Below are positions 1 to 48,636 of a stretch of 48,636 nt of DNA, in pieces. The DNA is from Planctomycetaceae bacterium (GTDB taxonomy: Bacteria > Planctomycetota > Planctomycetia > Planctomycetales > Planctomycetaceae), in assembly GCA_015485495.1 (NCBI GenBank), contig WFTL01000060.1:1-48636 (forward strand), in the 5' to 3' direction. The notes below the pieces were generated by a model. The model was not told the origin of the DNA, did no database searches, and saw only the letters and a list, made by a program, of their open reading frames with translations. Position 1 is the stretch's first letter. Every line of letters begins with the position of its first letter. Made by a program: the position numbers and the translations under genes.

Positions 1-19
1 TGAGCGACACTTCTTTCGT

Positions 20-49
20 GAACCGGGGTTCAGTCATTCGAACCGGTTC
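20..49. promoter_or_regulatory. Two GAACC/GGTTC dyads upstream of the EF-hand gene
   Basis: Two similar inverted repeats lie side by side: GAACCGGGGTTC at 20-31 and GAACCGGTTC at 40-49. Their centres are 19 bp apart, close to two helical turns. They sit about 45-75 bp upstream of the start codon at 94. Paired dyads at helical spacing suggest a dimeric regulator site, but they could also be part of a terminator for a gene to the left of the window. No T-run follows either of them. Confidence 0.3.
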
Positions 50-93
50 AGCGGGCCCGGTCGGTCCGGCTGTGTTCTGACAGGAGTTTTGTC

Positions 94-873
94 ATGATTT
101 CCAGCACTGTTCTGCTCGTTGCGCTCACGACGGCATCCGGGGATGCCGAACTGTTTTCGGCTCTGGACCGCAATCAGGATGGTCGCATTACTCAAAGTGA
201 AATCTCGGACAGCCAGCGGCCGTGGTTCGCCCGGGCTCTGCGGGTGAGCGATGCCAACGGCGACGGAGCTCTGACGGCCGAAGAACTGCAGGGAGCTCTG
301 ACGGATTCGCAGCGGCGTCCTCTGCCGAAAACGAGACGATCCGGACGGCGGAACCGCGGTCCGGGTGCGGGCCGTATGAAGAAGATGGATCCGGCCCGTC
401 TGGACCGAAACGGCGACGGCATGATCACGATCGATGAAGTGCCCGAACCGGGCAAACGGCGATTCCAGACGGTCCTGGAACGGACCGGGCGCGATGCGAT
501 TTCCGTTGAAGAACTGACCCGACTGATGCAGTCCGGAAACCGTCCGGGGGATCGGATGCGGGACGACCGCATGATGAAGCAGATGCAGGGTGATCCGGAT
601 GCAGCGATGCGCATACGGAACGGTGAGAAAACGCCGCCGTACAAAAGGCGGGGCGGAAAAAACGCGGACAGAAAACGGCGTCCAGGCCCTGGCCGGAAGG
701 GGCCGCAGGGGATGGCTCTGTTCGATCGTTTCGACACGAACAAAGACGGCATGATTTCTCGTGAGGAAGCTCCGAGGCGACTGAGATCTCTGTTTCCGCG
801 TCTCGATCAGAACGAAGACGGACAGCTTTCTCCCCAGGAACTGGAAGCGGCTCGTCCGAACAGGAAACGCTGA
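94..873 (+). CDS. Secreted EF-hand calcium-binding protein
   Basis: 259 aa. A short hydrophobic N-terminus (residues 2-16) looks like a minimal signal peptide, which suggests export. Five EF-hand-type loops are visible: DRNQDGRITQSE, DANGDGALTAEE, DRNGDGMITIDE, DTNKDGMISREE and DQNEDGQLSPQE, each with the Asp/Asn-x-Asp/Asn-x-Asp-Gly pattern and a Glu/Asp at position 12. Arg/Lys/Gly-rich linkers separate the first pair, the third loop and the last pair, so the protein is both strongly basic and Ca-binding. AGGAG at 82-86 supports the ATG at 94. EF-hand secreted proteins of this kind are common in planctomycetes and their partners are mostly unknown. Calcium binding is well supported; a structural or envelope role is only inferred. 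Confidence 0.85.
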   Translation: MISSTVLLVALTTASGDAELFSALDRNQDGRITQSEISDSQRPWFARALRVSDANGDGALTAEELQGALTDSQRRPLPKTRRSGRRNRGPGAGRMKKMDPARLDRNGDGMITIDEVPEPGKRRFQTVLERTGRDAISVEELTRLMQSGNRPGDRMRDDRMMKQMQGDPDAAMRIRNGEKTPPYKRRGGKNADRKRRPGPGRKGPQGMALFDRFDTNKDGMISREEAPRRLRSLFPRLDQNEDGQLSPQELEAARPNRKR

Positions 874-920
874 AACCACCGTTTTTCACGTTTCTGCGGG
901 AGCGATCGTCTGTCCTGGCG

Positions 921-1748
921 TTACTCTTCCACAGTCAGTTCCGGTTCCACTGCGTCCAGAATTTCCCGCACTTTCATGTTGCATGTTGTCGTGCTGACAA
1001 CCTCAAACGAATCCCGAAGGTCCGTGGACCCCTTGGTTTCGCGAACAACCTTCACGGACCACGCGGCCAGACCGAACGGCACATCGCGGCTGATCCAGTA
1101 GTCCGCCGTGTTGATGGATCGGGCATCCGGGCGTTCTCGTACGAATCGTCCGCGCAGGTGCTGAGCGTCGAAGGTGTCCTGCCCGCTGATGCTGCTGACG
1201 GATTCGGCATCACTGACAACTTCCGGGTTTTCATAGTGAGCCAGCAGAGTCAGTGTCGGGTAGAACGTGATGCCCCGGCTGCCGATCGGCTCCACCGATT
1301 CTTCTCCCAGACGCCGAAAGCCCCGAACGATCGGCAGCACGATTCGAGGAATCCCCTGATCGTCAGCCGAGCGATCTGTGATTTCCTGCTCGGGCACCAG
1401 AATGCGGTAAATCCGCATGCCGACCAGTCCCGGATCGACCCCGCCGGCACCGGCCGTTCCCGTGACAGTCTTGATTTCGATCCAGCGGCATGGCTGAACG
1501 GTTCCTTCGAATTCCGCATCTTCGCGTCCCACGGATTTGATCGTCAGAGAACGCGTCCACTGCAGTTCCTCACGACCGTCTTCCAGTTCCGGACGCAGGG
1601 TTTCCTGAATCACCTGACCTTCGTATTCGACTCCGGTTCCGTCTTCCGGCAGGTAAAACAGCAGGCCCTGAGCGGCTGCAGAAGCGGAAAACACACCGCC
1701 CAGGAATCCGATCGATACAACAGCATTCCGCAGACAGACAGGCATCAT
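921..1748 (-). CDS. Secreted protein of unknown function
   Basis: 275 aa from the ATG at 1748. The frame is open up to a GTG at 1811, but that would add a polar leader ahead of the signal peptide. From 1748 the N-terminus has a short charged region, a hydrophobic core (VVSIGFLGGVFSASAAAQG) and an Ala-x-Ala-type cleavage site. The mature part is acidic and beta-rich looking, with no motif I recognise; a phrase such as WSVKVVRETKG near the C-terminus suggests a beta-sandwich. It is convergent with the EF-hand gene (47 bp between stop codons) and lies downstream of the sigma-factor gene on the same strand. I do not assign a function. Confidence 0.72.
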   Translation of the reverse strand: MMPVCLRNAVVSIGFLGGVFSASAAAQGLLFYLPEDGTGVEYEGQVIQETLRPELEDGREELQWTRSLTIKSVGREDAEFEGTVQPCRWIEIKTVTGTAGAGGVDPGLVGMRIYRILVPEQEITDRSADDQGIPRIVLPIVRGFRRLGEESVEPIGSRGITFYPTLTLLAHYENPEVVSDAESVSSISGQDTFDAQHLRGRFVRERPDARSINTADYWISRDVPFGLAAWSVKVVRETKGSTDLRDSFEVVSTTTCNMKVREILDAVEPELTVEE

Positions 1749-1953
1749 CAGCACCGCGTTCAGATCCAGGTGGGATTTGCAGACAGCCGGAAGGACGGCT
1801 GCCCGCGTCACAGTGTGTCAGATCGCTGACAGGCGAAGCAAGCGGAATCGGGAGGCTGCCAGTCGAATCCGTTCTGAGCGACCGCCGCAGGCGCCTTCCA
1901 GACGCTATCGCCGGCCTGGTTTCCACGGAATTCGCCGGCCCGCTCACCAGGAA

Positions 1954-2547
1954 TCAGGCTGTTTCGTCGAAACCGGGAGGCGGACCATCGGGGCACAGAA
2001 GGCGGCGGGCGACCGGAGAATTCTTCACAGCCCGCAGAGCATGGTGCAGCCGGGATTTCGCCGTTCCGGTGGGCACTCCCAGGCGTTTGCCGATTTCCGT
2101 CGGTCCCAGACCATCCACGAATCGCAGACAGAGGATTTCACGATGATCCGGCTGCAGACCGGCCACCACGGCGGCGAATGTTTCCAGATTGTCGGCTGTG
2201 CAGTCGGCGTCGCCGGTCACCTCAGCCGCCAGGTGTTCCACATTCCTGCCGCCGGAATCGAAACGCCGACGTCGGCGACCGGCAGCCAGAGACAGATGGC
2301 GAACTGCCGGGTACAGGAACGTCGTCATGGCTGCGGTGAGCTGAAACCCCGGGAATCGGCCGGCCAGGTACAGAAACGTTTCCTGCAGAACATCCAGAGC
2401 GTCTTCCCGGTTCCTGGTGAATCGCCAGGCCATTTTCAGCACCCAGTCCCGATAACGATCGTAAAGCACATCGAATGCTTCGGTTCGGCCGGCGTTGATC
2501 GCGGCGATGAGCTGCTGATCTGTCAGGGATTCGTCTGAATCGGCCAT
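1954..2547 (-). CDS. RNA polymerase sigma factor, ECF-like sigma-70 family
   Basis: 197 aa. Region 2 is near the N-terminus (FDVLYDRYRDWVLKMAWRFT followed by DALDVLQETFLYL), matching the core-binding and -10 recognition helices. Region 4 is near the C-terminus (EILCLRFVDGLGPTEIGKRL then GTAKSRLHHALRAVK), the helix-turn-helix that reads the -35 element. Length and two-domain layout fit ECF or ECF-like factors. The ATG at 2547 is preferred over one three codons upstream because CCGGAG lies 8 bases ahead. It is divergent from the 2931 membrane protein, whose N-terminus is cytoplasmic and could bind a sigma factor, but no zinc anti-sigma motif (HxxxCxxC) is present there. Family call is firm; regulon unknown. 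Confidence 0.9.
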   Translation of the reverse strand: MADSDESLTDQQLIAAINAGRTEAFDVLYDRYRDWVLKMAWRFTRNREDALDVLQETFLYLAGRFPGFQLTAAMTTFLYPAVRHLSLAAGRRRRRFDSGGRNVEHLAAEVTGDADCTADNLETFAAVVAGLQPDHREILCLRFVDGLGPTEIGKRLGVPTGTAKSRLHHALRAVKNSPVARRLLCPDGPPPGFDETA

Positions 2548-2930
2548 CACGTGCACTCCGGCTGGTGAACCCAGTTTCCGGATTCACTCTTTCTCGTGAC
2601 GCGCCGTTTCTGCGAAAAGTTCGCAGTTTTCGTGAACCGATCCCCCGGAAACGGAACTTCATTGTCTGGCAGTACCGGATTCCCGAAACCGGCCACCCCG
2701 GCCCGTGCATCCGACAGGCGGAATCGTACCAGAAGAGCCTGTCTGGAAGCAGGATCGAACCACGACATGCGATCCAGGCCGCAACAGGCGGACGGAGCGG
2801 GAACGGTCCTCGGGAGTCTTTCGGTCATGATTCCGGTCATTGTCATCGGTCACCGCAGTCACCCGGGCTGTGAACCTGTATAGTTTATCGTGTCCGTCAG
2901 CTCTCGTTACAGACAGTCAGCCGGATTCCC
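2548..2930. promoter_or_regulatory. Divergent intergenic region between sigma factor and dockerin membrane protein
   Basis: 383 bp with no convincing gene; the short frames on both strands are antisense pairs without protein-like composition. It should hold the promoters of both flanking genes. A TATAGT hexamer at 2879-2884 is a possible -10 for the 2931 gene, but no good -35 lies at 16-18 bp. GGAACTTC at 2653-2660 resembles the -35 of ECF-type promoters and is oriented toward 2931, without a clear -10. A CGAAAA-N8-TTTTCG hairpin occurs at 2613-2632. These sites are suggestions only. Confidence 0.35.
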
Positions 2931-3785
2931 ATGACGTCCTCTTCGCTACCTCCTGACGAAACGTCGCCTGATCAGACGCTTCCCGAGGAGATTCTGCAGG
3001 AACTGCGAAAACAGGATCAGGTTCCGTTTTCCGTTTCTGAAGAACAGGATCGGGCCATTCTGACCCGGGCCCGTGAGGAACTGACCAGGCGTCTCACCGC
3101 ACCGTCTGTCGACAAAGAACGAAGTCCGTCCCGGCTGACAGCCGCTGTGGTGTTCGTCATTGCCGCCACGCTGGTGGCGATGGTGCTGGTTCGTCCTGGA
3201 ACAGACAGCGAACCGGCCGTGGTTCTGACGGGTCATCAGGTCGGCGAAGACCACGGGGCGGTTCCTGATCCTGAGATGGCAGAGGACAGAGGCCGCCCCC
3301 GCCCGCTGGTCGGTCCGTCGGACCATGTGAAACCCGCTCCTGGCCGGAAGGCAGACGCTGAGTCTCTGCGTGCCGGACAGCGGCGCGAAGCCGCGGCCGA
3401 CGTTCTTTCTTCGCAGCATTCTTCCCGGATGGAAATGCAGTCTGCGCCCGCGGCCCCGCCTGTGGCTTCGGAAGCGGCCGACGTGGCCGCCTCGCCGTCT
3501 CTGCGGGCGCGGCCGGGACAGCCGGCCCGGAAGTCTGTTCCGCCTGCTGATGCGGATGCTGTTTTTTCTCCTGCTGATGAACAGGCCCCTTCAGAGGTTT
3601 CCACCGCAGATGTGAACGGTGACGGCCGCGTGGATATTCTCGATGCCTTTCAACTGGCACGGCAGATGGAAGCCAATGGCCCTGCGCTCCTGAAAGACGA
3701 TCTGCGTCCGTTCGACAGGAACGGTGACGGAATCATCGATGAAACCGACGTCCGTCTGATTGCCACTGAAGCGGTGAAGCTGTGA
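2931..3785 (+). CDS. Single-pass membrane protein with C-terminal dockerin-like EF-hand pair
   Basis: 284 aa. The N-terminal ~68 residues are charged and helical (EILQELRKQDQ, then AILTRAREELTRRL), as in cytoplasmic tails of planctomycete anti-sigma-like proteins. One membrane span follows (about 70-88, LTAAVVFVIAATLVAMVLV). A long Pro/Ala-rich, probably disordered linker leads to residues 226-284, which hold two calcium loops, DVNGDGRVDILD and DRNGDGIIDETD, about 35 residues apart, the layout of a type I dockerin. The gene is divergent from the sigma factor and overlaps the next gene by one base (TGATG). The topology would put the dockerin-like module outside the membrane. An anti-sigma role is inference from position and topology only. 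Confidence 0.8.
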   Translation: MTSSSLPPDETSPDQTLPEEILQELRKQDQVPFSVSEEQDRAILTRAREELTRRLTAPSVDKERSPSRLTAAVVFVIAATLVAMVLVRPGTDSEPAVVLTGHQVGEDHGAVPDPEMAEDRGRPRPLVGPSDHVKPAPGRKADAESLRAGQRREAAADVLSSQHSSRMEMQSAPAAPPVASEAADVAASPSLRARPGQPARKSVPPADADAVFSPADEQAPSEVSTADVNGDGRVDILDAFQLARQMEANGPALLKDDLRPFDRNGDGIIDETDVRLIATEAVKL

Positions 3786-4387
3786 TGTCTGAATCTTCTG
3801 TTGTTGCCAGGATCGGCCTGCATCCGCGGAAGCGAACACCTGTTCTGTTCGGGTTCGCTCTGGCCGCGGTGATTGCGACGGGCCTGTTTCCGGCCGCCGC
3901 CGGCAGTCCCGATCCATCGGATGTCCCGGACACGAACACCGGGGATGATTCTCGTGAACCGTCTGCGGAAGTCATTCATCAGGTCCGAAACGATTCTGGC
4001 CGCAGTCCGGCAGGTGGACGCGACGGGCGTTCAGCCGTTCTGGTGGATGTGTTCATCGATTCCCAGACCGTTCCGCTGGCTGCCTGGCAGATGGAACTGC
4101 GGGGAGTTTCTCCCGATCTGCAGATCATGAATGTCAGCGGCGGAGATGCTTCCGCCTGGCAGCCGACGCCGTATTTCGATCCTGCCGGGCTGCATGGCCG
4201 CCGCATCATTCTGGCGGCCTTCACCACAGCCGATGATCCACCGTCCGGGAAGCAGCGTGTTGCCCGTCTGCGGGTGTCCGTTCCGGATTCTGCGCTTCCG
4301 AAAATCGCCACGCGCCTTCACATCGCGGCAGCCGCTGACGGACGTGCCATCCCGGCCACCGTGATTCTGCAGGCGGCCGCCCGCTGA
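3785..4387 (+). CDS. Secreted cohesin-like protein
   Basis: 200 aa from the ATG at 3785, which overlaps the preceding TGA by one base and implies translational coupling; a GTG directly upstream at 3782 is less likely. A hydrophobic segment near residues 22-38 (LFGFALAAVIATGLFPAAAG) is a signal peptide or anchor. After a low-complexity stretch, residues 65-200 look like a cohesin-type beta-sandwich: an opening VLVDVFIDSQTVPLAAWQMEL strand pair, a middle FAAF-type strand (IILAAFTTADD), and closing strands ending in TVILQAA. Cohesins bind dockerins, and the upstream partner ends in a dockerin-like module, so the pair may interact. The cohesin call rests on pattern, not on a profile search. Confidence 0.65.
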   Translation: MSESSVVARIGLHPRKRTPVLFGFALAAVIATGLFPAAAGSPDPSDVPDTNTGDDSREPSAEVIHQVRNDSGRSPAGGRDGRSAVLVDVFIDSQTVPLAAWQMELRGVSPDLQIMNVSGGDASAWQPTPYFDPAGLHGRRIILAAFTTADDPPSGKQRVARLRVSVPDSALPKIATRLHIAAAADGRAIPATVILQAAAR

Positions 4388-4436
4388 CGTCGGTGTCCGG
4401 TGCGGGTCGGAATCCATTCCGGATGTCCTCTGAACA

Positions 4437-4467
4437 CAGATGCCCGGTCACAGCAGATGCCCGGTCA
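4437..4467. repeat. 14-bp direct repeat beside the DUF1499 stop
   Basis: CAGATGCCCGGTCA occurs twice, at 4437-4450 and 4454-4467, separated by 3 bp, in the short gap between the convergent genes ending at 4387 and 4469. The purpose is unknown; it may be a simple duplication. Confidence 0.5.
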
Positions 4468-4468
4468 T

Positions 4469-5056
4469 TCAGGGATCGGATGTCCGGGAGCGTGCGGCAT
4501 TCCATGCGGTCCGGATGGCTTCCACGCGGCGGCGGTTGGTTCCCAGGTCGGAGTATCCGGTCCGCGATGCGGACCGGACCTGAATCTGTCGGCTGTCTGC
4601 GTCCATGAGAAATTCCACGTCATCCACGTAGCGAAAAACAAGCGTCGTGAATTCCGCGTGCAGGTAGTTGTCATCGGCCGAAACAATCACGGTCCGGGGC
4701 AGAGATTCGATCACGGATTTCAGCCGCATCATCGCGGCGGCCGGTTCACCATCGAACGACAGTGGTTCGATGAAATGTTCTTCGTCGTCGGCTTCAGAAC
4801 TGACGCAGTTGGGTGATTCCGGACAGCCTGCCAGCCGACCGTTGTCGCCAGGTCCGAGATGATTCGGCCGTTCGGACAGGATGCTTTTGGCGGCCAGAAA
4901 CGCGACCGGAAGCAGAACAGCGGCGGCCAGCAGAACGATTCCCACGCGACGTCTCCTGGATAGTGCAGAACGGTGCGGATCCATTCGATCGGCTGCCGAA
5001 CGTTCGGCGTTCGGATCTTCCGGCGGCCGACACTCCGGTTCCTCTTCCTGAGGCAT
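4469..5056 (-). CDS. DUF1499 family membrane-anchored protein
   Basis: 195 aa from the ATG at 5056, chosen because AGGAA lies 6 bases upstream; the frame is open to a GTG at 5125 without such a site. An acidic, Pro-rich N-terminus precedes one membrane span (about 37-58). The rest is a DUF1499 domain, recognisable by the opening LAGCPESPNCVSSE with its two cysteines (about residues 78 and 84), the middle ESLPRTVIVSADDNYLHAEF and the closing VEFLMDADSRQIQVRSASR and GYSDLGTNRRRVEAIR. DUF1499 proteins are widespread, small and of unknown biochemical function. It ends just after a 14-bp direct repeat. Confidence 0.88.
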   Translation of the reverse strand: MPQEEEPECRPPEDPNAERSAADRMDPHRSALSRRRRVGIVLLAAAVLLPVAFLAAKSILSERPNHLGPGDNGRLAGCPESPNCVSSEADDEEHFIEPLSFDGEPAAAMMRLKSVIESLPRTVIVSADDNYLHAEFTTLVFRYVDDVEFLMDADSRQIQVRSASRTGYSDLGTNRRRVEAIRTAWNAARSRTSDP

Positions 5057-5596
5057 TGTTCGTTCCTGACTGACGGGGCTGTCTGCGGATGGCCTGTCTT
5101 CGTTTCGCCATTGTTCGTCGACCACGGATCAGGTCGATCCGACTCGGGCGTCCGCACATTTCGTGTGCCCGAGGCCGCAAGATGGCTTCAGCATATGCGT
5201 CCAGAACGTCATCGAAAAGCGGTCATGGTGATGGCCGTCCGGGAGATTGGTTGTCCGAGAGGGCATTGGTCGTGTTTATGGGGGCAGGCGGGACCGTGTT
5301 CGGTCGCTGTCGGACCATTCGGATAATGCGGATCTGTGGCGGCGGGGAATCGGGGTTCCGGGGACCGGAGAATTGAATCGGGGTCGGCGGAGGGCTAGCA
5401 TCGGCGGGGTTCCGGGAGCCGTCGAGTGTGCCGGAACAGGCCGGTCGGATTCCTCCCGACGAGTACGGGGTTCCGGCGGGCGTTCACTGTGGCGGTGTTT
5501 CGGCTGTCGTCTGTTCTGTCTTTCGGAAGGATCGGGATTTTGGTCGTTCGCGTTCCGAAGCGGAAGGATCGTCTTGTTTCCGGACGCGTTCCCGTG
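5057..5596. promoter_or_regulatory. Leader region of the ExbB/ExbD-kinase operon
   Basis: About 540 bp between the divergent DUF1499 and operon start codons, with no convincing gene. The plus strand is strikingly G-rich: GGGG tracts at 5344-5347, 5352-5355, 5360-5363 and 5380-5383, with loops of 4, 4 and 16 bases, could fold a G-quadruplex in the leader of the operon. No clear sigma-70 promoter is seen. An in-frame extension of the first operon gene to 5426 is open but has no supporting start signal. Confidence 0.35.
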
Positions 5597-6448
5597 ATGC
5601 GGGAAACTTCTTACGACCGGGCCAGTTCGCTGGGGCTGTCCGTCATCGTGCTTCTGGTGGGGCTCACACTGCTTCTGATCGCCATCTGGCTGAGCAATTT
5701 TCTGCCGACGGTGCATGTGGAACGCGTCGTGATGACGGCCGGCACGGGAGGATTCGAGGACGGCGCGGAGGATGAGACGCTGGATGTGGAATCGCCGGAA
5801 GATCTTTCGGACGACCCGTCTCTGGCGAACGATCAGCAGGAAGCGCAGCTTGAAGAAGTCGTCGACAACATGGTCAGCGTGTCGGCCACGGCGGCTTCGT
5901 TTCGGCTTCCTGCGGCGTTTCCGGATGAGGCATCCGGCGGGCTTCCGGGCAGCGCCGTGGGCACCGGCAGCCGGCCGCTGGGAAGCGGCGGCGGGCGGAC
6001 GGGCGGAACGCCCGAACACAAGCGCTGGGTGATCGAATTTGCGGAGAACCGCAGTCTCAGCCTGTACGCTCAGCAGCTCGACTTTTTCGGGATCGAGCTG
6101 GCGGCCGCGTTTCCGGACGGCCGCATCGTTTATGTGAAGAATCTGAGCGGTGATGTTCAGGTCCGCGAAGGGACGCTCAGTGATGAAGACCAGCGGATCT
6201 ATTTCAACTGGCAGGGAGCGGCCGAACGGGCGCAGGCGGATCGCGAACTGCTGACGCGGGCGGGGATTCCGAACCTGGACCAGGCCCGCATTCTGCATTT
6301 TTATCCTCCGGAGACCGAACAGATGCTGTTGCGGCTGGAGCAGGAATACGCCGATCGTCCGGTGGAGCGCATTCGCCGCACGAATTTCCGGGTGGAAGGC
6401 GAACCGGGAAACTTTCGTTTTGTTGTGAGATCCCAGAAGTATCGATAA
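5597..6448 (+). CDS. TonB-like single-pass membrane protein of the Exb operon
   Basis: 283 aa. The ATG at 5597 puts a membrane span at about residues 12-34 (LGLSVIVLLVGLTLLLIAIWL), with a short cytoplasmic N-terminus. The middle is acidic and then Gly-rich (about 50-135), and residues 140-283 form a folded, beta/alpha-looking domain (KRWVIEFAENRSLSLYAQQL to NFRFVVRSQKYR). This layout of anchor, extended linker and C-terminal domain is that of a TonB-type transducer, although no TonB signature (YP motif) is seen. It is the first gene of an operon with ExbB, two ExbDs and exported proteins. An upstream start at 5426 is possible but adds a basic stretch of no evident purpose. Transducer role is inferred. 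Confidence 0.72.
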   Translation: MRETSYDRASSLGLSVIVLLVGLTLLLIAIWLSNFLPTVHVERVVMTAGTGGFEDGAEDETLDVESPEDLSDDPSLANDQQEAQLEEVVDNMVSVSATAASFRLPAAFPDEASGGLPGSAVGTGSRPLGSGGGRTGGTPEHKRWVIEFAENRSLSLYAQQLDFFGIELAAAFPDGRIVYVKNLSGDVQVREGTLSDEDQRIYFNWQGAAERAQADRELLTRAGIPNLDQARILHFYPPETEQMLLRLEQEYADRPVERIRRTNFRVEGEPGNFRFVVRSQKYR

Positions 6449-6551
6449 AACGGGTGGCTGCCGGCGGGTTCAGGTGTTCCCTGTGAGAGCGCACATAGCC
6501 GCTGCTGTTGTCGTGATATTTCTGACGACCTGCTGATGTGAAGACGGATTC

Positions 6552-7244
6552 ATGCTCGCGCAGATAGATTTTTCTCCGATTCTGACGGCTCTGGGATACG
6601 GCATTTATGCGGCCATGGCGATTTCCTTCGCTTATGGAATCTTCTCCGTCATCATGCTCATTCGCCGCGTGAAACAGAAATCCTTTCCCGGGCGGGAAGC
6701 CACGGAACTGTTCGTGGACGACATCGGAGAACAGCTCGAATCGGGAAACTTCGAGGGGGCTCTGGAAGTCTGCGACAGCCCCGAACTGTGGGCCCGCGCG
6801 GTGCCTCAGCTGATCACCGTGGCCATCGAAAACCGGAACAAACCGGTCCGCAAGATCCGTCAGATGCTGATGGAATTCTATGAACGGGAAATCGTGTCGG
6901 AGTTCGATGCCCGTCTGGCGTGGGTGAACACGATCATCAAATCGGCTCCGATGCTGGGCCTGCTGGGTACCGTGGTGGGAATGATCGGGGCGTTTCAGAA
7001 GATCGCCGGAGCGACGTCGGTGGATCCTTCGGAACTGGCGGAGGACATCAGTTTTGCGCTGCTGACGACGGCCTGCGGACTGTCGATCGCCATTCCGCTG
7101 GTCGTGCTGTCGAACATGGGGAACGTGCGGATCGCCCGTCTGCAGGATTCCGTGGAAGAGGTGGTGGGAATCGTGCTGGATGATCTGGAGGCCGCTCAGG
7201 TGCGGGCCGGTCTGCAGGGCACGGGAAAATCGCGGCGGAGCTGA
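6552..7244 (+). CDS. exbB: MotA/TolQ/ExbB proton channel family protein
   Basis: 230 aa, the usual length for ExbB/TolQ. Three membrane spans: about residues 13-37 near the N-terminus, then SAPMLGLLGTVVGMIGAF (around 136-155) and LLTTACGLSIAIPLVVLSNM (around 175-195). The last two carry the conserved LLGTVxGM and LxTTxxGL signatures with the threonines that line the proton pathway. A cytoplasmic helical region lies between spans 1 and 2. In known systems ExbB pentamers enclose an ExbD dimer and use proton motive force to act on a periplasmic partner. The next gene is ExbD after 39 bp, and the fused kinase-ExbD follows, so this single ExbB may serve two ExbD types. Confidence 0.93.
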   Translation: MLAQIDFSPILTALGYGIYAAMAISFAYGIFSVIMLIRRVKQKSFPGREATELFVDDIGEQLESGNFEGALEVCDSPELWARAVPQLITVAIENRNKPVRKIRQMLMEFYEREIVSEFDARLAWVNTIIKSAPMLGLLGTVVGMIGAFQKIAGATSVDPSELAEDISFALLTTACGLSIAIPLVVLSNMGNVRIARLQDSVEEVVGIVLDDLEAAQVRAGLQGTGKSRRS

Positions 7245-7283
7245 GGGGAACGGACGAACGGGTGATCGATCGGGAGGCAGCAC

Positions 7284-7721
7284 GTGCTGGCAGGTGGAAA
7301 ACGCAGTCTCATTCGCCGCCGTCGCAACACGGCGGACGGCGACCTGGACATCACGCCGATGATCGACGTGACATTTCTGCTGCTCATTTTTTTCATGGTG
7401 ACTTCCACCATGAAGGGGACGCCGGACAAGGACATTCCGGCAGCGGTGTCCGGAGAAAATGCGAATGCCACGGAGATGATCGATCTTTCGATTCTGCGGG
7501 CGAACGGACCGGAAGAAGGGACGGTACTGCTGGAGGATCGGGTGGTGAGTCTGGACGAGCTGCAGGCGGAGCTGACGGAGCGGGCCCGCGGTGGTCCGTT
7601 GAAGCTGATGATCTATGCGGAACGAGGCGTGAAGAATGGTTTCGTGGGGGATGTGGAATCCGTCATCGGGGACGTGGACGGAACGATCGAATACAAGTTC
7701 GCGGTGCTGCAGCTGAGATGA
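7284..7721 (+). CDS. exbD: ExbD/TolR biopolymer transport protein
   Basis: 145 aa. The basic cytoplasmic N-terminus leads into DLDITPMIDVTFLLLIFFMV, the ExbD/TolR membrane span with its proton-carrying Asp (in PMIDV). The periplasmic domain follows, ending in VIGDVDGTIEYKFAVLQLR. Length and layout are normal for the family. The span is nearly the same as that in the next gene (MDLTPMVDVTFLLLIFFMI), so the two ExbDs are paralogues. It ends only 10 bp before the open frame of the kinase fusion. Confidence 0.93.
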   Translation: MLAGGKRSLIRRRRNTADGDLDITPMIDVTFLLLIFFMVTSTMKGTPDKDIPAAVSGENANATEMIDLSILRANGPEEGTVLLEDRVVSLDELQAELTERARGGPLKLMIYAERGVKNGFVGDVESVIGDVDGTIEYKFAVLQLR

Positions 7722-7794
7722 TGCAGAACCGGTGAGCGCGGGGCGGCCGGCTGCGGATGCAGGCGGGCTGTCGAGTGAGGAATCAACAGCGACC

Positions 7795-9333
7795 ATGGCG
7801 GATCTGACGGGGAAGACTTTCGGCGAGTTTCGGCTGCTGAAGCACATCGGCAGCGGAGGCATGGCGGATGTTTATCTGGCCGAACAGACCACGCTGCAGC
7901 GTCCCGCGGCGGTGAAGATTCTGAAGCCGGAACTGATCGCGTCGTCCGCGGAGCGGGTGATCGCCCGGTTTCGTCAGGAGGCGATGGCGGCGGCGGCGCT
8001 GAGTCATCCGAACATCGTGCAGGTGTACACGATCGGCGAGCACGAAGGGTGCCACTTCATCGCTCAGGAATTCGTCAAAGGGAAGGATCTGGCGTCCATT
8101 CTGCGGGCTCACGGGCCACCGAAACTGGGTCCGGCTCTGCACGTGATTCGGCAGATTGCGTCGGCTCTGCAAGCATCCGGCGGAGCGGGAATCGTTCATC
8201 GGGACATCAAACCGGACAACGTTCTGGTGAACAAAAAAGGGGTTGTGAAGGTTGCCGATTTCGGACTGGCTCAGCTTCAGGAACGTCCGGATTCCGGAGC
8301 GCTCACCCGGGAAGGATCCACGCTGGGAACGCCGCTGTACATGAGTCCGGAGCAGGTGCGGGGAGAGACTCTGGACATCCGTTCCGACATCTATTCGCTG
8401 GGCATTTCCTGTTACGAAATCTTCTGCGGGCACACGCCGTTTGCCGGGACGACCGCAACCGGCATTGCCGTGCAGCACATCACCACGATGCCGCCGCCGC
8501 TGTCGGAAGAATGTCCCGATCTTCCGAAAACGGTGTGTCAGATGGTGCACTGCATGATCGCCAAGAATCCGGAAGACCGTTACCAGACTCCCGGTGATCT
8601 GCTGGCGGATCTGAAGGCCCTGCAGACCGCTTTGAAGCAGAAGCGGTCACTGGATCTGGTCCGTCTGCCGGTACTGACGAAGATGCTGAAAAAGCCGACG
8701 TCGGAAGAATCGATGGTGTCGGTGCTGGACGTTCCGAAGGTCAAAGCGGAATCTCCGGAAAAGAAGCGGACGACGGATTCGTTCGAATCCGTCGACGTGG
8801 TGCGTCCCTCGCAGGAGGCCGCTCGAAGGGCCCGGCGGGAGGCCGTGCTGATTCTGGGCGATCGCGAGTGGGTGTCGCTGCCGTCCTGGGAGGAAGATTC
8901 GGACGATGATCTGACGATGCGTCGTCGGCAGCCGGAATTCGAGGAAATGGATCTGACGCCGATGGTCGATGTGACTTTTCTGCTGCTGATTTTCTTCATG
9001 ATCACCGCCGCTTTCGATCTGCAGAAAAGCTTCGATGTCGCGGCGGCCCGATCGGAAGAAGCGGCCGATGCGATTGTGATCGAGGACACGGATCAGCTGG
9101 CGATCGAAGCGGAAATCGGTGCGGACAATCGGGTGTATGTGGATGACCGTTCCGGTGAGACGCTGGAAGAGGTGACGGAGATGCTCACGGCAGCGCGGCT
9201 GGGGAATGAAGATCTGGAACTGCATATCCGGATCGATCCGGATTCACGGCACGAGATGCGGATTCGGGTCAACGATGCGGGAACTCTGGCCGGATTCAGC
9301 CGGATTCGCAGTTCTCTGGAGACGGTGGACTGA
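7795..9333 (+). CDS. Ser/Thr protein kinase fused to an ExbD domain
   Basis: 512 aa from the ATG at 7795 (the frame is open from a GTG at 7732, adding 21 Ala/Gly/Ser-rich residues). Residues ~11-275 are a complete Hanks-type kinase: glycine loop GSGGMADVY (19-27), ATP lysine AVKIL (K41), catalytic loop HRDIKPDN (135-142), DFG (155-157), GTPLYMSPEQ (178-187) and SDIYSLGI (197-204). A polar linker (~280-380) leads to MDLTPMVDVTFLLLIFFMI (385-403), an ExbD membrane span with the proton-translocating Asp (D392), then a periplasmic ExbD domain to the C-terminus. ExbD N-termini are cytoplasmic, so the topology fits a cytoplasmic kinase. All key residues of both halves are intact. It lies between exbD and the propeller gene in a tight operon. 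The fusion is seen directly; signalling through the motor is inference. Confidence 0.92.
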   Translation: MADLTGKTFGEFRLLKHIGSGGMADVYLAEQTTLQRPAAVKILKPELIASSAERVIARFRQEAMAAAALSHPNIVQVYTIGEHEGCHFIAQEFVKGKDLASILRAHGPPKLGPALHVIRQIASALQASGGAGIVHRDIKPDNVLVNKKGVVKVADFGLAQLQERPDSGALTREGSTLGTPLYMSPEQVRGETLDIRSDIYSLGISCYEIFCGHTPFAGTTATGIAVQHITTMPPPLSEECPDLPKTVCQMVHCMIAKNPEDRYQTPGDLLADLKALQTALKQKRSLDLVRLPVLTKMLKKPTSEESMVSVLDVPKVKAESPEKKRTTDSFESVDVVRPSQEAARRARREAVLILGDREWVSLPSWEEDSDDDLTMRRRQPEFEEMDLTPMVDVTFLLLIFFMITAAFDLQKSFDVAAARSEEAADAIVIEDTDQLAIEAEIGADNRVYVDDRSGETLEEVTEMLTAARLGNEDLELHIRIDPDSRHEMRIRVNDAGTLAGFSRIRSSLETVD

Positions 9334-9420
9334 CTGGTATGACGGGGACGCCGGTCTTCGCGAAGTCCGCAGAGCATCAGTATGCGGCGGTTTCCGGTGT
9401 CATTCAGCGGGAAGGCGATT

Positions 9421-12400
9421 GTGGCAGGACACAGCAGCGACGGTGATTCGGAATTCGACGAAGCGGTCGAAAAGATTCATGAACGCGGTGCGCGGCAGCT
9501 TCGTGCGGGCCGCCTGACGCGGCTGAGCGACCGCATTGCCGGCGGGCCGCGTCGTCCCGGGGAGCAGAAGGTGACCAGGTCGCCGGTGCTGCTGACCATG
9601 CTGCTGGTTTCCACGGGGCTGGCGATCGTGGCGGCTGTGTTCTGGATTCTGGTGCTGCGGGAAACGGAAAAGACGCGATTCGAAAACGCCCTGCGGGCTC
9701 TGGATGAAGCGAAGTACAATGAGGCGGTGACGCAGTTCGAAGAATTTCTTCTGGTGCATCCGTCCGGAGAGTATTCGAACCGGGCCCGGATTCTGCTGCA
9801 CACGGCGAAGATTCGCCGCTACACCGATGCGTCGACGTTCAGTGTGGAATCGGTGGTCGCTGCCGAAAGGAGTCTCGAAGAGTTTTTTCGACACTGTCAG
9901 GACCTGCCTGAGTTTGCGGATGAGCGGGAACGGCTGATTCGCTGGGCGGAAAAGATCGCCCGGGCGGCCGCGGAAGTCGCGGTAAAGACGGCCAGCCAGG
10001 AAGCCCTCAATGCGAGCCAGTCGGCCTATGCCCGGCTGGACAGCCTGACCGGCTCCGGGGGACTGTCGGCCGAAGCGCGGGACCGGATTCTGAAGCTGCA
10101 CAGCCGGGCGTCGGCGGAGATCCTGAAGAAGGATCTGCTGAAGTCGTCTCTGGGCGATATTCAGAGACTGCTGGACGACAGCCGTCCTCTGGACGCTTTG
10201 CGGATCTACCAGGGACTGCTGGATCGGTATGAAGTGCTGCGGGAAGACCGCGGCTATGCCGATGTGATGGAACGTATTCTGGAGACGGAACAGTCTCTGG
10301 TGCACGTGGATGAGACGCCTCGGGATGCGGTGACATCGGAAGCGGACGAACATCCCCGCCCTGCCCTGTCGCTCAACCTGCGCACGGCCGCTTCGTCCGG
10401 CCTGGTGTCTCAGGATACCCTGGTGTTCGGATCGGGCGGAGATGCCGTTTTTGCTCTGGATGCGGAAACGGGGATGCCTGTCTGGAAACGGCCGCTGGGT
10501 GTGTCTGTGGACACAGCGCCGATTCTCGTGGAAGGACGCGTCCCGGCCGTGCTGCTGGTTCACGGCGGCCGCCACGAACTGATGCTTGTCAGCCAGGCCG
10601 ATCAGACGCTGTTGTGGCGTCAGTCGGTGGAGTCGGCCGTGACCGGTCCGCCGATTGTCATCGATCAGGATATCTATGTGACGACAGCAGCCGGTCAGCT
10701 CTGGCAGATCGCCGCCGGCAGCGGCCGGTCGGTGGCCCGGGTGCAGTTCAGCCAGCCCGTGACCGGTCCGCCGGCGCTGAGTCGGGACGGAGAATCGCTG
10801 GTGATACCTGGACGCCAGGCCTTCGTATACACGCTGGAACGCCGATCGCTGAAATGCCGGGCGGTTTCCTGGAGTCAGCATCGGGACGGGAGTGTGGTCA
10901 GTCCCATGCTGGCAATGGGGCATCTGTTTCTGCTGTGTGAAAACCGGTCGGAAGACTGCCTGCTGCGGGCGCTGGAAATGGATGAGCACGGTCGGCTGAG
11001 CGAACGGGAACGTCAGACCGTTCTGGGGCGGGTCATGGATCCGTGTCTGCTGCGGGGCGAACAGTTGTTCGTCCCGTCGACGCCCCAGAGAATCGCCGCT
11101 TTTCGGATTTCGGATCGCGCGGACAACGATGTGTTTTCTCTGATCGATACGAATCAGGTGGAAAATGCGGAACTGTCGAAGATTTTCCTGGTGTCCGGAG
11201 CCAGCGGGCATCTGTGGATGGCCAGTACCGCGCTGCGACGGTTCGAGGTGACGGAGCAGACAGTGGTGCTGGACAAGGCGGTCGTGGCGGAAGGGCAGCA
11301 TCTGTATCCGATTCAGGCGGACGACGACGATCTGCTGGTCACAACGCGACAGCCATGGTCATCTTCTGTGTTTTTCACACGGGTCAATCGAGAAACGATG
11401 ACGGGGCAGTGGCGGACCGCGCTGAGAACGAATCTGGTGGCAGCGGCACCGTCGGCATCCGGAAATTCGCTGGTGGCGGTCAGCGATTTCGGTGAAGTGT
11501 TTCGCGTGCCGCTTTCCGACATTGCCGAGGGAGGATTTCACACGCGTTCTCTGAGTCGTTTTCGGCTGCCGGACGATCTGAATGATCCGGTGGAAGGAAC
11601 CGTGCTGTCGGACGGCCGTCTGGCGGCGTGGTGTTACGGAGACGATGCGCGGATCTGGACGACCCGGCCGACCGGTCAGTTCGAACAGCTTTGGCGCCTT
11701 CCCGCGGAACCTCAGGCACGACCCGCACCGTTCGCCGGCGGACTGGCTGTCCCGCTGCCGGGCCGGATTCGCCTGACAGCCGTGCGGAATCGTGTGGAAG
11801 ACTATCAGGTGGAAGAACCGGGGGAAGCGGATGTGCACTGGCGGTTCGTGGTTCCGGTGGGCCAGGAGCAGCTTCTGGCAGTGCGGTCGGATGGTCAGGT
11901 GATCCGTCTGGAATACCGGACATCGCCGACGCGGCATCTGGCGGAAATCGGGATCGCCCGGCTGCCGGGCGACATCGAACTGATTCCCGCAGCCACGCAG
12001 GAGCTGATCTGTGTGGCCACATCCGACGGCCGCCTGGTTCTGCTGGGGGCAGACGGGCTGGAAAGGATTCAGGAACGGAGTGTGGACGGAGGCATCGTGG
12101 GGGGGCCGTTCGTTTCCGGAAACCGCGTGTTCGTCATCGCTGCGGACGATCGGGTGTGCGTGTATTCTCTGGATGAGCGGCTGGAGGAAACCGGGGTGTT
12201 TGCATCGCCCGGAGGCCGACTGACGGATGCTCCGCTGCCACTGCCGGACGGAGGGTTCCTGGCGGTGTTCCAGGGAGGGAGCGTGGTGCATCTGGACGAA
12301 CAGGGACAGCCGACCGGCCGAACCGATCATCTCGGACAGCCCCTGCAGTCCGGGCCGATTCGAACAGGAGACGCGGCTGTGGTGGTGGCTGAAGACGGCA

Positions 12401-12444
12401 GTCTGTTCCTGTGGAACGATCTGGCGGAAGGACAGGACGAGTAA
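9421..12444 (+). CDS. Membrane-anchored helical-repeat/PQQ-like beta-propeller protein
   Basis: 1007 aa from the GTG at 9421, which has GGGAAGG ahead of it; an ATG at 9382 in the same frame lacks a ribosome site and would add 13 residues. A basic cytoplasmic tail precedes one membrane span (about 55-79). Residues ~80-310 are helical and TPR-like (ALDEAKYNEAVTQFEEFLLVHPSGEYSNRA is one such unit in two parts). From ~325 to the end come repeated PQQ-like blades with phrases such as VFALDAETGMPVWKR and LVLLGADG, resembling BamB-type propellers. No quinone-binding catalytic residues can be assigned, so it is probably a scaffold. The stop is directly followed by the next start (TAAATG), indicating coupling. 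Confidence 0.82.
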   Translation: MAGHSSDGDSEFDEAVEKIHERGARQLRAGRLTRLSDRIAGGPRRPGEQKVTRSPVLLTMLLVSTGLAIVAAVFWILVLRETEKTRFENALRALDEAKYNEAVTQFEEFLLVHPSGEYSNRARILLHTAKIRRYTDASTFSVESVVAAERSLEEFFRHCQDLPEFADERERLIRWAEKIARAAAEVAVKTASQEALNASQSAYARLDSLTGSGGLSAEARDRILKLHSRASAEILKKDLLKSSLGDIQRLLDDSRPLDALRIYQGLLDRYEVLREDRGYADVMERILETEQSLVHVDETPRDAVTSEADEHPRPALSLNLRTAASSGLVSQDTLVFGSGGDAVFALDAETGMPVWKRPLGVSVDTAPILVEGRVPAVLLVHGGRHELMLVSQADQTLLWRQSVESAVTGPPIVIDQDIYVTTAAGQLWQIAAGSGRSVARVQFSQPVTGPPALSRDGESLVIPGRQAFVYTLERRSLKCRAVSWSQHRDGSVVSPMLAMGHLFLLCENRSEDCLLRALEMDEHGRLSERERQTVLGRVMDPCLLRGEQLFVPSTPQRIAAFRISDRADNDVFSLIDTNQVENAELSKIFLVSGASGHLWMASTALRRFEVTEQTVVLDKAVVAEGQHLYPIQADDDDLLVTTRQPWSSSVFFTRVNRETMTGQWRTALRTNLVAAAPSASGNSLVAVSDFGEVFRVPLSDIAEGGFHTRSLSRFRLPDDLNDPVEGTVLSDGRLAAWCYGDDARIWTTRPTGQFEQLWRLPAEPQARPAPFAGGLAVPLPGRIRLTAVRNRVEDYQVEEPGEADVHWRFVVPVGQEQLLAVRSDGQVIRLEYRTSPTRHLAEIGIARLPGDIELIPAATQELICVATSDGRLVLLGADGLERIQERSVDGGIVGGPFVSGNRVFVIAADDRVCVYSLDERLEETGVFASPGGRLTDAPLPLPDGGFLAVFQGGSVVHLDEQGQPTGRTDHLGQPLQSGPIRTGDAAVVVAEDGSLFLWNDLAEGQDE

Positions 12445-15141
12445 ATGCGACGTTCTGTCGTGAGTCGATGTTTTCTCACATTCCGCAGCATCCGGGACGG
12501 TTCTGTGCCTGCGATGCTTCAGACGGTCTGTCCACTGCAGACCAGGTTCCCGACAAAGCGGCGGACTGCCGGCAGCCGACTGTGGTGTGTTCTGCTGCTG
12601 GGGGGGCTGCTGATGTCCGCATCCGCCGGTCTGGCGCAGGAAGAGCCGGTCGGGTCGGAATCGGAGGCAACGGAGAACGGGTCAACGGAGGACCCTCAGG
12701 ACGTTGATCGGGATGTGCTGCCGAAGCTGGAGGAGATGCAGCGGCCGCCGTCTTACGACGAACTGATCGATGCGGAACCATTCGACTGGATCGTGCTGAG
12801 AGCATCCGGTCAGGTGATCGTCTGTGAACCGATGGAGCCTCGGCCGGACACTCTGAAGAAGATTCAGGACGAGCATGACGCTCTGGCCGTTCGCCGGCGG
12901 CGGACCCGGGAAGAAAACGCCCGCCTGTCCGAGCTGCGTCTTCCGCAGATCTATCTGCCGGGCGATCCTCAGGCGTATCGCATTCGGCTGGACAGCATTG
13001 ATCAGATCATCGGCATTGAACAGCTCATGCTGGAACGCGCGGCTCTGCTGATCGAAGAGGAAGATTTCGTGCGGGCCTATGACCTGATCGTCCGGGTTCA
13101 GGAACTTGTTCCGGGGTGGGACGCTGCCGAACAGCAGTACATCGCTTTGCTCATTGCCGAAGCAGAATTTCATCAGCGGCACAATCGTCCGTATGCGGGA
13201 CTGGCTCTGCTGGAACAGGTGTACGATCTGCAGGACGACCACCCGCGTCTGCCCGAACTGCTGAAATCGCTGTATGATCCGCTCATTGCCCAGGCCATCG
13301 AGCAGCAGGATTATTCCCGGGCCCGAGGGCTGCTGACCCGCTGGTCGGACACCTTTCCCCGGGTCGCGGACAACGATCACTGGCGAAAAACGCTGCAGGA
13401 CATTGCCGATCGAACGCTGGCGGAAGCGGCGTCACTGCAGCGCGGCGGGCGTCTGCGGGAGGCAGCGGTGCGGGCCCGGGAAGCGGGGCGCATCTGGGAC
13501 CTGCCCCGGCAGCGGCGCAATGTGCTGGGGGAGATCGTGGCCCGGTATCAGATTGTCCGGGTCGGCGTGGAGTCTCTGGATGGAGATCGTCCGTTTCCCG
13601 TGCCGCTGCCGCCGGTCCGTCGACATCGGGAGCTGACAGAGGAGCCGTTGTTTTCGGTGGATCGCTTCCAGGAAGTGACGTATTACCGGTCGGCGTTCAT
13701 CGAAGACTGGGATCCTCAGGACCTCGGCCGGTCGGTGACGTTTCATCTGCGCACCAGCCGCCCCTGGTGGCATCCTCAGCCCCTCATCAAAGCCGGTCAG
13801 ATCGCTGACGCTCTGTCGCGACGGCTGGATCCGGACAGCGATGAGTACGACCCGCGTCTGGCGTCGTTCGTGGCCGGTTTTACGGTGAAATCGCCGACCC
13901 GTCTGGAAGTCCGGTTTTCGCGGGTTCCGCTGAGTCTGGCGGCCCTGTTTCGCATGCTGATTCCGGCGGCTGTCGATGAGGACGGCAGCGAAGGAAATCC
14001 GGACGCCTCGGCTGCCGGTTCGCCTGTCGTGGGAGGATTTCGGCTGCGGGAATCCGGCGATGCCGAACGGTCCTATGTTCGGCGGATTCCTGAACCGGAC
14101 GGAATGAATCTGCTGCAGTATCACGTGGCGGAGATTGTGGAAGAACCGTTCGAAAACCGGGATGACATGATTCGCGCCTGGCGCCGCGGCCGGATCGATG
14201 TGATCGCGTCTGTACGGCCGTGGGAAGTCGATCCGCTGCGGTCTTCGGAAAACGAGTCGGGGTTTGTGCAGCAGCAGGCCATCCCGGCCAGTCATGTGAT
14301 CGTGTTCAATCCTCAGTCGGATGTGCTTCGCCATCCGCAGCTTCGGCGGGCATTGTCGCTGTCTGTGCCGCGGGAGGAGATTCTGAAACGGATCGTCCTG
14401 CGGGATGACCGCGGTCGGCATGGGCGGGTCACCGGATCCGTCTGGCCGGCCAGCAGCTATGCATCCGACCCTCGGGGACAGGTGGTCGAATACAATCCCT
14501 ATCTGGCCTTTGCCCTCAGGTTCGCCGCTCTGGAACGCCTTCGGATCCCGGTGCGGCAGAAGCTGGTGGCGGCGGCTCGGGAACAGGTTCTGAAGTCCGG
14601 TGGAGAATGGGATGAAACCGTCTGGCGCGAACAGAACCGGGCTCTGCTGGAAGAAGCGACTGCCGACATTCAGCTTCCGCAGCTGACGCTGCTGTGCGAA
14701 CCGGATCCGGTGATGGAAGCCGCGGCGGAGACGATGGTGGATCTGTGGACCCGAATCGGCATTCCCGTCGTCCTGAAAGTGCCCCAGGCATCGGACACGG
14801 ACATTCCGGACTGGGACCTGATGTATCGCCGGGTGTGGATGCAGGAACCGCTGCTGGACGTGTGGTCGGTGCTGCTGACCGACCACACGCTGGATGTGAA
14901 CCTGCTGGAACCGTTTCCGGACTGGTTTCGTCAGGATCTGACACTCCTGGACTTCGTCGGCAGCTTTCGTCTGGCCCGCGATCAGCTTTTTCGAATGCAG
15001 CGCAACATGGCCGCTCAGGCTTTTCTCATTCCCCTGTGGGAAGTGGATCAGTTCACGGCGTTCCGCGGACAGGTGAGCGGGTATTCTGAACGTCCTGTGT
15101 CCGTTTACGACCGTGTGTCGCGGTGGGTGGTGAAGCCGTGA
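12445..15141 (+). CDS. Exported protein with family-5 solute-binding domain
   Basis: 898 aa. A hydrophobic segment at about residues 46-62 (LWCVLLLGGLLMSASAG) ending in LAQEE is a signal peptide; an ATG at 12514 would give it a more usual length. Residues ~75-370 are helical with TPR-like character. From ~385 onward the sequence resembles the SBP_bac_5 (DppA/OppA) fold: SVTFHLRTSRPWWHPQPLIKA-type opening, LRHPQLRRALSLSVPREEIL in the hinge region, and PDWDLMYRRVWMQEPLLDVW near the end. DppA-like proteins are normally 500-600 aa and encoded beside permeases; here none is visible, and the partners are ExbB/ExbD components. It abuts the previous gene and overlaps the next by 4 bp. Ligand unknown. 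Confidence 0.8.
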   Translation: MRRSVVSRCFLTFRSIRDGSVPAMLQTVCPLQTRFPTKRRTAGSRLWCVLLLGGLLMSASAGLAQEEPVGSESEATENGSTEDPQDVDRDVLPKLEEMQRPPSYDELIDAEPFDWIVLRASGQVIVCEPMEPRPDTLKKIQDEHDALAVRRRRTREENARLSELRLPQIYLPGDPQAYRIRLDSIDQIIGIEQLMLERAALLIEEEDFVRAYDLIVRVQELVPGWDAAEQQYIALLIAEAEFHQRHNRPYAGLALLEQVYDLQDDHPRLPELLKSLYDPLIAQAIEQQDYSRARGLLTRWSDTFPRVADNDHWRKTLQDIADRTLAEAASLQRGGRLREAAVRAREAGRIWDLPRQRRNVLGEIVARYQIVRVGVESLDGDRPFPVPLPPVRRHRELTEEPLFSVDRFQEVTYYRSAFIEDWDPQDLGRSVTFHLRTSRPWWHPQPLIKAGQIADALSRRLDPDSDEYDPRLASFVAGFTVKSPTRLEVRFSRVPLSLAALFRMLIPAAVDEDGSEGNPDASAAGSPVVGGFRLRESGDAERSYVRRIPEPDGMNLLQYHVAEIVEEPFENRDDMIRAWRRGRIDVIASVRPWEVDPLRSSENESGFVQQQAIPASHVIVFNPQSDVLRHPQLRRALSLSVPREEILKRIVLRDDRGRHGRVTGSVWPASSYASDPRGQVVEYNPYLAFALRFAALERLRIPVRQKLVAAAREQVLKSGGEWDETVWREQNRALLEEATADIQLPQLTLLCEPDPVMEAAAETMVDLWTRIGIPVVLKVPQASDTDIPDWDLMYRRVWMQEPLLDVWSVLLTDHTLDVNLLEPFPDWFRQDLTLLDFVGSFRLARDQLFRMQRNMAAQAFLIPLWEVDQFTAFRGQVSGYSERPVSVYDRVSRWVVKP

Positions 15142-16718
15142 GAAACGCGTGCGGAAAAATGTTTCGGAACGTCTTCGGTCTGGGCGGCCGCATGCGGCCG
15201 GGAAGGCATCTGGTGACGGGCGTGATTGCCGGACTTGTGTGTGTCGTGCCGGCGGTGCGGGCGGAACCGGGCTCTCAGGATGATTCTCCGCCGCGACCGT
15301 TTTCGCTGCGTCCCTATCGAGTGCACGTTGTGGTGTCCGTGACAGGGGCCGCGGGCGGGCGGCCGATCGATGCGGACGCCGTTCGGGCGGGTGTGCACGA
15401 AAGCCTGCTTCGCATGTATGGGCGCATGTGGCAGGTCCAGGTGACCGCTCCGGCATGGCGGCTGCCGGGAACGCCGGAACAGATCAGGCATCTGACGGTG
15501 GACGATCTGGTCCGTCGCCTGCCGTCGGACGACTGGGAAGAACGTTTTCCGGAACAGGACATGGACAAGGTTGTGTTTGTCGCTGTGACATCGCAGACAG
15601 CGGGGTACGAAATCGTCTGCCGCGAGTTCGACACGCGGATGCACGATCTGTCGCCGGTGCATGCTGCTGTCGTTCCTGAAGACCGGGAGATCGGACCGGT
15701 GGCAGCCGGTCTGGTTCGGGAGGTCTTTCGCCCGGTTCTCCGCTTTGTGCGGCGTTACAGCGACGATGACGACCAGGAATACTTTGAACTGCAGGCACAG
15801 GCCGGGGAACTGCCGCCTCCGGATCCGGCTGCCGAACAGGTGCGGGCGGGCGACATCCTGCGGCCGTTTCTTCGCCGGATGAAGCGGCGGGATCCGACTC
15901 GGCTGCGTCTGCTGAAACGCCTGCCGCTGACGTACATTCGAGTGACGGATGTGGATCTGGATGTGATTCGCGGCCGCACCACCGGCATCCTGCTGACACA
16001 CACGCCGGCGGCACCGTTCGGACTGCGGGGACGCGGACTGCAGCAACTGGCCCTGCGTCAGCGGCCGGTGGCTTCGTCCAGCCGGCTGCGTCTGGTCCAG
16101 CGATCGCGGGAACAGAAACCGCTGATCTGCCAGCGGGTGCGCGTTGCCTGGAAGCTGCGCAGCCGGGACGAGGACCAGCGGCCTCAGTTGCCTTTGCTGA
16201 GCGATCGCAACGGCGAAATCGAGATTCCGGCGGATCCCGATTTTCCCACGCTGTGGATCTACGTGTACAGCGGCAGCAGGACACTGGCCCGGGTGCCGTA
16301 TGCGCCGGGGCTGGTGCCGGCGGAGACCGTGCTGCTTCCGGACGATTCCATTCGGCTGAGCGTGGAAGGCGATCTGAAGCTGCTGCAGGATGAACTGGTG
16401 GATGCCGTGGCCCTGCGGGAAGTTCAGATGAGCCTGGCCCGAAAGGCACTGGAAGAAAACCGTCCGGAAGACGTCCGCCATCATCTGGATACCTATTTTC
16501 GGCTGCCCGGGCAGGAACACTTCCAGGACGCATTGGCGCTGATTCGTGTGTCGGCGGTGCGCCGTGCCCAGGCATCCGGAAACCGCTTTGCACAGCGGGA
16601 TGTCGAAAAACTGTGCGATCAGATGGAAGAGACGCTCAGCGAGTTCTTCAGTGACCAGCGGCGGGCGCAGCGGATGGCGGAAATCAACGAACTGCGCGTG
16701 CGAGCCGGCCTGGAATGA
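15138..16718 (+). CDS. Exported protein of unknown function, last gene of Exb operon
   Basis: 526 aa from the GTG at 15138, whose GTGA overlaps the upstream stop; another GTG at 15123 is possible. The N-terminus carries a signal peptide (HLVTGVIAGLVCVVPAVRAEP). The mature protein begins with a strand-rich segment (PYRVHVVVSVTGA) and an ADAVRAGVHESLLRMYG helix, then a region near residue 260-400 that looks like a beta-sandwich with a PLLSDRNGEIEIP turn, and ends in a helical domain (about 420-526). I recognise no family. Its coupling to the solute-binding-domain gene implies that the two act together. Confidence 0.78.
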   Translation: MRNACGKMFRNVFGLGGRMRPGRHLVTGVIAGLVCVVPAVRAEPGSQDDSPPRPFSLRPYRVHVVVSVTGAAGGRPIDADAVRAGVHESLLRMYGRMWQVQVTAPAWRLPGTPEQIRHLTVDDLVRRLPSDDWEERFPEQDMDKVVFVAVTSQTAGYEIVCREFDTRMHDLSPVHAAVVPEDREIGPVAAGLVREVFRPVLRFVRRYSDDDDQEYFELQAQAGELPPPDPAAEQVRAGDILRPFLRRMKRRDPTRLRLLKRLPLTYIRVTDVDLDVIRGRTTGILLTHTPAAPFGLRGRGLQQLALRQRPVASSSRLRLVQRSREQKPLICQRVRVAWKLRSRDEDQRPQLPLLSDRNGEIEIPADPDFPTLWIYVYSGSRTLARVPYAPGLVPAETVLLPDDSIRLSVEGDLKLLQDELVDAVALREVQMSLARKALEENRPEDVRHHLDTYFRLPGQEHFQDALALIRVSAVRRAQASGNRFAQRDVEKLCDQMEETLSEFFSDQRRAQRMAEINELRVRAGLE

Positions 16719-16848
16719 GCCGGTCGGGGGCGGATGGGCCGGCGGTGCCGGCTGGTGCGGCGCCGCCGCATTGCAATCGGTTATCAGAAAAGGCACACTG
16801 ACCGTCGGTGTCGTTTTCGGCGATCTCCACGTCGGGGGCTGATTTCGT

Positions 16849-18288
16849 ATGACGCACGACGGGGTTCCTGTCAGAGATGCTTCGTGGACGGGGAACAGTC
16901 CGACGCGCCGGTTCGCGCTGCGTTCGGGTCTGGGTGCCGCTGTCGGACTGACCCTGCCGGAACTGCTGCAGCAGCGCAGCCGGGCGAAAGCGACCGGCCG
17001 CTCATCCGCCGACACCGCGCTGATTCTTGTGTGGCTGCCGGGCGGGCACAGTCATCTGGAAACATACGATCCGAAGCCGCTGGCTCCGTCGGATTACCGC
17101 GGACCGTACGGGCCGATCGAGACGGCCGTGCCCGGGATGCGGCTGTGCGAACTGCTGCCGCATCACGCCCGCGTGGCCGATCGATTCTGTCTGCTGCGTT
17201 CGGTTGTGCACACGGGATTCTGTCATCAGCAGGGCACTCATCAGCTTCTCACAGGATTTCCGGAACGCGTTCTGCGGCCTCAGCCGCGCTATCCGGATTT
17301 TCTTTCGGTGACGCATCGCCTGCGCTACGACCGTCGTGCTGATGTGCCGAATTACGTGGGGATTCCGCCGATCAACTATTCGGGGGCGGCGTATCTGGGA
17401 AATGCGTATGCACCGTTTCCGGTGCATGGAGATCCCGCGTCTGAATCGTTCGCCGTTCCCAACATCGGTTCGGTCGATGAAGCGTCTGCGGCCCGAATGA
17501 AGCGACGGGTGCGGCTGCGGGAACAGCTCGACCGTCTGAAAAAGACGGCCGATCATCTGGCCGGCGACGGCGCACTGGATGAGTTCGAACAGCAGGCGAT
17601 CAGCCTGCTGACCGGGACCGCCGCGTCCCGGGCATTCGACATCAGCCGGGAACCGGATGCCGTTCGCGACCGCTACGGACGCAACCGCTGGGGTCAGCAG
17701 ATGCTGCTGGCCCGCCGCCTGGTGGAGGCGGGGGTGGATCTGGTCACGGTGCAGCTGGGGGGAGCTTTGTGCGGCGGGGTCGGCAACTGGGATGACCACG
17801 CTGTGAATGCGAACTGTTTCGAAGCGATTCGTTATCGGCTGCAGTTCATGGATCGGGCGGTGGCCGGTCTGGTGGAAGATCTGTTCGATCGGGGTCTGGA
17901 CCGCCGGGTGCTTGTTGTGGTGACGGGCGAATTCGGACGGACTCCGAAGATCCGATATCAGAAAAGCACGGGCCGGCGCATCGGCAGTGCGCCGGCCGGT
18001 ACGATGCAGCCGGGCCGCGATCACTGGCCGCGGGCCACATCCATGCTGTTTGCCGGAGGCGGAATCGAACCGGGGCAGGTGATCGGCCGGACGGACGTCC
18101 GCGGAGAAGACGTGACGCAGCGGCGCGTGGGGCGCGGCGACTTTCTGGCAACCCTGTACCGTCATCTGGGAGTGGACTTCGAATCGGTATCCTTCGAGGA
18201 CCATTCCGGGCGGCCGGTGCCGCTGATGCACAGTCCTGGAAAACCCATTCCTGAACTGTGCGCAGCAGGCGATCCCCGCACGGCCTGA
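16849..18288 (+). CDS. DUF1501 family protein (sulfatase-like fold)
   Basis: 479 aa. An N-terminal twin-arginine-like stretch, TRRFALRSGLGAAVGL, suggests Tat export. The body is a DUF1501 domain with an alkaline-phosphatase/sulfatase-like layout: ALILVWLPGGHSHLETYDPK near residue 60, RSVVHTGFCHQQGTHQLLTG, then VVVTGEFGRTPKI (about 357-369) and GRDHWPRATSMLFAGGG. The sulfatase Cys/Ser formylglycine motif is not present, as is usual for DUF1501. Planctomycetes have many copies, often with cytochrome partners; the reaction is not known. It faces the 18332 gene tail to tail with a 43-bp gap. Confidence 0.92.
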   Translation: MTHDGVPVRDASWTGNSPTRRFALRSGLGAAVGLTLPELLQQRSRAKATGRSSADTALILVWLPGGHSHLETYDPKPLAPSDYRGPYGPIETAVPGMRLCELLPHHARVADRFCLLRSVVHTGFCHQQGTHQLLTGFPERVLRPQPRYPDFLSVTHRLRYDRRADVPNYVGIPPINYSGAAYLGNAYAPFPVHGDPASESFAVPNIGSVDEASAARMKRRVRLREQLDRLKKTADHLAGDGALDEFEQQAISLLTGTAASRAFDISREPDAVRDRYGRNRWGQQMLLARRLVEAGVDLVTVQLGGALCGGVGNWDDHAVNANCFEAIRYRLQFMDRAVAGLVEDLFDRGLDRRVLVVVTGEFGRTPKIRYQKSTGRRIGSAPAGTMQPGRDHWPRATSMLFAGGGIEPGQVIGRTDVRGEDVTQRRVGRGDFLATLYRHLGVDFESVSFEDHSGRPVPLMHSPGKPIPELCAAGDPRTA

Positions 18289-18331
18289 ACCGGGGTGTGC
18301 AGGAGACGGCGGCGCGGCAGTCCGAAAATGG

Positions 18332-21300
18332 TCACGGGCGGTTCGGCTGCTGCCGGCGCAGTTCTTTCTGAGCCTGTTCGTCCTTCAGAAAGGCCACCAG
18401 GTCGACGAATTCCTGAAGCGTGAGCTGTGAGACGGTTTCGTCGGGCATGAGGCTGCGCTGAGTGGGGAAGGCTTCGTCGATCTGATCCATGTCGATCCGC
18501 TGATCCCGTCCTGTGGCCGTGCGAATGATGAACTGCGGGGGACCTTCGCTGATCCGCAGTCCTCCGTAAACCTTGCCGTCCGTGGTGACGACCATCCACG
18601 TTTCAAAGCCTTCTTTGATTTCGCGGGAGGGTTCGACGATCGATTCGATGATTTTTTCGATGGTGTGAGTGCGGGCGATGCTGTTCAGGTCCGGACCGAT
18701 GATTCCGCCGACGCCTTCGATGCGGTGACAGCGGATGCACTGGCTTTTTTCAGGCCGCAGAAAAATGGCGCGGCCCCGGCGGCTGTCTCCCGTTTCTTCC
18801 ACCAGCCGGCGCAGCCGTCCCAGTTCCGCCGGGTCCAGTGAGAGGGTCAGTCCGTTTCGGTAGAGTTCGGCCAGCAGCTTTTCGCAGCGTCCGGATGCAT
18901 CCGATGCCGAATGCCTCTGCAGGGCCGCGGCGATCTGCGGCCGCAGACTGTCGGGAAGCTGTTTCTGCAGCAGCCGTTCGGCCAGCTCGATCGTGTGGTC
19001 GGCATCGGATCCGAGAACTTCCACGGCGGCCGACAGAATGACCGTGTCCTTCGATTCGAGCAGTTCCAGAGCGATCGGGACAGCGTCGTTCTGTGTGACC
19101 TGATCGATCAGCCACACGGCATCGGCCACGAGCTGCGGTTCGGTCCAGGATTTCATGGACTGTTTCAGGTCGTCCAGAATCAGTTCCACGCCGGGATCGC
19201 CTCGGTCTGCATACGGCCACTGTTGGGCTCGCAGACGGGCCAGGGACTGAAGAATGGCCCGGCGTTCACTGAGCGGCCGATCGGGTTCGTGAACGGCTTC
19301 ATAAAGAGACTTTGCAGCCCGAATCACCCTCAGTTCACCGGCCGCTCGAATGGCAGCCAGCCGAATGGCCGGGTCGTCGTGACGAATGAGCTGCAGAGTG
19401 AGTGCGGTGACCGTGTCGGATCGCCCGCCGCCGACCAGTCCCAGTGTTTCCAGCGCTGTGACCAGCAGGTTCGGGTCGGCGTCCCGATGCTGATCCAGCC
19501 ACCGGTTCACACCGGCTGCATCGATGGGCGGCCGCACGAGAATATGTCGGGGAGCTTCCAGCAGACGCTGAATCTGTTCGGCGGAGAAGGAGTCCGTATT
19601 TCCGGAAAGCAGCTCATCCAGTTCCTCAGCCGCTTCCCGGGTGCGCAGTGCCGGGAACAGCGCGGTCGCGAACTCGCGATCCTGGGGACGGTCCGAACGG
19701 GCCAGTTCAGTCAGCAGCCGAATGCCGGTGCGCCCGCAGCGTTCGATGCCCCGGAGGATGCCGTCGAACAGGAAAACGTCAGAAGGATCTGTCTGACGCA
19801 GGGTGTTCAGCAGAGATGCCGCCACCTGCTGTTTCACCGAACTGTCAGCGGGAGCGGCGGCGGCAACGGAACCGGCGGCCACGGCGGCGGCCCGCCGCAC
19901 GGCCGGATGCGGGTCCCGTTCGGCGCAGGCCAGCAGTCCCGATGCCAGTTCGGCCGTTGCGGTACGGGGGGTCACATGGTGGCCCAGTGATTCGGCGGCA
20001 ATGCGGCGCATGTCGTCGTCACGATCGGAAATGAGTTCGCGGGCCAGATCGGCAGCCGTTTCGGAATTCAGCCGCCAGACGGCACCGAAGGCGGCCAGAC
20101 GGGCCGGAACCGGGACGGTTCGGTCGCGGGCGATCGACTGCAGCGGGGCGACGGATGCCGGGCCGCGTGCCGTCAGTTCCCGGCAGATTCGCTGCCGGAC
20201 ATCGAAATCGCGTTCCTGAACGAGCTGCGCAAGCAGACGGGGCGTCGACTGCGACGGGATTTTCTGCCACGCGGTCATCGATCCCGGGGGGACTGCCGGG
20301 ACGTCGTCTGTGCCGCTCCACGTGAGCCGGTACACGCGGCCGTGTTTTCCGTCGCCCCAGGACCGCCCTGCTCCTCCGCTGTTGGTCCGCCAGTCCAGAA
20401 TGTAGATGGCTCCATCCGGTCCGGTCAGTGCCTGGACGGGCCGAAACATGCCGTCGTCTGCTTCCATCAGAGTGAACTGGCGGACGACTTCGAACGTGCT
20501 GCCGGTTCTGCGGATTTCGTAGGCCCGCACTTTCATCCGATAGACATCCGGATAAATGAGCAGACCTCGGAACACCTCGGGAAAAGCGGTTCCCTGGTAA
20601 ATGAGCAGTCCGGCGGGAGCTCCCCTGCCCGTTTTCAGCAGAGACGGCATCTTTCCGGGGCGTTCTCCGAAGACCGCTCCCCGGGAAAAATCCGTGCGGC
20701 AGCATTTGGCTCCCATTTCCAGCCGCCACCCGTAGTCGGCTCCTTCCAGGATGTGCATGAGCCGCACTCCCTGGAACCGCGATCCGTCTTCCTGGTCGTT
20801 GTCCACATGGAACATGTTGCCGCGTTCGTCGAACACGACGTTGCGGTAGGGATTGCGAAATCCGCGGGCATATTCGGACACCTGCGATCCGTCCGGACGC
20901 GAACGGAAGATGGCCCCGGTTCTCAGAACGGTGGCCCGGGATCCGTCACTGCCTTCGACGATGTTGTCGTCGTCTCCGCTGGTGGTGTACATCCAGTTGT
21001 CGCTGCTGATGGTCAGTCCGGACGCCTGGTGATGGTGGTATCCGCACAGGCCCCGCAGAATTTCTTCTTCGATCCATGTTCCGGGGGCCCGGCCCGGTCG
21101 GCGACGGATGACGTGGCCGACGGACGGCAGATACATCCAGCCGTCGTGCAGCAGCAGACTCGACGGCATTTCCAGGTCATCCATGATGATCCGGGCGGTG
21201 TCCCAGATGCCGTCGCCGCTGGTATCGACCAGCAGCTTCAGTTCATCCGGGACGTTTTTCGTCTTGCGGTTGACGGTGGCGGTGGTGCCGTCCTGATAAT

Positions 21301-21634
21301 GGACTTCGTAGGTCGTGTCGACCTGTTCGGTGGCTTCCCGCCATTCCAGAACGTACAGCGACCCGTCGTCGGCGAACGTCATGCCGACCGGGTCGACCAC
21401 GAGTGGCTCCCGGGCCACGATCTCCACGTGGATTCCGGCCGGTGTCCTGAGACCCTTCAGTTCGGGATCCGTGTGTTCGATCATGCGGACCCATTCGGGA
21501 GCCGGGCGCGGTGTCATTTCGTCCTGAAGATATTCAGGAGCCGGTTCGGCCGGTCGCAGATCCGCCGGATACAACAGGACTGCAGCAGACAGGACAGCTG
21601 AAAACCGGGTGGCGGAGACGAGATGCGGAAACAT
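18332..21634 (-). CDS. PVC-type membrane-bound dehydrogenase-like protein with HEAT repeats and cytochrome c domain
   Basis: 1100 aa. The ATG at 21634 has AGGA 8 bases ahead and begins a signal peptide (FSAVLSAAVLLYPADLRPAEP); the open frame upstream to 22105 is antisense to the divergent gene. Residues ~40-480 form a propeller of the PVC-type (TIGR02604-like) dehydrogenase family (GIHVEIVAREPLVVDPVGM, SVGHVIRRRPG, ARGFRNPYRNVVFDERGNMF in part). A HEAT-repeat region follows (~520-900). The C-terminal heme domain (from ~955) has SQCIRCHRIEGVGG with one CxxCH, a GPDLNSIA loop and the MPDETV distal methionine region. Predicted periplasmic electron-transfer enzyme; substrate unknown. Divergent from a second heme dehydrogenase gene. 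Confidence 0.92.
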   Translation of the reverse strand: MFPHLVSATRFSAVLSAAVLLYPADLRPAEPAPEYLQDEMTPRPAPEWVRMIEHTDPELKGLRTPAGIHVEIVAREPLVVDPVGMTFADDGSLYVLEWREATEQVDTTYEVHYQDGTTATVNRKTKNVPDELKLLVDTSGDGIWDTARIIMDDLEMPSSLLLHDGWMYLPSVGHVIRRRPGRAPGTWIEEEILRGLCGYHHHQASGLTISSDNWMYTTSGDDDNIVEGSDGSRATVLRTGAIFRSRPDGSQVSEYARGFRNPYRNVVFDERGNMFHVDNDQEDGSRFQGVRLMHILEGADYGWRLEMGAKCCRTDFSRGAVFGERPGKMPSLLKTGRGAPAGLLIYQGTAFPEVFRGLLIYPDVYRMKVRAYEIRRTGSTFEVVRQFTLMEADDGMFRPVQALTGPDGAIYILDWRTNSGGAGRSWGDGKHGRVYRLTWSGTDDVPAVPPGSMTAWQKIPSQSTPRLLAQLVQERDFDVRQRICRELTARGPASVAPLQSIARDRTVPVPARLAAFGAVWRLNSETAADLARELISDRDDDMRRIAAESLGHHVTPRTATAELASGLLACAERDPHPAVRRAAAVAAGSVAAAAPADSSVKQQVAASLLNTLRQTDPSDVFLFDGILRGIERCGRTGIRLLTELARSDRPQDREFATALFPALRTREAAEELDELLSGNTDSFSAEQIQRLLEAPRHILVRPPIDAAGVNRWLDQHRDADPNLLVTALETLGLVGGGRSDTVTALTLQLIRHDDPAIRLAAIRAAGELRVIRAAKSLYEAVHEPDRPLSERRAILQSLARLRAQQWPYADRGDPGVELILDDLKQSMKSWTEPQLVADAVWLIDQVTQNDAVPIALELLESKDTVILSAAVEVLGSDADHTIELAERLLQKQLPDSLRPQIAAALQRHSASDASGRCEKLLAELYRNGLTLSLDPAELGRLRRLVEETGDSRRGRAIFLRPEKSQCIRCHRIEGVGGIIGPDLNSIARTHTIEKIIESIVEPSREIKEGFETWMVVTTDGKVYGGLRISEGPPQFIIRTATGRDQRIDMDQIDEAFPTQRSLMPDETVSQLTLQEFVDLVAFLKDEQAQKELRRQQPNRP

Positions 21635-21789
21635 GAAGACATCCTGGAGGGGACGGAACCGGTGGGAATCAGGCCGGCCGAACCGTCCGCTGAACAGCCG
21701 GGCGGAGACCGAAAACGCTGTCAGCCTGTGACGGCTGATGCACGCAGGTTCGTGGCTGCCGAACCGTTTTTCAATGCCGGACGAACAAA

Positions 21790-21817
21790 TTGGCATCGGG
21801 CCGTGTGGCACGATAAA
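21790..21817 (+). promoter_or_regulatory. Candidate sigma-70 promoter for the 21891 gene
   Basis: TTGGCA at 21790-21795 and GATAAA at 21812-21817 are 16 bp apart and oriented toward the gene at 21891, about 70 bp downstream. The match to -35/-10 consensus is fair. A small TCAGCC/GGCTGA hairpin at 21721-21738 lies between this site and the divergent gene. Confidence 0.4.
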
Positions 21818-21890
21818 GTCGTCGGACGTTCCGGGTGATGGGGACTGCGTGCCGGATGGTGGCGACTGGTTGCTGATGGAGGTGGAATCT

Positions 21891-24623
21891 GTGAGGTACT
21901 GTGCGGGCATGTTCCGGAATCGGCGGGTGGAGCTGCTGCGGCATCTGACGCTGCCGGCGTTCGTGGTGGCGGCAGGTGCGTGTGTTTGCGCTGCCGCTGC
22001 GGAAGAACAGGCCATCGGCCTGCAGAATCGCATCCCCTGGACATCTTCCCGGCTGGCCGGATCACCGGAACCGCCTCTGCCGTACACCGTGCGCCCGGTT
22101 TTCACGGCGATTTCCTGGGACCGTCCGATTTATGCCGAACGGGAACCGGGAACGAACAGTCTGATCGTCATCGAACAGGGAGGTGAACGGGACCGTCCGT
22201 CGCGGCTGTTTCGTGTGCCGGATGACCCGTCGACATCGGAAAAGCATCTCCTGCTGGAAGTGCCTGACCGGCTCGTGTACGGGATGACGTTTCATCCTGA
22301 TTACGAACGCAACGGAGTTTTCTTCGTGTTCAGCAACGGGCCTCGGGAAATTGAGGAACGCACCACCCGTGTCACTCGCTTTGCCATGTTCGGCCGCACT
22401 CCGGAAGAACGGACCGTCGATCGGTCTTCTGAGGAAGTGATCATCGAATGGCGGTCTCTGGGACATGACGGCGGCGGCCTGGTGTTCGGGCACGACCGGA
22501 TGCTGTATGTCACGGCGGGTGACGGAACGAGCGATTCCGACGCCTGGCAGTCCGCTCAGGACATCTCGAGTCTGGCGGGCAGCATTCTGAGGATCGATGT
22601 GGATCATCCGGATCCGGGGCGGCTGTATTCCATTCCGGCGGATAATCCGTTTGTGGATCATCCGCGGGCCCGCGGAGAAATCTGGGCCCTTGGTCTGCGC
22701 AATCCCTGGCGGATGACGATCGATGCCCGAACCGGTCGGATCTGGGTCGGCAACAACGGGCAGGACCTGTGGGAAACCGTGCATCTGGTGAGACGGGGCG
22801 ACAATTACGGCTGGAGCGTCTACGAAGGCAGTCATCCGTTTTACGCTCACCGGGAACTGGGGCCCGGCCGGCTGACGCCGCCGGTCTTCGAACACCATCA
22901 TTCCGAATCCCGTTCTCTGACCGGCGGCATCGTGTACTACGGCGACCGGCTTCCGAATCTGTCCGGTGCTTATGTTTACGGCGACTATTCCACCGGAAAA
23001 ATCTGGGCCGGCCGGCACGATGGTCAGAAAGTCACGTTTCATCAGGAAATCGCCGACACGCCGCTGCGCATCGTGGCCTTCGCGGAAAGCCGGACGGGTG
23101 ATCTTCTGGTGATCGATCACGACAGCGGTTTTCATCGGCTGGAACGCAATCCGGCGGCAGACCGTCCGGAAGATCTCCCCGTGTTCCCGCGGACACTCAG
23201 CGAGACCGGTCTGTTCGAATCGGTGGCGGAACACCGCATGGCCGACGGGGTGCTGCCGTTTGACGTTGTGGAACCCGGCTGGGCGGACGGAGCGACGGCA
23301 GAGAGATTCCTTGCGGTGCCGGATGATCTGCAGGTGCACTGGACGGGGGCGCGCGGATGGAATTTTCCGGATCGGTCCGTGCTGGTTCAGACGCTGTCGA
23401 TCGACGAATCCCGGGACGGGCATGTGAAACGCCGCCGGATCGAAACGCGGATTCTTCTGAAGCAGCAGGGAGAATGGGCCGGGTACACGTATGAGTGGAA
23501 TGCCGATCAGACCGATGCGCTTCTGGTGGATGCAGGCGGCCGTGACATCACCCTGACCACTTCACAGGGATCGCAGTCCTGGAGAATCCCGTCACGGGCG
23601 GAGTGTCTGTCGTGCCATTCGCGGGCGGCCAATTATGTGCTCGGGATGACCCATCTGCAGATGGACCGGGACATCGACTATCAGAGCGTCGGCGGCCATG
23701 TGGGGAATCAGGTGGCGACGCTGGCGCACATCGGTCTGCTGACCGGCGACCTGCCGGCTGCCGGAACGGATCGCAGACGGCTGGTGCGATCCGATCGGCC
23801 CTCGGCTTCCCTGGAGGATCGGGTGAAATCCTGGCTGCACGTCAACTGTTCCTGCTGTCACGTGGCGGCAGGAGGCGGCAATGCGCGGATGGAACTGGAA
23901 TTCACGACCCCTCTGGAAGACATGAAGATTCTGGATGAGTATCCGCAGCACGCCACATTCGGATTTCGGCAGCCGCGGATCATTTCTCCGGGAGATCCGG
24001 ATCAGTCGGTCATGCTGGCGCGTCTTTCGCGCCGCGGCCGCGGTCAGATGCCGCCGCTGGTTTCCCGCCGGATCGATGACGCGGCAGTGGCTCTGTTTCG
24101 CGAATGGATCGCTTCCCTGAAACCGAATCGCCGTTTTGTGCGCGACTGGTCGATGGCCGATCTGCTGCCGCATCTCGACGATCTGAAGTCGGGGCGTTCT
24201 CTGGTTCGGGGGCGGGAGCTGTTTCGTTCGTCGGGCTGCGGTCAGTGCCATCGAATCGAAAAGGAACTGGCCGGCATCGGTCCCAATCTGACGGACGCCG
24301 GTCGTCGGCTGACGGCCCGGGATGTTCTGGAGGCGATTCTGGATCCTTCTGCGAAAATCGATCCCCGGTACGCTCAGACGATTCTCGTCACGGTGGACGG
24401 CCGTGTGCTGCGGGGACGGGTCGTTTCGGAAACGGATGAACAGATTGTGCTGCAGGGGGCGGAAACGTTCGGGCGTCCTGCACTGGTTGCGAAGGCCGAT
24501 GTGGAAGAGCGTTTTCTGTCCGACGTGTCGATGATGCCGCAGGGGGCGGTGCGGCATCTGCAGCGTGATGAGATTCTGGATCTGGTGGCGTATGTGCTGG
24601 CCGGGTCCGCACCGCAGGACTGA
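21891..24623 (+). CDS. Sugar dehydrogenase-like propeller protein with three c-type heme motifs
   Basis: 910 aa. The GTG at 21891 is chosen because GGAGG lies 8 bases upstream; ATGs at 21876 and 21909 are alternatives. A signal peptide follows (LTLPAFVVAAGACVCAAAAEE). Residues ~50-430 match the PQQ-dependent glucose/sorbosone dehydrogenase family: GMTFHPDYERNGVFFVFSN, GHDGGGLVFGHDRMLYVTAGDG, ALGLRNPWRMTID, GDNYGWSVYEG. A middle region carries CLSCH (~573) and CSCCH (~653), and a C-terminal cytochrome c carries CGQCH (~783) followed by a GIGPNLTDAG loop. So it probably oxidises a sugar-like substrate and passes electrons through its own hemes. Whether all three CxxCH bind heme is not proven. 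Confidence 0.9.
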   Translation: MRYCAGMFRNRRVELLRHLTLPAFVVAAGACVCAAAAEEQAIGLQNRIPWTSSRLAGSPEPPLPYTVRPVFTAISWDRPIYAEREPGTNSLIVIEQGGERDRPSRLFRVPDDPSTSEKHLLLEVPDRLVYGMTFHPDYERNGVFFVFSNGPREIEERTTRVTRFAMFGRTPEERTVDRSSEEVIIEWRSLGHDGGGLVFGHDRMLYVTAGDGTSDSDAWQSAQDISSLAGSILRIDVDHPDPGRLYSIPADNPFVDHPRARGEIWALGLRNPWRMTIDARTGRIWVGNNGQDLWETVHLVRRGDNYGWSVYEGSHPFYAHRELGPGRLTPPVFEHHHSESRSLTGGIVYYGDRLPNLSGAYVYGDYSTGKIWAGRHDGQKVTFHQEIADTPLRIVAFAESRTGDLLVIDHDSGFHRLERNPAADRPEDLPVFPRTLSETGLFESVAEHRMADGVLPFDVVEPGWADGATAERFLAVPDDLQVHWTGARGWNFPDRSVLVQTLSIDESRDGHVKRRRIETRILLKQQGEWAGYTYEWNADQTDALLVDAGGRDITLTTSQGSQSWRIPSRAECLSCHSRAANYVLGMTHLQMDRDIDYQSVGGHVGNQVATLAHIGLLTGDLPAAGTDRRRLVRSDRPSASLEDRVKSWLHVNCSCCHVAAGGGNARMELEFTTPLEDMKILDEYPQHATFGFRQPRIISPGDPDQSVMLARLSRRGRGQMPPLVSRRIDDAAVALFREWIASLKPNRRFVRDWSMADLLPHLDDLKSGRSLVRGRELFRSSGCGQCHRIEKELAGIGPNLTDAGRRLTARDVLEAILDPSAKIDPRYAQTILVTVDGRVLRGRVVSETDEQIVLQGAETFGRPALVAKADVEERFLSDVSMMPQGAVRHLQRDEILDLVAYVLAGSAPQD

Positions 24624-24663
24624 TCCGGTCCGGATTCGGATCGGACATCGCGGCTGCCGGCGA

Positions 24664-26100
24664 TCAGGCGAGAATGTCGTGGACAACTTCGCCATGGACA
24701 TCCGTCAGGCGAAAATCACGGCCGGCGTGTCGGAACGTGAGGCGTTCGTGATCCAGTCCCATCAGGTGCAGAATGGTTGCATGCAGGTCGTGGAAGTGCA
24801 CTTTGTTTTTCACTGCGTAGTAACCGTATTCATCGGTTTCTCCGTACTGCAGGCCCGGCTGCATCCCACCGCCGGCAAACCACATGGTCATGGCATGCGG
24901 ATTGTGATCCCGGCCGTCGCGGCCTGCCTGAGACACCGGAGTCCGGCCGAATTCTCCACCCCACCAGACAAGTGTGTCTTCCAGAAGTCCACGCTGTCGC
25001 AGATCTGTCAGTAAAGCGGCGATGGGCCGGTCGACTTCCAGAGCATTGCGGCGGTGGTCGCGTTTCAGATTGCTGTGCTGATCCCACTTGTAGCTGTGAG
25101 ACAGCTGAATGAATCGGACACCGCGTTCGGCGAAACGACGCGCCATCAGACACTGGCGTCCGAAATCTGCGGTGGGTTCCTGGTCGATTCCATACATGGA
25201 CAGCGTGTGCGGAGATTCATCAGAGAGGTCCTGCACCAGAGGGGCTTCCCGCTGCAGGCGGAACGCCAGTTCAAAAGACCGGATGCGGCTTTCCAGTTCC
25301 GCATCGGGACCGGAACGGGCCAGATGGCGGTGATTCATCTGCTGCAGCAGGTCGAGTTCACGGCGCTGGCGATCCGGAGCTGTCGGACCATGGATGAATG
25401 GAAAGCGAGCCTGGCTGGAAGGCGTGCCGGCATTGCCCATGGGGGTCCCGGCATAAACAGCAGGCAGAAAGGCGGACGACCAGTTGTTCGTGCCTCCATG
25501 CGTCAGCGACGGACAGATCGTGATGTAGGAGGGCAGATTGCGGTTTTCCGTTCCCAGTCCGTAACCCAGCCAGCTTCCCAGACTGGGGCGAATGAAGGTG
25601 TCGCTGCCGGTGTGCAGTTCCAGCAGCGCGGCTCCGTGACGGGAATTCGAACCGTGAACGGACCGCACGAAGGTCAGTTCGTCGGCATGGCGGGCCAGGT
25701 GCGGAAACAGTTCGCTGATCCAGGCTCCGCTGTCGCCGTACTGAGCGAACGAAAAGGGAGACTTCAGAAGATTGAAGGTTTCTGCCGACACGACACGCGG
25801 CAGGCTGAACGGAAGCGGTTTGTTGTCATCGCGAATGAGCTGTGGTTTGTAGTCGAATGTGTCCACCTGGGACGGGCCGCCGTGCATGAACAGAAAAATG
25901 ATGCGCTGCGCCCGAGGAGGGAAATGGGGCGATCGAGGAGCCAGGTCGGTACGCACGTCGGACCGGGTTCGTTCCTGTGTGAGCAGGTCGGCCAGAGCCA
26001 GAAAACCGAACCCCACCGCCGTCTTTCGCAGAAGGGTCCGACGAGACGGTTTCGTATCTGAAAATGACTGCGATGCGACCGTCACCGTGCTACTCCACAT
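24664..26100 (-). CDS. DUF1501 family protein, second copy
   Basis: 478 aa. The N-terminus has a twin-arginine-like SRRTLLRKTAVGFGFLALAD. The body shows the family landmarks IIFLFMHGGPSQVDTFDYKP (about 67-86), TFVRSVHGSNSRHGAALLE, VWWGGEFGRTPV and DGRDHNPHAMTMWFAGGGMQ, then HFHDLHATILHLMGLDHERL. Its start overlaps the end of the upstream PSCyt1 gene by 11 bp, the usual planctomycete arrangement of a cytochrome/DUF1549/DUF1553 protein followed by a DUF1501 protein. The two probably act as a pair outside the cytoplasm; the substrate is unknown. Confidence 0.93.
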   Translation of the reverse strand: MWSSTVTVASQSFSDTKPSRRTLLRKTAVGFGFLALADLLTQERTRSDVRTDLAPRSPHFPPRAQRIIFLFMHGGPSQVDTFDYKPQLIRDDNKPLPFSLPRVVSAETFNLLKSPFSFAQYGDSGAWISELFPHLARHADELTFVRSVHGSNSRHGAALLELHTGSDTFIRPSLGSWLGYGLGTENRNLPSYITICPSLTHGGTNNWSSAFLPAVYAGTPMGNAGTPSSQARFPFIHGPTAPDRQRRELDLLQQMNHRHLARSGPDAELESRIRSFELAFRLQREAPLVQDLSDESPHTLSMYGIDQEPTADFGRQCLMARRFAERGVRFIQLSHSYKWDQHSNLKRDHRRNALEVDRPIAALLTDLRQRGLLEDTLVWWGGEFGRTPVSQAGRDGRDHNPHAMTMWFAGGGMQPGLQYGETDEYGYYAVKNKVHFHDLHATILHLMGLDHERLTFRHAGRDFRLTDVHGEVVHDILA

Positions 26101-29100
26101 AGACGAATTCGTTCGAGGAAATCAGGGCCCGACAGCAGCTCTGCCAGGTCTGCAGTGCGATGTCATCGTTTGAGTCGGGGGCTGAGTGCCGCATCGTCTG
26201 TACAAACTCCATTATGGCCTGCACCTCTTCGCCGGTCGGGGACCGGCTGAGAGCACTTTTGTAAAGGGCGCGGATTCTGTTCCGGTCGTCAGGGATGGTC
26301 AGCAGTTTCTTTGCCATCGCTCGTGTCTGTTCTTCCATGAACTCACTGTTCAGAAGCATCAGAGCCTGCGGCGCGGTTGTCGATGTCTGACGGATGCCGG
26401 CTGCCGCGGCCGGATCCGGAAAGTCGAATACCTGAAGAACATCGAACACGGCGCTGCGAATGACCGGCAGATACACGGAACGCCGACGACTGAGAAACTC
26501 TGTTGTCAGATTGGATCCGGAATTCGTGACGTACTGCCGGTTTTCGATTGTCAGCAGACTGCCGCCTGTGGTCAGGTCCAGTCCGGTGCCCAGAGCGATG
26601 ACGGAATCTCGCAGTTCTTCCGCGGTGAGCCGCCGTCGGCGGAATCGCCACAGAAGATGGTTGTTCGGATCGGCTGTTTCAGCCGTTTTCCGATGACGGC
26701 TGCTCATCTGCCAGGTGCGGCTGAGAAGAATGCGGCGGTGAAGCTCCTTCAGTGATCCGCCGCTTTCAAGGAATCGCGATGTCAGCCAGTCGAGAAGTTC
26801 CGGGTGTGTCGGAGGTTCTCCCAGGATGCCGAAGTTGTCGACCGACGGAACCAGTCCGCGTCCGAAGTGCCAGTGCCACACACGATTGACGATCACGCGC
26901 CACAGCAGCGGATGTGCGGGGTCGGTCATCCACTGAGCCAGTTCCAGACGGCCGCTGTGATCCGGATCGATGGCCGGGGCATTCAGGGGACCGATGATCT
27001 GCGGATATCCGCGCGGTGCGGTTTTTCCTGTCGTCAGATGGCTGCCTCGCAGATGAACCTTCAGATCTTCGGGGGCGGCTTCCGTGACGCCCATGGCCAT
27101 CGCATGGCCCGCCTGCTGCCGGGCGCAGCGGGCAAGCTGTGTCCGGTATCGTCGGTACTCTTCCCGATCTCCGGGTGGCAGATCACCGTCCTGCAGGCGG
27201 ACGGGACCGGACAGCGGCGAATCATCGGAAAACCATGGTTCCGGCAGTCGATCGGCGGACAGGGCGACCACCTGGCGGTAGACGGCTGCCGCCTGGGCGG
27301 CGGATTCCGGCTGAGACTGTTCAAGGGCCGATCGCAGCGGAGGCGGGATGCCGGGGCGTTCGGTCAGCAGGGCCGGCAGTTCGTCTGCGAACGATTCTTC
27401 ATTGAGACGGCACAATCGGGGCCAGAGAGTCAGCCCCGGAAAACGGGACAATTCGTCCGGGTCCGTGGTGAACAGAAACTGCCTCCACCGTTCCGCCAGG
27501 TCGGTCGACACCCCGTACGGCTGCACACGCGTCTGCAGGCAGGAAACCGGCGGTCCGGCAGAATCGGTCGGCACCAGGAGAAGCTGGTCGACGTGAGGAA
27601 ACACGCCGTCGCGTTCCAGTCGAATCGTATTCCGCCCGGCTTTCAGTGCCGCGATCCCGGCAGGAAACCAGCGCTGTTCCTTCGGGAACCAGCCTCCGGT
27701 GACCTGTCCGGCCACGGGCCGGCCGGCCGGAATTCCGTTCACAGACAGACGCAGGGGTCTGGACGCCGCAGCCGCCAGACGCAGTTCCAGAGCGTAGTCA
27801 CCCGGAACCGGTACCTCGAGATCGTATTCCACGAACGCGGGACCACGACTGAGAATGATGCCGATGTCGCGCCCGTATGAGGTTGTGTCGGCTTCTGCGT
27901 GTCCTCGATGAAAAGCTTCCGCTTCAATGGCCACCGCTTTTCCGGTGACGGGAAACGGGGCTGTCTGTTTCGTGAAGGCATGCGACCGGCGCGTCAGGGT
28001 TCGGGAAGCGCGGTGCAGTTCTGCGGCCGCGAGCAGATAACGGTCCAGCCGCTGCCGCATATCGGCTGCGATGCGCATTCTGCGGTCTTTGCAGAAACGG
28101 TCGATCCGACCCTGCGTTTCTTTTTCCAGACGACGGGCCGTTTCAATTTCTTTCAGCACATGAGGCGGGACGAGGGGTCGCTCATACCAGACCGCCACCA
28201 CCTGGTGGTTTTCCATGGTTTTCGTGCTTTTGAAGATTCCGGCCAGAGCGTAGTAGTCTTCGGTCGGGAGCGGGTCGAACTTGTGATCATGGCAGCGGGC
28301 GCAGCCGATGGTCAGCCCCATGAATGCCTGGCACAGCGTGCTGAGCTGTTCGTCGATGATGTCCATCTGCATTTTGACCGGATCATCTTCGGCCAGCATT
28401 TTCGGTCCGATGGCCAGAAATCCGGTGGCTGTCAGTCGGGACAGGTCGTTCGGATCATCATCCGGAGGCGGCAGCAGATCTCCGGCCACCTGTTCCTGGA
28501 CGAAGCGCGCCCAGGGACGGTCGGTGTTGAATGCGTCGATCACATAATCGCGATAGCGCCAGGCGTTCGCGTACGACAGGTTTTCGTCGAGTCCGTTGGA
28601 ATCGGCATAACGGACCACATCGAGCCAGTGTCGTCCCCAGTGTTCGCCATACCGAGGAGAAGCGAGAAGGCGGTCGATCACCCGGGCGAACGCATCGGGC
28701 GACGAATCGGCCAGGAAGGCGGCCGTTTCTTCCGGTGTGGGCGGCAGACCGGTCAGGTCATAGGTAGCCCGGCGAATGAGAGTGCGGCGGTCCGCCGGAG
28801 GAGCGGGGGTTTGTCCGGCATCCTGCAGTCGCTGCAGGACGAAGCGGTCGATTCCCCCGGCCGGCCAGTCTGATGCGACATCGGGCGGTGCCGGATCGGA
28901 CACAGGCTGAAACGCCCAGTGCTGAAGCTGTCGTTCCGTGAATCGGACGGAATCCGACGGCGACGGGTCGGGGCGTTGCGGCTCCTCCGACGTCGCTCCT
29001 GGCCAGGGAGCTCCCATACGGATCCACGTGGCGAAATGAGCGATCACTGCGGAAGGCAGTTTATCCTTCGGCGGCATTCGAATGAATGCGTCATGGTTCA

Positions 29101-29362
29101 GGACGCGCATCAGGAGACTGTCCTGGGGCCGTCCAGGCTGAATGACGGCTCCCAGTTCCCCGCCCCGCAGCATGGATGATCGGCTGGACAGATCGAGTCC
29201 GTTTTCTGCATGATCGCTGTTGTGGCAGTCGAAGCAGGATTCCGCCAGAACCGGGCGGATATGCGTTTCGAAAAAGGCTGCCTGGTCAGAGGTCACGGCT
29301 TCCTGCGCGGATGCCGCGGCAATGGACAGGATGCAGACCGGGATGGCGCAGCGAAACAGCAT
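26090..29362 (-). CDS. PSCyt1/DUF1549/DUF1553 protein with a carbohydrate-binding-like insert
   Basis: 1090 aa. Signal peptide at residues 1-19. The N-terminal planctomycete cytochrome domain (PSCyt1) has CFDCH at 43-47 and a distal RMPPKDKLP. DUF1549 follows (GIDRFVLQRLQDAGQTPAPP, YGEHWGRHWLDVVRYADSNG), with a second heme-like motif CARCH near residue 354. Residues ~475-600 look like a jelly-roll module (AVAIEAEAFHRG, FVEYDLEVPVPGDYALELRL, GRNTIRLERDG) of the CBM6/CBM35 kind. DUF1553 completes it (HPLLWRVIVNRVWHWHFGRG, ILLSRTWQMSS). The insert suggests contact with a polysaccharide; that is inference. Operon with the DUF1501 gene. Confidence 0.92.
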   Translation of the reverse strand: MLFRCAIPVCILSIAAASAQEAVTSDQAAFFETHIRPVLAESCFDCHNSDHAENGLDLSSRSSMLRGGELGAVIQPGRPQDSLLMRVLNHDAFIRMPPKDKLPSAVIAHFATWIRMGAPWPGATSEEPQRPDPSPSDSVRFTERQLQHWAFQPVSDPAPPDVASDWPAGGIDRFVLQRLQDAGQTPAPPADRRTLIRRATYDLTGLPPTPEETAAFLADSSPDAFARVIDRLLASPRYGEHWGRHWLDVVRYADSNGLDENLSYANAWRYRDYVIDAFNTDRPWARFVQEQVAGDLLPPPDDDPNDLSRLTATGFLAIGPKMLAEDDPVKMQMDIIDEQLSTLCQAFMGLTIGCARCHDHKFDPLPTEDYYALAGIFKSTKTMENHQVVAVWYERPLVPPHVLKEIETARRLEKETQGRIDRFCKDRRMRIAADMRQRLDRYLLAAAELHRASRTLTRRSHAFTKQTAPFPVTGKAVAIEAEAFHRGHAEADTTSYGRDIGIILSRGPAFVEYDLEVPVPGDYALELRLAAAASRPLRLSVNGIPAGRPVAGQVTGGWFPKEQRWFPAGIAALKAGRNTIRLERDGVFPHVDQLLLVPTDSAGPPVSCLQTRVQPYGVSTDLAERWRQFLFTTDPDELSRFPGLTLWPRLCRLNEESFADELPALLTERPGIPPPLRSALEQSQPESAAQAAAVYRQVVALSADRLPEPWFSDDSPLSGPVRLQDGDLPPGDREEYRRYRTQLARCARQQAGHAMAMGVTEAAPEDLKVHLRGSHLTTGKTAPRGYPQIIGPLNAPAIDPDHSGRLELAQWMTDPAHPLLWRVIVNRVWHWHFGRGLVPSVDNFGILGEPPTHPELLDWLTSRFLESGGSLKELHRRILLSRTWQMSSRHRKTAETADPNNHLLWRFRRRRLTAEELRDSVIALGTGLDLTTGGSLLTIENRQYVTNSGSNLTTEFLSRRRSVYLPVIRSAVFDVLQVFDFPDPAAAAGIRQTSTTAPQALMLLNSEFMEEQTRAMAKKLLTIPDDRNRIRALYKSALSRSPTGEEVQAIMEFVQTMRHSAPDSNDDIALQTWQSCCRALISSNEFVYVE

Positions 29363-29511
29363 GAATCATACACTTCGTGAACAGACGCGAACGAACCAGT
29401 TCAGTGTCTCTGCCTGCCGGCAGAAAAACAAGGTGATCCCCCCTGAAGTGCCGCAGCAAAGATCGTGTACAAAGGAAGTCCTCTCAACCGGAGCAGTCAG
29501 GAAAAGGACCA

Positions 29512-29775
29512 GTGGCAGCCAGGACAGAATTCGGTCTCAAACCCCAGGACCGGGATTTCTCTCTGGAACTCGTGCAGTTGTTTCCGCCGGTGTCGATCGG
29601 ATCGGACGAGCAGCTGATTGAGACGCAGAAGATCATGGACGGGCTGCTGGCCCCCGTCTGGAGTTCACTGTGCGCGTACTGCTTTCTGCCATCGGTACAG
29701 CGCGGTCGCTTCACCGCAGGGCCGCAGTTCCGCGCACCGAACCGCCGCGTCGCGACGCGCACGCCGCTGATGTGA
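29512..29775 (+). CDS. Possible small protein, no recognised family
   Basis: 87 aa from a GTG at 29512 preceded by AAAAGGA. The first half (FGLKPQDRDFSLELVQLFPP to QKIMDGLLAPVW) has protein-like composition and GC-rich third codon positions like the neighbours; the second half is Arg-rich and less convincing. No signal peptide or membrane span. It stands alone in a gene-poor stretch. It may be a real orphan gene, a remnant of a larger one, or chance. Confidence 0.35.
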   Translation: MAARTEFGLKPQDRDFSLELVQLFPPVSIGSDEQLIETQKIMDGLLAPVWSSLCAYCFLPSVQRGRFTAGPQFRAPNRRVATRTPLM

Positions 29776-30490
29776 CGGTTCAGCGATCGTGCATCCCTGA
29801 TGCGGCCTCTGAGGGCTGTTCCTTCGTGCCGGCAGTCGTTCCGTCCTGATCACGGACCGCCGCATCACTTCTGCAGGCAGATTCTCCATCACCGCAGATG
29901 GACGCGAGCCCTCCGGTGACAACGATCACCCGCGCACTGACCGGACGGCTCGCGCCGTGCCGCTTCCATGCGCTGTCCTGGCCATCTGGTCCGGCGTGTC
30001 GGACGCCGGACCTCTGTGGCTCTGAGCCTCTGTGAGAGCCTCCTTCATCGCATCGGACCAGTCTCGATGATCGACGAAGCCGGCGCTGACACATGTTTTT
30101 CGGTTCTCACGGAGCCGCAAAGGGCACAAAGTTCCACAGGCGAAGACAACGCAGCGTCATGCGGGCGATCCTTCATGTGATGACGTGCCAGGAGCTTTGG
30201 GGACTGCCGGATCGGTGTCGCTGCGTTCCTGGTTCCGGCCTGCGGGCCGCCGCCTGCCGAGCGCTGTGCGGACACAGCTTTCCGGAACCGCCGGGCGGAG
30301 GCACCGGAATCGGGGAAACGCAGCATTTCCGGAAGGAGTGCTGGCAGAGTCCGGGCGGAGAATGGAAAATCAGGCACGCGGGAACGACCGGACAACAGGA
30401 TGGAACGCCGGATGCCTGCTGGAAGCACGTCTGATACGGGGTGGTCCGGACCGGGTGTTGAAAGGGCCATTGGATCTGCGTGGGGATGTG
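29776..30490. other. Gene-poor region with inverted repeat elements
   Basis: About 715 bp without a convincing gene. Short frames exist on both strands, but none has a plausible start and protein-like sequence. It contains a pair of imperfect inverted elements at 30011-30038 and 30104-30131 (listed separately). The final ~300 bp is an open extension of the larE frame without a signal for starting there. Confidence 0.5.
30011..30131. repeat. Imperfect inverted pair of CTCTGTG-type elements
   Basis: The left arm at 30011-30038 starts CCTCTGTGGCTCTGAGCC and ends TCTGTGAGAG. The right arm at 30104-30131 reads TTCTCACGGAGCC then GCAAAGGGCACAAAG; its reverse complement is closely similar to the left arm (one-base gap, several mismatches). 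The arms are 65 bp apart. Short motifs of the CTCTGTG/CACAGAG kind recur as degenerate intergenic repeats in many environmental bacterial genomes. This could be a small non-autonomous element or a structured RNA. Confidence 0.45.
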
Positions 30491-31399
30491 ATGGCCGGAC
30501 GACATGGGACAGCGAACAGGCCGATGACGCACTGTGATACAGAACGGGATGTGGTGCCGATCGACCGGGCGAAGGAACTGAAGAACCGTCTGTGCAGCCA
30601 GCTGCAGGCCCTGCAGTCGGCGGCGGTGGCCTGGTCCGGAGGAGTGGACAGTGCGGTGGTGGCCCGAGCGGCCGTGGAAGTGCTGGGGGAACGGGCTGTG
30701 GCGATGACGGCCGTCAGTCCGTCTCTGGCAGAAAGCGAACGCCGGACGGCGCGTCGGGAAGCGGCTGCCATCGGAATCCGTCACATCGAGATTTTTCCGG
30801 AGGAATTCGAGCGGCCGGAGTATCGCCGGAATGCAGGAGACCGATGTTTCTTCTGCAGGGATTCTCTTTATCGCCTCATGCGGCAGAAGGCCGACACTTT
30901 GCAGATCGAAAGTCTGCTCAACGGAGCCAACGTCGATGATCTGGGAGACCACCGGCCGGGGATGAAGGCGGCGGCCGATTACGGTGTGATCAGTCCGCTG
31001 ATCGATGCCGGTCTGGGTAAACGCGACGTGCGGCTGCTGGCCCGGTACTGGAAACTGAGCGTGGCGGACAAACCGGCGTCTCCGTGTCTGAGCAGCCGTA
31101 TTGCCTACGGTGTGGAAGTCACGGAGGAACGGGTGCGCCGTGTGGAACAGGCGGAAGCGGCCGTCCGCCGGCTGACCGGTGTTGCGGAGTTTCGTGTGCG
31201 CTTCGAACCCGGCGAACTGGCCCGGATCGAAGTGCCCGTGTCGGATCTGTCCCGGCTGATGACGGATCCTGTGCGCAGCGAACTGGTGGTCCGTCTGAAG
31301 GCACTGGGCTTTCGTGCGGTGACCGTGGATCTGCAGGGGTTTCGCAGCGGCAGCCTGAATGAGGCTCTGGTGACGCTGACAGGTGCGGATGCATCGTGA
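30491..31399 (+). CDS. larE: LarE-type ATP-dependent sacrificial sulfur transferase
   Basis: 302 aa from the ATG at 30491 (GGGGATGTG just upstream); an ATG at 30524 is an alternative. The PP-loop for ATP is VAWSGGVDSAVVARA (SGGVDS at 49-54). Further family landmarks are NAGDRCFFCRDSLY, LLNGANVDDLGDHRPGMKAA and the PASPCLSSRIAYG segment. Three cysteines stand out: the CxxC pair (119, 122) and Cys199 in PCLSS. LarE makes the nickel-pincer cofactor of lactate racemase-type enzymes by giving sulfur to the nicotinate-derived ligand. Some LarE proteins use one sacrificial cysteine; those with three conserved cysteines, as in Thermotoga maritima, carry a [4Fe-4S] cluster, and this one has that pattern. 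No larB, larC or larA is nearby. Confidence 0.9.
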   Translation: MAGRHGTANRPMTHCDTERDVVPIDRAKELKNRLCSQLQALQSAAVAWSGGVDSAVVARAAVEVLGERAVAMTAVSPSLAESERRTARREAAAIGIRHIEIFPEEFERPEYRRNAGDRCFFCRDSLYRLMRQKADTLQIESLLNGANVDDLGDHRPGMKAAADYGVISPLIDAGLGKRDVRLLARYWKLSVADKPASPCLSSRIAYGVEVTEERVRRVEQAEAAVRRLTGVAEFRVRFEPGELARIEVPVSDLSRLMTDPVRSELVVRLKALGFRAVTVDLQGFRSGSLNEALVTLTGADAS

Positions 31400-31650
31400 G
31401 TCGTTTCGGCACGGCCCGACTGCCGGTTCATGCTGACCGGACGGGCAGCTCGGCAGTTCCTGCCGAAAGGGACGTTTTCTGCCGGGCGTTTTCGAAGACC
31501 CTGAGGGCAGTCGGGCGGATCCGACGGCGCAGGAATCGGCCGGCCCGGATACGCTTTTCGGACACACGGATTCTGTCAGCGGCGGGCTGACGTCTGCCGG
31601 AAGCCGTTCAGGCTGCCGTGAGTCAGCCTGCTGCCTGTCTGTTTCGGAAA

Positions 31651-33600
31651 ATGCCGATGTCTGGTCGATTGCGTTTCGGGGGACTGCTGGTCCTGTGCGG
31701 TTGGATGGTGAGTGTTGCTGCGCTGAGCGGCTGTCAGACGACGGGGGAATCCATTCTTCCCTGGACGAAAAGGCTTTCGGATTCCGGCGGTTCGCCCGGC
31801 GGTGCCGTGAGCCGTTCTGATGATTCGGCGTCGGTGTTTCAGCAGACAGCTCACAGCAAAGACACCGGGGAAACGGCTGCGGCACGCGACCGTGACGACC
31901 GCGTGCAGCAGTGGCTGGAACGCGGCCGCCAGGCGCTGTCTCAGGCGGGAAACAGTCCCGAACGGTCGGTTTTGCTGGCGGAAGCCACGGACGCCTTCCG
32001 ACAGGTGCTCCGGCTGGATTCCGACAACGCGGCCGCCTGGCATGGACTGGCCATCGTGTCTGATCTCAATGAAGACTGGGATCTGGCAGAAATGAATTAC
32101 AAGCGGGCGCTGGCTTTGCGGCGCGACGACGTGCACCTGCTCAATGATCTGGGCTATTCCTATCTGCTGCAGAAACGATACGACGAAGCGTCTCGGTATC
32201 TGGCACGGGCCCTGCAGATCGATCCGCACTACGAAAAGGCATCCATCAATCTGGCGATTCTGGACGTTCAGAGAGGCCGACGGGAGCAGGCTCTGGCCCG
32301 CCTGACCGACATGTATCCGGCAGACCAGGCGCATCGGACGTTTCAGAGTATTGTTCAGCAGTACGACGTTCAGCAGGACGACACCGGCGATGTGAACGAC
32401 TGGAGGACGGCGGGCATGCTGGAGGATCGGCAGCAGCCGGCTGCGCCGACAGGCCCTGTGCTGTCGCACAGGCCGCCCGGACCTCCGGCTTCCGGTGTCG
32501 CTGATGCAGTGCCGCAGTCGCTCGACCGGTCGTCGCGGCATCAGGTGTCTCCGTCTGGTCCTGGAGGCATGATTCGCTCGACTCCAGGCCCGGAAAGCCT
32601 GCCGACGATTCGGCCGGGATCCGGCACAGCGGATTCGGTATCGACCGCTGGTACGGAAACGGCACCGGGAACAGCGTCGGCCGGGTTTTCCGTCAGCCGC
32701 CCCATTGTCCTGCCGCCTCAGACGGCCCCCATTCCGCCCTGGCGCGGTCCTGTCGGAAACCGTTCTGTTTCCGGAGCCGGTGGTGGGAACGGGACGATGT
32801 CCGCGGATCACCGCCCGACGCCGGCATTCGCTCCTGCGGCAGCCGTTCGCTCCGATTCGGGAGGATCGATGTATGCGGCTCCCGCATATCCGGTCGGACC
32901 GTTTCCTTCGACAATGCCGTCTCAGGGCGGAGACGGGCAGGTGGCCGGGGCGTATCCGGGGCATGTTTCGTCTCCCACAGCACTGCCGTCCGGTTTTTCC
33001 ACGCGTGGTCAGACGGCGGGCCGCCTGTCAGGATCGTCCTTTCCGGCCGGCCCCCTTCCGAACGCCGGAGGGAACTCGGCTTCGTGGGAGGAACCGCGTT
33101 CGTTTCCGGCCGGTCATGCCCTGTCCGGGCAGATCGACCGGACTGGTGCAGGCGGCGGTGCGGCGGCATGGAACGGGCCGGGAATGTCGGCGCCGTCCAT
33201 CAATCCGCCAGCGTATGATCCGGCCGGAGCAACGGGGCTGCCGTCTGCCAGCATTCCGCGTGGGGAGAATGGGAATGGTTCCGGGCCGGCAAGGGCTGGT
33301 CTGACGGGGACCATCGGGCCATCGGCGGTGACACCGGCCGCCTACCGGGCCCGGACTGCAACGCCCGTGTCTGCAGAGCGCAGTTCTGCCGCTCCATCTG
33401 GCGGCGAGAACGGCATTTCGTCGTCCCCTGCCCCGCCGTACTTCGCGCCGGGGCCGCTTCACGGGGACGGCTATCGTGATCCGCGGGCGGACAACAATGA
33501 TCCGATCCGGCAGTACCGCAGTGTTCAGCAGCAGGAAGCAGCCGGCATGCAGGCAGGTCCGTCTGCCGGGCCGTTTCCCTTTGGTCCTGTGCAGCCGTGA
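31651..33600 (+). CDS. TPR lipoprotein with long disordered tail
   Basis: 649 aa from the ATG at 31651 (another ATG at 31657 and an upstream GTG at 31618 are possible). A signal peptide ends in a lipobox, LSGC, so the protein is probably lipid-anchored. TPR units span about residues 85-235: AWHGLAIVSDLNEDWDLAEM, then LLNDLGYSYLLQKRYDEASR and ASINLAILDVQRGRREQALA, a TadD-like arrangement. The last ~400 residues are low-complexity Pro/Gly/Ser/Ala with many PAYP- and GPxP-like phrases and no fold visible. It is convergent with the secretin and lipoprotein genes, with which a TadD-like protein would fit functionally. Confidence 0.82.
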   Translation: MPMSGRLRFGGLLVLCGWMVSVAALSGCQTTGESILPWTKRLSDSGGSPGGAVSRSDDSASVFQQTAHSKDTGETAAARDRDDRVQQWLERGRQALSQAGNSPERSVLLAEATDAFRQVLRLDSDNAAAWHGLAIVSDLNEDWDLAEMNYKRALALRRDDVHLLNDLGYSYLLQKRYDEASRYLARALQIDPHYEKASINLAILDVQRGRREQALARLTDMYPADQAHRTFQSIVQQYDVQQDDTGDVNDWRTAGMLEDRQQPAAPTGPVLSHRPPGPPASGVADAVPQSLDRSSRHQVSPSGPGGMIRSTPGPESLPTIRPGSGTADSVSTAGTETAPGTASAGFSVSRPIVLPPQTAPIPPWRGPVGNRSVSGAGGGNGTMSADHRPTPAFAPAAAVRSDSGGSMYAAPAYPVGPFPSTMPSQGGDGQVAGAYPGHVSSPTALPSGFSTRGQTAGRLSGSSFPAGPLPNAGGNSASWEEPRSFPAGHALSGQIDRTGAGGGAAAWNGPGMSAPSINPPAYDPAGATGLPSASIPRGENGNGSGPARAGLTGTIGPSAVTPAAYRARTATPVSAERSSAAPSGGENGISSSPAPPYFAPGPLHGDGYRDPRADNNDPIRQYRSVQQQEAAGMQAGPSAGPFPFGPVQP

Positions 33601-33654
33601 TCCCGATGCGCTGCGCGGGATGAATCGATGCGTTCAGGGGAATGCCGAAACGAT

Positions 33655-34227
33655 TCAGAATCCGCCACCGAAGCCACCACCGAATCCACCGCCGAATCCA
33701 CCGCCGAATCCACCGGCTCCTGAATTCGTGAAGGAGCGTGACTGAATGACGCGCCCGTAGTCCTGTTCGCCTTCAACCGAATTGAATCCGTTGGAATACG
33801 GCTGGGACACGACGGTACGCTGATCGGCATCGGGATTTCCCAGGTCGGTCAGCACGCGGACGACCAGATCGCGGCGGGCGGCATCCAGTTCCGGATCGGC
33901 GTTGTTCCAGCTTCGCTGAACGATGACAGGAAACGGTGCGGACGACATGCGGGCCGCGATTTCAGCAATGTGATCGCGTCCGTAGGGGGTCAGTTCGGAC
34001 GAATTGTCCACGAACTCATTGCGGTGGATGATGAAATCGGTGGCTTCGCCGTTGGTCTGCTGAGTGTGCCAGTGAGCCCGGCTCACAGCGCCCAGCGGAT
34101 ACGTGTCGGGAATGGACATGGACCGGTGGTGTCCGAGCGACGGCAGTGGGATCACGCATCCGGCCAGTGAGCCTGTCAGAGCTGCCAGGGCGGCGAGTTT
34201 GACCGGATTGAGGTGCTGGATGTTCAT
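33655..34227 (-). CDS. OmpA/CpaD-like lipoprotein with GGGF-repeat tail
   Basis: 190 aa from the ATG at 34227. The signal peptide ends in a lipobox, LAGC, so it is lipid-anchored. The core (about 60-140) reads FIIHRNEFVDNSSELTPYG, DHIAEIAARM, PVIVQRSWNNADPELDAAR and RRDLVVRVLTDLGNPDADQR, a beta-alpha-beta pattern like OmpA-C-type or CpaD-type domains. The C-terminus is GGFGGGFGGGF-type repeats from a 12-bp tandem repeat. It lies 64 bp downstream of the secretin stop on the same strand, which fits a pilotin or CpaD-like partner of that secretin. Exact family uncertain. Confidence 0.75.
   Translation of the reverse strand: MNIQHLNPVKLAALAALTGSLAGCVIPLPSLGHHRSMSIPDTYPLGAVSRAHWHTQQTNGEATDFIIHRNEFVDNSSELTPYGRDHIAEIAARMSSAPFPVIVQRSWNNADPELDAARRDLVVRVLTDLGNPDADQRTVVSQPYSNGFNSVEGEQDYGRVIQSRSFTNSGAGGFGGGFGGGFGGGFGGGF
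33661..33716. repeat. 12-bp tandem repeat encoding GGGF tail
   Basis: The unit GCCGAATCCACC and close variants repeat about 4.5 times on the plus strand. It encodes the Gly-Gly-Gly-Phe tail on the minus strand and ends one codon short of the stop. Slippage could vary its length between strains. Confidence 0.8.
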
Positions 34228-34291
34228 GAGTCGACTCTGATTCCGGGAACGGGATGCGAGTGAGCAGGTACGGGATTCCGGCGAATCGGAT

Positions 34292-36304
34292 TCATCGGCG
34301 CCAGCCGGCTGTGGACACGGGAGGTCCGCTGCGGGCGCCCGGCTTTCTGCGGAACAGGGCATTGAACCGATCTGCCAGTCCTGGTTTTTTCGTTTCCGGA
34401 TTCCACGACGTCTCCGGAACCGGTGGCAGTGGAGACTGCGGTGTGGAACTCGGAGGGTCTGTCTGAGGTGTCGGAGACGACGGAACCGTATTCGGATGTC
34501 GGGGGGGCGGAGCCATCTGATGCGGCAGGGAACCGGGCGGCGGCAGTTGAGAGGCCGGCTGCGACATGGGAGTCGGCAGGGGAGAGCCCACCATGGTTCC
34601 GGCGACTGCAGGCTGGAACCCGGGACCGTTGACCGGCGGATTGTACAGGCTGTAACCCTGCGGGATCCCCATGGTGCTGCCGGAACCGAGCGGCTGAGTC
34701 TGATAGACATTCTGATCCGGGGTTCCTTCGGTCCGGGCGTATTTCCAGAGATCGTGATCGTTCGGGTGCGTCACTTCGAATCCGGGCACCGGCGGGACTT
34801 CATCCGGTTCCATCGGATGGACGATTTCCGGCGTCACCAGGATGAGCAGTTCTGTATCGCCTTCCTGGGAGTTTTTGGAGTGGAACAGATGCGGGCCGAG
34901 GACGGGAATGGATCCCAGCAGCGGGATGCGGCTGATCGACGTGGTCGTCTGGCGGGAAATCAGACCGCCGATGGCCAGTGTCTGTCCTTCCCGCAGTTCC
35001 ACGGTGGTCTGGACACGTTTGGAGTTCGTACCGGGGATGCCGTTGACCGTATTGGCTGCGTTGATGTCACTGTGTTCGGCCTGCACCTGCAGACGCACCA
35101 GATCGCGGTCCAGAACGGTCGGTGTAACGATCATGCTGGTTCCGATTCCCCGGAAGGTGGTGTTCTGTCCGCCTCCCAGACCGATGATCGTGGGGACGGC
35201 GAACTCCCCGCCGCCGAGCAGACTGGCCGGATGACCGCTCAGCGTGGTCACCCGGGGTTCTGAAATGAGTTTGATGGTTCCGTTGGTGGCCAGCCAGCGG
35301 ATGATCGACTGGATGTCGCCGTTTTCGTAGACGCCGCCGATCGTGGCGCCCGCGGTCGCGGCACCGAGAGTCGTGCTGATGACGTGGCGACCGTTATTGA
35401 AAGCAGCGCTCAGGTCGATGTTGGCTTCCCGGGCCTGTGAACGGTTCAGTTCGGCGATCACGACCCGCAGGGTGACGTTGAAGGTTCCGGGAATCGAAAG
35501 GTCGTTGACCACGATGTCGTTCAGCCCGCCTCCGATCGCTCCGAACTGCTGGTTGTTGATTCCGTTGATTCCGCCGACGGTGCCGATCCCGGTGGCCAGT
35601 CCGACCTGACCGTAGAGATCTCCGTAGCGGCCGTACGATCGAATGACTTCGGTCCGGACGATCTGCAGAATCTGATCCGCTTCTTTGGCATCGTAGGCCT
35701 GTCCGCGGACATGCACCTGCAGTCCGACCGGTGTCAGGTAGACATTCGAATTCGGGAACATGACGGCCAGACGCCGTTCCAGACGTCCGAAGTCGATCCG
35801 CCGCTGCTCTTCGACATTTTCGTCCCGGATGACGGTGACCTCATAGATCTGCGGCGTTTCTTCTCCTTCGAACCAGAGCATCAGATTGGTGGTTCCCAGT
35901 TCCATTCCGATCACGGCCACTTCGGTCGGGCTGTACTGCACGTGATTGACGATCTCGGAATCCGTGACGGCAATCCGGCGAATCCGGCGGTTCGTCAGAA
36001 TGAGCCGACTGTGCCGGCGGGCCACATTCAGCCGGTACTGGGATTCCATGATGCGTTCGACATGCGGGCTGTGTGCCGCGTCCACGTGTCCTGTGAATTC
36101 GTCGGGATTCGCGGTGATCGGAAACGGAGCCGGCTGGGCGGCAGAAAAGCCGCCGGCATCCGGAACCGGTGCGGGCTGCTGCGCGGGCAGTTCCGGGGCC
36201 AGCGCGGCGGCAGCAGCCAGTCCGAGACAGCAGCGCGCCCACATTGCCGCAGCACGCCTGAACCGGCAGAAAGTTCTGCCCTGACCGAAAACGTCGGCTG
36301 ACAT
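34292..36304 (-). CDS. Type II/III (CpaC/RcpA-like) secretin
   Basis: 670 aa from the ATG at 36304, with AAGGAG about 10 bases upstream. Signal peptide at about 17-41. Residues ~88-160 are the pilus-type N-terminal domain (SRLILTNRRIRRIAVTDSEI, EVAVIGMELGTTNLMLWF), 165-225 a BON-like domain (GLQVHVRGQAYDAKEADQIL), and 275-495 the secretin channel (NVTLRVVIAELNRSQAREAN, the IPLLGSIPVLG motif at 460-470, LLILVTPEIVHPME). A Pro-rich extension and a basic end follow (500-670). This order matches outer-membrane secretins of Flp/Tad pili. The other Tad genes (ATPase, TadB/C, prepilin) are not in the window. Confidence 0.92.
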   Translation of the reverse strand: MSADVFGQGRTFCRFRRAAAMWARCCLGLAAAAALAPELPAQQPAPVPDAGGFSAAQPAPFPITANPDEFTGHVDAAHSPHVERIMESQYRLNVARRHSRLILTNRRIRRIAVTDSEIVNHVQYSPTEVAVIGMELGTTNLMLWFEGEETPQIYEVTVIRDENVEEQRRIDFGRLERRLAVMFPNSNVYLTPVGLQVHVRGQAYDAKEADQILQIVRTEVIRSYGRYGDLYGQVGLATGIGTVGGINGINNQQFGAIGGGLNDIVVNDLSIPGTFNVTLRVVIAELNRSQAREANIDLSAAFNNGRHVISTTLGAATAGATIGGVYENGDIQSIIRWLATNGTIKLISEPRVTTLSGHPASLLGGGEFAVPTIIGLGGGQNTTFRGIGTSMIVTPTVLDRDLVRLQVQAEHSDINAANTVNGIPGTNSKRVQTTVELREGQTLAIGGLISRQTTTSISRIPLLGSIPVLGPHLFHSKNSQEGDTELLILVTPEIVHPMEPDEVPPVPGFEVTHPNDHDLWKYARTEGTPDQNVYQTQPLGSGSTMGIPQGYSLYNPPVNGPGFQPAVAGTMVGSPLPTPMSQPASQLPPPGSLPHQMAPPPRHPNTVPSSPTPQTDPPSSTPQSPLPPVPETSWNPETKKPGLADRFNALFRRKPGARSGPPVSTAGWRR

Positions 36305-36770
36305 ATCGAAGCTGCTCCTTCCCTGTCGCATCTTCGAGACGGCGCCGGGGCGGCCTGCCGTCGCGGTAACAGTCGTCCATGCAGTCGCTGTGCAGGTCCG
36401 TCTGAGCGGCGCGGACACAGAAAGCATGGCGGTGCAGAATGCACCGATGCATGGCTTATCGTCGACCCGGTTTGCAGGACTTATCGCGAGGAACCGCAAA
36501 CACCGGTCATCTGGAAAAATCCGACTGTCCCTGGTCCGGTCAGCCAGGCTGTACCGGTTACAGAAACAGGGAATCGTGGTGCCTGGTTCATACCGGCAGT
36601 TTTTGCCGATGCCTCACGGCAGGCCGGACACTCGGCTGACGGTCCTGCCGGAACGTGCAGCCGGAAGGCCGTCCGGATGGCGGAAGGCGGTTCCGTCCGC
36701 CGCCGGTGCCGGAACCGGCTGGCTGCGAGCACAGTGGTGGTGCGGACGTTTGCCGCTTTCGCATGCGGAT
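36305..36770. promoter_or_regulatory. Leader region upstream of the secretin
   Basis: 466 bp between the small secreted gene (ends 36771) and the secretin start, both minus strand. Long open frames on the plus strand cross it but have no protein-like composition. It holds a hairpin, GGTGCA-GAA-TGCACC at 36431-36445, flanked by direct repeats GCATGGC at 36424-36430 and 36449-36455, about 125-150 bp upstream of the secretin start. No clear terminator for the upstream gene. Confidence 0.35.
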
Positions 36771-37085
36771 TCACCAGATGATCGTTACGTTGGCGGATGC
36801 GGGGCCGGGATGGGCCCACGGTCGTCGGTAACTGTGATACGGATAGCGGGCGTGCAGTCCGCCGCCATCCATCCGCGGCAGACCTTCGTATCCGGTGTAT
36901 CCGCCGACGTGATGCATGCCGTACACAGCAGCCAGCCCGGCCGGTCCGCAGCAGCCCGGTGCTGCGACCACAGGATACGCACAGCTACAGTCGTCATGGC
37001 AGCCGATCAGACAGCCGCCGGAAGCCGGGGAACAGGTCAAAGACAGCGCAGCCAGGGACAGGATCGCGCGGAACGCTCGAGTCAT
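36771..37085 (-). CDS. Small secreted Cys/Gly/Tyr-rich protein
   Basis: 104 aa from the ATG at 37085, with GAGGA 8 bases ahead. A signal peptide (AFRAILSLAALSLTCSPASG) precedes a mature part with six cysteines in its first 25 residues or so (CLIGCHDDCSCAYP, APGCCGP) and a Gly/Tyr/His-rich end (GGYTGYEGLPRMDGGG). Cys clustering suggests disulfides or metal binding in the envelope. I recognise no family. A GAA/GAAG-rich tract lies just upstream in its leader. Confidence 0.65.
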   Translation of the reverse strand: MTRAFRAILSLAALSLTCSPASGGCLIGCHDDCSCAYPVVAAPGCCGPAGLAAVYGMHHVGGYTGYEGLPRMDGGGLHARYPYHSYRRPWAHPGPASANVTIIW

Positions 37086-37468
37086 GGATCGGTCCTCACA
37101 AAAACCAAACGCGAAGCGAAGAAGAAGAAGAAGAGGGGCAGCGGCTTTTCGAAACCGCTCGCCAGAGGCTCTGCCGTTATCCATACCCGGTTTCCCGCGG
37201 CTTCGCCTGTCCCAAATGGGCCATTCGGACAGTCGTTAAAATTTATCGGTCAGGACATCAGGGCCAGGAGATCGACGTGGAATCGCGCGAAGCGGCCGTT
37301 TTTTCAGCTTTGCACGAAGACGCCGGTCGTGCGGGCCGATACGACAGATGACCGGCTGTGGCGGCCATCGTTTCGCCGGCCGTATGGACGGATTGATGCG
37401 ACGTGCGTTCGAAGTCGGTTGTCGGTGGTGCCGGTGCTGTCGCGCCGGCGTTTTCAGGAGGAGTTCCC
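37086..37468. promoter_or_regulatory. Divergent region between two small secreted protein genes
   Basis: 383 bp without a convincing gene. A GAAGAAGAAGAAGAAG-type triplet tract occurs around 37115-37135. A hairpin AGCGG/CCGCT lies at 37140-37159. A TTAAAATTTAT stretch around 37236-37246 is unusually AT-rich for this DNA and could hold a -10 (TAAAAT) for the rightward gene, with a long leader. Nothing firmer can be said. Confidence 0.3.
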
Positions 37469-37984
37469 ATGCGTCGTTCTCTGCTTGTTCTGGCCGTGTT
37501 CGGGACCGGTCTGCCATGGACCTGCGCTCAGGAATCCGGTCTGCCGGGAACGCCCGTCGGCATGCCGGGAATCATGTATTCGGGAGTGATCGCCGGCGGA
37601 ACCGGAGAACAGCTTTACCCGTTCGACCGGCAGGATCCCTGGCTGCACGGCTACTTTCAGCGAATCCCTGCCTGGGGAGGCTACAGCAGTTTTCGTCCCT
37701 ACAACTATCGCCATGTGCTGTCTCAGCGGCAGATCGCCACAAGTGTCTGGGGGGCTGATCCGGGTCACCCGTATTCTCAGCAGTTCTGGAACCGTTACCG
37801 GGCAGACTATCTGAACGGAAATCTGCATTACCGGGGGGCAGCCCGTACCGTGGATTCCGGCGTGAACCCGGTGAGCTTTCAGACGCAGCAGGCTGTGTCA
37901 CCGACGGTGCCGCCGAAATCTCCGCCTGCTGCCGAACGTCCGATTCACATTTATCCGGCGGGCACTCCGGTTCGCGGGAACTGA
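37469..37984 (+). CDS. Small secreted protein of unknown function
   Basis: 171 aa. The ATG at 37469 has an excellent AGGAGGAG about 6 bases upstream. A signal peptide (RRSLLVLAVFGTGLPWTCAQ) is followed by a Gly/Pro/Tyr/Trp-rich mature region with aromatic phrases such as DPWLHGYFQRIPAWGGYSSF and SQQFWNRYRADYLNGNLHY, and a Pro-rich end. No known family recognised. It ends 50 bp before a strong terminator, so it is probably monocistronic. Confidence 0.8.
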   Translation: MRRSLLVLAVFGTGLPWTCAQESGLPGTPVGMPGIMYSGVIAGGTGEQLYPFDRQDPWLHGYFQRIPAWGGYSSFRPYNYRHVLSQRQIATSVWGADPGHPYSQQFWNRYRADYLNGNLHYRGAARTVDSGVNPVSFQTQQAVSPTVPPKSPPAAERPIHIYPAGTPVRGN

Positions 37985-37999
37985 TATCCCAGCGCACTG

Positions 38000-38021
38000 C
38001 CGGTCTCCGTCTGGAGACCGG
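38000..38021. other. Perfect 9-bp hairpin downstream of the 37469 gene
   Basis: CCGGTCTCC and GGAGACCGG pair perfectly around a 4-base loop. No T-run follows. It lies just upstream of the terminator at 38035 and may protect the mRNA end or act with it. Confidence 0.5.
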
Positions 38022-38034
38022 TCCTTCCCTCCGA

Positions 38035-38066
38035 CCCTGCTTCCGGAAACGGCAGCAGGGTTTTTT
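38035..38066 (+). terminator. Rho-independent terminator
   Basis: The stem CCCTGCT (38035-38041) pairs with AGCAGGG (38054-38060), followed at once by six T. It ends the 37469 transcript and separates it from the FAH-family gene. Confidence 0.85.
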
Positions 38067-38352
38067 CGTGGGAGGTGCGCTGCGAAACATGTCGGGACGG
38101 AATCCGGGGACGGGCCATCGGAAACGGCCACAAAGTTGTCAACGCGGCAGCATGAGGACACGGTGTCAGCGCCGGACTGTGGCACGACAGGGCTGTGTCA
38201 TCACAGGGAAACACGGGATTCGTCACAGCCCGGCGGTGGAACCACGGGAAACGGACTGTCATTCTGTGCGGGATCGTGCGGAGGCCGGTGCCTGAATCGG
38301 AAGGGACACAACGGCCGGCGACAGAACACGGAAAACGAAAGCGAAAACGCAG
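38067..38352. promoter_or_regulatory. Leader of the FAH/glycosyltransferase operon
   Basis: About 286 bp after the terminator with no convincing gene. It should hold the promoter for the gene at 38353. I see no clear -35/-10 pair; the last 40 bases are purine-rich (GAAAACGAAAGCG-like). Confidence 0.3.
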
Positions 38353-39162
38353 ATGAAGATCGTGAGATATGAACAGCCGGACGGAACCATGGTGCAGGCT
38401 GTGCGGCACGACGACGGTTCGGCCACCCGGATCGAAGGGGATCTGTACGGCGAATGGACCGACACCGGCGTGCCTGTGGACGGCCGTCTGCTGGCTCCCG
38501 TGCATCCGGTCGACATCCTGTGCATTGGCCTGAACTATCGGCATCACGCTGAGGAAAGCGGGGCTCCGATTCCGAAGTACCCTGTCCTGTTCATGAAGAA
38601 CAGTGCGGCCGTCCAGCACCCCGGGGAGCCTGTGGTTCTGCCGCGCCGGCTGCGCAGCGATCAGGTGGACTACGAATGCGAACTGGCTGTCGTGATCGGA
38701 AAACCGTGTCACAACGTATCGCGGGACCAGGCGCTGGATTTCGTTCTGGGGTACACCTGTGCCAATGATGTCAGCGCCCGCGACTGGCAGAAAGATTTCG
38801 GAGGCAGCCAGTGGTGCCGTGGCAAAACGTTCGCCACGTTCTGTCCGCTGGGGCCGTGTCTGGTCACGCCCGATGAGATTCCCGATCCGAACGCTCTGAA
38901 GATCAAAACGATTCTCAACGGCCAGGTCATGCAGGACTGGAACACGAATGATATGATTTTCGATGTTCCGACACTGATCGAATTTCTGAGCGGCAGCACG
39001 ATTCTTGCTCCCGGAACCGTCATCCTGACGGGGACGCCTCATGGTGTCGGCATGGCGCGGCAACCCCCCGTTTTTCTCCAGGATGGCGACACCGTGTCCA
39101 TCGAAATCGAACGGATCGGCACGCTGACCAGTCCGGTCATCGAAGAGTCGGTGACCGGATGA
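38353..39162 (+). CDS. Fumarylacetoacetate hydrolase family protein
   Basis: 269 aa, normal for the single-domain FAH family. Landmarks: [20 protein letters not shown] near residue 55, [20 protein letters not shown], the metal-binding [17 protein letters not shown] (the ExE pair), [14 protein letters not shown] with the third metal-binding Asp, [12 protein letters not shown], and the closing LTGTPHGVG. These enzymes bind Mg2+ or Mn2+ and cleave, hydrate or decarboxylate 2-oxo/1,3-dicarbonyl acids, often in aromatic catabolism; the precise substrate cannot be told from sequence. Its stop overlaps the next start (ATGA), so the two are coupled although their functions seem unrelated. Confidence 0.92.
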
Positions 39163-40154
39163 TTTCAGGAGATTCGCCGGTGCTGAGCATCATTGTTCCG
39201 GTTCTCAATGAGCAGGACAGCCTGGATCGGCTGTGGTCGGAAATTCAGGAAACGGCGGATTCTGCCGTGGACCGGTACGAAGTGATCTTCATCGACGACG
39301 GGTCGACGGATGCGTCGTGGAATACCATCTGTCGGCTGTCCGAATCGGATGCACGGGTATCGGGAATTCGACTGCGGCGTAATTTCGGCAAAGCAGCCGC
39401 TCTGACAGCCGGGATGGAAGCCGCTTCGGGCGACCTGATTCTGATGATGGATGCCGATCTCCAGGACGATCCGGCGGAAATCCCGTCGTTCCTGGGACAG
39501 ATTCACGACGGCTACGATGTGGTCAACGGCTGGAAACAGCGGCGGCAGGATCCCTGGCACAAGGTGTATCCGAGCCGCGTGTTCAACTGGATGGTCAGTC
39601 GGCTGACGGGGCTGCACCTGCACGACCACAACTGCGGGCTCAAACTGTTTCGATCGGAAGTGGCTCGGGAAATTCGCATCTACGGGGAGCTGCATCGTTT
39701 CATCCCGGTGCTGGCTTTTGCCCGGGGGTTTCGGGTGACGGAACTGCCCGTTCATCATCGGCCCCGCCGATATGGCCATTCGAAATACGGCATGCGGCGC
39801 TTTGTTCGCGGTCTTCTGGATCTGGTCACCGTCACGTTTCTGATCAGCTTCGGCCGGCGACCGCAGCATGCTCTGGGAGCAGCCGGGCTGCTGTTCCTGG
39901 CTGTCGGACTTCTGGGGCTGGCGTGGCTGAGTGTTCTGTGGATTCTGATGAACGTGGTCGGACTGCTGCCGCCGGAACCGATCGGAAACCGGCCTCTGCT
40001 GGCCTACAGCGTGGCTGCCGCGCTGCTGGGCGGGCAGGCGCTGTCTCTGGGACTGCTGGCTGAACTCATTGTGGCCTACAGCGATCGGGCCCAGGATTCG
40101 TACAGCGTTCGCGAAACCTGCGGACGGGCCGATCCCGGCGAACCGGAATGCTGA
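39159..40154 (+). CDS. Family 2 glycosyltransferase, polyprenyl-phosphate sugar synthase type
   Basis: 331 aa. The GT-A domain has VPVLNEQDS, the nucleotide-binding [11 protein letters not shown] (41-51), [20 protein letters not shown] and the metal-binding MDADLQDDP (97-105). [15 protein letters not shown] is typical of DPM1/GtrB-like enzymes. Two C-terminal membrane spans follow (about 245-272 and 285-310). This architecture charges undecaprenyl phosphate with a sugar from a nucleotide sugar. It starts inside the FAH stop (ATGA). The convergent gene at 40267 is a PMT-like membrane transferase that could use such a lipid-linked sugar. Confidence 0.92.
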
Positions 40155-40266
40155 TCGGTCGGTTCCGGCCGGTCGTGAACACGGCGGCCGGCTGTCAACG
40201 GTGCGATCGGTCGAATCGGAAAGCGGCGGCGCACGGGCGATGGCCAGGACATCTGCCGGAATCCCG

Positions 40267-42537
40267 TCAGTCCGATTCGGTGCCCGACACCGGATCCGGT
40301 GCCGTGATCACTCGGTAGATCCGCACCGGCTGCCAGCGCCGCCGGCCGTCGAAGCCTGCTTCGGTGAGCAGATCTTCAAAACCGTCCCATGTGCTGACAA
40401 CACGGCGGTCCGAGGGCGGCAGATCATCCCAGAGGCCGTGCAGCAGAACCGTGGGTTCGCTGAGGACACCGGAACGAACAAGCTGCCGGAAACGGGCCGG
40501 TGTGACGTAATCACAGTAGCCATAGGATCCCGGGCGGCGGTAACGAAGGATTTCCAGCCAGTTGACGTACACGTGCGTGATGTGCCGCCGGTTCAGTTCG
40601 GCCAGAATGTCCCGGGGCTGTTTCAGACGCCGTTCTGCGGAAGACCGCCGATTGTCTCCAGAGTCGGCGGTCCACTGTTCGAAAAGCGATTCATCGAACA
40701 CGGTGTTGTAGGCCACCGGAATGCGCACATCGAACACTTCGGCTTCACCGACCATCAGAATCCGGTCATCGGGGGACAGGTCGTGGTTGATGGTCTGAAT
40801 GTCGCTGCGGATCGTCAGACGGCGGGCGGCCGTCAGATCCATCAGGCCGATCTGAAACCCGGGCAGACCGGTGCGCCAGACCTGAAGATTGAACAGTGTG
40901 CCGAGCAGCACCGTGAACAGGACGAATCGCTGCCAGCGTCTGTTCGGGAACAGAGACCATGCGGCACCGGCCAGAATGGCGAGCACGGGGATGACGGGGA
41001 TCCAGAACCGGTCGATGCGATGCGTCAGCGCCCACCAGGTGATCAGCATCCACGCCACCATACTCCACAGCCGCCGCATCTGAGACGAACGGCGCAGATG
41101 CAGCAGCGTGGGAACTGCCAGAGCGAACAGCAGCCCGCTGGTCCAGTCGCTGCCCAGTGCGACACCCGCCAGGTACCGTGGAATGTCGGACGGGTTGTGG
41201 CTGTCGGGAGAGTGAGCCCGCTTCCAGCGAGCATCCAGTTCCGGCGACCAGTCCGTGCCTCCGAAAACGCTGTACAGCAAAGGATACACGGGATTGCCTG
41301 TGTCTTCGCGGTTCCGTTCCAGCCACAGACCCACTGCCAGAATCACACCAGCCATGCAGATCAGGGCAGCGGTGAGGGAGTGTCGGAACCCGCGGGGGCC
41401 CGGCAGCAGAAACCAGGCGGTGACCGGGACGACGACGAACACCAGACCGGGGTACTTGGCGGCCATGGCACTGCCGGCCAGAAACCCGGTCTGCAGCACG
41501 AGAATCCCGGATCGTTCCCCGTCCGGTCGGGACACCGCGATCGAACCGCACAGGACGGCGGCTGTCAGATAAAACGTGACGGCTCCTTCGGCATAAGCGA
41601 TCAGGGAAATCCGCAGAGTCCACGGGACGGAAACATAAACGACGGCCGCCAGCAGGCCGGGGACCGTTCCGAACCAGCGCCGTCCCGTGGCGAATACGGC
41701 CGCTGTCGTGAGAAGCTGAAAACAGGCCAGAATCTGTTTTCCGGCCAGAGCGCCGTCGTTCCAGTCGTTCAGCAGGACCATCCCGTTCAGGCTGAGCATC
41801 TCACTGAGAAACGGGAAACTCGTGTAGACGTTGTGTTCCAGAAAGGTGATCTGCCCGGCCTGGTACCATTCCTTCGGCCCCTGCAGGTGGTATTCGCGCA
41901 CGTCGAAGTCGAACGGCGGACAGACGCCATTGACCAGAATCGACAGAACGAACGGAACGGTCAGCGCGATAAGCAGCACTCGGAGGCGGACGGATGCCGG
42001 AGATGCGTCGGGCAGGCAGACCGTTTCAGAAACGCTCGGGTTCTGTGTGCCGCGTCGCGAGCGGAGAACGCCGATCGTCAGAAACGGCACACTGAGCAGT
42101 CCCGGGGCGATCAGCAGCCAGGGATTCAGCCATCCGACGCGGCCGATGGCCAGGGTCCAGAGACTCTGCAGGGACAGACCCGTTCCCGTGCTGAGCACCA
42201 GTCTTTCTGCAGGGCTGCAGAACCTGGCAAGCCCCAGGATCTGTCCTGCAGCGGTTCCGACTGTCCAGCCGGTGGCCAGCACGACAGCAGCAGCCGCAAC
42301 AAAGGGAAGTCTTTGGGGCAGCAGATGCCATCCGAACTCGATGCCGTCGGCCGCGGTGTGACTGAAATCGAACGGGTTGAAAAGAGACGGCAGGTGCGTG
42401 AAGGCCTCCAGCCAGAGCAGCGAGCGGGTGACCTGGGCGTTGTTGTCGGGGGGATAGCTGTAAAACAGCAGCAAAAAGCCGACAATCCACAGGACACAGA
42501 CAGCCCGCCAAAGCGGGTTTCCGGACTGGTCGGTCAC
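40267..42537 (-). CDS. Polytopic membrane glycosyltransferase, PMT/ArnT-like
   Basis: 756 aa from a GTG at 42537. About twelve hydrophobic segments occupy residues 10-560, starting AVCVLWIVGFLLLFYSYPP, and a soluble C-terminal part follows (about 590-756). The first extracytoplasmic loops carry acidic residues typical of GT-C enzymes (for example NGVCPPFDFDVREYHLQGP with the DxREYH pattern, and YTSFPFLSEMLSLNGM). Enzymes of this class move a sugar from polyprenyl phosphate to protein, lipid or polysaccharide on the outer face. The neighbouring GT2 may make its donor. Acceptor unknown. Confidence 0.85.
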   Translation of the reverse strand: MTDQSGNPLWRAVCVLWIVGFLLLFYSYPPDNNAQVTRSLLWLEAFTHLPSLFNPFDFSHTAADGIEFGWHLLPQRLPFVAAAAVVLATGWTVGTAAGQILGLARFCSPAERLVLSTGTGLSLQSLWTLAIGRVGWLNPWLLIAPGLLSVPFLTIGVLRSRRGTQNPSVSETVCLPDASPASVRLRVLLIALTVPFVLSILVNGVCPPFDFDVREYHLQGPKEWYQAGQITFLEHNVYTSFPFLSEMLSLNGMVLLNDWNDGALAGKQILACFQLLTTAAVFATGRRWFGTVPGLLAAVVYVSVPWTLRISLIAYAEGAVTFYLTAAVLCGSIAVSRPDGERSGILVLQTGFLAGSAMAAKYPGLVFVVVPVTAWFLLPGPRGFRHSLTAALICMAGVILAVGLWLERNREDTGNPVYPLLYSVFGGTDWSPELDARWKRAHSPDSHNPSDIPRYLAGVALGSDWTSGLLFALAVPTLLHLRRSSQMRRLWSMVAWMLITWWALTHRIDRFWIPVIPVLAILAGAAWSLFPNRRWQRFVLFTVLLGTLFNLQVWRTGLPGFQIGLMDLTAARRLTIRSDIQTINHDLSPDDRILMVGEAEVFDVRIPVAYNTVFDESLFEQWTADSGDNRRSSAERRLKQPRDILAELNRRHITHVYVNWLEILRYRRPGSYGYCDYVTPARFRQLVRSGVLSEPTVLLHGLWDDLPPSDRRVVSTWDGFEDLLTEAGFDGRRRWQPVRIYRVITAPDPVSGTESD

Positions 42538-42640
42538 TCAGAACGGCTCCGGGAGACAGGGACGGTTTCCGGCAGCATCCGGACGGGCCGGCGCGGATTC
42601 GGCCGGGGACCGGACACGTCCGGGGCGGCCCAGGGTAACA

Positions 42641-42675
42641 CAGAAAACGGCTTCCGGACAGGGTCCGGAAGCCGT
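42641..42675 (-). terminator. Strong leftward terminator of the Cys-rich HEAT gene
   Basis: A perfect 13-bp stem, ACGGCTTCCGGAC (42647-42659) with GTCCGGAAGCCGT (42663-42675), has a 3-base loop. Reading leftward, the minus strand continues TTTCTGTGTT, a T-rich tail. It lies 70 bp after the stop at 42745 and isolates that gene from the membrane glycosyltransferase. Confidence 0.85.
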
Positions 42676-42744
42676 CTGCATTCTGAGTCGCTTCAGCGAG
42701 ACCGCGGAGCATGACAGTCCGATCGATCCCGCAGTCAGGCCGAA

Positions 42745-43770
42745 TCAGCGAGCCAGGCCGAACAGTTCAGCCAGGCCGCCTTTGGTCTTCACCGTGTAAG
42801 ATGTCTTACGCAGACGTGAAGGATAATAGGCCTGAGGTTCTTCCGGAGGAGCCGGAGCCGGAACGGCTTCCGGAGCGGGCTGTTCGGCGGCCGGAGCCGG
42901 TGCTTCAGCCGGAGCAGCCGTTGTGCAGCAGCCGCTGGTGCATCCGGATTCGCAGCAGCCGTGATCGCAGCAGCCGTCGACGACTTCGTAGCCGCAGGCT
43001 TCCAGGGCTTCTTCTGCCTGACGGCGGACACTGCGGTCGCAGTCGCCCAGAGCACATGTCAGAGCAGAAACGATTTCCGGGGAGCAGCAGCAGCGATTGT
43101 CGCGAAGCTGGTCACCGATTTCATCGGCGGCCTTGGCACGCACGCGCTCGTCGGCATCATTCAGACCGCAGATGAAGGCCTTCATGATTTCCGGATGGCA
43201 GCAGCAGTCGTAGTCGTCGCCCAGTTTGTGCAGGGCCTTGCGGCGGTCTTTGGCATAACAGGCCGTCATGGACGTGTAGATCAGCTGAGCGATCTCACAG
43301 CAGTCGTCCTGGCTGCAGCCTTCTCCACAGCCGTCGTGGTCGTGTCCGCATCCGCCGTCGTCACAGCACTGGACCGGGGCGCTGCAGGTGACTTCACAGC
43401 AGCCGTTGTGGTCGTGTCCGCATCCGTCGTCGTGACAGCACTGGGCCGGGGCGCTGCAGGTGGCTTCGCAGCAGCCGTCGTGACCGTGCCCGCATCCGTC
43501 GTTGTCGCAGCACTGAGCCGGAGCACAGCAGTCATCCGGAGCACCGCAGCTGTCGCAGCAGGGCGGCTTGATGTCCGAACACTTCCGCTGATACGTGTAC
43601 ACATTCGTGCTGCAGGGACGGGCGATGGTCGGCCTGCAGGATTCGGGCTGGCAGTCCTCTGCACAGCCGCACCCCTTGTCGCAGCCGCCATGTCCGAACA
43701 GACCGGCATCTGCCGATGCGGCCAGTCCGAACAGTGCAATGGCTGCACCGTACATCCTGATCCATTTCAT
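42745..43770 (-). CDS. Secreted Cys/His-rich HEAT-repeat protein
   Basis: 341 aa from the ATG at 43770, with AAAGGAG 7 bases upstream. Signal peptide, residues 1-21. The mature protein has about 49 cysteines. Residues ~60-150 contain 24-residue tandem repeats of the form CCDNDGCGHGHDGCCEATCS, rich in Cys pairs, Asp and GHxH, which look metal-binding. A HEAT-type helical region follows (~150-255, PEIMKAFICGLNDADERVRA, then PEIVSALTCALGDCDRSVRR) whose repeats each open with a CCC triplet. A second Cys cluster and a Pro/Ala/Glu-rich tail finish it. Related Cys-rich HEAT proteins occur in planctomycetes. A cross-linked or metal-loaded envelope protein is likely; the exact role is unknown. Confidence 0.85.
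   Translation of the reverse strand: MKWIRMYGAAIALFGLAASADAGLFGHGGCDKGCGCAEDCQPESCRPTIARPCSTNVYTYQRKCSDIKPPCCDSCGAPDDCCAPAQCCDNDGCGHGHDGCCEATCSAPAQCCHDDGCGHDHNGCCEVTCSAPVQCCDDGGCGHDHDGCGEGCSQDDCCEIAQLIYTSMTACYAKDRRKALHKLGDDYDCCCHPEIMKAFICGLNDADERVRAKAADEIGDQLRDNRCCCSPEIVSALTCALGDCDRSVRRQAEEALEACGYEVVDGCCDHGCCESGCTSGCCTTAAPAEAPAPAAEQPAPEAVPAPAPPEEPQAYYPSRLRKTSYTVKTKGGLAELFGLAR
43325..43522. repeat. 72-bp tandem repeat in the Cys-rich gene
   Basis: The phase marker CACTG(G/A) plus (A/G)CCGG recurs at 43367, 43439 and 43511, exactly 72 bp apart. The 72-bp unit occurs about 2.7 times with small differences and encodes the 24-residue Cys/His repeat. Confidence 0.85.
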
Positions 43771-44408
43771 TGTGTGTCTCCTTTCCTGGGACATCGTTCC
43801 GTCGACCTTCCGTGACGTGGCAGCCGATTCGCTGTGAGACCAAAGTGGCGGAGATCCGCCGTTCCCCCGACCTGCTGCGAGATTCGGACCTGTGAAGGGT
43901 CACGCTGATACTCAGAAGCGGATGAATCGGAACCACATGAAACAGTCGCGGTGAACATCACTGTTTCAAAACACCGCCTGTTCCAGGTCGGTGTGAGGGA
44001 TGCAGTTCGAGGGACTGATCGAAACTATCGTCCCGCCGAATGGACTGCTTGAATTCTTCAGAGCTTTTGCACCGCAATTGCCGGCGTCACCTCTGCGCTG
44101 TGTTGTAGCGGTCCGGCAAACTGGTGAATCTGTCCGGCAGATGCGCGGCCGTACAATCCGTTCGGTCTTTCTGATCCGACCAGGCTGGGAAACCTGTGGG
44201 CGATTCTGCGGCCGAATGCGGTTGTCGGTACTGTATCGAACGGACGAGACAACGGCACCATCGGGCATTCGCCGCTTCTGTGAACCACGCCGGCGGCCGT
44301 GTCTGTGCCGCGGGCCCGGATGCTGACAAACCGTTGCCGCCCGATCAGAAAGCCCGCACAGGGACGGGGAACGGATTCGTTCCGAAGAACGCGGCCGGAA
44401 CCTGTTAC
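43771..44408. promoter_or_regulatory. Intergenic region upstream of the Cys-rich gene
   Basis: 638 bp. A plus-strand frame from 44000 to 44326 has a start with GAGGG just before it, but its second half is Arg/Cys-rich and unconvincing, and I do not call it. The region contains a perfect 9-bp inverted repeat at 43938-43968 and should hold the promoter of the 43770 gene. Confidence 0.35.
43938..43968. promoter_or_regulatory. Perfect 9-bp inverted repeat, possible operator
   Basis: TGAAACAGT (43938-43946) and ACTGTTTCA (43960-43968) are separated by 13 bp. GCGGTG (43948-43953) and CACCGC (43972-43977) offer an alternative, overlapping pairing. It lies about 170 bp upstream of the Cys-rich gene start. 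No T-run follows on either strand, so an operator or leader RNA switch is more likely than a terminator. Confidence 0.45.
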
Positions 44409-44717
44409 TTACCGCCGAATCCCCCGCAGGCAGTCGATGCCCATCCAGCCGACAATCAGAGCAGCGACGATGAACAGGATGTCCAGCATCATCTGTCCCC
44501 CGAACGGATATCCGGACGTCAGATCGGCGATGCAGGCAATCATCATGCCGCCGGCAACAGCCAGCGACGCAAAAACCACGTTTCGAGCCACCCGGGGGGT
44601 CTCCTGCTGTTCACTTTCTGCAGCGTTCAGGTGCGACAGGACGTACGGGCCGGCGGCCGCTGAACCGAATCGCTGTGCGGGTGAGTATAAGGCAGTGCAG
44701 GCAGAGGTTGCCAGCAT
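44409..44717 (-). CDS. Small membrane protein with two spans
   Basis: 102 aa from the ATG at 44717, with AGGG about 7 bases upstream. A polar N-terminal half precedes two hydrophobic segments, VVFASLAVAGGMMIACIADL (about 47-66) and MMLDILFIVAALIVGWMGID (about 76-95), and a basic end. No family recognised. It is 50 bp downstream of the histidine kinase on the same strand and may be cotranscribed with it. Confidence 0.72.
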   Translation of the reverse strand: MLATSACTALYSPAQRFGSAAAGPYVLSHLNAAESEQQETPRVARNVVFASLAVAGGMMIACIADLTSGYPFGGQMMLDILFIVAALIVGWMGIDCLRGIRR

Positions 44718-44767
44718 GATTCGCCCTGCGGAAATGCCCGCATCCCGACCGATGCGGGCCGGATGGG

Positions 44768-46402
44768 TCAGGCGACGTTCTGCTTCGCTGTCCGTCGCGG
44801 CAGGCGCACCCGAATGAGCGTCCCCTGCCCCGGGCCGGCACTGACCGGTTCAATCGTGCCGTCGTGGTCTGTGACGATGCGATGGGTGATCGGCATGCCC
44901 AGTCCCGTGCCCTGCCCCGGCGGTTTCGTCGAATAGAACGGTTCGAACAGATTCGCCATCGTTTCCGACGACATGCCGCATCCGTCATCTTCCACTTCCA
45001 GAATCGCCCAGTCGACGTGTTCCTGGAGCCGGATTTCCACCCGTCCGCCCGGTTCCGTGGCCTGCAGAGCATTGAACAGCAGATTCAGGACAACCTGTTT
45101 CATCTGTGCGCCGTTCATCAGCAGCGGCAGCGGATCGTTTCGTTCGAACACGATGGTGCGATCCCGGTAGTTCGGCATTGGCTGCACCATGGCCACGACG
45201 GACTGCACGAGATGTGTCAGGTCGTCGACCTGCATGTCCTTCTGGTCGCCGCGGGCGAAATCGAGGATCCGGGCGGTGATCTGTCCGCAGCGCACCGCTT
45301 CCTGGCGAATCATTCCGATGCGTTCCAGGATTTCTTCCCGCTGTTCGTCCTGTTCGTCCGGACTGCAGCGCAGACGGCAGTCCACGGTGTCGGCGGCCAT
45401 GCGGATGATGGAAAGCGGATTGTTGATTTCATGGGCCACCCCGGCGGCCAGAAAACCAAGACCGGCCAGACGTTCGGAACGGATGAGCTGATTGCTTCGT
45501 TCCCGCACCTGTTCGTGCAGATCCTGTTCGGCCCGTTCGAAGCGTTCGGCCATCAGATTGACATTCGCCCGCAGCGAAGAGAACTCATCGTCCCATCGCG
45601 ACACGCGCGGAATGCGGTACGAATGATCGCCCTCTGCAATCCGGGACGCTCCCAGTGTGACGGTGCGCAAAGGAGTGGAGATCCAGCGAAAGGCGCCCCA
45701 CAGCAGCAGGAACGTCAGTCCGGCGGCGCTGGCCGCAGTCCCGGCCACCACGTATGCCAGCCGAACGGAACGCCGCTGTTCCTTCTGCAAAGCCGCCCGG
45801 GAACTCTGACGGTCCTGATATTCCGGCAGAGCGTTCACGCATTCGTGCAGACGGGATACCGCCTGCAGCACGGTTCTGCTGAACAGCAGGTCGCTGTCGG
45901 CAGGGGATCGCTGCATTGCCGAAGCTTCGGATGTTTCGTCATGCGGCGTGCGGACATCGGACGGGCCAGCGTCCGGCGTTCCGGTGTGGGAGAGAGGATG
46001 GTCATCAGCAAGGGCGGCCAGGGCCTGCAGCTCCCGGTGCATGACGCCGATCATTTTTTCGATCTGCATTCTGTTGGCATGAAGCAGTCGAGACGTTTCC
46101 AGACGGTCGATGTCCGCGAAGAACAGTTCCAGCTTTTCCTGGGCAGTCCGGACAGCGGCGGCAACCGGCTGCCGGCCGCCCCGGCTGACCGGACTCTGAG
46201 CGGTGGCGCTGAGGATCCCGTTGAAAGCGCGTGTGAGAACCGACCGGTCAGGGCTCTGATACAGAACGTATTCCAGTTCTGCGATGGACTGCTGATGCCA
46301 GTACAGTGCCAGGAATCCGGCGGCGGCCATCACCAGATTCAGCAGCAGCAGAAAAGCGAATCCGGAGACCAGACGCCGCCGGATGCTTCGCAGAAAAAAC
46401 AT
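44768..46402 (-). CDS. Membrane sensor histidine kinase with HAMP domain
   Basis: 544 aa from the ATG at 46402, with GGGAGG close upstream; the open frame to 46645 is antisense-like. Two membrane spans (about 12-34 and 214-238) bracket a ~180-residue helical sensor region with a polar linker. HAMP follows (239-292), then the phosphoacceptor GVAHEINNPLSIIR (His324), and the ATPase with LNLLFNALQATEPGG (N box), VEDDGCGM (G1), FEPFYSTKPPGQGTGLGMPI (F and G2 boxes). It resembles NtrB-like/HPK4 kinases. No response regulator is adjacent. It lies downstream of the Mla genes with a 79-bp gap, so it may be in the same transcript. Confidence 0.93.
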   Translation of the reverse strand: MFFLRSIRRRLVSGFAFLLLLNLVMAAAGFLALYWHQQSIAELEYVLYQSPDRSVLTRAFNGILSATAQSPVSRGGRQPVAAAVRTAQEKLELFFADIDRLETSRLLHANRMQIEKMIGVMHRELQALAALADDHPLSHTGTPDAGPSDVRTPHDETSEASAMQRSPADSDLLFSRTVLQAVSRLHECVNALPEYQDRQSSRAALQKEQRRSVRLAYVVAGTAASAAGLTFLLLWGAFRWISTPLRTVTLGASRIAEGDHSYRIPRVSRWDDEFSSLRANVNLMAERFERAEQDLHEQVRERSNQLIRSERLAGLGFLAAGVAHEINNPLSIIRMAADTVDCRLRCSPDEQDEQREEILERIGMIRQEAVRCGQITARILDFARGDQKDMQVDDLTHLVQSVVAMVQPMPNYRDRTIVFERNDPLPLLMNGAQMKQVVLNLLFNALQATEPGGRVEIRLQEHVDWAILEVEDDGCGMSSETMANLFEPFYSTKPPGQGTGLGMPITHRIVTDHDGTIEPVSAGPGQGTLIRVRLPRRTAKQNVA

Positions 46403-46481
46403 GCAGACCTCCCTGCCGCCTGGCGACAGACGCATTTCCGATGCACACGTGATATCGGATCGACGGCCGTTCGGCCAGCCC

Positions 46482-47603
46482 TCATTCGCGACGCCGATAG
46501 CCGGCCGGTCGGACGGATTCGTTCTTGACTCCGTCGCTGCCCCGCACGATGCCGCGCACTCCCAGCAGTTCCGGATGCCGGGCGATCTTGTCGCTGAAAA
46601 TCTGCAGATCCGCGACGATCGGGCCCAGATTCTGCAGAAGAACATTCAGAGAAGCCATCGTGCGGTCCAGCCGCAGATAGACGGAGGGATCCGTGAGAAA
46701 CTTTTTCAGACTGCCGTCTTCCGCATTCATCAGGCGGGTCACGGCGGCCAGATCCTGTGTCATGGCCTGCACGTTCCGCAGAGCACTGCCCAGGTCGGCC
46801 ACGAGCTGTTCACTTTGCTGAGCCAGAGGGACCGTGGCGGTGTGAATCGCGGCGACGGTCGTGTCCATGCGATTGACCACCTGCTGCACGGCGGAAAGGG
46901 TGGTTCGTGTTTCCTGCAGAAGCTGCGGCAGTGCCTGCATGGTGGCCTCAAGCTGCTGCTGGTACTTCGGATCGTTCAGGACGGCACCGGCACCTGTCAG
47001 AGCGTCTTCGGCGGCCCGCATGGTGCGGGTGAACTGCTGCATCGCCACGGCCACCTGTTCTGCCGTGGTGATTCCGTCCGGACCGGTGGTTTCCAGCATC
47101 CGATTCATGCGGGACGCCAGCAGCGCCCATTCCGTCCCTGTGGTTTCGAATGCTTCCAGGGTGGCATGCAGCCGCTGTTCCAGACGCGAAATCGCCGCCG
47201 CCGGATCCGTGGCGCCGTGTCCCTGAATCCGGTCGCCCGGCGCGACAGTGCGGGTGGACTGCCCGGGATGCAGATCGAGCACGGCGTCGCCGAGCAGCGA
47301 GCGGCTGGCCACAGCCGTGGAATCGATGGGCAGGCGGTATTCCGGGTCGATGCGTGCCAGAACCCGAACGCCGCTGCCGTCCGGCAGCAGTTCCACCGAC
47401 TGGACGCGGCCCACATCGATTCCCCGAAGGCGGACGGGGGTCTGAGGAATCACACCGGCGGCTGAGGGCATGATCACGCTGATGAGTGTGCCGCGCTGCA
47501 ACGACTGCCCGATGTCTCCGAATCGAAACACCATGACGACAATGGCCGCCAGAGCCGCGAAGACCATCAGGCCGACCTGGAATTCTCGTCGTGCATCATC
47601 CAT
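46482..47603 (-). CDS. mlaD: MlaD-family (MCE) lipid-transport protein
   Basis: 373 aa from the ATG at 47603. One N-terminal membrane span (about 8-26, FQVGLMVFAALAAIVVMVF), then an MCE domain (about 35-115: GVIPQTPVRLRGIDVGRVQS, ASRSLLGDAVLDL). A long helical, coiled-coil-prone region (~135-340) follows, ending SVYLRLDRTMASLNVLLQNL. MCE proteins form hexameric rings or tubes in the periplasm that carry phospholipids between membranes. The helical extension is longer than in E. coli MlaD and more like MCE proteins that span further. It follows the mlaF ATPase gene. Confidence 0.9.
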   Translation of the reverse strand: MDDARREFQVGLMVFAALAAIVVMVFRFGDIGQSLQRGTLISVIMPSAAGVIPQTPVRLRGIDVGRVQSVELLPDGSGVRVLARIDPEYRLPIDSTAVASRSLLGDAVLDLHPGQSTRTVAPGDRIQGHGATDPAAAISRLEQRLHATLEAFETTGTEWALLASRMNRMLETTGPDGITTAEQVAVAMQQFTRTMRAAEDALTGAGAVLNDPKYQQQLEATMQALPQLLQETRTTLSAVQQVVNRMDTTVAAIHTATVPLAQQSEQLVADLGSALRNVQAMTQDLAAVTRLMNAEDGSLKKFLTDPSVYLRLDRTMASLNVLLQNLGPIVADLQIFSDKIARHPELLGVRGIVRGSDGVKNESVRPAGYRRRE

Positions 47604-47713
47604 GACTGTCTCTGCCGATTGCTGAAAACTGCCGTTCGGGGACACGGAAGGTGCCGGGGTGGAGGTGGTGTGTTCCGGCGACCAGATCGCCCGTCGGAAA
47701 GTGCATGTTTTTG

Positions 47714-48535
47714 TCAGGCCGCTGCTGATTCCTGAATGATCTGTCCTGTCGGGGCGTCGGACGGGCCGCCGCGGACGAAATGAGCGATCCGGGGGTCCGA
47801 TGCGGAAAACAGATCGGAAACGGTTCCTTCAAACAGGATCTGGGATTCGCCGTCGTCCAGTTTTCGGCAGGGAGCCAGCATGATGACCCGATCCGCCACG
47901 CTTTCGACGGTCTTCATGTCGTGGGTCACAATGACACTGCTCACCCGGTGACGCTGCCGGATGGCGGCAATCAGGTCATCGATGCGACGGCTGGTGACCG
48001 GATCCAGTCCGGTGGTCGGTTCATCGTAGAACATGACTTCCGGGTTCAGGGCCAGAGCGCGGGCCAGAGCCACACGTTTCTGCATGCCGCCGGACAGTTC
48101 CGCGGGGCGTCTGTCGGCCACATCGGCCGCCAGTCCCACATCCTCCAGACGTTCCAGTACGGTCTGCCGCAGATCGATCTTCCGGTCGGTCCGGTTTTCC
48201 CGCAGTCCGAATGCGACGTTTTCGAAAACACTGAGACTGTCGAACAGGGCGGCGCCCTGAAACAGGTACCCGAACTTCAGACGTGTGTTTCGCCACGTCT
48301 GTCTGTTCATCTGCCGGACATCCTGCCCGTACCAGTGCACGGTTCCCGATGTGGCCTGCAGAAGCTGCATCATCACTTTCATGGTCACGCTTTTGCCGCA
48401 GCCGCTTTCTCCGATGATCACCAGGGTTTCTCCCCGGCGGACGGTCACATCCAGACGCCGCAGCACGTGCTGCCGGCCGAACCGGCAGCTCACCTGATGC
48501 AGTTCAATGACGGCAGAAGCATCCGAATCGGTCAC
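47714..48535 (-). CDS. mlaF: MlaF-like ABC transporter ATPase
   Basis: 273 aa from a GTG at 48535 whose GTGA overlaps the mlaE stop. Walker A GESGCGKS (42-49), Q-loop at Gln93 (YLFQGAALFDSLSVFENVAF), signature LSGGMQKRVALARALA (from 147), Walker B VMFYDEPTTGLDP (167-179) and switch HD (VIVTHDMKTV). ALFDSLSV and VFENVAFGL are typical of MlaF/Ttg2A ATPases. It would power the MlaE permease for lipid transport with the MCE protein at 46482. Confidence 0.93.
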   Translation of the reverse strand: MTDSDASAVIELHQVSCRFGRQHVLRRLDVTVRRGETLVIIGESGCGKSVTMKVMMQLLQATSGTVHWYGQDVRQMNRQTWRNTRLKFGYLFQGAALFDSLSVFENVAFGLRENRTDRKIDLRQTVLERLEDVGLAADVADRRPAELSGGMQKRVALARALALNPEVMFYDEPTTGLDPVTSRRIDDLIAAIRQRHRVSSVIVTHDMKTVESVADRVIMLAPCRKLDDGESQILFEGTVSDLFSASDPRIAHFVRGGPSDAPTGQIIQESAAA

Positions 48536-48636
48536 AGTGAAACGGCTCCCGGCCAGATCAGGTAGTAGATCGAATTGAGCAGTACGGTGAGGAGAAAATC
48601 GAGTGCCAGGATGACGATGAATGACAGGACGAACGA
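48532..48636 (-). CDS. mlaE: MlaE-like permease, C-terminal fragment (cut by window edge)
   Basis: Only the last 34 codons are present. They encode a hydrophobic end, FVLSFIVILALDFLLTVLLN followed by SIYYLIWPG, as in MlaE/YrbE permeases. The stop overlaps the mlaF start by 4 bp. The rest of the gene lies to the right of the window. Confidence 0.8.
   Translation of the reverse strand, partial: SFVLSFIVILALDFLLTVLLNSIYYLIWPGAVSL

Follow-up and report, generated by a model that had tools for sequence, protein, structure and literature searches.

This locus raises two linked questions: does one gene truly join a Hanks-type Ser/Thr kinase to an ExbD proton-channel subunit, and what would a kinase do in that position? 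The sensor domains known from bacterial Ser/Thr kinases are for the most part passive and extracellular. With a kinase covalently attached to a proton-carrying subunit, motor-kinase coupling would become directly testable, that is, whether envelope motors report their work to phosphorylation or are throttled by it. The gene is the fourth of seven tightly packed plus-strand genes (Table 1) in a 48,636-nucleotide stretch of DNA from a Planctomycetaceae bacterium (contig WFTL01000060.1), the whole of which is called the window below.

Table 1. Coordinates in the window of the seven operon genes and of the parts of the fusion gene
Feature	Coordinates	Strand	Evidence
Operon gene 1: N-terminal TM helix, acidic disordered linker, C-terminal alpha/beta domain	5597..6448	+	
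ExbB/TolQ/MotA-type proton channel subunit	6552..7244	+	PF01618, 85.2 bits
ExbD1, plain ExbD/TolR subunit	7284..7721	+	PF02472, 57.4 bits
Kinase-ExbD2 fusion, 512 aa	7795..9333	+	Open translation, Pfam, alignment
PknB-type kinase domain, residues 13-264	7831..8586	+	PF00069, 161.8 bits; catalytic residues intact
Linker, residues 283-385	8641..8949	+	Mostly disordered (model), alignment, omega
ExbD domain, residues 382-504, TM helix and pore Asp D392	8938..9306	+	PF02472, 69.2 bits
TM + TPR + PQQ-type beta-propeller protein	9382..12444	+	PF13360, 79.4 bits
Solute-binding protein family 5-like protein, long N-terminal region	12445..15141	+	PF00496, 71.5 bits
Operon gene 7, probably exported, synteny-conserved	15123..16718	+	Synteny

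Translation of the fusion gene gave a single stop-free frame. A mechanical ORF call opens it at a GTG (7732); the ATG at 7795, where the first-pass annotation had placed the start, is the better choice because the other fusions have their start Met at the aligned position. Both domain matches obtained with hmmscan against Pfam exceeded their cut-offs (31.7 bits for Pkinase and 25.4 bits for ExbD). The glycine loop, VAIK Lys, alpha-C Glu, HRD, DFG and APE/SPE motifs are all present in the kinase. In an alignment of 14 fusions from five genera, K41, E62, H135-R136-D137, N142, D155-F156-G157, S184-P185-E186 and R262 were invariant, as was the ExbD pore residue D392, in accordance with the claim of the first-pass annotation that both the kinase and the ExbD domain are complete. 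The linker opens with an R-S-L-D-L motif kept among fusions and ends in an acidic patch.

Sequences nearest to the kinase part in the PDB were StkP and PknB, with 38% identity to the kinase domain of Mycobacterium tuberculosis PknB, and Foldseek matched the modelled kinase to PknB (3orm, TM(target) 0.88). In the single-chain model of the fusion, built from an alignment of 13 sequences (mean pLDDT 69), the kinase part and the C-terminal ExbD domain were folded and the linker between them was disordered, with pLDDT below 50 at residues 301-343 and 345-394 and low-confidence stretches spread over residues 301-434. We regard it as practically certain that the gene comprises an intact kinase, a linker and a complete ExbD. 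ExbD2, as we call the ExbD of the fusion, looks like a working channel subunit, rather than a mere anchor, because its pore residues and the catalytic residues of the kinase are both fully conserved.

Conservation was surveyed by searching 170 genomes of Planctomycetaceae with the ExbD half of the protein (residues 299-512). In about 30 of the 170, the ExbD half lay within an open frame of 500-576 aa; the carriers belong to six genera (g1, g6, g15, g40, g41 and g65) and include a genome assembled as a single contig of 8.9 Mb (G052). Mapped fusion loci share one slot for the gene, that of ExbD2 in the order ExbB-ExbD1-ExbD2-PQQ-SBP5, and the kinase was in frame with ExbD at the loci inspected in full, G143 excepted. 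In that draft MAG (L094, 8938-10454) a frame break in the linker leaves kinase and ExbD in different frames; the sequence may be in error here, or the fusion may be naturally split. Another draft MAG, from a distant genus (G016; L041, 9661-11256), carries a kinase-ExbD2 gene whose frame is broken in the glycine loop; it may be a second fusion of independent origin or a defective kinase.

These breaks in two MAGs are what speaks for an artefact, either a chimeric gene produced by mis-assembly or adjacent genes joined through a frameshift. Against this stands the same junction in about 30 independent assemblies, the single-contig genome among them, and we consider an artefact extremely improbable. 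That the kinase is merely adjacent to ExbD and was wrongly joined to it was ruled out by the single frame and the alignment. Between residues 300 and 385, where a stop or frameshift would have undone the fusion, the frame was open in those assemblies, so the in-frame fusion first read from the letters of the window stands. Among pairs of relatives without saturation of synonymous change, dN/dS ranged over 0.015-0.12 for the kinase part, 0.055-0.09 for the ExbD part and 0.39-0.56 for the linker; the kinase and ExbD parts are under purifying selection.

The first-pass annotation had placed the kinase on an ExbD motor. The fusion is real, and the operon does provide an ExbB partner, conserved in synteny; the fused protein is, however, the second of two ExbDs. 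Scores against the Ton/Tol equivalog models of NCBIfam (ExbB, ExbD, TolQ and TolR) all fell far under their cut-offs. Judging from its domain matches, the operon also encodes periplasmic proteins of ligand-binding-like type, and its seventh gene gave no match in a Pfam scan. No phosphatase gene was detected among the flanking ORFs scanned, and promoter and terminator signals were not above chance. Two further loci with unlike ExbD gene pairs occur in the genome of the window (G000 contigs 132 and 164; L043 and L042), and the window also encodes a dockerin-like domain protein (2931-3785) close to a minus-strand ECF sigma factor gene (1954-2556).

The start of gene 1 was chosen by alignment with relatives, an in-frame GTG being present upstream at 5426. 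Its product has a TonB/TolA-like topology, with a TM helix at residues 5-34 and low model confidence at residues 37-142, and matched nothing in Pfam or NCBIfam. A TonB homologue was nevertheless ruled out: the model had no fold match in the PDB, and the family alignment showed no conserved His in the TM helix, such as TonB/TolA have in their SHLS motif. The protein is a candidate new force transducer.

The same gene order was found in most other genera of the family. In place of a kinase, every non-fusion ExbD2 examined there has an N-terminal zinc ribbon (CxxC...CxxC). Read from these loci, the kinase came in by a lineage-specific exchange of modules within an older operon, in which it replaced the zinc ribbon. 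The earlier view of the kinase as part of the motor therefore needs qualification: the kinase is present in the operon, but it is a lineage-specific replacement outside the core of the machine, because the motor operon is conserved more widely without it.

The PQQ protein also differs between the two groups. In zinc-ribbon relatives it usually opens with an FHA domain (PF00498, 32-35 bits against a cut-off of 20.7), and an HMM built from the domains of 20 relatives recognised the domain in 32 of the 39 zinc-ribbon genomes and in none of the 21 fusion genomes (the split G143 was taken as a fusion and one partial protein was left out). Pfam likewise gave no FHA match in the PQQ proteins of the fusion clade that were scanned, that of the window included. 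The exchange of zinc ribbon for kinase and the absence of FHA need not be linked, since FHA is missing from seven zinc-ribbon genomes as well. Moreover, the fusions are essentially one lineage, so the kinase and the lack of FHA are associated through a single event, or two at the most, which is too few for statistical significance. The relatives' FHA domains keep Gly, His, Arg and Asn-Gly, with Gly-Arg in about one third and the Ser before His replaced; they may not read phosphorylation, because the full phosphothreonine-binding set is incomplete. A lost phospho-reader is accordingly a weak interpretation of these sequences. At the FHA-like binding site of the relatives (L085-L093, L105-L144), HCR stands where SRxHA is canonical.

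In the genomes searched outside the family, no fusion turned up. Across 397 genomes of the class, full-length matches to a composite profile fell only in Planctomycetaceae among the matches listed, so that weaker fusions may have escaped notice. An ExbD2 profile run against two further sets, 95 genomes from another family and a phylum-wide sample of 294, retrieved several long open frames; those inspected were rejected as fusions, since they contained zinc ribbons or GYF-like modules or had no recognised ExbD start. None of these inspected frames held a kinase, and tblastn with the kinase matched just an unrelated ORF in L246. In the phylum sample, every one of the 21 members of the class had the gene-1 family, which occurred in no class besides. 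On this basis the envelope machine seems to extend through the whole class, and the kinase to have been added late. In another planctomycete family (L229, L231, L236 and L241) the N-terminal module of ExbD is GYF-like by eye (VYKGVPY...W), and cytosolic modules added to ExbD may be common among planctomycetes in general.

A tree of 75 kinase domains grouped the 23 main fused kinases in a single, fully supported clade. Their nearest group consisted of kinase-TM-TPR kinases of PknB type from the same fusion-bearing genomes (support 99; joint node 86), and a receptor-type kinase-TM-TPR gene is still present in the genome of the window (G000 contig 78). Because the fused kinases are nearest to these ordinary TPR-type kinases of the same genomes, a resident receptor kinase was probably duplicated and its catalytic domain then fused to ExbD2. 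The PQQ-protein tree placed G016 outside the main clade (86/83), while AU tests did not reject one clade including G016 (p = 0.83 and 0.70); two origins of the fusion, in the main clade and in G016, are possible.

What the kinase does can be approached from the architecture of such motors. In ExbB-ExbD and MotAB motors, two TM helices of the ExbD type lie inside a pentamer of the ExbB type, with their N-termini in the cytoplasm, and the N-terminus of ExbD/TolR proteins is cytoplasmic in general, which makes the topology proposed in the first-pass annotation a sensible one. The kinase is the N-terminal cytoplasmic module of the second ExbD in a conserved planctomycete envelope motor. ExbD2 would pair with ExbD1 or with itself inside the ExbB pentamer, its TM helix in the pore, and a flexible tether of ~100 residues would hold one or two kinase domains at the motor's cytoplasmic mouth. 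Potential targets within reach include the ExbB loop and the N-terminal tails of ExbD1, the TM-PQQ protein and the gene-1 protein, and phosphorylation of these nearby parts would tune motor assembly or engagement. In relatives, the adapter role may fall to the zinc ribbon and the FHA domain. Local phosphorylation of the machine's own cytoplasmic parts is our tentative choice for the main function, at somewhat short of an even chance. Such phosphorylation is not essential to the machine, because most relatives have the operon without the kinase; as judged from these comparisons, the kinase is an added regulatory part of a motor that has no kinase in most relatives.

Control may instead run from motor to kinase, with proton flow, load or periplasmic engagement shifting the position or pairing of ExbD2, which would draw kinase domains together or apart and so let the kinase signal to the cell. 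The cytoplasmic N-terminus of ExbD suits this arrangement, and dimerisation is the usual means of control in PknB-type kinases. It is also favoured by the receptor-type nature of the nearest kinase, whose TM-TPR part has in effect been swapped for ExbD, and by the ligand-binding-like periplasmic proteins of the operon. However, a disordered, fast-evolving linker of ~100 residues would be a poor lever for small motions, and we consider this direction of control rather unlikely. A stronger form, in which rotation, load or proton flow through ExbB-ExbD1-ExbD2 directly switches the kinase, and which may have evolved twice, has a low probability in our estimate; if true, the state of an envelope motor would be reported as protein phosphorylation. 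Equally doubtful is that ExbD just positions the kinase at the motor or membrane, with no regulation either way, much as the zinc ribbon may position another protein. The disorder of the linker and the presence of other cytosolic modules at the same spot in relatives (the zinc ribbon and, by eye in another family, the GYF-like module) are consistent with passive anchoring, but full conservation of the catalytic and pore residues across fusions argues against it. We judge local phosphorylation to rank above motor-to-kinase signalling, and the latter above passive anchoring.

No description of a kinase-ExbD fusion was found in the open-access literature, in keeping with the initial impression that an ExbD-bearing kinase is undescribed. 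Receptor kinases of the PknB/StkP type share with the fusion an N-terminal cytoplasmic catalytic domain, one TM helix and an extracytoplasmic C-terminal domain. They differ in carrying PASTA, propeller or TPR domains where the TM and C-terminal part of the fusion is ExbD; no PASTA repeats were matched in the fusion, and the PASTA-kinase model NF033483 scored 323 bits against a cut-off of 450. With the ExbD/TolR family of the Ton and Tol motors, the fusion has in common the TM helix with its pore Asp, the periplasmic domain and the proximity of an ExbB and a second ExbD gene. Unlike these proteins it has a 381-residue cytoplasmic extension, and it falls below every equivalog cut-off for Ton/Tol proper.

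In the PVC group, tolQ with two unlike tolR genes, together with TPR and vWA force transducers, has been proposed to form novel PMF-driven transducers, and kinases go unmentioned there (PMC12204202). The present operon resembles those sets in its TolQ-like gene, heterologous TolR-like pair and TPR gene (PMC12204202), whereas the gene-1 candidate has no detected vWA domain and lacks the TM His of the SHLS motif. The closest counterpart is the Planctomycetaceae ExbB-ExbD1-zinc-ribbon-ExbD2-FHA/TPR/PQQ-SBP5 operon, for which no name was found in the open-access literature. It has the same seven-gene order and orthologous genes, and differs in having a zinc ribbon for the kinase and, usually, a PQQ protein with an FHA-like N-terminus. 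The operon of the window also marks an apparently class-wide, uncharacterised planctomycete envelope machine with exchangeable cytoplasmic modules (zinc ribbon, FHA-like, kinase). Set beside all these systems, the novelty lies in the membrane module that the Hanks kinase has acquired and, in the same protein, in the regulatory module that the ExbD motor has acquired.
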